From a virus, in IMG/VR virus record IMGVR_UViG_3300030098_004715, positions 1-25,956 of that record: a DNA stretch of 25,956 nucleotides; one strand, given 5' to 3'. Position numbers and translations under genes: made by a program. The number at the start of each line of letters is the position of its first letter. Within the stretch, counting starts at the first letter, position 1. Positions 1-25,956 of this stretch are shown one piece after another. The notes under the pieces are model-generated. The model was not told the DNA's origin, searched no databases, and saw only the letters and a program-made list of their open reading frames with translations.

Positions 1-207
1 TTTTCTAATTCTGATTTCTGCGTCTTTACTTGCTCCGCGCTCCCAAAGGAAATCTAATTTTACTGATTGAGGTTTTGACCCTTTAGGTCTAAAAAATAAC
101 AGTACTTTTCCTCTATGGTCTACAACTGACCAACCTTGACCAAGTTCTTTAATACCGCGTTGAAAGTATTCGGCCCAATCCCCAGACTTTCGCTTAAGTT
201 TTGGCAA
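1..207 (-). CDS. int: Phage integrase, N-terminal fragment (probable tyrosine recombinase)
   Basis: The gene runs off the left edge, so only the first 69 codons are seen. The protein begins with a basic stretch (PKLKRKSGDWAEYF) and contains GWSVVDHRGKVLLFFRPKG, a layout I recall from the N-terminal arm-binding domain of cyanobacterial and cyanophage tyrosine integrases. The catalytic R-H-R-Y part lies outside the window. I chose TTG at 207-205 as start because the in-frame stop is at 228-226 and no ATG occurs between; no convincing ribosome-binding site is visible. The integrase reading is supported mainly by context: the tRNA-like attachment core and paired GTAATCTAG repeats lie directly upstream, and one repeat pair touches the start of the gene, which would let the enzyme influence its own expression. 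Confidence 0.72.
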   Translation of the reverse strand, partial: MPKLKRKSGDWAEYFQRGIKELGQGWSVVDHRGKVLLFFRPKGSKPQSVKLDFLWERGASKDAEIRIRK

Positions 208-209
208 GT

Positions 210-229
210 GTAATCTAGCTGTAATCTAG
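210..229 (+). repeat. Arm-type integrase-site candidates, left pair
   Basis: Two copies of GTAATCTAG start at 210 and 221, an 11-bp spacing, or about one helical turn. The same pair recurs in the same orientation at 397-417, on the other side of the tRNA-derived core. Paired direct repeats flanking a core are what lambda-type integrases use as arm sites. Their position at the integrase start also fits autoregulation. Function is inferred from position and repetition. Confidence 0.65.
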
Positions 230-320
230 GGTAAGTATTGCCCACTATTAAACGATAGTCAATAGGAATATAGAGGCTAGTTATAGCTTGAAAAAGCAGT
301 CATAGCAGGGGTTGAGGTGT

Positions 321-367
321 TCGCTTTGGGAGCACTAGGTCGCAGGTTCGAATCCTGTCGCCCCGAT
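321..367 (+). other. attP: attP core: 3' part of tRNA-Pro(TGG)
   Basis: From the anticodon loop TTTGGGA (325-331, anticodon TGG) through the T-arm (GCAGG, loop TTCGAAT, CCTGT) to the acceptor 3' strand CGCCCCGA, this matches the 3' half of a bacterial proline tRNA. The 5' half is absent: no CGGGGCG, D-arm or matching 5' anticodon stem lies upstream. It is therefore a tRNA fragment, as in phages that integrate into tRNA genes and restore the gene's 3' end. GTAATCTAG repeat pairs sit 92 bp to the left and 30 bp to the right. Both arms around one core indicate attP rather than attL or attR. The exact crossover segment cannot be set without the host attB. Confidence 0.78.
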
Positions 368-396
368 TGGGTTTTCAAGGAATGGGTTTTTCACGT

Positions 397-417
397 GTAA
401 TCTAGGCGTAATCTAGG
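397..417 (+). repeat. Arm-type integrase-site candidates, right pair
   Basis: Two copies of GTAATCTAGG start at 397 and 408, again 11 bp apart and in the same orientation as the left pair at 210-229. They lie between the tRNA-Pro-derived core and the end of the leftward early operon. The interval 368-433 holds no gene that I can support. Confidence 0.65.
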
Positions 418-433
418 GACATAGGAAAGACTG

Positions 434-655
434 CTAAAACGGTAATTTGTTAACGTCTGGGGCTGATGGATTAGGTGCATTTTGCTCTAAAGGTTCAACT
501 AAAAGGTTGTAATCAGGCTGAGTGTCCTTTTCCTTGAAAGTGTTTTTAAAGATTGTGTACTTTTTACCGTTGCTACTACCTGATAGATAGGTTTCACCAT
601 TTTTAGTTTCATTCTTCCAAAGGCCGGAAAGTTTGATTTGGTTTTCTCTAGGCAT
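434..655 (-). CDS. Small protein with SSB-like C-terminal tip
   Basis: A 73-aa protein, last gene of the leftward early operon. Its core (KLSGLWKNETKNG..YLSG, then KYTIFKNTFKE and QPDYNLLVEP) is a compact, probably all-beta pattern resembling small DUF736-like proteins I recall from cyanobacteria and phages. The tail is Pro/Asn-rich and ends DVNKLPF, like the D-x-x-x-PF tip by which SSB recruits partners. Together with a Rad52-type protein in the same operon this suggests a role in single-strand DNA handling, but that is inference. The start ATG (655-653) overlaps the 3' end of the 85-aa gene. A 7-codon stub with the same first seven residues lies upstream at 926-952. Confidence 0.7.
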   Translation of the reverse strand: MPRENQIKLSGLWKNETKNGETYLSGSSNGKKYTIFKNTFKEKDTQPDYNLLVEPLEQNAPNPSAPDVNKLPF

Positions 656-905
656 TGTGTTGAAGCTCCTTTTCGATTTGGATAATTAGTGGGTGTGTTG
701 AAATCAGGTAATAAATACCTGATGACCAAGACCAACCATTTCTGTGAAACAATTTAAATGCGCTTTCATAAATAATTCGATCAAGCTTAGAAGTAACCCG
801 AAAGCGATTTTTCCATTGTTCTACAGTGCAATAATCAGGTCGTTCATCTAGGTCAGAAAAACGATTTTTCCATATTCTTTCTAATTCTTTATCGCTTAAG
901 GGCAT
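648..905 (-). CDS. Hypothetical protein, tandem paralogue of the 945-1187 gene
   Basis: An 85-aa protein of unknown function. Aligned with the 80-aa product just upstream it shares DERP...WKNR.R...KL...Y, then RNGWS.SSG, then LI.THP.I and a final NA, so the two genes arose by duplication. The conserved RNGWS-SSG block and the mixed basic and aromatic composition suggest a small helical, perhaps nucleic-acid-binding domain, but no known motif is clear. No strong Shine-Dalgarno site precedes ATG 905-903; translation may depend on the upstream 7-codon reading frame and the operon mRNA. Its stop TAG lies inside the first codons of the 73-aa gene, the same arrangement as at the other copy. Confidence 0.7.
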   Translation of the reverse strand: MPLSDKELERIWKNRFSDLDERPDYCTVEQWKNRFRVTSKLDRIIYESAFKLFHRNGWSWSSGIYYLISTHPLIIQIEKELQHNA

Positions 906-925
906 TGATACTATTTAAAGGCAGA

Positions 926-952
926 TTAAATAATTTGGTTTTCTCTAGGCAT
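926..952 (-). pseudogene. 7-codon remnant of the 73-aa gene
   Basis: On the minus strand the reading frame ATG...TAA encodes only MPRENQII. The first seven residues equal the start of the 73-aa protein at 434-655. At the DNA level a near-identical block (TTGGTTTTCTCTAGGCATTG) occurs at 637-656 and again at 934-953. The stub overlaps the stop of the 80-aa gene exactly as the intact gene overlaps the stop of the 85-aa gene. It marks the edge of a tandem duplication of a two-gene unit in which the second gene of the first copy was lost. Confidence 0.8.
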
Positions 953-1187
953 TGTTTTTAAACTCCTTGTTGATTTCGGGGTGAGTGGCTATTAGGGCAT
1001 TAGCCCCAGATGAAAAAGACCATCCATTTCGAGTGCAATATTTATAAAAGTCTTGATAATTGATAGGGGTTAATTTTGCACTGATGCGATGACGATTTTT
1101 CCAATCGTTTGTATTGACCTCTGGGGGGCGTTCATCTAATCCAGCGTAAGGATTCTTTTTTAATTGTTGGCGTTCTTGTTCAGTCAT
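945..1187 (-). CDS. Hypothetical protein, tandem paralogue of the 648-905 gene
   Basis: An 80-aa protein of unknown function and sister copy of the 85-aa product downstream (shared DERP, WKNR, KL..I.Y, RNGWS.SSG and LI.THP elements). The copies have diverged to roughly 40 percent identity, so the duplication is old or selected for difference. The start overlaps the end of the Rad52-like gene in an ATGA arrangement (1187-1184), with GAGG upstream as a plausible ribosome site, indicating translational coupling. Location in a recombination operon suggests an accessory to annealing or repair; nothing in the sequence proves it. Confidence 0.72.
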   Translation of the reverse strand: MTEQERQQLKKNPYAGLDERPPEVNTNDWKNRHRISAKLTPINYQDFYKYCTRNGWSFSSGANALIATHPEINKEFKNNA

Positions 1188-1906
1188 TTTCTATACGGCC
1201 TCAAGTAATCGTCGATAATGACCTTGTGCCTTTTTTCCTGAATATGTTCGCTAAATCGACCTGCGCCATTTATAGGGAAATTTTTACGACAATACGCTTC
1301 AAGATTTAAAAAAGTCTTTTGATCCTTTTCATTTTCTGATTCGGCTAATCTTGAAAGTCGATTGATCAACATTTCCCTTTCTTTCTTAGATAAAGCTTCG
1401 GGTATTTCATCAGAGTTTAACGGCTGTTCCTTCTTCTGCTTAGGCGTATCGCTTGCATCTAAATCGTTATTAACAGGGGGTGTTGTTTTTTGCCAATTCT
1501 TTTCTTTGTCATAAAGAGATAAACCGAATTGATCACCAAACTGCATTAAAGCGCGTTTACGTGCGTCTGATTCGGCTTCTTTAACGGCTGATTCGTGTTT
1601 GTCCCCTGTTGGTACTCTTTCACCTCTTCCATGCCCTGCGCCTATTCCCTCCTTAACAATTCCGTTAACGATTACCCTAACTTTTGCAATGTAGGTGACA
1701 CAAAAGTTGTCAGCGTGTACCAAGTCCATCTTTAAAGTTTCTGACGACCAATCGTAATCAAAGATTCTGTTGGCTTCTCTTATTACGTGCCAACTTTCAA
1801 TGTAGGCAAGTTTTAAGGACTTTCTCTTATCAGCCCAACGTTCAGAAACGTTTCTTTTATCAATCGGTTGATTTAATGCACTTATTTGTTTGTCTGTAAA
1901 TGACAT
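1184..1906 (-). CDS. Rad52-type single-strand annealing protein
   Basis: A 240-aa protein of the Rad52/Rad22 superfamily of phage recombinases, which coat single-stranded DNA and anneal complementary strands. The conserved N-terminal core is visible: LKLAYIESWHVIREANRIFD (residues about 31-50), a beta-strand block with VRVIVNG (about 77-83), then the alanine-rich ESAVKEAESDARKRALMQFG and DQFGLSLYDK (about 104-134), the signature of the family. The C-terminal half is charged and probably disordered until a helical end. The start is ATG 1906-1904 with AGGAGGCC (1913-1920) at good spacing; it overlaps the 68-aa gene's stop. A rightward-encoded exonuclease (4491-5174) is a likely partner, as in Red-type systems, although the two lie in different operons. 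Confidence 0.9.
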   Translation of the reverse strand: MSFTDKQISALNQPIDKRNVSERWADKRKSLKLAYIESWHVIREANRIFDYDWSSETLKMDLVHADNFCVTYIAKVRVIVNGIVKEGIGAGHGRGERVPTGDKHESAVKEAESDARKRALMQFGDQFGLSLYDKEKNWQKTTPPVNNDLDASDTPKQKKEQPLNSDEIPEALSKKEREMLINRLSRLAESENEKDQKTFLNLEAYCRKNFPINGAGRFSEHIQEKRHKVIIDDYLRPYRK

Positions 1907-2112
1907 TAAGTAGGCCTCCTGATTACTTTTGCTGCTTGTTGCATCCCTTTATGCCATTCAGCAAAGGCCGCTTTCTTTTCTCCATCTAACTTATTGAAAT
2001 CAATATCAGTTGAAAAGACATTCATATTATGAACAGCGTTTTCAATAAAAGTTGCAGTAATTTCTTGCAGTGTTTCCGCTTGCGCGTAAATTGCTTTATT
2101 ACCTTGATCCAT
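1906..2112 (-). CDS. Hypothetical 68-aa protein, first gene of the leftward operon
   Basis: An acidic to neutral, mostly helical 68-residue protein with no recognised domain; visible are AETLQEITATFIENAVHN and, near the end, AFAEWHKGMQQAAKVI. It is the promoter-proximal gene of the leftward early operon and its TAA overlaps the Rad52 gene's ATG by one base, so the two are probably translated together. The promoter and operator at 2149-2180 lie about 35 bp upstream. Such small first genes of phage recombination operons are often regulators or nuclease inhibitors; I cannot tell which, if either, applies here. Confidence 0.62.
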   Translation of the reverse strand: MDQGNKAIYAQAETLQEITATFIENAVHNMNVFSTDIDFNKLDGEKKAAFAEWHKGMQQAAKVIRRPT

Positions 2113-2148
2113 TGGTCAAATAAGAGAAATAGAAATATAGATAAGCTA

Positions 2149-2180
2149 TTTTTAACTTATGCGAGCATATGGGTCAACCC
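2149..2180 (-). promoter_or_regulatory. Leftward early promoter with repressor operator
   Basis: Minus-strand reading: TTGACC (2177-2172), a 17-bp spacer, then TAAAAA (2154-2149) as a weak -10. The operator GGGTTGACCC (2180-2171) contains the -35 box. Transcription would start near 2142 and read the 68-aa and Rad52 genes. The operator is the same 10-mer as at 3003, 5519 and 7503; the -10 is the weakest part of this call. The rest of the 2113-2225 gap holds no gene. Confidence 0.5.
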
Positions 2181-2225
2181 TTAGTGATGCTTTCGTAAAG
2201 GTAAAAAAATACATACGTGAACATA

Positions 2226-2966
2226 TCAAATAAGTTGAGGCCATTTCATCTTTGATCCTTTTGTCCAAACATCAACAATAGGGGGCATTTTTTTGCCAGT
2301 CCACTCAGCTAAGGCATCAGAGATAACACAACTTCTACTTTTACCGTTTTTAGTGAATTGATTAATTTCTTCTACTGTCCAATCAGATTGACCCGCGCAA
2401 ACTGCTTGCAATCGTCGCTGTACTTTCTTATTTAAAATACTATCAATATGAGGTGTTAATGATTCCCACGCTTCTTTCTTAGACATCATTTCATCAGTAG
2501 CAAAACCTGAAAAAACGGAGCGGTCAAAATCAGAAATATTAACGCAGGTTTCTTGTGAGATTTTTATATTTTCAAGCTTATATTTTGGGTTTATATCGGC
2601 TTCCCCAGTAAAGAGAGCAAAAAATACATATCCATCAAGAATCGGTTCGTCGTCAGCATCGCAATATGGTTCGGCTTGTTTAAATTTGTCTTTTATTTCT
2701 TGCGTAAATTTGCCAACTTTAGAAACAGTTGGGGGGAATTTTTTAGTTGCAATAATTTTATTTAGATCACGTATTCTAAGAAATCCGGGTGACTTAAGTT
2801 CTAACTTTCCCTGTTCCAAATGACTACATTGGGAATTGAAAAATTTTATTTTAGCCGCTTCACAAAGTACATGTATATTTTGCTGTGAAAGATTCTGTTG
2901 CTCTCTCCAACGCCTGAACGATTCACCAAAGTCTGTTCTGCATTTATCCGGCTTAGAGGTCGGCAC
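2226..2966 (-). CDS. XRE-type HTH regulator, probable lysogeny repressor
   Basis: A 246-aa protein with an N-terminal helix-turn-helix of the XRE/Cro-CI class (residues about 13-70: FGESFRRWREQQNLSQQNIH, then CSHLEQGKLELKSPGFLRI). The larger C-terminal part is unfamiliar; I do not see the Ser-Lys peptidase (S24/LexA-like) domain that lets lambda CI cut itself, so induction may differ. Its position between divergent early operons is the classic place for a phage immunity repressor. The operator GGGTTGACCC lies inside its own candidate promoter (2993-3020), and matching sites are at four other promoters, the pattern expected of a master repressor with autoregulation. DNA specificity is inferred from this layout. 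Confidence 0.72.
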   Translation of the reverse strand: MPTSKPDKCRTDFGESFRRWREQQNLSQQNIHVLCEAAKIKFFNSQCSHLEQGKLELKSPGFLRIRDLNKIIATKKFPPTVSKVGKFTQEIKDKFKQAEPYCDADDEPILDGYVFFALFTGEADINPKYKLENIKISQETCVNISDFDRSVFSGFATDEMMSKKEAWESLTPHIDSILNKKVQRRLQAVCAGQSDWTVEEINQFTKNGKSRSCVISDALAEWTGKKMPPIVDVWTKGSKMKWPQLI

Positions 2967-2992
2967 GCGTTCTATGGGTAAGTATCATTAGT

Positions 2993-3020
2993 ACTATAAC
3001 GGGGGTTGACCCCTGAACAA
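2993..3020 (-). promoter_or_regulatory. Repressor promoter with operator in the spacer
   Basis: Minus-strand reading: TTGTTC (3020-3015), 16 bp, TATAGT (2998-2993). The whole spacer is filled by the extended operator GGGGTCAACCCC (3013-3002), the most symmetric copy in the window. The start of transcription would be near 2986, a leader of about 20 nt to the repressor ATG. A bound repressor would cover the promoter and limit its own synthesis. Nothing else is seen in 2967-3058. Confidence 0.6.
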
Positions 3021-3058
3021 GAGTCTTAACACAAGTATAAGATGTTACAACGTATTAA

Positions 3059-3208
3059 TTAACAGATGCCCTTCAATTCTTTGTTTTCCCTGCGTAGTCT
3101 TTCATTGTCCATCAATATCTCTGCCATCAATTCATAAGGATCAAGACAAGTGCGAACATCTTGCTTTAGTTCATTGAATCTTTTATCGGCCTCTGTGGAA
3201 TAGGTCAT
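3059..3208 (-). CDS. 49-aa coiled-coil protein in the immunity region
   Basis: The frame starts at ATG 3208-3206 and ends at TAA 3061-3059. It begins MTYSTEADKRFNELKQDV and ends with a strongly helical segment, ILMDNERLRRENKELKGI, with leucine-type heptad spacing (I, M, L, E, L), a short coiled coil or dimerisation zipper. A good promoter (TTGACG, 16 bp, TAATAT) lies at 3236-3263. It sits upstream of the repressor on the same strand, so it may be a small regulator or antirepressor; this is positional inference only. Natural codon use and a promoter at the correct distance support it as a real gene. Confidence 0.6.
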   Translation of the reverse strand: MTYSTEADKRFNELKQDVRTCLDPYELMAEILMDNERLRRENKELKGIC

Positions 3209-3235
3209 TGCGGCCTACTGCTTTGGGTCGGCTTA

Positions 3236-3263
3236 ATATTAACAAATAATAAGAATACGTCAA
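3236..3263 (-). promoter_or_regulatory. Promoter for the 49-aa gene
   Basis: Minus-strand reading: TTGACG (3263-3258), 16-bp spacer, TAATAT (3241-3236). It points leftward at the 49-aa gene, with a leader of about 20-25 nt. No GGGTTGACCC operator overlaps it, so it may stay active when the other early promoters are shut. In the same gap a rightward TTGACA at 3283-3288 could serve the 205-aa gene, but I find no convincing -10 at the correct distance. Confidence 0.5.
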
Positions 3264-3342
3264 ATTGATGATTTGCTACGTCTTGACACTAGATACAAAA
3301 TAAGTCATCTTTATTACGCACACGTAACACCACTGATAGCGT

Positions 3343-3960
3343 ATGGCTACGGAAATGATACGGGTTGATTCAGAAGTGATACAACAAGCACTCAAGAAAA
3401 AGCCCAACTACCTAACCAAGGCAGGCTATTTCAGCCTATTGATAGCTGAGTCTCTTGACAGCCCTATAACAATGAAGAGGCCTCCCGGCCGATATTCATA
3501 TTCTTCTAATTCAAGTTCTTTTGAAGGATTAGGAAGAGAGTATGAGAGAAACCATAAGGAAACTTTTCTTACACCCGTTTCTGAAAACTTCGTTTGCCAC
3601 GATCCTGAAAAGCACAAAGCATTTTTAAAAGAAACAAAAAAAACAGCAGCAAAAGATTCGCCAGCTTTTCAAATTTGGTGGGAAACCTATAACGCAGCTA
3701 TTAGCAAGACTTCTAACCAGTCCAAAGCAAAAGCACGAACAGCGTGGAAAGAAGCTTTAAAAACTCAAACAGCAGAAAACCTCATAGAAGCCGCTAAAAC
3801 AGCCGTAAAAGATCAAGCACGAAAGATTGGCAAGGACGAGTGGGTTGCACCCTTTCCTGACGCTCACAGATGGCTTAGAGACGAATGTTATACCGTATTC
3901 CTTGAACGTATTAAGCCTACGCAGGAAGAAAGGATCATTCCGGGGGTAACGGCGTTATGA
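3343..3960 (+). CDS. Probable replication-associated DNA-binding protein
   Basis: A 205-aa first gene of the rightward early operon. The N-terminus (MIRVDSEVIQQALKKKPNYL, then TKAGYFSLLIAESL) has a form I recall from small DNA-binding N-termini of picocyanobacterial plasmid and phage proteins. The middle is Ser-rich and variable. The C-terminal part reads WWETYNAAI..., SKAKARTAWKEAL, an alpha-helical stretch, then WVAPFPDAHRWLRDECY; a helical W/K/A-rich segment followed by a final P-x-x-x-WL motif is typical of the C-terminal domain of phage replication organisers and helicase-loader-type proteins. I infer a role in starting phage DNA replication; it could instead be a regulator. The stop overlaps the next start as ATGA (3957-3960). 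Confidence 0.6.
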   Translation: MATEMIRVDSEVIQQALKKKPNYLTKAGYFSLLIAESLDSPITMKRPPGRYSYSSNSSSFEGLGREYERNHKETFLTPVSENFVCHDPEKHKAFLKETKKTAAKDSPAFQIWWETYNAAISKTSNQSKAKARTAWKEALKTQTAENLIEAAKTAVKDQARKIGKDEWVAPFPDAHRWLRDECYTVFLERIKPTQEERIIPGVTAL

Positions 3961-4301
3961 ATTATTCAAAGCTTTATGACCCTGAAAAGGCTGGAAATTA
4001 TGTTTGGCCGATGACTGCTAAAAACGCAAAACCCGGACAACAAACCACATATCAATTAACGCTCGAACCATCCCCGAAAATGTGGGAAGAAAGGGGCTAT
4101 GTCATGGCCGGAAATTATCAATTAGGAATGTATAGAAAAGAAGATGGAGTTTATATGACATTTTGCCCCGGTGTAGAAGGACTACGCCCCGGAAAATATA
4201 TCCCTATCTTATCTAAAGAACAAATTAACGAGGCAAAAAGTAATTACGAAAGGGATAAAACTTACGCGAAATACGGAACAACATTTGAGGCTGTTATATG
4301 A
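3957..4301 (+). CDS. Hypothetical 114-aa early protein
   Basis: I do not recognise the family. The protein is soluble, with many Tyr, Pro and Gly residues (YVWPMTAKNAKPGQQTTYQL, then YQLGMYRKEDGVYMTFCPG, GLRPGKYIPILSKEQI) and looks like a small beta-rich domain followed by a helix. Both ends are coupled to neighbours by ATGA overlaps (3957-3960 and 4298-4301), so it is a firm member of the early operon beside replication and recombination genes. No catalytic motif, signal peptide or membrane segment is visible. Confidence 0.68.
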   Translation: MNYSKLYDPEKAGNYVWPMTAKNAKPGQQTTYQLTLEPSPKMWEERGYVMAGNYQLGMYRKEDGVYMTFCPGVEGLRPGKYIPILSKEQINEAKSNYERDKTYAKYGTTFEAVI

Positions 4302-4645
4302 CATCTGGACTCTATAGAGTTGGGACACCAGAGAAAGCAAGAAAAATATTATCTAAGTTATTAAAAGATGGAAAAATTACCATTGAAGATTTAGATCAAG
4401 AATCACCTGGCGCTGCATATGTAAGAGAAATAGCAGATAAATATTACCCAGAAATAAAACTAAAACCTCACGTAAATTTGTTAAGAACTAATGAACCTGT
4501 ACAAGAAATTAAAGTATCAGAAGAACGAGACTTTTCGCCTACCCCCAGATCCGAACCTTCTGTTTCGAGAGAAAGATCACCGTTACTTTTGCAAGATTCA
4601 CAAGAGGATCGCGCCTTGGTCAATATCAACGATTTGCCGTGGTAG
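4298..4645 (+). CDS. Hypothetical 115-aa protein overlapping the exonuclease gene
   Basis: The N-terminal 65 residues form a helical domain (TPEKARKILSKLLKDGKITI, EDLDQESPGAAYVREIADKY). The last 51 codons, from about 4491, are read in another frame as the start of the exonuclease. In that dual-coded part the protein is polar, Ser/Pro/Glu-rich and probably disordered, ending NINDLPW, which resembles the SSB-type C-terminal tip (compare DVNKLPF on the 73-aa protein). A disordered tail with a docking tip would tolerate overprinting. It could recruit the exonuclease or bind single-stranded DNA partners; this is inference. The start is coupled to the upstream gene by ATGA. Confidence 0.62.
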   Translation: MTSGLYRVGTPEKARKILSKLLKDGKITIEDLDQESPGAAYVREIADKYYPEIKLKPHVNLLRTNEPVQEIKVSEERDFSPTPRSEPSVSRERSPLLLQDSQEDRALVNINDLPW

Positions 4646-5174
4646 TTCTTCTTTGTGGGAGGGCAAAACAGCAGCGATGGAAAGAGGCGATATTATTCAC
4701 CTTTGTTGGAATCGGTTTTTAGAAACAGGACACCCCGGAAATTCAGGCGCTTATTCTGATTGGGTTTCGATCTTAATTGATGACCCTTTATGGAAAAAGC
4801 TAAAACCTATTGCGCTTGAGCATGAACTCATAGAACGCACGTTTTTTATTGCCGGTAAATTAGACGGCCTTTTCTATAACAGCGAAACAGAAGAAATTAT
4901 TCTGATTGATCTAAAAACATTTGAACAGGTCAAAGACGATAAAGGGGAATGGTCAAGATACAAAAAGGGAAGACATAGAAAACAGCTAGGCGGGTATGTG
5001 GATTTAATTCATATCAATTACCCGGATGTATCAGTTGACAAATGTATGGTTGTTCATTCGAGCCAAAGGGGTGTTTTTTATGAAACTTACCCAGATGTTG
5101 AACGTTGTAGAGCTGAGTATCAATTAGCCCGTTCAGCCTTTATCGACAAACAAAGAAAATCACACCCTTTTTAA
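4491..5174 (+). CDS. Cas4/RecB-like PD-(D/E)XK exonuclease
   Basis: A 227-aa nuclease of the type that resects DNA ends for phage recombination. In order: LLFREKDHRYF (about 24-34), the usual strand before a P-x-S-[IV] turn (APWSIST, about 41-47); MERGDIIHLCW (about 63-73) with the motif-I His; AGKLDGLF (about 121-128, the catalytic Asp); IILIDLKTF (about 136-144, the D-x-K metal-binding motif); and the conserved Q-L-GGYVDLI helix (about 165-173). All core residues are present, so it should be active. The start inside the upstream gene is chosen because the conserved FREKDHRY strand is encoded within the 155-nt overlap. Likely partner of the Rad52-type protein. Confidence 0.85.
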   Translation: MNLYKKLKYQKNETFRLPPDPNLLFREKDHRYFCKIHKRIAPWSISTICRGSSSLWEGKTAAMERGDIIHLCWNRFLETGHPGNSGAYSDWVSILIDDPLWKKLKPIALEHELIERTFFIAGKLDGLFYNSETEEIILIDLKTFEQVKDDKGEWSRYKKGRHRKQLGGYVDLIHINYPDVSVDKCMVVHSSQRGVFYETYPDVERCRAEYQLARSAFIDKQRKSHPF

Positions 5175-5175
5175 A

Positions 5176-5508
5176 ATGAACCAAATTTCTTTATTCGATC
5201 AAACTGCCCCACATAACAGAACAGAAACTTCTATTGAGGCAGCTATTGAAATTCAAGAGCATATAGGCCCATTACAAGAATTGGTATTAAATGCCATAAA
5301 TAAATCAAGTAATGGAATGACAAGGGATGAACTATCGCTTGAACTTAAAATCCCAACTGCCACAATTTGCGGGCGCTGTAATGAGCTTGTAAAGATGGGA
5401 AAAATTAGCCCTATGTTCAAATTAAACAAAAAAATAAAAAGAGCTACAAAGTCAGGTCGAAAGGCTGAGGTTTTATTCTCTTGCCTTAATACGCATGAGC
5501 AGGCTTGA
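5176..5508 (+). CDS. Winged-helix DNA-binding protein
   Basis: A 110-aa protein with a central winged helix-turn-helix (residues about 33-85): LQELVLNAI, then NGMTRDELSLELKIPTATIC, a recognition-type helix, GRCNELVKMGKI, and a basic wing (KLNKKIKRATKSGRKAEVLF). This MarR-like fold of small early proteins is frequent beside nucleases in phage operons. Likely a regulator or DNA-end accessory protein. It starts one base after the exonuclease stop. Its 3' end overlaps the -35 box of the repressible promoter at 5505-5533, so the next unit can be fired separately from the operon. Confidence 0.72.
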   Translation: MNQISLFDQTAPHNRTETSIEAAIEIQEHIGPLQELVLNAINKSSNGMTRDELSLELKIPTATICGRCNELVKMGKISPMFKLNKKIKRATKSGRKAEVLFSCLNTHEQA

Positions 5509-5533
5509 CAAGAGACAAGGGTCAACCCATTAT
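5505..5533 (+). promoter_or_regulatory. Rightward promoter with repressor operator
   Basis: TTGACA (5505-5510), 17 bp, CATTAT (5528-5533). Operator GGGTCAACCC (5519-5528) fills the right part of the spacer and touches the -10. Transcription would begin near 5540, about 17 nt before ATG 5557. The operator is identical to those at 2171 and 7503. This promoter lies inside the end of the winged-helix gene. Confidence 0.65.
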
Positions 5534-5556
5534 GAAAACAATGAAACTAAAAAAAT

Positions 5557-5752
5557 GTACGAACTCCAGAAAACCATTTGCCTTTTGGTATTATCTGCGC
5601 CTTTGCTTTATGGCGTTAATCATTTGGCCCATCGTGTTAATACTTACGATCATCCGACGATTTTTACTATTAGTTCAAACGCTACGCCTGAGCAGGCCTA
5701 TGGTAAGGGAACCTATCAGAACTATCAGGTTAGAAGCTATGGAAGATTTTGA
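5557..5752 (+). CDS. Small membrane or exported protein (64 aa), frame uncertain
   Basis: Reading from ATG 5557 the product is about 64 aa: a hydrophobic N-terminus (LQKTICLLVLSAPLLYGV) resembling a signal anchor, then a polar Tyr/Asn/Thr-rich domain ending RSYGRF. Two frames are open here. The alternative (from 5532 to 5924) would give one longer, Arg-rich membrane protein. I prefer this frame because its codons more often follow the purine-N-pyrimidine pattern of real genes, and because the start lies just downstream of the inferred transcription start, while ATG 5532 would lie upstream of it. No Shine-Dalgarno site is visible. Role unknown; expression should be blocked by the repressor. 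Confidence 0.45.
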
Positions 5753-5924
5753 AGAAGATGAAAAAAAAACTCAAGAGTGGTTGAAGAATTTCGATGATCC
5801 TTTGATCCTAAGTAATGCCCGTTACATAGCCGAGTACAACTTTCACTTGCTAAACGATAAAAACAACGAGCAAAACAATTTAACCGAATTTCCTGAAATT
5901 CCCTACGATGATCCACTTAGATAG
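5739..5924 (+). CDS. Hypothetical acidic 61-aa protein
   Basis: From ATG 5739 the protein begins MEDFEEDEKKTQEWLKNF and continues with a helical domain (LILSNARYIAEYNFHLL) and an acidic, Asn-rich tail ending PYDDPLR. It has no membrane segment. It overlaps the 64-aa frame by 14 nt and the next gene by 17 nt, typical of this operon. If the alternative longer frame from 5532 is real, this is instead the cytoplasmic C-terminal domain of a single-pass membrane protein; the sequence alone does not settle this. Family not recognised. Confidence 0.5.
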   Translation: MEDFEEDEKKTQEWLKNFDDPLILSNARYIAEYNFHLLNDKNNEQNNLTEFPEIPYDDPLR

Positions 5925-6255
5925 CGACGTTTTAAATTCCCCCGAACGGATTCTTTTTGAATTAGCAAAAGTCAAAAAAAAGATCTATGAATTAACAGCA
6001 TTAGAAGCAAGTTTGAAAGATGAATTGGAACAGCATCATAAAAATGGAACAATTAGAGGCATTTTTGAATCGGATGGAGTCAAGGCCAACCGATTACATA
6101 CACAGCAAAAATATCTATTTTCAGAGGAATTAAGAAACAAAGAAGAACGATACAAGACAGAAATAGAAAATGCAAAAGAACTAGAAATTAAAGATAACAA
6201 GTGGACAAAAAAATTAGAAACAAATCCAATGTGGAGAATTACTTTTGACAAATAA
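5908..6255 (+). CDS. Coiled-coil protein (115 aa)
   Basis: A highly charged, helical protein. The first third (ERILFELAKVKKKIYELTAL, EASLKDELEQHH) has clear heptads; a short linker (NGTIRGIFESDGVKANRL) follows; and the rest is again Lys/Glu-rich helix (EELRNKEERYKTEIENAKEL). This is the pattern of small phage proteins of unknown function found before RusA-type resolvases. No catalytic motif. It overlaps the preceding gene by 17 nt and the following 30-aa frame by 11 nt. Confidence 0.68.
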   Translation: MIHLDSDVLNSPERILFELAKVKKKIYELTALEASLKDELEQHHKNGTIRGIFESDGVKANRLHTQQKYLFSEELRNKEERYKTEIENAKELEIKDNKWTKKLETNPMWRITFDK

Positions 6256-6337
6256 AGAAAAGATAGAAGCCGCCGAAAAGCGAATTACTGAACTACAAAC
6301 ACTTATTCAACATTGGAGGAAAGATGAAGATAATTAG
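6245..6337 (+). CDS. 30-aa helical mini-protein
   Basis: A TTG start at 6245 is preceded by GGAGA (6232-6236) at 8 nt, a good ribosome site. The peptide (TTG read as Met: MTNKEKIEAAEKRITELQTL, IQHWRKDEDN) is a regular amphipathic helix with I/L heptads, similar to very small coiled-coil proteins in many phage early operons. It bridges the gap between the 115-aa gene and rusA and overlaps both (11 and 14 nt). In-frame heptads, the ribosome site and coupled overlaps are the evidence; no homologue is claimed. Confidence 0.5.
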   Translation: MTNKEKIEAAEKRITELQTLIQHWRKDEDN

Positions 6338-6758
6338 TGTTGATATTGTTGGTGTACCTGTCGCGCAGGGGAGCTTAAAACGTACTGCCTTTGGGGTGAT
6401 TCATAGTAATGACAAACAGTTAAAAGCTTGGCGTGATTCAGTGATGTTTGAGCTGATAAACAAAAAGCCTGATGATTGGGATGTTGACGCGGCTTTTTCT
6501 GTTAGTTGTGAATTTCGTTTTATGCGTCCTAAATCTCACTATTCGACAAAAGGGAACGGGAAACTAAGGGCAGCAGCGCCAAAGTATAAAACGACTAAAA
6601 CAGATGTTGATAAAAATCTAAGGGCAGTTTTCGACAGTATTGAACAATCAGGATTAGCAAGAAATGATAGCCAAATTGTTCACGCTGTTTGTAGTAAACG
6701 CTATTGCGAGACGGGGGAAAGTCCGGGGGCATCTATTACGCTAAGTAGTCAACCATGA
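6324..6758 (+). CDS. rusA: RusA-family Holliday junction resolvase
   Basis: A 144-aa protein, the usual RusA size. RusA dimers cut four-way DNA junctions made during recombination or replication. Visible family features: the N-terminal strand with GVPVAQGSLKR (residues about 10-20), W.DSV helix, FRFMRPKSHY (about 67-76), then TTKTDVDKNLRAVFDSI (about 93-109) carrying the metal-binding Asp residues and the basic side chain, and ARNDSQIVHAVCSKRY (about 114-129) with the third conserved Asp. All catalytic positions appear intact. The Shine-Dalgarno sequence GGAGGA (6314-6319) is strong. The stop overlaps the methyltransferase ATG. With the annealing protein and exonuclease this completes a recombination set. 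Confidence 0.88.
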   Translation: MKIISVDIVGVPVAQGSLKRTAFGVIHSNDKQLKAWRDSVMFELINKKPDDWDVDAAFSVSCEFRFMRPKSHYSTKGNGKLRAAAPKYKTTKTDVDKNLRAVFDSIEQSGLARNDSQIVHAVCSKRYCETGESPGASITLSSQP

Positions 6759-7489
6759 CGCTACGCCTTATTGACACCTTTTCAGGAATAGGAGGTTTTA
6801 GTTATGCCGCTGAAAAACTTGTTGGAGGATTTAAAACAGTTGCATTTGTCGAGTGTGAACCATTTTGTCAAAAGGTATTAAAAAAGCATTGGCCCCATGT
6901 CGAACAATTCCATGACATCAGAACCTACGACCCCGAACCATATTCAGCAGACGTTATTTGTGGGGGATTTCCTTGCCAAGACATCAGCCAAGCCGGATTG
7001 CAAGCCGGTATCACCAAAGAAACTAGGTCAGGCTTGTTTTTCCAGCTCATGCGAATCATTTGATTGGTTCGACCAAAATACATTGTCTTGGAAAACGTCG
7101 CAGCGATCCTTTTTAACGGGTTGGGAATCGTACTCGGAGAGCTGGCCCAGGCAGGGTATGACACAGAATACGCTTGCATACCAGCAAGTGCTTTGGGAGC
7201 CTGCCATAAAAGAGACAGATTTTGGCTTGTTGCCTACCCCAGTTGCCTCGGATTACAAAGGAAGATCAGGGCAGGGGTTTCAAGCCAGACATGGAGCCAA
7301 AAGGATAGCCGACGTCTTGACCCAAACTGGCGACGGTACAAGAGTAAACCCGTGTTGGACAGAGGAAGCGATGGGCTATCCGATTGGATACACAGAACTA
7401 AAGCATTAGGAAATAGCATTGTTCCTCAAGTTGCAGCGATACCACTACAAAGGGTTTTAGATTTAGAAAAACTTACTGTCTCTACTTAG
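6755..7489 (+). pseudogene. C5-cytosine DNA methyltransferase, interrupted by an in-frame TGA
   Basis: Dcm-type enzymes methylate cytosine at C5. The same frame runs from ATG 6755 to 7489 with one TGA at 7061-7063. Before it: motif I DTFSGIGGFSYAAE and motif IV GGFPCQDIS with the catalytic Cys. After it: ENV (motif VI, YIVLENVAAIL), KRDRFWLVAYP (motif VIII) and motif X ALGNSIVPQVA. All core motifs survive; the TGA replaces a single residue between LMRII and LVRPKY. It is either a nonsense mutation, a readthrough site, or a split enzyme, since TTG follows directly (TGATTG) and could restart translation; natural split C5 methyltransferases are known (M.AquI, M.EcoHK31I). With about 245 codons the target-recognition region is very short. 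A second open frame overlaps most of it. Confidence 0.82.
6897..7409 (+). CDS. Overprinted protein in the +1 frame of the methyltransferase
   Basis: This 170-codon frame lies wholly inside the methyltransferase gene, shifted by +1, and has no stop where that gene has its TGA. Its product is not shadow-like. It carries, in order, GDFLAKTSA (about 23-31), LSWKTSQRSFLTGWESYSES (about 63-82) followed by WPRQGM, LLPTPVASDYKG (about 112-123) and NPCWTEEAMGYPIGYTELK (about 151-169). I recall the same series (DF-x-KTSA, SW-T-Q, ETWPRSGM, PTPTASDYKG, NP-WVEWLMGFPIGWTDL) from phage proteins near cytosine methyltransferases. DFLAKTSA is read from the DNA that encodes the catalytic GFPCQDIS, and GYPIGYTEL from that encoding DWIHRTK. 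Function unknown. Start ATG 6897 is the first after a stop; no ribosome site is seen. Confidence 0.6.
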   Translation: MSNNSMTSEPTTPNHIQQTLFVGDFLAKTSAKPDCKPVSPKKLGQACFSSSCESFDWFDQNTLSWKTSQRSFLTGWESYSESWPRQGMTQNTLAYQQVLWEPAIKETDFGLLPTPVASDYKGRSGQGFQARHGAKRIADVLTQTGDGTRVNPCWTEEAMGYPIGYTELKH

Positions 7490-7495
7490 ACATAG

Positions 7496-7525
7496 TTGAC
7501 AAGGGTCAACCCCTGTGTGTATAAT
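7496..7525 (+). promoter_or_regulatory. Consensus sigma-70 promoter with repressor operator
   Basis: Perfect boxes: TTGACA (7496-7501), 18 bp, TATAAT (7520-7525). The operator GGGTCAACCC (7503-7512) lies inside the spacer one base after the -35. This is the strongest promoter in the window and would be shut by a repressor bound there. It drives the 59-aa membrane-protein gene at 7565. Confidence 0.82.
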
Positions 7526-7542
7526 AAAAGAGTCAATTCGAC

Positions 7543-7556
7543 CCGTGGAGACACGG
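7543..7556 (+). promoter_or_regulatory. GNRA-tetraloop hairpin in the 5' leader
   Basis: CCGTG (7543-7547), loop GAGA, CACGG (7552-7556): five perfect base pairs closed by a GNRA tetraloop, in the short leader between the promoter and ATG 7565. There is no T-run, so it is not a terminator. It may protect the 5' end of the mRNA or tune translation. Confidence 0.5.
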
Positions 7557-7564
7557 CCTATTAA

Positions 7565-7744
7565 ATGACTTCTTCTTCTCTTTCTCAACTGCCATATCAT
7601 CCTCTACTTAAAGAGGCTAAGCAAATGAGAGAAAGCTTAAACGAGACTCAAGGATTACAGGCCAAGTTAAACCGCCAAGAAAAAGTAAGCACATTTTTGT
7701 TTTACGCCTTTGCGATTTCTCTTTCAGCCGCCTTTATCTTTTAA
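7565..7744 (+). CDS. 59-aa tail-anchored membrane protein
   Basis: ATG 7565 to TAA 7744. The first 40 residues are polar and helical (LKEAKQMRESLNETQGLQAK), followed by one C-terminal membrane segment (FLFYAFAISLSAAFIF) that ends the protein, so it would be anchored with its N-terminus in the cytoplasm. It is the first gene behind the strongest repressible promoter, hence probably made early in lytic growth. Candidates are superinfection exclusion or a lysis-related membrane protein; nothing in the sequence decides. Too small for usual gene-calling cut-offs. Confidence 0.62.
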   Translation: MTSSSLSQLPYHPLLKEAKQMRESLNETQGLQAKLNRQEKVSTFLFYAFAISLSAAFIF

Positions 7745-7748
7745 GCAA

Positions 7749-7973
7749 ATGATGACCTTTGAAAACTGGCTAGAAACCAGACAAGGCAAATTCTTTTCTA
7801 ATCTGTCCTTAGACTCCGAGCAAAGCGAAAAAGCTAAAGAAGCGAAACAACTAGCTTTGCAACGTATTTTTCTCGTATGTAGAGAAAATCAATTCGATCC
7901 AATTCCCGGCGTCATGCTTGGTGAATATTGGAGACTCAAGAATAAGGATGGATCAATGAACATCCCAACTTAA
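7749..7973 (+). CDS. Hypothetical 74-aa protein
   Basis: The start is taken as the double ATG at 7749, four bases after the preceding stop; a longer in-frame start at 7710 would overlap the upstream membrane segment. The protein begins MMTFENWLETRQGKFF, has a helical centre (SEKAKEAKQLALQRIFLVC) and ends with a compact segment (PIPGVMLGEYWRLKNKDGS). No family recognised. It closes the transcription unit from 7496, because a strong terminator follows at 7986-8007. Confidence 0.62.
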   Translation: MMTFENWLETRQGKFFSNLSLDSEQSEKAKEAKQLALQRIFLVCRENQFDPIPGVMLGEYWRLKNKDGSMNIPT

Positions 7974-7985
7974 CCATTCATGGCG

Positions 7986-8007
7986 CCCCCTTCATAGGGG
8001 GTTTTTT
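7986..8007 (+). terminator. Rho-independent terminator
   Basis: CCCCCT (7986-7991), loop TCAT, AGGGGG (7996-8001), then six T (8002-8007). A perfect six-pair GC-rich stem with a T-run, ending the unit that begins at 7496. Confidence 0.85.
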
Positions 8008-8027
8008 ATTCCTTCGCTTTTATATCA

Positions 8028-8258
8028 ATGACCAATAATTTAACTTGGGTCGAAATTCCCCAGCTTCGTAAGGAATTGCATTGTTCTGACAAAGTTATCT
8101 ATGCAGCTAAAAAATTAGGTCTTTTTAAACCCGGAGAACATTTTTATGCCCTCGGCAATATCTCTAAAGGTGGTAAACACATTTATTGTGTTGAACTTTG
8201 CCGCCAAGCTTTACTTGATGAAACCGCGAGAGTAGCCAAAGAAAGAAAAAAGAACTAA
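8028..8258 (+). CDS. Small helix-turn-helix protein, excisionase-like
   Basis: A 76-aa protein: LTWVEIPQLRKELHCSDKVI, YAAKKLGLFKPGEHFY, then a turn with GGKHIYCVELCRQALLDE. The arrangement of a first helix, a recognition-type helix (SDKVIYAAKKLGL) and a basic wing (PGEHFYALG.....GGKHIY) is like MerR/AlpA/Xis-type winged-helix proteins. In a phage with an integrase an excisionase is expected, and this is the best candidate in the window, though it lies far from int. It could equally be a regulator. No promoter is obvious between the terminator and the ATG. Confidence 0.55.
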   Translation: MTNNLTWVEIPQLRKELHCSDKVIYAAKKLGLFKPGEHFYALGNISKGGKHIYCVELCRQALLDETARVAKERKKN

Positions 8259-8263
8259 CCAAC

Positions 8264-8382
8264 GTCGGGGAGCCTGAAATCGGTACGTCTTAGGACGGCA
8301 CGTCATAAATCAAGTTCTAGACCCCTTGATGAAAACAGGGCACGAATATGCACAAAAGCATTGGCGTGATCCATCCCCCGAC
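8264..8382 (+). ncRNA. Candidate multibranched structured RNA or mRNA leader
   Basis: A 119-nt stretch without a gene folds by eye into a closed multiloop. P1: GTCGGGG (8264-8270) with CCCCGAC (8376-8382), seven perfect pairs 105 nt apart. P2: CGTC, loop TTAG, GACG (8286-8297). P3: ATCAAG with CTTGAT (8309-8314, 8325-8330). P4: CACG and ATGC with GCAT and CGTG (8341-8368), separated by a symmetric 3x3 internal loop. The 3' strand of P1 ends 9 nt before the next ATG. This could be a riboswitch-like leader of the 112-aa gene or a processed small RNA. I could not match it to a known class. Confidence 0.5.
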
Positions 8383-8391
8383 ATTTAATTA

Positions 8392-8730
8392 ATGAACAAA
8401 AAATTTTTAATTATGCACTACTATCTAGTAATTGGTGTTGAGCGTTCACCTCATTCTCCTGATGATGATGGAGACAGTTACGATGCTTTTAAAGTGGCTG
8501 TTTCATCAGAAAAAGAATTAACATTTGAAGAGTTAAAAAAAGCTTTTGAGGAAGAAGTTGAAATACTTTGGAGTTTGATATTTGACGATCTTGAATTAGA
8601 AGAACAGAAAGAGTGGGTGTGGGGTGAGGGATATAAAAATGTTGATTATGTTTTGGTAAGTAGCGAACCTTTTCCAGAAGATGTTGACATTTTTGGAGTT
8701 GATCTGGCTGTCGATTATCTTGGTAGCTGA
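8392..8730 (+). CDS. Very acidic 112-aa protein
   Basis: The protein has about 28 Asp/Glu against about 9 Lys/Arg, a net charge near -19, with no membrane segment. A beta-type start (FLIMHYYLVIGVERSP), an acidic helix (ELTFEELKKAFEEEVEILWS) and further acidic strands are visible. Such charge is seen in DNA-mimic phage proteins (for example Ocr-type anti-restriction proteins), but no sequence relation is claimed. ATG 8392 is the first start; ATG 8413 is an alternative. Translation starts just after the closed RNA structure at 8264-8382, so expression may depend on how that RNA folds. Confidence 0.6.
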   Translation: MNKKFLIMHYYLVIGVERSPHSPDDDGDSYDAFKVAVSSEKELTFEELKKAFEEEVEILWSLIFDDLELEEQKEWVWGEGYKNVDYVLVSSEPFPEDVDIFGVDLAVDYLGS

Positions 8731-8745
8731 AAAATCGCTAATATT

Positions 8746-8805
8746 GTGGGCCAGCTAACCTTTCTCACTGGTGATGGGGACGAACACTCCAACTGCTGAC
8801 CCATC
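8746..8805 (+). other. Intergenic stretch with two mutually exclusive stems
   Basis: In the gap 8731-8850, GTGGG-C-CAGC (8746-8755) can pair with GCTG-A-CCCAT (8795-8804) with one mismatch and one wobble. Alternatively GATGGG (8773-8778) pairs perfectly with CCCATC (8800-8805). Both use the same CCCAT. There is no coding frame here. A switching leader for the 64-aa gene at 8851 is possible; a chance overlap of repeats is also possible. A TTGACA at 8823-8828 has no matching -10. Confidence 0.3.
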
Positions 8806-8850
8806 CTAAAAATATCTCTATATTGACAATACGCAAGCGTAGTAAGTCTT

Positions 8851-9045
8851 ATGCGTCGCTTTTTAGATTGGTTAGGCTCAGGTTTTGTTTATCGCAGTCC
8901 TACGAATCGTATAGAGGCATGGCGAAAAAATGCGATGTATATGTCTAGTCGTCAGCTAAGAGAATTAACAGGTTATTCAGCCCATTACTCTAAGGCAGTC
9001 ATATTGAGTAGATATATCAATGAACAAATGGGACATATTAAGTAG
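8851..9045 (+). CDS. Small basic protein with an HTH-like segment
   Basis: A 64-aa basic protein. The N-terminus (MRRFLDWLGSGFVYRSP) is hydrophobic and basic; the second half (MSSRQLRELTGYSAHYSKAV, then ILSRYINEQ) has the spacing of a helix-turn-helix, with SSRQLRELTG as first helix and turn and HYSKAVILSRYI as second helix. Probably a small DNA-binding regulator. No clear Shine-Dalgarno site precedes ATG 8851. A terminator follows at 9104. Confidence 0.5.
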   Translation: MRRFLDWLGSGFVYRSPTNRIEAWRKNAMYMSSRQLRELTGYSAHYSKAVILSRYINEQMGHIK

Positions 9046-9103
9046 AATAAATTTGTTGTTTACCCACTAATCAAGTATCAACAGTTAAGGAAGGGAAGGT
9101 CTG

Positions 9104-9137
9104 CCCTTTAACGGTCACACACGTTAGGGGGTTTTTT
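9104..9137 (+). terminator. Rho-independent terminator with a competing upstream hairpin
   Basis: CCCTTTAACG (9104-9113), loop GTCACACA, CGTTAGGGGG (9122-9131), then six T. Ten pairs with two G-T wobbles. The left arm CCCTT can also pair with AAGGG at 9091-9095, giving a hairpin that would prevent the terminator stem. It ends rightward transcription before the two minus-strand genes 9143-9492. Confidence 0.75.
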
Positions 9138-9142
9138 CTTGT

Positions 9143-9322
9143 CTACCGATTACGCCAATTTCTATTCCTACTAGGTTCTGAACGCGCTTGTTCCTTTTCT
9201 ATAGCGTTTAGTCTATGAAAGATTTCGCGTATGTCTGATTGGCGTTTAGAGGATCTATTAGCTAAGACCATCAGAAGGGCGCTAACCATTGCACCAATTA
9301 ACGCGGCATAAATTTCTGTCAT
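9143..9322 (-). CDS. 59-aa single-pass membrane protein
   Basis: ATG 9322-9320 to TAG 9145-9143. It has an N-terminal membrane helix (IYAALIGAMVSALLMVLAN) followed by a basic cytoplasmic tail with a short helix (IREIFHRLNAIEKEQ) and an Arg/Asn-rich end. This shape matches small phage membrane proteins such as holin-like or Rz-type subunits, but no specific family is recognised. The start overlaps the stop of the upstream 56-aa gene (TAATG), so the two form a minus-strand pair. It is too short for most gene finders. Confidence 0.6.
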   Translation of the reverse strand: MTEIYAALIGAMVSALLMVLANRSSKRQSDIREIFHRLNAIEKEQARSEPSRNRNWRNR

Positions 9323-9492
9323 TAATCAGCAAGTAATTTGTTCCACTTATTCCTAATTTCTATTTCTTTCCATAGTCCTGTAAACGTATTCGCATGAGGA
9401 TGATCCGAATTGAAACGCCCATCTAAAAAATATAATTTTTCCATTAATTCAGTACGAGCGGCGTTCTCCCAAATTGATATGTGTTGACTCAT
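9322..9492 (-). CDS. 56-aa hypothetical protein
   Basis: ATG 9492-9490 to TAA 9324-9322, overlapping the following start (TAATG). The protein is soluble and helical: ISIWENAARTELMEKLYFLD, then GRFNSDHPHANTFTGLWKEI, ending KWNKLLAD. The HP-A-TFTGLW element is of a kind I recall from picocyanobacterial phage proteins of unknown function. Divergent from the 9550 gene; the intervening 57 bp carries AT-rich promoter-like sequence (TTGACT 9484-9489 with TAGTTT 9506-9511, weak). Confidence 0.58.
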   Translation of the reverse strand: MSQHISIWENAARTELMEKLYFLDGRFNSDHPHANTFTGLWKEIEIRNKWNKLLAD

Positions 9493-9549
9493 CACTACAA
9501 GGCATTAGTTTATGTATGGTATATACGTCTGCATAGTAAGTAAAGGCTT

Positions 9550-9963
9550 ATGACTGACAACAAACAAAATAGTCAACAAATAGATGTAAATAACGATGAT
9601 GACGACATGCCTGAATATCAGGATATGATCTTATTTTATTTATCAAATGGGGTCAAAACGCTAGTGTTGGTGTGGAGTCTCAGTATTTTAAGCTTGGCGT
9701 ACATCTCATTTCCACCAGTAATTAAAATAGGAAATATAGAATTTGAAATGCCTGATCAACGACCAGATACAAGTTTTGCGAGCGCGATGTTAGGAACGGT
9801 ATTAACTAGCTATGGGTTGAATGTATCAAAGGGTGCATCAGCTAAAAAGAAAAACGGAGAGGGTGGAGGTTCAGGCGGTAATACTCATACAATTTATGTA
9901 AAGTATCCACCAACTGAAGTACAAGTCGTAACTAAAAAACCTGATTCACCTAAAAACACATGA
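9550..9963 (+). CDS. Membrane protein (137 aa), possible holin-like
   Basis: The first 25 residues are polar and acidic. One clear membrane segment follows (VKTLVLVWSLSILSLAYISF, about 36-55), then a segment with IGNIEFEMPDQRPDTSF, a second weaker helix (FASAMLGTVLTSYGLNV, about 75-91), a Lys/Gly-rich linker (KKKNGEGGGSGGN) and a beta-type tail. Two helices and a charged tail fit a class II holin shape, but the family is not recognised. It overlaps the next gene by ATGA (9960-9963), linking it to the secreted-protein group. Confidence 0.6.
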   Translation: MTDNKQNSQQIDVNNDDDDMPEYQDMILFYLSNGVKTLVLVWSLSILSLAYISFPPVIKIGNIEFEMPDQRPDTSFASAMLGTVLTSYGLNVSKGASAKKKNGEGGGSGGNTHTIYVKYPPTEVQVVTKKPDSPKNT

Positions 9964-10460
9964 AACGCCTACTAATCCCATTTCTGCTTTTTGCTGCTAG
10001 CCCTGCAAATGCCAATTTTATTCATCGCATAACTACATCAGGTCAAACGAGCCTTGATAATGCCTTTTCAACTTCTGTTCGTGGGCCGAGTACTTACAGC
10101 GCATCAGGCACAAACATTCAAGTTTCTAGCGCTAATGGTTCAACCTTTGGAGGGCTAAACGTACAGTCTGGAACGGCTCCGGCTGGCCATAAATTAGGAA
10201 CGTACTCTATACACACTGAAGGGTCTGCATGGTCCTTCGTAGAGTCATTCCAATTAGGCGACGCTATACCCAGTGCAACGACCGTTTCTAATGGCACAGT
10301 TGGATCGTTGCCAGCATGGACCACAACCACGACAGGAGCCGGGGGCCATTCACCTGGATCTATTACATTAACGTCTGAACATTTAGTTACAGGAACAGGC
10401 GGCGGTCCGGGTAGTGATGTTGTCTTGCAGACTGTCTCTGAGTTGAGTGTACTTAAATAA
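9960..10460 (+). CDS. Secreted Thr/Ser/Gly-rich protein (166 aa)
   Basis: A clear signal peptide: MKRLLIPFLLFAASPANA, with likely cleavage after ANA before NFIHR. The mature part is rich in Ser, Thr and Gly (GTNIQVSSANGSTFGGLNVQ, LPAWTTTTTGAGGHSPGSI) and predicted beta-structured, ending TVSELSVLK. No cysteines, lipobox or catalytic motif. First of three adjacent genes with signal peptides that all appear to be cut before Asn. Export from the infected cell or lysogen is inferred; the role is unknown. It overlaps the next gene by 14 nt. Confidence 0.72.
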   Translation: MKRLLIPFLLFAASPANANFIHRITTSGQTSLDNAFSTSVRGPSTYSASGTNIQVSSANGSTFGGLNVQSGTAPAGHKLGTYSIHTEGSAWSFVESFQLGDAIPSATTVSNGTVGSLPAWTTTTTGAGGHSPGSITLTSEHLVTGTGGGPGSDVVLQTVSELSVLK

Positions 10461-10884
10461 GCTTTTAATTTTATTTCTGTTGCTAGGTGTTAAGGCAAAG
10501 GCAAATGTTGTCACGCCTCAGTTTTCTTCAGGCACTTTAAATAGTCGTCAAGAGGTTAAAACTGTAGTCGTGGAAAATATCGTATCAGTTGATTATACGA
10601 GTGGGTATCAATACACCGTTTCAGGGACAGGGATAGAGCCTGTTGATGGTGACATGATCAGCCCTAAAGCAACCTTATTAGATGCTCAGACAGTAGACGG
10701 GGTTACTTTTCAGTGGACAGGTATTGACGCTTCCACCAAGCCTGACTGGAAACTGACAACACCGGGCGGATCTTTTAATTTTTCTGAAAGCTTACTTTCT
10801 CCATCATTGTCGAATGTTACGAACATCAATAGAACAACGACTACTGAAAGCATCGTTGAGAGTGTGAGTGTTTTTCTTCAATGA
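10447..10884 (+). CDS. Secreted protein (145 aa)
   Basis: It starts at GTG 10447, inside the previous gene. The signal peptide LNKLLILFLLLGVKAKA is probably cut before NVVTPQ. The mature protein is beta-rich (TVVVENIVSVDYTSGYQYTV, SGTGIEPVDGDMIS, QWTGIDASTKPDWKLTTPGG) and ends with TNINRTTTTESIVESVSVFL. The C-terminal ES(V)SVFL resembles the SELSVL end of the previous protein, hinting at a shared partner or ancestry. No known domain. The stop overlaps the next start by ATGA (10881-10884). Confidence 0.68.
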   Translation: MYLNKLLILFLLLGVKAKANVVTPQFSSGTLNSRQEVKTVVVENIVSVDYTSGYQYTVSGTGIEPVDGDMISPKATLLDAQTVDGVTFQWTGIDASTKPDWKLTTPGGSFNFSESLLSPSLSNVTNINRTTTTESIVESVSVFLQ

Positions 10885-11549
10885 AAAAATATTATTTAAT
10901 ACTCTTACTTTTAGCCTTTAATTGTAAACAAGTTAATGCCAACTCTACAGTTGTAGCATCCCCTTCCAGCTCCAGTCAGGGGTCAGTGGTTAACCAGGGA
11001 ATACAAGTCCAGACTGGTTCTTTTATGTATCAAGAATTAGGTGACGGGATTAGATGCAGCGGCACAACATTAACAATTAACCCCTTTGTTGCAAATGTGA
11101 ATAGTTGGAAAGATCCCTATGAACCTTATTACAACGAGAATATTTACGACGATTCAACTGATGGCGTCCCCGGATCCGTTCTTTATACAAAACCCGTACG
11201 AACGGGGCAACCTAAAAATAATTTATCTAGGAATTTTGGTATAACTGCGACTATCGCCATGCCGTTAGATAGGGAGGCTGTTAAACGATGCAAGCAAGCA
11301 ATGAAAAAAAGAGTTGAATTTTTAGATATGGCCGTGAAAACAAAAAAATTAGATTATTCGCTCTCACGGCTCAAGCATTGCGCCACACAGAAAAAACTCG
11401 GCTATGTATTCGCAGAGGATAGCCCTAGCTTTGTTGTCTGTTCAGACGTTTTACTTACTACGCCTAGCGGGGTATTAATTCAACACAAGCACTCTATTTC
11501 TTCAGATCACGTTGAGCCTTCCGACGCTCAGACAAAGAAAGGGTCTTAG
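10881..11549 (+). CDS. Secreted protein with conserved Cys residues (222 aa)
   Basis: Signal peptide MKKYYLILLLLAFNCKQVNA, cut probably before NSTVV. The mature part contains QELGDGIRCSGTTLTINPF (about 51-69), a Tyr/Asp-rich segment, GVPGSVLYTKPVRTGQ, an alpha-helical block (LDREAVKRCKQAMKKRVEFL) and RLKHCATQKKLGYVF...FVVCSDV. Four Cys in the mature chain could form disulfides outside the cytoplasm. I recall similar proteins (QELGDGIRC, PVRTGQ, PLDR) in marine cyanophages, annotated as unknown. The last 56 bp overlap the convergent minus-strand gene. Confidence 0.72.
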   Translation: MKKYYLILLLLAFNCKQVNANSTVVASPSSSSQGSVVNQGIQVQTGSFMYQELGDGIRCSGTTLTINPFVANVNSWKDPYEPYYNENIYDDSTDGVPGSVLYTKPVRTGQPKNNLSRNFGITATIAMPLDREAVKRCKQAMKKRVEFLDMAVKTKKLDYSLSRLKHCATQKKLGYVFAEDSPSFVVCSDVLLTTPSGVLIQHKHSISSDHVEPSDAQTKKGS

Positions 11550-12309
11550 GTTTTTTACCACGTAAAGATAATATTTTCTTTGTTATTTTCTTGCTAAATG
11601 ATTTCACTTGTCCTTTGATTTTGCCTTGTAAAAATTTCGCTAACGGTTGCCCAAAAGCCGTGACCATTACAACTGAAGTAGTAGCAATTAACGCAGTTGA
11701 AACCAAAGTTGTAGGAGGCGGAACGTATGAATTAATGACATCAAATAACGCTCTATCTTGATAAATTGTTTCGCATACTTCACCGTTTTTTTCATACCTT
11801 AAGACAATTTTGTTTGAAAGTTTAGAGGGTGCGCCGGGTGGAATTGATCCGGGCAAAGGACACGGTAAATCTAATTTTGCTTTTTGATTTAAATCAATAC
11901 TTGATAGATCTGTATCAAAATCACTATTGCTAAAAGCTTCCTCGTTTTCTTCTTTTTGTGTCTCTTTTTCTCTTGATTCTTTTATTTCTGGAAGATTACT
12001 TATTTGTGGGGTTAATATTGCTTGTTCTTCAACTTCTTGTTCTTCTTCTTGACCTGAAAGATTATCTATACTAAACGAGGGCATTTCAAAGACAGGGCCA
12101 TCACAAATTAAAATATTACCTTTTGGGTCTTTATCAATTAAGGCTTTATTTCTAACAGTCCTAGTCCTTACGCAACCGGGCATCCTTATAGCGGGGAATC
12201 CTTCAAAACGTATTTGATTTATTAATGATGGGATTATCGGATTACTTATAGTCTGATCAACGGACCATGTAGGAACTTCTCTTATTTTTATTTCTCGGAT
12301 CTCTGCCAC
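11494..12309 (-). CDS. Cyanophage-type membrane-anchored protein (271 aa)
   Basis: Starts at GTG 12309. The N-terminal domain contains FPAIRMPGCVRTRTVRN and DPKGNILICDGPVFEMPSF; then a long acidic, disordered Glu-rich linker; then LPCPLPGSIPPGAPSKL, NGEVCETIYQDRALFDVINS, and near the C-terminus a membrane segment (TLVSTALIATTSVVMVTAFG) with a very basic tail (KKITKKILSLRGKKPKTLSL). The MPGCV.....DP.G...CD, C.TIY and LS..E..A series is of a kind I recall from marine phages, next to tail genes; function unknown. Last gene of a four-gene unit with its own operator-controlled promoter. It overlaps the convergent secreted-protein gene by 56 bp. Confidence 0.72.
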   Translation of the reverse strand: MAEIREIKIREVPTWSVDQTISNPIIPSLINQIRFEGFPAIRMPGCVRTRTVRNKALIDKDPKGNILICDGPVFEMPSFSIDNLSGQEEEQEVEEQAILTPQISNLPEIKESREKETQKEENEEAFSNSDFDTDLSSIDLNQKAKLDLPCPLPGSIPPGAPSKLSNKIVLRYEKNGEVCETIYQDRALFDVINSYVPPPTTLVSTALIATTSVVMVTAFGQPLAKFLQGKIKGQVKSFSKKITKKILSLRGKKPKTLSLSERRKAQRDLKK

Positions 12310-12312
12310 TAA

Positions 12313-12864
12313 TTAACAATCAGATAAATCTTTTCCCAAGCTAGAACCAATATCTTGCCCGATTTTTTGCGCTCTATTTCTTGCAAAAGGCTCTAATAAA
12401 AATCCTATTATAGGTACATTTGAAAGCCTGCTTGCCCCTGCCGCTGTTGTTAATCCTGACGCAACTAGACCACCATTATTTTTACCTGTAATAGCAGCTT
12501 CTAAACATTTCATATCTATCTCTTTTGTTTTCTCTGTAGGAACGTGGGGGATATATTCACGCCTCACATAACTGACATCTTCTTTCCCGTTCCATTTGGT
12601 TTTTGTCGTATCGCTACTGAATAACACAGTCTTGGGTTGGTGCATATTATGAGTGATTGTTAGATCTAATTTTTCCCCGTCTTTGCTCTCTTTGCTGTAT
12701 CGCATTTGTGAGGCACTGTTTTCTGTTGTATTTAATCTTGCCAAATCGAAAGGGACAGAGCTACTTGACCTTGATAACAAGGATAACGAAAAGAAATTAG
12801 ACCCTATTAAGCCGAGACCTAAAAGGGCGCTTAAATATGGAAACTCAGAACGGTAGTAAGACAT
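12313..12864 (-). CDS. Membrane-associated hypothetical protein (183 aa)
   Basis: N-terminal hydrophobic segment (FPYLSALLGLGLIGSNFFSL) as signal anchor, then a polar middle with RREYIPHVPTEKTKEIDMKC and a Gly/Ala-rich hydrophobic C-terminal part (GGLVASGLTTAAGASRLSNV, PIIGFLLEPFARN) ending in DLSDC. No domain recognised. It is packed between the 66-aa gene (20-nt overlap) and the 271-aa gene (3-nt gap), so the products may form a membrane complex; this is inference from gene order. Confidence 0.66.
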   Translation of the reverse strand: MSYYRSEFPYLSALLGLGLIGSNFFSLSLLSRSSSSVPFDLARLNTTENSASQMRYSKESKDGEKLDLTITHNMHQPKTVLFSSDTTKTKWNGKEDVSYVRREYIPHVPTEKTKEIDMKCLEAAITGKNNGGLVASGLTTAAGASRLSNVPIIGFLLEPFARNRAQKIGQDIGSSLGKDLSDC

Positions 12865-13045
12865 TTCCCGTAGACGAAGGAACGCTTATCTTTGGCATTG
12901 CTTCTTTCACAAGAGAAGGTAACTGCTTCTGAACTTCACCCATTATGACTCCTGTAATTTTGCCACGATTGAAGAAGGCAAACGTACCACCCCCAATGGT
13001 TAGCAAGAGAAAAACAGTATTGATGTAAGTAAGAATTTTAATCAT
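12845..13045 (-). CDS. 66-aa single-pass membrane protein
   Basis: N-terminal membrane helix (LTYINTVFLLLTIGGGTFAF), then FNRGKITGVIMGEVQKQLPS and a Pro/Ser/Val tail ending in LLPF. Short proteins with TGV-MGEVQK after one helix and a proline-rich end occur, as I recall, in cyanophage tail regions. The final LPF also echoes the tips of the 73-aa and 115-aa proteins. It overlaps the upstream 82-aa gene by 8 nt and the downstream gene by 20 nt. Confidence 0.66.
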   Translation of the reverse strand: MIKILTYINTVFLLLTIGGGTFAFFNRGKITGVIMGEVQKQLPSLVKEAMPKISVPSSTGNVLLPF

Positions 13046-13286
13046 TTGCTATCCCTGCTTCTCTGTCAATTTCAGCTATTAGTTCATTATTAATTGCTTT
13101 AATCCTTTCACTCTTTGGTAATAACTCTTCTTGTGCCTTTGTTTGTATAGCTTGAATTTCTTCATTAGCACTTACTATTTCAGGCCTTTCCTGTATTGCT
13201 TTTATTTCTGCATTAGCATTAGTTTCAATTGCTTTCGCCTCTTCTAATAAAGCTTTTTTCTCATTAACTAAGTTTTGGTCAGCCAT
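13038..13286 (-). CDS. Coiled-coil protein (82 aa), first of the accessory unit
   Basis: Almost wholly helical and charged: NEKKALLEEAKAIETNANAE, IKAIQERPEIV, SANEEIQAIQTKAQEELLP, ERIKAINNELIAEIDRE. Repeated A-I/Q spacing about every 14 to 17 residues suggests an old internal repeat. No catalytic motif. It is the first gene after the repressible promoter at 13309-13336, with a leader of only about 16 nt. A structural or scaffold-like role in the membrane cassette is possible. Confidence 0.66.
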   Translation of the reverse strand: MADQNLVNEKKALLEEAKAIETNANAEIKAIQERPEIVSANEEIQAIQTKAQEELLPKSERIKAINNELIAEIDREAGIAND

Positions 13287-13308
13287 TGATTTTTATTAAC
13301 TACGTCTA

Positions 13309-13336
13309 AGTATAGAGTCAACCCTTGATCTGTCAA
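13309..13336 (-). promoter_or_regulatory. Promoter with repressor operator for the accessory unit
   Basis: Minus-strand reading: TTGACA (13336-13331), 16 bp, TATACT (13314-13309). The spacer contains GGGTTGACTC (13324-13315), a one-base variant of the operator. It separates the four-gene unit 13286-11494 from the tail operon to the right. A small hairpin (CTTGC, TCA, GCAAG, 13382-13394) lies between but has only a weak T-run on the plus strand. The rest of 13287-13397 appears empty. Confidence 0.68.
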
Positions 13337-13397
13337 AGTAGTAATCACGTCTAAAAGTCGCAACCGGTTTATACTCCCTGACTTGCTCAGCAAGCTT

Positions 13398-15071
13398 TTA
13401 ATCAATTTTTCTAGCTCCACCACTAAAACCCTCATTACTACCACCAGTTCCATCTTTAACATTTGGTAAGTCTGTTATGACTGCATACGTAGAATCATCT
13501 GATTCATCAACTGAATTAGCATTATAGTTAAAACTACCTTTCCAACGACTCGATTGTGTTCCAGTTCCTCCGTTTCCGAAATCGCTGTTAGATGCACTTG
13601 CACTAGTAAGACCTGCCCCTAAATCACTAATAATTATTTGATAATCGTTAGTTGATGTGCCATCACCGTAAGTTCCATTAGTGGGACCATTAACAGCATC
13701 AAAAACCATAAGCATGCCTTGATGTGGATCTTCAATAATATCTATCCCGACATATAATTTACCGTCTTTTTCAATAGAACTAACTCCACGGGCATCCACG
13801 GTCGAACCCGCTTTTTGAACCTTAATATCTTTAACCCAATCATGACTCTTAGTACTAGCATCAAACTGAGTTCTTCCAACAACAGCATGTCTATCAAAAT
13901 TACTTGAAGCAGTATCCCTTTGCCCAGCCCAATAAACTCTACTATCATTTTGACTGTAATTTATATCATTTAAATACATTGAATAGTCTGTTCTCCAAGA
14001 AGCATCAGTATTACTGCCACTAGATAACACCACTCGCGCAACAGCTATAGCCGCTCGACCTGAATACTGATAGCTTGCAGCTTGAATTATAGTACTACTG
14101 TCTACATGTGTAACTTTGTGGCTGTGTGCGGCCGTGTAAGGACTGTTAGGAAAAGTGTTTTCTAGTCTTCTCCAATATTCAGAGCCATTTCCTCCAAAAT
14201 TACCACCTGAAGCTGCTGAACCTGCCATCCAATTTATATAGCCATCAAGTGCAATGCAGATGTAACCTGTCGTCCCTGAAGGCCAATAAAGACTTGAACT
14301 ATTGGAAGGCTGAAAAGTTTCAGCAAAGCTAGAACCGCTTAATGTATAACTACTGTAACCAGTATGGCTTGAACCAATATTAGAGCCATCTGAGGCTTTT
14401 TGTGCCAATAGAAAACCTACATCATGATTGCCATAAGTCTCTATTTTTACTTCGCCTAATTGAACACCAGTATCTACAAAATAATCAAGACTACTATTTT
14501 CTGGACAATGAATAAGACCACCCCCTAGATTATTTACATGGCCAGCACTTTCCGCTGATCTAAAATACCCTGATACTGTGTCATTAGTGCTGTTCCAATT
14601 GTTTCTGATTCCGTCATAAGCATCTTGTCTTCTAGCCCATTGTTCAGAACCATCAGAGCTGCTAAGGGCTACATGAACTAAATCTCCATAAACTTGGTTC
14701 CAACTATAAACATCTAATACAGAACAGATAATATATCCGTTGTATGGAGACCAAACGATGCCACTACACCATTTTGTGTTGGACTGTTCTGATGTTGGAG
14801 ATTGAACAGACCCAGAAGCTACTTTAGCCGAAACCATAATTTGTTTAACCCATTTAACTGCTCCAAACTTGTCGTGCTTAGTAACGACACATCCTCCATA
14901 TAGCCACTTCGCCCATGCTGTATAAATATTGCCATCATCATCAATCGTTATATTTTTTACGATTCTTAGACCAGTGGCACTAGCGGAATTACTAGGAGAG
15001 CCTTTTGCCATAGTCCACCAATACTCATCCCCTCCTAAACTGGCACCTAAAAACATTTGTTGAATAGGCAT
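13398..15071 (-). CDS. Tail-fibre or receptor-binding type protein (557 aa)
   Basis: N-terminus MPIQQMFLGASLGGDEYWWT is the short tail-attachment form common at the start of cyanophage fibre and appendage proteins. The rest is repeated beta-strand blocks rich in Ser, Gly, Asn, Trp and Tyr (IDDDGNIYTAWAKW, WVKQIMVS, GYIICSVLDVYSW, YICIALDGYINWM, KLYVGIDIIEDP), like a multi-blade beta-propeller. It ends with a Gly-rich segment GGSNEGFSGGARK. The Shine-Dalgarno GGAG lies 8 nt before ATG 15071. As the last gene of the tail operon, after the large fibre gene, it probably recognises the host surface; a role as side appendage is also possible. Confidence 0.68.
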   Translation of the reverse strand: MPIQQMFLGASLGGDEYWWTMAKGSPSNSASATGLRIVKNITIDDDGNIYTAWAKWLYGGCVVTKHDKFGAVKWVKQIMVSAKVASGSVQSPTSEQSNTKWCSGIVWSPYNGYIICSVLDVYSWNQVYGDLVHVALSSSDGSEQWARRQDAYDGIRNNWNSTNDTVSGYFRSAESAGHVNNLGGGLIHCPENSSLDYFVDTGVQLGEVKIETYGNHDVGFLLAQKASDGSNIGSSHTGYSSYTLSGSSFAETFQPSNSSSLYWPSGTTGYICIALDGYINWMAGSAASGGNFGGNGSEYWRRLENTFPNSPYTAAHSHKVTHVDSSTIIQAASYQYSGRAAIAVARVVLSSGSNTDASWRTDYSMYLNDINYSQNDSRVYWAGQRDTASSNFDRHAVVGRTQFDASTKSHDWVKDIKVQKAGSTVDARGVSSIEKDGKLYVGIDIIEDPHQGMLMVFDAVNGPTNGTYGDGTSTNDYQIIISDLGAGLTSASASNSDFGNGGTGTQSSRWKGSFNYNANSVDESDDSTYAVITDLPNVKDGTGGSNEGFSGGARKID

Positions 15072-15109
15072 AATTAATCTCCGTGTTGTGTGTTAATTAA
15101 TAGGTACAT

Positions 15110-18100
15110 TTATGACAACCCCGCACCTGAGATGTAGCCAATACTTGCACTAGCAAACCAGATAGTAGCCATGCCTCTAGCGGCAAGCGTACGATTCGCA
15201 TCTGTAGCATCGGCAGAATTGTATAAAGTCAAGCCACTGCCTTTAGTAATTGTTTGATCTGACCCACTGTTATTAATAATCGTCACTGCATCACCAGCAG
15301 AAAATACTGAGTTATTAATAGTTACTCCACCAGTTGATATATAAATCGCTTTACCTGCATCCGCAGCAGTTGCTACATGTGCTGACGACTGAGAATTAGC
15401 AGGTATAGATCTTAAATTTCCTTTGTCATCTGTTACCGTTCCTGTTACCGTAACACCCGTACTCGTCGTCTCTAGCTTAGGAGTCGTACCACCGTTCCAA
15501 TAGAGTTCTACGGCTCCGTCAGATATAAACTTAGCTATATTTTCATTAGTAGTCTCATCTTGGAATATAATACTAGGTGCTTGTATATAAACAGCATCAG
15601 TAGTATCTTTAATTATTAAGTTTCCAGTAGTGTTTGATATATATGAATTATTTCCATCATGGTATGCAGTTAAAGCGTTGCCAGATCCCAGAACTAGAGT
15701 CGCATTGTTTTGATTAGCTACTATATTACCAGTGACATAAAGGCCACCTGAATAAGTTTCCAGCTTCTTACTGTTTGTATTTGGATGATAAAGTTCTACG
15801 CCTCCGTTAGCTTTTATATCTATACCAGGTTCAGTCTCTGTAGCATTTAGAGTGAGACTTCCAGTCTTATTTATAATCTTGGCATTATTCCCGTCATGGT
15901 ATATCTGGAGGTCTGAATCTGTGCCTAAAAATAATTTCTTACTATCTTTAAGAAAAACTCCATTAAAGAAAGCATCATTAAACTGTAAAGAACTAGAGCC
16001 TAAATCTCTAGACGAGTCCGCATCTGGGAGAATATTACCTGTAACCGTAATGCCACTACTAGTAGTTTCGAGCTTAGGGGTTGAGCCACCGTCGTAATAG
16101 AGTTCTACGCCTCCATTCGCTCTGGCATAAACCGCTGCTTCAGTATCATTAACTTGCATAAAAATATTATTAGTATTTTTTACATACAAGTCTCCTTCAG
16201 TGTTAGCGATTATTGAATTTGTACCCGCGTGGTAGAGCTGGAGGTCTGAATCTGTGCCAAATATTGCTTTTGCATTATCAGCAAATTCAAGAGCGTTAGC
16301 TGACTTATCCCATACAAGGTTATAGCTTGCACCAGTAAAAGTGACATCACCAGCCGAGTAAGAAATATTATCTCCACTTGTTACCCATCCACCTGCAGGG
16401 TCTTCTGTCCAAGAAAGAACACCGCCTGTTGTACTTGCTAAGACCTGACCATTAGCACTTGGTAAAGAAGAAGGCAGGGTGTAACTGGTATCAGCCGCTA
16501 ACGTATCTGGAGCTTGTAGAGAAACGAAATAAGAACCTTCGGCATCTGTTTCTGTAAACCTTATCTGCTTCGCATTATCAACAATTAAGTTTCCTGTTAA
16601 CGTTCCACCACTTAAAGGCAATGCTGCATCGGCTGTATTTTGTGCCGCGTCAGCCGCGTCTTTGCAGATTTTAATTGCAGCCGGGGTAGCTGCTTTGGTT
16701 GCTGATGTTGATGTTGTTGCACTTGATAACTGAACACATCCGGCCTGAGAGACACTAGCCTGATCAATTTTTGATGCTGCAATTCCAGCGCTATCGTTAA
16801 TGTCCAGATTGCTTATAGAACCTGCCACATATGAAAACGCACCCGCTGATGAAAGGGCAATATCGCCAGAAACTGTCACCGCTGAAATCGTTCCTGTTGA
16901 CGCCGCACCTACTAAAATTTGCCCTGCTGAAACCGCTGCTAGTTTTGAAAGCGCGATTGCTGCATTTGCCGCGATGTTCGCATTAACTAAGCTTGCATCA
17001 ACCATTGTTGACGTCACAGTGTTTTGATCCGAAGTCGTGATTAAAGTTCCTGAAATGTTCGGTAACAGAATTGTTTTGTCCGAGCTAGTTGGGTTGACTG
17101 TTCCGAGAAAAGTCTCAAACTCATCATCAGCAGACCCCTCAAAGGCTAAAGATCCTGTATGAGTAATACGCAAAAGACCAGACATTTCACCGCCTGTTTT
17201 TCTGATCTTGTTTGTTTGTAGATTCTCTAAAGAAGTCTGAACCGAATTTGTTATGTCGTCACCCGTTGCACTTACTGAAACATTGCCTGCGGAGGTCGCT
17301 GCGATAGCGCTTGAAACATCTACATGTTGCCATGCTGTCCCGTCACTCAATAAATAATCAGGAGCATTAAGAGTTACGGCGGGGGCATTGCCTGAACCTG
17401 TACCCGTATCATCTACTACAACATATCCTCTACGGTTTGTGCTTGAGGCATTAGGTAATGCGTTGTTTACTGTAAGCCCTGCGGCTGAACCTGATGTCGT
17501 GATGCTAGAAACTGTGTTATCACTCGCAGAATAGAGACCGAGAAACACTAATTCACCCGCTGTAATCGTTACAGGTGTCCAACTCGACCCCGTCCATATA
17601 TACTCGTCAGAATTGAACTCGTCCCAGAATCGCTGCCCTTTAAAATCTCCCGCGCTTGGGAATGTAGTAATTTGAGACGTACTACCAGGGCCACCAAAGA
17701 TAGTGGTTGAAGAATCTGAAAGTTTCACTCCTGAAATTGTATTTGTTCCAATTCTCCCCGCGTCGATTGTCCCACTAGTTAAAACTGCGGCGCTTATATT
17801 GGGTATATCACTAGCTTCAATGGTTCCGGCTGATGTAACCAATCCTTGATCACTTACGTTAAACTTAGTAAACCCTGTTCCGGCTGTAACTCCTGAAAGA
17901 CCAATTGTTAAAACTCCATTCCCATCGACGGCTAGAGGGCTAGACGTGCTTGGTACCTTAATCCCACCTACTTCTGTAGTGCTCGAAACAGGAAGGGAAG
18001 CACTAGGAACCGTTGCACTAACTGAAAGTACTTGACCAAAGGCATTAACATTTATCCCGCGAGTATTAAAGGCGGTAACAGTCGTTGCAAGTGAAAGGTC

Positions 18101-19243
18101 GCCGGAACCTGAAACAGATAACCCGCCTGAACTTGGAACCTTAACAACACCAATAGCCGAGGCAGTAGCTACAACGCCAGAGAGGTCATTGGCTTGAATC
18201 GCAGTAATACCAGTACATATGCCTTGGTTCGAGAATGTCAGGCCAAGGGAAGTCGCCCCGGTAATTGTGTTATTGATTGAAAGAACATTGCTATTTATAG
18301 CTAAGCCATTTCCAACCGTTGATGCATTTAGCTTGCTTGCCGTAACACTTCCATCGCGTAATTTTGTAGCCCCGTCTATACCTGTTGTGCTACTGCTACT
18401 TGTCTCAATCTTGTCATTTACTATGGCGCCATCTTGTACTGAATTTGTATCTACGGCGTTGTTAGCTAATTCTGAAGCCCCTACGCAATTTGCTCCGAGC
18501 TGAGTAGAAGTCAAACTATTTGCAACCAATTTCGATGCGTCAATACTTCCGGCAAGTTGACCGTTCGTGATGGTGCCTACCAGATTGGTCGTTTTGTACC
18601 CTGTACTATCTTGGAGGTCAAAGGCTGGATGAGGATCACTTGCGCCTAAAGCCAGAGAAATCCCCCCGAAACTAACAGAACTATTTGATAATTTTGCATT
18701 TTCTATTGAACCCGCTAACTGCGCGTTTGTGATGCTACCTACTAAATTTGTGGTCTTGTAATTTGTGCTGTCGGTTAAATCAAAGGCGGGGGTCGCGTCG
18801 GAATTGCCCAAAGAAACAGAAATCCCACCGAACGAAACAGAAGAATTTGCAAGCTTACTATTATCAATCGATCCCGCAAGTTGACTATTTGAAATACTGC
18901 CTGTTAAAGCCGAGGCAGGGTACCCAGTAGCGTCTTGAAGGTTAAAGCTAGGCGTTAAATCCTGCGCCCCCAGCGAAACAGAAACGCCGCCGAAATTAAC
19001 AGAAGAAGAAACTAACTTCGCATTTGTTACCGTTCCATCTGTTAACGATGCCCCTGAATATCCCGCCCCTACTTTTGATGCTGCTAAACCACCTGTTCCA
19101 ATATTTGCCGCTATCGCTGTTGCTAAATTCGTCGTGGTTATCTTCCTCGTTTCGGCAGCGGTTGTATTAACTATCGCGAATGGAAAAGTCCCTAAAACTG
19201 TCCCGGTCTCCTCATGTAATTGCGAAATCTGTAGGTCAGCCAT
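15110..19243 (-). CDS. Long tail fibre with two families of internal repeats (1377 aa)
   Basis: Residues about 73-235 hold three copies of a 54-residue repeat (SVSFGGIS-x-LG ... FDL-DST-YKTTNLVG-IT-x-QLAGSI-x-KL). The middle is long, Thr/Ser/Gly-rich and strand-like. Residues about 1000-1280 hold a second repeat (DLQ-YHDG-NS-I ... GGVELYY-GG-TPKLETT-G-TVTGNI), well known to me from marine phage fibres. The C-terminus (AVTIINNSGSDQTITKG, RTLAARGMATIWF, GYISGAGL) is a usual fibre tip. Trimeric beta-helix structure is expected. Long stretches of similar DNA within the gene invite recombination and variation of host range. Five antisense frames inside it are shadows. Confidence 0.85.
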   Translation of the reverse strand: MADLQISQLHEETGTVLGTFPFAIVNTTAAETRKITTTNLATAIAANIGTGGLAASKVGAGYSGASLTDGTVTNAKLVSSSVNFGGVSVSLGAQDLTPSFNLQDATGYPASALTGSISNSQLAGSIDNSKLANSSVSFGGISVSLGNSDATPAFDLTDSTNYKTTNLVGSITNAQLAGSIENAKLSNSSVSFGGISLALGASDPHPAFDLQDSTGYKTTNLVGTITNGQLAGSIDASKLVANSLTSTQLGANCVGASELANNAVDTNSVQDGAIVNDKIETSSSSTTGIDGATKLRDGSVTASKLNASTVGNGLAINSNVLSINNTITGATSLGLTFSNQGICTGITAIQANDLSGVVATASAIGVVKVPSSGGLSVSGSGDLSLATTVTAFNTRGINVNAFGQVLSVSATVPSASLPVSSTTEVGGIKVPSTSSPLAVDGNGVLTIGLSGVTAGTGFTKFNVSDQGLVTSAGTIEASDIPNISAAVLTSGTIDAGRIGTNTISGVKLSDSSTTIFGGPGSTSQITTFPSAGDFKGQRFWDEFNSDEYIWTGSSWTPVTITAGELVFLGLYSASDNTVSSITTSGSAAGLTVNNALPNASSTNRRGYVVVDDTGTGSGNAPAVTLNAPDYLLSDGTAWQHVDVSSAIAATSAGNVSVSATGDDITNSVQTSLENLQTNKIRKTGGEMSGLLRITHTGSLAFEGSADDEFETFLGTVNPTSSDKTILLPNISGTLITTSDQNTVTSTMVDASLVNANIAANAAIALSKLAAVSAGQILVGAASTGTISAVTVSGDIALSSAGAFSYVAGSISNLDINDSAGIAASKIDQASVSQAGCVQLSSATTSTSATKAATPAAIKICKDAADAAQNTADAALPLSGGTLTGNLIVDNAKQIRFTETDAEGSYFVSLQAPDTLAADTSYTLPSSLPSANGQVLASTTGGVLSWTEDPAGGWVTSGDNISYSAGDVTFTGASYNLVWDKSANALEFADNAKAIFGTDSDLQLYHAGTNSIIANTEGDLYVKNTNNIFMQVNDTEAAVYARANGGVELYYDGGSTPKLETTSSGITVTGNILPDADSSRDLGSSSLQFNDAFFNGVFLKDSKKLFLGTDSDLQIYHDGNNAKIINKTGSLTLNATETEPGIDIKANGGVELYHPNTNSKKLETYSGGLYVTGNIVANQNNATLVLGSGNALTAYHDGNNSYISNTTGNLIIKDTTDAVYIQAPSIIFQDETTNENIAKFISDGAVELYWNGGTTPKLETTSTGVTVTGTVTDDKGNLRSIPANSQSSAHVATAADAGKAIYISTGGVTINNSVFSAGDAVTIINNSGSDQTITKGSGLTLYNSADATDANRTLAARGMATIWFASASIGYISGAGLS

Positions 19244-19300
19244 CTTTTACTCTTAATACCTTTGCTTACATATTAACTGCCATAAGCATACTTAGAACTA

Positions 19301-20164
19301 TTACCCTTCATCTTCTAAGAAAATCTTGTCGCCTGATTCTTGCAATATAAAGTCGGTATCTTCTTTTAATAAGTATCCCGGTACGGTTCCGACTCTCATC
19401 TCAAATTGTCCAGAGGTAATAAAAGAAATATTTGTCTCGACTATTTGTGATGGTTCTACATTTATGCCGCAATTTGTGATGATAGCGTCGGCCTCATACC
19501 AACAATTATTATTTGATGTCCCTGATTCTCTGTATATGAAAAATCGCCCTTTAAATTCTGACCCCATATTTAACCTCATTAAAAGTCTTGCTAAATAAAC
19601 TGAAAATTCTTGGTTATATGTAAAACCTGGATCTGTAGCCACATATCTATGTTCAAAATCTGCGCTAATTTCACCTTGTCCTTGTATACGTCCAGCTTTA
19701 TACATTTGCTGAAATTCATCACCTAATAAATCGACGTTTATAGTTTCCCTTGTTGTTGAAAAATCAAAACTTCTTATTCTTCCTAATGGTCTGAAGCTTG
19801 CGTCGTTGGTTTCAATAATAATATCTTTTGTCGATGGCGGTGCGGTTAGTGTTAAAGCATTTGTTAATCCTCCCTCTACTGCATGTACAAATGAATCATA
19901 TAAACGACACCCACCAATATCATCAACTCTTACATACCCCGCCCATTCGGCGCCACTATGTCCAGAAATAAGGCCTAAAGCCGTTGTCCCATCAGCAGAT
20001 TTAATTGTTACTTTATCCCCTGTAATTAAACTACCTAACATATTTTCAACACCGAAACGCTTTCTAGCTGTATTAACACCACTAGAAGTTAATGACGTCC
20101 GAAAATAATGACTAGACGATCTTTTTAATTCTATATATCCAGTTTGTCCAGTATAAACAGGCAT
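19301..20164 (-). CDS. Tail-tube-like protein with an extra N-terminal domain (287 aa)
   Basis: Residues about 125-265 correspond to the next protein upstream: LGRIRSFDFSTTRETINVDL, LGDEF then GRIQGQGEISADF here, against ARVKSWSLNASQDIIDTTFL, GDTDRTF then GVRSMSGNCEIAYY there, and similar final strands (AIITNCGINVEPSQIVETNI). The first 120 residues add a domain (GSLITGDKVTIKSADGTTAL). It is therefore a tail-tube-like fold with an extension, perhaps a second tube-type or tip ring subunit. It begins directly after the 150-aa gene's stop and was probably produced by duplication. Confidence 0.7.
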   Translation of the reverse strand: MPVYTGQTGYIELKRSSSHYFRTSLTSSGVNTARKRFGVENMLGSLITGDKVTIKSADGTTALGLISGHSGAEWAGYVRVDDIGGCRLYDSFVHAVEGGLTNALTLTAPPSTKDIIIETNDASFRPLGRIRSFDFSTTRETINVDLLGDEFQQMYKAGRIQGQGEISADFEHRYVATDPGFTYNQEFSVYLARLLMRLNMGSEFKGRFFIYRESGTSNNNCWYEADAIITNCGINVEPSQIVETNISFITSGQFEMRVGTVPGYLLKEDTDFILQESGDKIFLEDEG

Positions 20165-20617
20165 TTACACGCTCACCTGAGTAGGCGCTCCATTAACAGT
20201 GAATGATCCTGACGCTGTGAATATTTCCCCTTGCGAGCACGTAATAGACATTGAAGTAAATAAAACTTTTACCGTGATGTATTGCAACGATCCAACGTAA
20301 TTTTTAAAGCCTAGTTTTAATGTTGATTCGCCTTGTTCTGCTGCAACGCCCCCCTCTGTTGATGTTGTTCTTGCCTTAAATATTTTATTAATTAATGTCT
20401 TTGCGTCTGATTCTCCAGTGTTATCAGAATAATACGCTATTTCGCAATTTCCAGACATTGAACGTACTCCCTCCTTAAATGTTCGGTCAGTGTCTCCCAG
20501 AAAGGTCGTGTCAATAATGTCTTGCGATGCGTTAAGACTCCATGATTTAACACGGGCTGCCGCTGTCCCGCTGTTGTCAATAAATAACTGACCGTCTTTA
20601 CCTGATGAATACGCCAA
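20165..20617 (-). CDS. Tail tube (major tail) protein-like (150 aa)
   Basis: Pattern of siphovirus tail-tube proteins: GKDGQLFIDNSG, VKSWSLNASQDIIDTTFLGD, TDRTFKEGVRSMSGNCEIA, then a helix (DAKTLINKIFKA) and two closing strands (SITCSQGEIFTASGSFTVNG). The start is TTG 20617; the upstream ATG frame stops after three codons. No strong Shine-Dalgarno is seen. Tail-tube genes usually lie before the tape measure; here it lies after the J-like gene, which is odd and is noted as a finding. A second related gene follows it. Confidence 0.72.
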   Translation of the reverse strand: MAYSSGKDGQLFIDNSGTAAARVKSWSLNASQDIIDTTFLGDTDRTFKEGVRSMSGNCEIAYYSDNTGESDAKTLINKIFKARTTSTEGGVAAEQGESTLKLGFKNYVGSLQYITVKVLFTSMSITCSQGEIFTASGSFTVNGAPTQVSV

Positions 20618-20685
20618 TTGCTTTTTACCAATTCATTAAGCTTATTGTAATGCTATTAGGCCTAAGCAGAAAAAGTAATTAAAAA

Positions 20686-21105
20686 TTAAGTTCCATCCAT
20701 ACAAGCAACAAACGAACAAGAGACATTACTGACGCCGGGATAGGTGCCGCTTGATACTTGGGGCGCTTTTGCATATCGCCAACGCAAACCAGAATTAGAC
20801 TCCCTTATATATTTTGTTGATAAATCGCTTGTTGTTGGTTCGATACCTTTTAAAACATCAGTTCCATTAAAATTTAAGTAATCCCAATCGCTATTAATAT
20901 TTTCGTAACTAGCCAAAATCTGAGCTGCTTGATTATCAGTGATGTTCTTAAACGATAGGGAAAGGGAAGCGTTGACCCTTTTATTGCCATAACGTAAAAC
21001 AGTCTTGGCACCGTTTTGTGCTTCAAAAACTGTTTGAGGAAATTCGCCGGGTGAATAGTTCCGACTTGTTGGCGTTATACCTACAGGGAAACTTATTTGT
21101 GCCAT
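20686..21105 (-). CDS. Minor tail protein (139 aa)
   Basis: Begins MAQISFPVGITPTSRNYSPG and has a strand-rich core (RYGNKRVNASLSLSFKNITD), then NQAAQILASYENIN and YLNFNGTDVLKGI, and ends with SNVSCSFVACMDG. The family is of a kind found beside tail-tip genes in cyanobacterial phages; no experimental role is known to me. Start ATG directly follows the J-like gene's stop (TAA-ATG). The 68-bp gap before the tail-tube gene is AT-rich and without a clear signal. Confidence 0.6.
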   Translation of the reverse strand: MAQISFPVGITPTSRNYSPGEFPQTVFEAQNGAKTVLRYGNKRVNASLSLSFKNITDNQAAQILASYENINSDWDYLNFNGTDVLKGIEPTTSDLSTKYIRESNSGLRWRYAKAPQVSSGTYPGVSNVSCSFVACMDGT

Positions 21106-24100
21106 TTAAGTAAAATCTCTATCTGTCCAGTCTAAAACAGCTAACTTCCCTGCGCTTGTTAAAGGAACAAAAGAACCAGCTAATTCAATTAGTCCATCTT
21201 CTCCATAAGTTAACGATTCAATTTTATAGATCCGATCAGATGCGTTGCTTTGCGCTTTTGTGAATACACTTCCTCTTATACCTGATGGGCCTGTTGCCTT
21301 TGTTCCTGATATAGAAATTGAGCCAGATTGAACCTCCCCATTTCGAGCATCATCATTTGGATTCCAATAATAAATACTATCACCGTTACTAATAGAAGTT
21401 TGACTTTGAATTGTGCCATCAGGTAAGACGATGCCATTTGAGAATCTACTGGTGTGCGTCACTTCCGAGTAGATCCTAAACATATCGCCGGGTGATAAAC
21501 CTATTACCGACTGAGGCGCACACTGGAATGTAATTCCATGATCAACTAATTGTCTTGTCCTTAAGGCGTATTTTGCGAATTGAGTCGCGTGAACAGAGGA
21601 TGTTAGCCAACCTGACAAGTCGAATGTTTCAACAGGATCTTGATCAGAACCCCTTTGCCAAGAATTATCAGATTGAGTGTTATTAAGACGTAGTGAAATT
21701 AATTTATTCTTTGCGAATCCGTTGGTTTCCTCTACTCGATATATAACGTTAGCTCTAAACGGTTTGCGTTCCTCTGTACTAAGGAAACTGCATTTAAGAT
21801 CCTTAACGTTGCCGTCTGTAAATAGCGCTTTGATCTTTAAATTTGTTCCTTGAGGTGATGCAAACGTTGCACCCCTAACCATTTGATAATTATTTAAGTT
21901 ATAAGGAACATTTGGCACTAATGAAAACTTTCCACCTTTAACAACAAAATCCAAGAAACAAGTTGATGCTTGTTGGAAAATCCATTCACGTAAGTTTTGC
22001 GAATCAGTAATTACCCCATCCCAATAAAATCCGTTTGCGTGGCAGAACTTAGCCGCTGTTCTCATTTCTTCCCTATCAACTGCCTCTGTCCCGATCAAAT
22101 TTCCACACCCAATAGTGCTATCGGTCAATAAGCTATATACAATTTCAGGAAGATTATTCGTTGAATCTCTGTAATTACTAGCTGTATTTCCATTGTTATA
22201 AATTAATCTTTCAACCTTAATTCCTTTCTTTATATATGCACTAAACGAACTAAAACTTGACCACTCTTTAGCACTATTAAGCCTTAACCCTGCAACTGCT
22301 AATTTGTCATATTGCATCCCTGAAGTAACTAGCATTTCATTTACATAACAAACTTGGTGCTCAGGATTATCTAAATGGCTTGATCTCTCCCCATCGTACA
22401 AAACAAAATCTGCAACAGCATCATAAGGGTTTAAATTTCGACCAATGCTATTACCAGTTTTCTCGGGCCATGCACCATTATTAACAAGACTTCCACTTCT
22501 ATTAATGACACTTGTAATTCCCAGATGAAATCTTCTATTGGGATTCGTAGGCGTTGGCGAATTGATAAAAATAGTATTCCCTACGGAATAACCTTGCCCC
22601 CCATTTTTGACAGTCCATACCGATGAATAAATTGGGGCGTTATTAAATACTTTGACTTCTAAAGTTAGGCCTGTGGCACCTGCTGAAACTATATGAGGTG
22701 TAGCCGTTGTTTCTGTCGCTGGCTGAAAAAGGATGGCGGAATTTTCTTCTTTTGTATATCTTCTTATTTGATATTTATCATTACTTTGATAACTTCCGGG
22801 CCCATACCAAAAGCCATCAGGGGCTTGAAATGCCCATTCTGTATTATTAGCAAAACTTGATTGTGTCGGTGGTTCAGTCAGTCCTGATCTATAAATAATA
22901 CGGTCATTGTCCCAGTAATAACTAATAGCCCCATCAAAATCATTATCATTATCAAATTCAATTTCTATGTAATATGTATCATCTTCCCAATCATCTTCAA
23001 ATTTAGTTTCTTGTAATACAAATTGTGTTGAGTCAGGTAATGTCCCATATCTATCATTGTGCATTGAGGTAACTGTGCCGCCTGCTGTGGGAACTCCGCC
23101 CGAATCGCCTAAATAATATTCAGGGTTTGACATATAATTGGCCGTTAATTGAACTAATCGACCCGGATAAACAACACTGATAGAACGACCGTTTAGACTT
23201 GAATAAATTGTATCTAAGACAGGAATATCAGAATTATTAGCAGTGTGATTATGTATTAAACGTACTGTCTGATTCTCATACCTTTGTTTAGCTAAATTAC
23301 CGGGATAAGGAACAAGCCGAAATTCAAGTTGGTTAGGATATAAATTTTGGTGATTAATCCTAATAAAATTATATAAAGGTAAAGGGTTATTATTTTTAAC
23401 TAAAAAAGGTTTACCGCCATCGATTGACTGCCAAGAATTTGTACCACCTGCGACCCTTGCAAATAACCTAAAGAAACTTAAACGATGAATATATTTGTTG
23501 ATTGTTCCTAGTTGAATACTTCCATTTTCTTGCTCATAGTCGTAAATCGTTCCAACCTCGGCAGCATAATCAATTGCTCCGGGGTGACTGTTGGCATTTG
23601 GGAAACCTGTTATTTGTCTCCAAACTGTTGATTTGAGTCCTATTTCTGTTACTTGACAACTTGCGTTATTAGCTACTGATGCAATAGCGCATCGTTGAAG
23701 AGTCAGATTTTCATAAGGTCGTTTAACCTGTGTACCTATTTGAGAGTTCCAATAAATATCACCGCTTTCAATTACTTCTAGATCAGCAACGCAAGTTGAA
23801 CCAACTTTCCATAAACCCTCCGAATTTCCATCCCGATAGATTTTTTTAGTACAAACGGCAATCGCTGAACCAACTAAATAAATATCACCGACATTAATAT
23901 TATTATCAATATTTTCTCTACCTGAATTAACAGAATTTCTTACGTCTTCCAATCCCCAAGGTTCGAAAGTATCTCCCCAACCACTAGTAACATCATTACC
24001 GAAAATTGCATACTGAAGTCTAGAACCTTTATTACCTCCATTACTTGCGTAAGTGATACCACATAGACGAGTGAAAGAGGTTTGTAGCTTTAATCTTTTT

Positions 24101-24984
24101 TTATCAATATCGATTTTTAAACTATCTTTTACATCCTTACCTTTTAGTACTAGTTCGTAAGGAACCCTGAACATCATGCCGTTAGGCATTGGAGCAAAGG
24201 CGCCAAATTGCACGTTTGTTTGTGGTGTCCTAGTTCCACTAAATACATCATTTTTATATGTAGCACTGTTATCCCAATAAACAGAAAAAGCATCATTATT
24301 TGGCCAATTCGCTAATGTTCCCTCTGAATATCTTTCGCTACCGTTCTCCCTTGCTCTTCCCCCGTTTACTTTTACATATAATGCGATCTTTGCATTAACG
24401 TAATTTTTTAAAGTTGAATCACCAATTGCGAAACCTGAAAAATCTGGGGCCGCTCCTAAATCAGCGGAGGCTAATAAAAATATTGCTCTTAATTGTTGAC
24501 TAGCTCCAAGGCTTCGCATTTGACTCCACAGGAGCTTTGTATTTACCCTTACGCCACCTGCTGAATTTACATCTGTATTAGAAAAACAAAGGGGTATAGT
24601 TTCGCCAATAGAAGCTAAATTTTGAACAGAACTGAAATTTGACGTTGGAGCAAATCTTCTTTCATTTGAGACATCTTCCGTTACTAAACTAGGTGGTTTT
24701 TTGGGCGCCCTAGGCTTTGGCGCCATCTTTTGCTGTATATAACCAACGACAAGCGCGATAGCAAAGTTAATAACATATTGTTGATTTTGTATGTCTGGAA
24801 TTAATTCGTAGCCTTTTGGTCTTTTCCCGTTTTGACTTTCTGTTTTATCTACAAAATACCAATATTCCTCCTCGCTTAAATTTAAAGTCTGTATTAACTC
24901 TAATTCGACGGGCAATAAAGTTCTTCGACCTGTAGGAAGTCTAGGGGAGACCATCTCACTTCTGTCTCGTTGCAACTTAACCAT
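21106..24984 (-). CDS. Tail tip / host-specificity J-like protein (1292 aa)
   Basis: A large protein in the position of lambda J: after the NlpC-like (K) gene, before fibres. N-terminal region with YELIPDIQNQQYVINFAIAL and a hydrophobic helix (about 70-85) then MAPKPRAPKKPPSLV, a typical J-family start; middle with GETIPLCFSNTDVNSAGG; later the conserved STIGCGNLIG, AKFCHANGFYWDGVI, LREWIFQQASTCFLDF and FSLVPNVPY, the J signature; then beta domains. It forms the tail tip that contacts the host. The start can be ATG 24984 or, more likely, ATG 24954 (MVSPRLPTG), overlapping the upstream gene by 85 or 55 nt. Confidence 0.85.
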   Translation of the reverse strand: MVKLQRDRSEMVSPRLPTGRRTLLPVELELIQTLNLSEEEYWYFVDKTESQNGKRPKGYELIPDIQNQQYVINFAIALVVGYIQQKMAPKPRAPKKPPSLVTEDVSNERRFAPTSNFSSVQNLASIGETIPLCFSNTDVNSAGGVRVNTKLLWSQMRSLGASQQLRAIFLLASADLGAAPDFSGFAIGDSTLKNYVNAKIALYVKVNGGRARENGSERYSEGTLANWPNNDAFSVYWDNSATYKNDVFSGTRTPQTNVQFGAFAPMPNGMMFRVPYELVLKGKDVKDSLKIDIDKKRLKLQTSFTRLCGITYASNGGNKGSRLQYAIFGNDVTSGWGDTFEPWGLEDVRNSVNSGRENIDNNINVGDIYLVGSAIAVCTKKIYRDGNSEGLWKVGSTCVADLEVIESGDIYWNSQIGTQVKRPYENLTLQRCAIASVANNASCQVTEIGLKSTVWRQITGFPNANSHPGAIDYAAEVGTIYDYEQENGSIQLGTINKYIHRLSFFRLFARVAGGTNSWQSIDGGKPFLVKNNNPLPLYNFIRINHQNLYPNQLEFRLVPYPGNLAKQRYENQTVRLIHNHTANNSDIPVLDTIYSSLNGRSISVVYPGRLVQLTANYMSNPEYYLGDSGGVPTAGGTVTSMHNDRYGTLPDSTQFVLQETKFEDDWEDDTYYIEIEFDNDNDFDGAISYYWDNDRIIYRSGLTEPPTQSSFANNTEWAFQAPDGFWYGPGSYQSNDKYQIRRYTKEENSAILFQPATETTATPHIVSAGATGLTLEVKVFNNAPIYSSVWTVKNGGQGYSVGNTIFINSPTPTNPNRRFHLGITSVINRSGSLVNNGAWPEKTGNSIGRNLNPYDAVADFVLYDGERSSHLDNPEHQVCYVNEMLVTSGMQYDKLAVAGLRLNSAKEWSSFSSFSAYIKKGIKVERLIYNNGNTASNYRDSTNNLPEIVYSLLTDSTIGCGNLIGTEAVDREEMRTAAKFCHANGFYWDGVITDSQNLREWIFQQASTCFLDFVVKGGKFSLVPNVPYNLNNYQMVRGATFASPQGTNLKIKALFTDGNVKDLKCSFLSTEERKPFRANVIYRVEETNGFAKNKLISLRLNNTQSDNSWQRGSDQDPVETFDLSGWLTSSVHATQFAKYALRTRQLVDHGITFQCAPQSVIGLSPGDMFRIYSEVTHTSRFSNGIVLPDGTIQSQTSISNGDSIYYWNPNDDARNGEVQSGSISISGTKATGPSGIRGSVFTKAQSNASDRIYKIESLTYGEDGLIELAGSFVPLTSAGKLAVLDWTDRDFT

Positions 24985-25271
24985 CCTTGTTCAAAAAAAA
25001 CAACTAAGCAATAAGCCTGCTTAGATTTAGCAAGGCCAACTGTTCCTATCTTAGGGGTCTTTGTTCTAGTTCCCCATAGTTCTAATTGTTCTTTGAATAT
25101 TGAATAATCTTTTTTTCTAAGTCGTCTATACCAATCTCTTGTTGGTTCAGGGCTATCGATTCCGTAATGCTTTAAAACCGTTCTTGCAAGGCTTAAACAA
25201 TCTGTTTTTCCGTGTTTAACAGGATCAGCGCCCAACCTAAAAGGCATACCAATTAACTGGAAAGGATTCAC
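24900..25271 (-). CDS. NlpC/P60-like tail protein (123 aa), His not seen
   Basis: Corresponds to lambda gpK-like peptidase domains. The catalytic-Cys region is clear: IGMPFRLGADPVKHGKTDCL, then SLARTVLKHYGI, with Cys about 28. The usual second part, where HVGI or similar supplies the catalytic His, reads AYCLVVFFEQGWLSCNETEV, without His. The enzyme may therefore be inactive or structural; I recall cyanophage relatives of the same form. A conserved TRDWYRRLRK segment lies between. It overlaps both neighbours: the J-like gene (55-85 nt) and the 191-aa gene (4 nt). Confidence 0.75.
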   Translation of the reverse strand: MNPFQLIGMPFRLGADPVKHGKTDCLSLARTVLKHYGIDSPEPTRDWYRRLRKKDYSIFKEQLELWGTRTKTPKIGTVGLAKSKQAYCLVVFFEQGWLSCNETEVRWSPLDFLQVEELYCPSN

Positions 25272-25843
25272 AAGTTTTGGATATTGCTACTAGATGGCAA
25301 AGCACCCACCATCGTCGTCGTTAGCGTCCTGGTTGGGGCATTACTTCCAACGCTATCGATTGCACTTGAAAGTTCCACAGTGATCGTTTCACTATCATAG
25401 GCAATAGAGGCAGCGAGCCAACTTTCATCGGTTAATGTTCTTTTATGTGCAAAGCTAGAAGGATCAACAACACAAACTGCAACTCTAATAAACCACTGTC
25501 TTTCTACTGCTTGTTTTGCGTGATTCATTGCTAAAATATTATTTGCAAGTATTAAACTAGCTGACAAATTATCGCCTGTTCGTGTTCTACTAGCACCGCT
25601 AAATATGAACGGTAAGTAATAATAATTTTGACCACCAAAACTTATATGATTTCCTGACTGTCTTCTATAATCATTAGTTGCATAATTTTCTGAACGGCTG
25701 TAATCAGTATTTTGTGCCGTTGTCTCGTTTGTTGTTAACGGGCTAAATGCTTCACGCTTTCCGTTTTGATAACGCATATTAGAAACAACGCTACCATTCC
25801 TATTTTTTATTTCGATAAATGTTGTTAATGCTGTGAGGCTCAT
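25268..25843 (-). CDS. Minor tail protein, M/L-position (191 aa)
   Basis: Located between the tape measure and the NlpC-like gene, as lambda M and L are. It begins SLTALTTFIEIKNRNGSVVS, has NHISFGGQNYYYLPFIFSGA, SASLILANNILAMNH and RQWFIRVAVCVVDPSSF, and ends in a Thr/Ser-rich tail. The strand-rich pattern, with a central F-SGA-RTRTGDNLSASL element, fits DUF1833-like minor tail proteins, which build the hub under the tip. Starts by ATGA overlap with the upstream gene; ends by overlap with the next. Confidence 0.66.
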   Translation of the reverse strand: MSLTALTTFIEIKNRNGSVVSNMRYQNGKREAFSPLTTNETTAQNTDYSRSENYATNDYRRQSGNHISFGGQNYYYLPFIFSGASRTRTGDNLSASLILANNILAMNHAKQAVERQWFIRVAVCVVDPSSFAHKRTLTDESWLAASIAYDSETITVELSSAIDSVGSNAPTRTLTTTMVGALPSSSNIQNL

Positions 25844-25956
25844 AATCCAACCATTGCTCTTTGACTACGTGAATTTTTTAGGGTCTTCATTGTTCTTGCT
25901 TCCCCTGCGTTTGCGGCTGCTGAAATAATCCCACCTACATCTGATTGTTTAACGTA
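25840..25956 (-). CDS. C-terminal end of a probable tape-measure protein
   Basis: Only the last 38 codons are in the window; the gene enters from the right edge. They read GGIISAAANAGEARTMKTLK, then NSRSQRAMVGL, stop TGA at 25842-25840. Tape-measure proteins commonly end in a helix with an [LN]xNS-x-x-x-R-x-x-[LI] pattern, and the position just before the M/L-, K- and J-like genes is that of the tape measure. The stop overlaps the next start as ATGA. Assignment rests on position and this short end. Confidence 0.6.
   Translation of the reverse strand, partial: YVKQSDVGGIISAAANAGEARTMKTLKNSRSQRAMVGL

Follow-up and report, generated by a model that had tools for sequence, protein, structure and literature searches.

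A structured RNA of marine cyanophages distantly related to sRNA-Xcc1, with a possible antisense function of its P3 loop

Siphophages of marine picocyanobacteria encode a conserved structured RNA that is a widespread new branch near sRNA-Xcc1 (RF02221), a known orphan family of Rfam. The window, by which we mean the whole DNA analysed (IMGVR_UViG_3300030098_004715, positions 1-25,956; 25,956 nt), carries this element at 8264-8382 (+), and each of the 40 records with a match (40/40) has one copy. We give about an even chance to the reading that it is a cyanophage branch of the sRNA-Xcc1 type, transcribed in sense, which acts as an antisense RNA through the loop of its hairpin P3. Cyanophages are abundant viruses of the ocean, and the RNA is spread over many of their siphovirus lineages; the cultured pair of phage P-HS2 and its host Prochlorococcus MED4 carries it as well, which makes the reading testable.

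The element in the window

The element lies in a gap (8259-8391) between an ORF of 76 aa (8028-8258, +), whose stop codon ends 5 nt 5' of P1, as elsewhere in the family, and an ORF for an acidic protein of 112 aa (8392-8730, +; ATG at 8392). The initial annotation, made from the sequence of the window, had described a gene-free gap, an end 9 nt 5' of the ATG, a closing stem of seven pairs spanning 119 nt, and more order than expected, and all four points are borne out. The closing stem P1 pairs GTCGGGG (8264-8270) with CCCCGAC (8376-8382), as both the fold and covariation indicate, and the element has a minimum free energy of -37.2 kcal/mol where shuffled sequences have -28.25 +/- 3.6 (z -2.49; 2 of 200 shuffles as good). 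Across the family, pairs 1-3 of P1 show compensatory changes and the G4-G7/C pairs are nearly invariant.

All parts lie on the + strand. The 5' strand of P1 is followed by an invariant AGCCTG (8271-8276), made up of the junction AG and the 5' strand of P2 (CCTG); it belongs to a 13-mer start that is identical, position 2 aside, in 121 of 124 distinct elements. The 3' strand of P2 is CAGGG (8336-8340: C73, bulged A74, R75, G76, G77), with the bulge at the same place as in P2 of RF02221 and with position 75 being A or G, facing an invariant U. P3 pairs CACG (8341-8344) with CGTG (8365-8368); all four pairs covary, the types found being CACG/CGTG, CGCG/CGCG, GACG/CGTT, AGCG/CGCT, and CGGT/GCTG. 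The joining strand ATCCATC (8369-8375), AYYNATN in the family alignment, leads to the 3' strand of P1.

The three internal hairpins that had been noticed are all present, but they are conserved to different degrees. The small hairpin CGTC TTAG GACG (8286-8297) belongs to an exchangeable insert domain and occupies the place of P2a in other members. The hairpin of six pairs, P4 (8309-8330; ATCAAG at 8309-8314 with CTTGAT at 8325-8330), is conserved, is equivalent to the ACCC-loop-GGG hairpin of sRNA-Xcc1, and is paired in 89% over the family, with a double change from A-U to G-C in L022/L024 and U.G in L009/L017. The outer four pairs of the last hairpin, P3, are conserved too, but its inner four (8348-8351/8358-8361) belong to an inserted hairpin, ATGC ACAAAA GCAT (8348-8361), which is peculiar to the window copy; close relatives have a 7-nt loop, TAATTGG, in its place.

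Two further features lie nearby. The stretch 7983-8031 of the window, an intrinsic terminator plus leader, is identical in L002, yet the next gene differs (76 aa in the window, 97 aa in L002); the interval from this terminator to the RNA is an exchange site for small genes, and L022, L033, and L043 have no gene in between. Behind the acidic gene is a second structured gap element (8738-8810, +; GTGGGCCAGC...GGTGATGGGGACGAACACTCC...GCTGACCCATCC), which is conserved in the phage group of the window and stands directly behind the first element in L034, L036, and L051; its Rfam search gave no credible match, and its folding z is -1.5. A long, non-coding, GC-rich, and apparently structured stretch of L002 (2050-2360, +) replaces the DNA methyltransferase gene of the window.

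Family and hosts

Relatives were collected with patterns and then with covariance models. The first pattern, with the conserved 3' half fixed and the 5' half free, gave about 18 additional members, and three further patterns, each with a different part free, raised the number to at least 100; the 5' half is present in all real members, whether or not the pattern required it. Models R1 and R2 together found at least 132 places in contigs of marine picocyanophages, with at least 124 different sequences of 71-192 nt. A third model, built without any sequence of the window group or of MED4 phages, recovered both the MED4 phages and the window element, the latter at 50.9 bits (E = 1.7e-8).

The terminase and tail proteins of these contigs point to siphophages of Synechococcus and Prochlorococcus, and the cultured members are the Prochlorococcus phages MED4-184/P-HS2 (element at 13799-13914; P3 loop CUACGCGAGGUG) and MED4-117. 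Searches of S-H1, KBS-S-2A, S-LBS1, and S-CBS1-4 gave no copy (S-CBS2 and S-CBS4 in their first 50 kb only). A BLAST search with the element against phage records returned chance matches only; the P-HS2 copy was found by covariance model. Matches in bacterial genomes lacked the 5' half, lay in coding sequence, and were judged to be chance.

Consensus structure

The core consists of P1 (7 bp, GYCGGGG), AG, P2 (CCTG/CARGG with a bulged A), P3 (4 bp), the joining strand, and P1'; inside P2 are (G)YYAUAMAA, the hairpin P4, and RAANNCA. The initial annotation would have been refuted by homologous gaps that break the stems; the homologous gaps retain them, with compensating changes. Among 71 distinct rows, 97.6% of cells are paired against 83% in shuffles, 176 cells are double changes against 58, and the covariation score is 0.40 against 0.15 in shuffles and at most 0.06 for slid versions; these rows were fitted to the model and are thus biased towards it, and the result holds for A2, which was aligned without structure. 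The near invariance of P1 and P2 means that selection acts there on sequence as well as on pairing.

The helix cells hold 91 G.U and 3 A.C on the + strand (47 and 3 without the U12.R75 pair). Such an excess of G.U means that the gene-sense strand folds and argues for an RNA. The same bias bears on a DNA site that would fold when single-stranded, such as a replication origin, a packaging signal, or a recombination hotspot. A single intergenic copy, its varying position, and the exchange of both flanking genes and interior would suit such a site; the strand bias speaks against it, as do the absence of a GC-skew extremum at the element and the assignment of P-HS2 to T7-like terminal-repeat packaging (PMC7852597), its element being 13.8 kb from the end of the record. 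A DNA site is therefore improbable.

An optional hairpin, P2a, lies between the constant CCTGAY and TGAAAG and covaries; it was counted in 86 of 124 members, many of which came from a pattern that required these flanks. The constant flanks UGA and UGA(AAG) look like tandem sheared G.A pairs and may form a kink-turn (for example, L032:7514-7621 and L080:13799-13914).

Other identities were considered for the element. Coding was rejected, since element lengths cover all residues modulo 3 and indels disregard the frame. The ARAGORN model for tRNA and tmRNA gave no match. An integron attC site was also rejected: in the aligned flanks, inspected by eye, no GTTRRRY follows P1' and no consistent RYYYAAC precedes P1.

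Genomic position and stop-codon spacing

The element moves among genomes. In the window group it is near RusA and a DNA methyltransferase, and in MED4-184 it is beside a convergent RusA gene and a replication initiator. In other lineages it precedes TerS/TerL, follows a minor head gene, or separates TerL from portal or a helicase from VRR-NUC. Interiors differ behind identical flanks (L009 and L026; L013, L034, and L035), and no companion gene travels with the element across the lineages compared. The acidic gene has one homologue in IMG/VR, the gap of which keeps both ends of the structure with a quite different middle, and among relatives this gene is downstream only in L002/L006; it is not a conserved partner. 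The initial annotation was thus right about the position before a very acidic gene but not about a tie to it. Because the neighbouring genes differ between phages and share no companion, a leader dedicated to the acidic gene, one of two functions then suggested, is unlikely. The other, a phage small RNA, is preferable, and the element is a genuine conserved structured phage RNA.

A cis-regulatory leader or riboswitch acting on the downstream gene in general is also improbable. In most lineages the element does have an ATG 9-120 nt downstream on its own strand, and its RF02221 relatives precede one gene type, but here the downstream genes have no common function, being those for the 112-aa acidic protein, VRR-NUC, portal, small unknowns, and, in MED4-184, the convergent RusA.

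More regular is the distance to the preceding stop codon. Among 73 distinct upstream flanks, 62 have no terminator and finish with an ORF of 40 aa or longer; P1 follows the stop codon of these after 6 nt in 25 cases, after 5 nt in 16, and after 3-14 nt in 58. The window spacer, CCAAC (8259-8263, +), is one of the 41 unrelated contexts with 5 or 6 nt, a distance found in 1 of 63 ordinary non-overlapping co-directional intergenic gaps of three related phages. Most remaining flanks have an intrinsic terminator or hairpin abutting P1; in phages of the MED4 lineage, P1 and the stop codon share one base. When the stop codon occupies the A site, a gap of 5-6 nt presumably brings the base of P1 to the point where mRNA enters the ribosome. 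It is a new question why dozens of unrelated genes should have a structured RNA beginning 5-6 nt behind their stop codons. Readthrough or frameshifting at the preceding stop was rejected, as spacings of 5, 6, and 7 nt place the element in different frames.

The main rival to an antisense RNA takes this spacing as the function itself. The element would act in cis where the upstream cistron ends: a ribosome with the stop codon in its A site would have the base of P1 at its mRNA entrance, and the RNA so coupled would protect the message end, direct its processing, or insulate its folding. Both the narrow spacing, so rare in ordinary gaps, and the terminators or hairpins abutting P1 in the remaining copies are in its favour. 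A single copy per genome speaks against it, however, as do copies behind terminators with no stop codon in reach, the overlap with P1 in the MED4 lineage, and RF02221 relatives without the spacing (in Aaphi23, Q ends about 166 nt upstream). On balance we consider this explanation rather unlikely.

The terminators also bring to mind a factor-independent antiterminator like the put RNA of HK022. The element is about 70-120 nt of conserved nascent RNA, shares its strand with the operon downstream, and often directly follows a terminator, but it is a closed three-way junction, and what lies upstream is a terminator and not a promoter; we regard antitermination as very unlikely.

Relationship to sRNA-Xcc1

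The initial annotation could assign the element to no known class. This holds for the window, where an Rfam search returned nothing at the element either at the gathering threshold or at E up to 10, but not for the family, since short members match RF02221 below its gathering score with ends at the exact element boundaries. At a relaxed threshold several short members align over model positions 1-87, and, searched record by record, 11 of 16 cyanophage records match at the element with E of 4e-7 to 4e-4, in short forms. Every cyanophage copy stays below the gathering score of 53 bits, the range being 26-36 bits and the best 35.9 and 35.6. In reverse, R1 finds the RF02221 copy of Aaphi23 weakly (15.2 bits, E 0.41) and at the exact place. 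Long forms and the window element have no direct match to RF02221 and are linked to it because the short forms bridge them.

The architecture of P1, P2, P4 core, and P3, with the core AAUACAA-ACCC...GGG-AAUA, is found in both short and P2a forms; the window has the core variant AUAAAUCAAG...CUUGAUGAAAA. We judge the cyanophage RNA to be distantly related to sRNA-Xcc1 and not a member of that family. The title of a 2011 paper by Chen et al. reportedly calls sRNA-Xcc1 integron-encoded and transferred by transposons and plasmids. sRNA-Xcc1 was discovered in Xanthomonas (PMC2996969) and also occurs in integron cassettes with symE (PMC12444791).

RF02221 copies in proteobacterial phages

BLAST searches with the RF02221 consensus found copies in phages of Haemophilus/Aggregatibacter, Acinetobacter, Escherichia, Pasteurella, Moraxella, Bordetella, Vibrio, Mannheimia, and Stenotrophomonas. 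An antirepressor-type gene is directly behind the RNA (in Smp131 the annotated gene overlaps it) in each of the 12 regions examined, and these genes belong to four unrelated Pfam families, Bro-N, KilA-N, P22_AR_N, and AntA. In 10 of 11 copies tested (L222, L223, L224, L225, L226, L227, L228, L230, L231, and L233), 6-9 nt of the apical loop of P3 are complementary to the ribosome-binding or start region of the adjacent antirepressor gene. Complementarity averages 6.8 nt against 4.1 nt for mismatched pairs (permutation p about 5e-6), with P3 stems and two start codons assigned by hand. These copies are likely a C4-like antisense switch over the antirepressor gene, apparently undescribed; no paper in the literature searched connects sRNA-Xcc1 with an antirepressor. 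An orphan Rfam family would thus gain a checkable mechanism in phages, the pairing of the P3 loop with the antirepressor ribosome-binding site. In the Bordetella phage IFTN1, a Burkholderiales-2 RNA (RF02917, 94 bits) is at L228:1114-1187 (-), 2.3 kb from the sRNA-Xcc1 copy.

Function in cyanophages

For the cyanophage RNA we favour, by analogy with the antirepressor-linked relatives, an antisense function in which P3 would serve as the reading head for targets in trans. The RNA would be transcribed in sense within a polycistronic phage message, would start right behind a stop codon or terminator, and would fold into a three-way junction closed by P1, with P2 carrying the P4 core and the exchangeable insert, and with P3. 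The apical loop of P3 would pair with ribosome-binding regions of phage mRNAs and lower their translation, as indicated for the relatives upstream of antirepressor genes.

Neither the loop nor the whole interior of cyanophage copies has an excess of complementarity to adjacent genes; for P3 loops and adjacent ribosome-binding sites the values are 4.83 for own and 4.70 for others (p = 0.19). An antirepressor was rejected as the cyanophage target, as none of the domain families tested (Bro-N, KilA-N, AntA) has a gene in 21 cyanophage records. In gene leaders across the genomes, 12 loop groups have 27 complements of their own loop where 11.9 are expected, against 125 and 87.9 for the loops of other groups (permutation p 0.002 for the own-loop excess); GAGG-type loops account for most of the enrichment, of which the UAAUUGG loop of the window group shows none. 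This genome-wide matching is only suggestive as a lead to targets in trans. More tentatively, and with less confidence than in the antisense reading itself, it is possible that siphophages of marine picocyanobacteria carry a single RNA gene able to relocate, with an insert that can be exchanged, a P3 loop that differs by lineage and pairs in trans with several gene leaders, and a 5' end fixed to the terminating ribosome of the preceding gene, and that this gene and the antirepressor-linked sRNA-Xcc1 copies form one phage antisense superfamily.

Comparison with known systems

Several phage RNAs invite comparison. In phages P1 and P7, C4 is an RNA of similar size that lies upstream of an antirepressor gene and pairs with the ribosome-binding region; in phage P1 it is on the same transcript as the antirepressor and blocks its translation. 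The RF02221 phage copies have the same arrangement and complementarity as C4 (RF01695), whereas no antirepressor gene of the kind that C4 controls in cis was found in the 21 cyanophage records searched for Bro-N, KilA-N, and AntA, and RF01695 has no match in window positions 7960-8460 up to E = 10. The put RNA of HK022 is likewise a compact conserved phage RNA on the operon sense strand, but it consists of two stem-loops behind early promoters, in two copies (PMC9378689), and the cyanophage fold differs from it. The manA, wcaG, and PhotoRC-II RNAs are also structured RNAs of marine cyanophages found by comparison; they precede metabolic or photosynthesis genes as leaders, for the most part in T4-like phages (PMC2864571), and have no Rfam match at the window element. 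The closest likeness is to sRNA-Xcc1, with its closing stem P1, its P2 with a 3'-strand bulge around a AAUACAANACCC-loop-GGG-AAUA core, and then its P3 hairpin. Unlike sRNA-Xcc1, the cyanophage RNA has a P1 fixed at 7 bp with CGGGG and an insert domain after CCTG, and it is locked behind stop codons with no antirepressor or symE gene. sRNA-Xcc1 belongs to proteobacteria, integrons, and their phages, while the RNA described here belongs to marine cyanophages.
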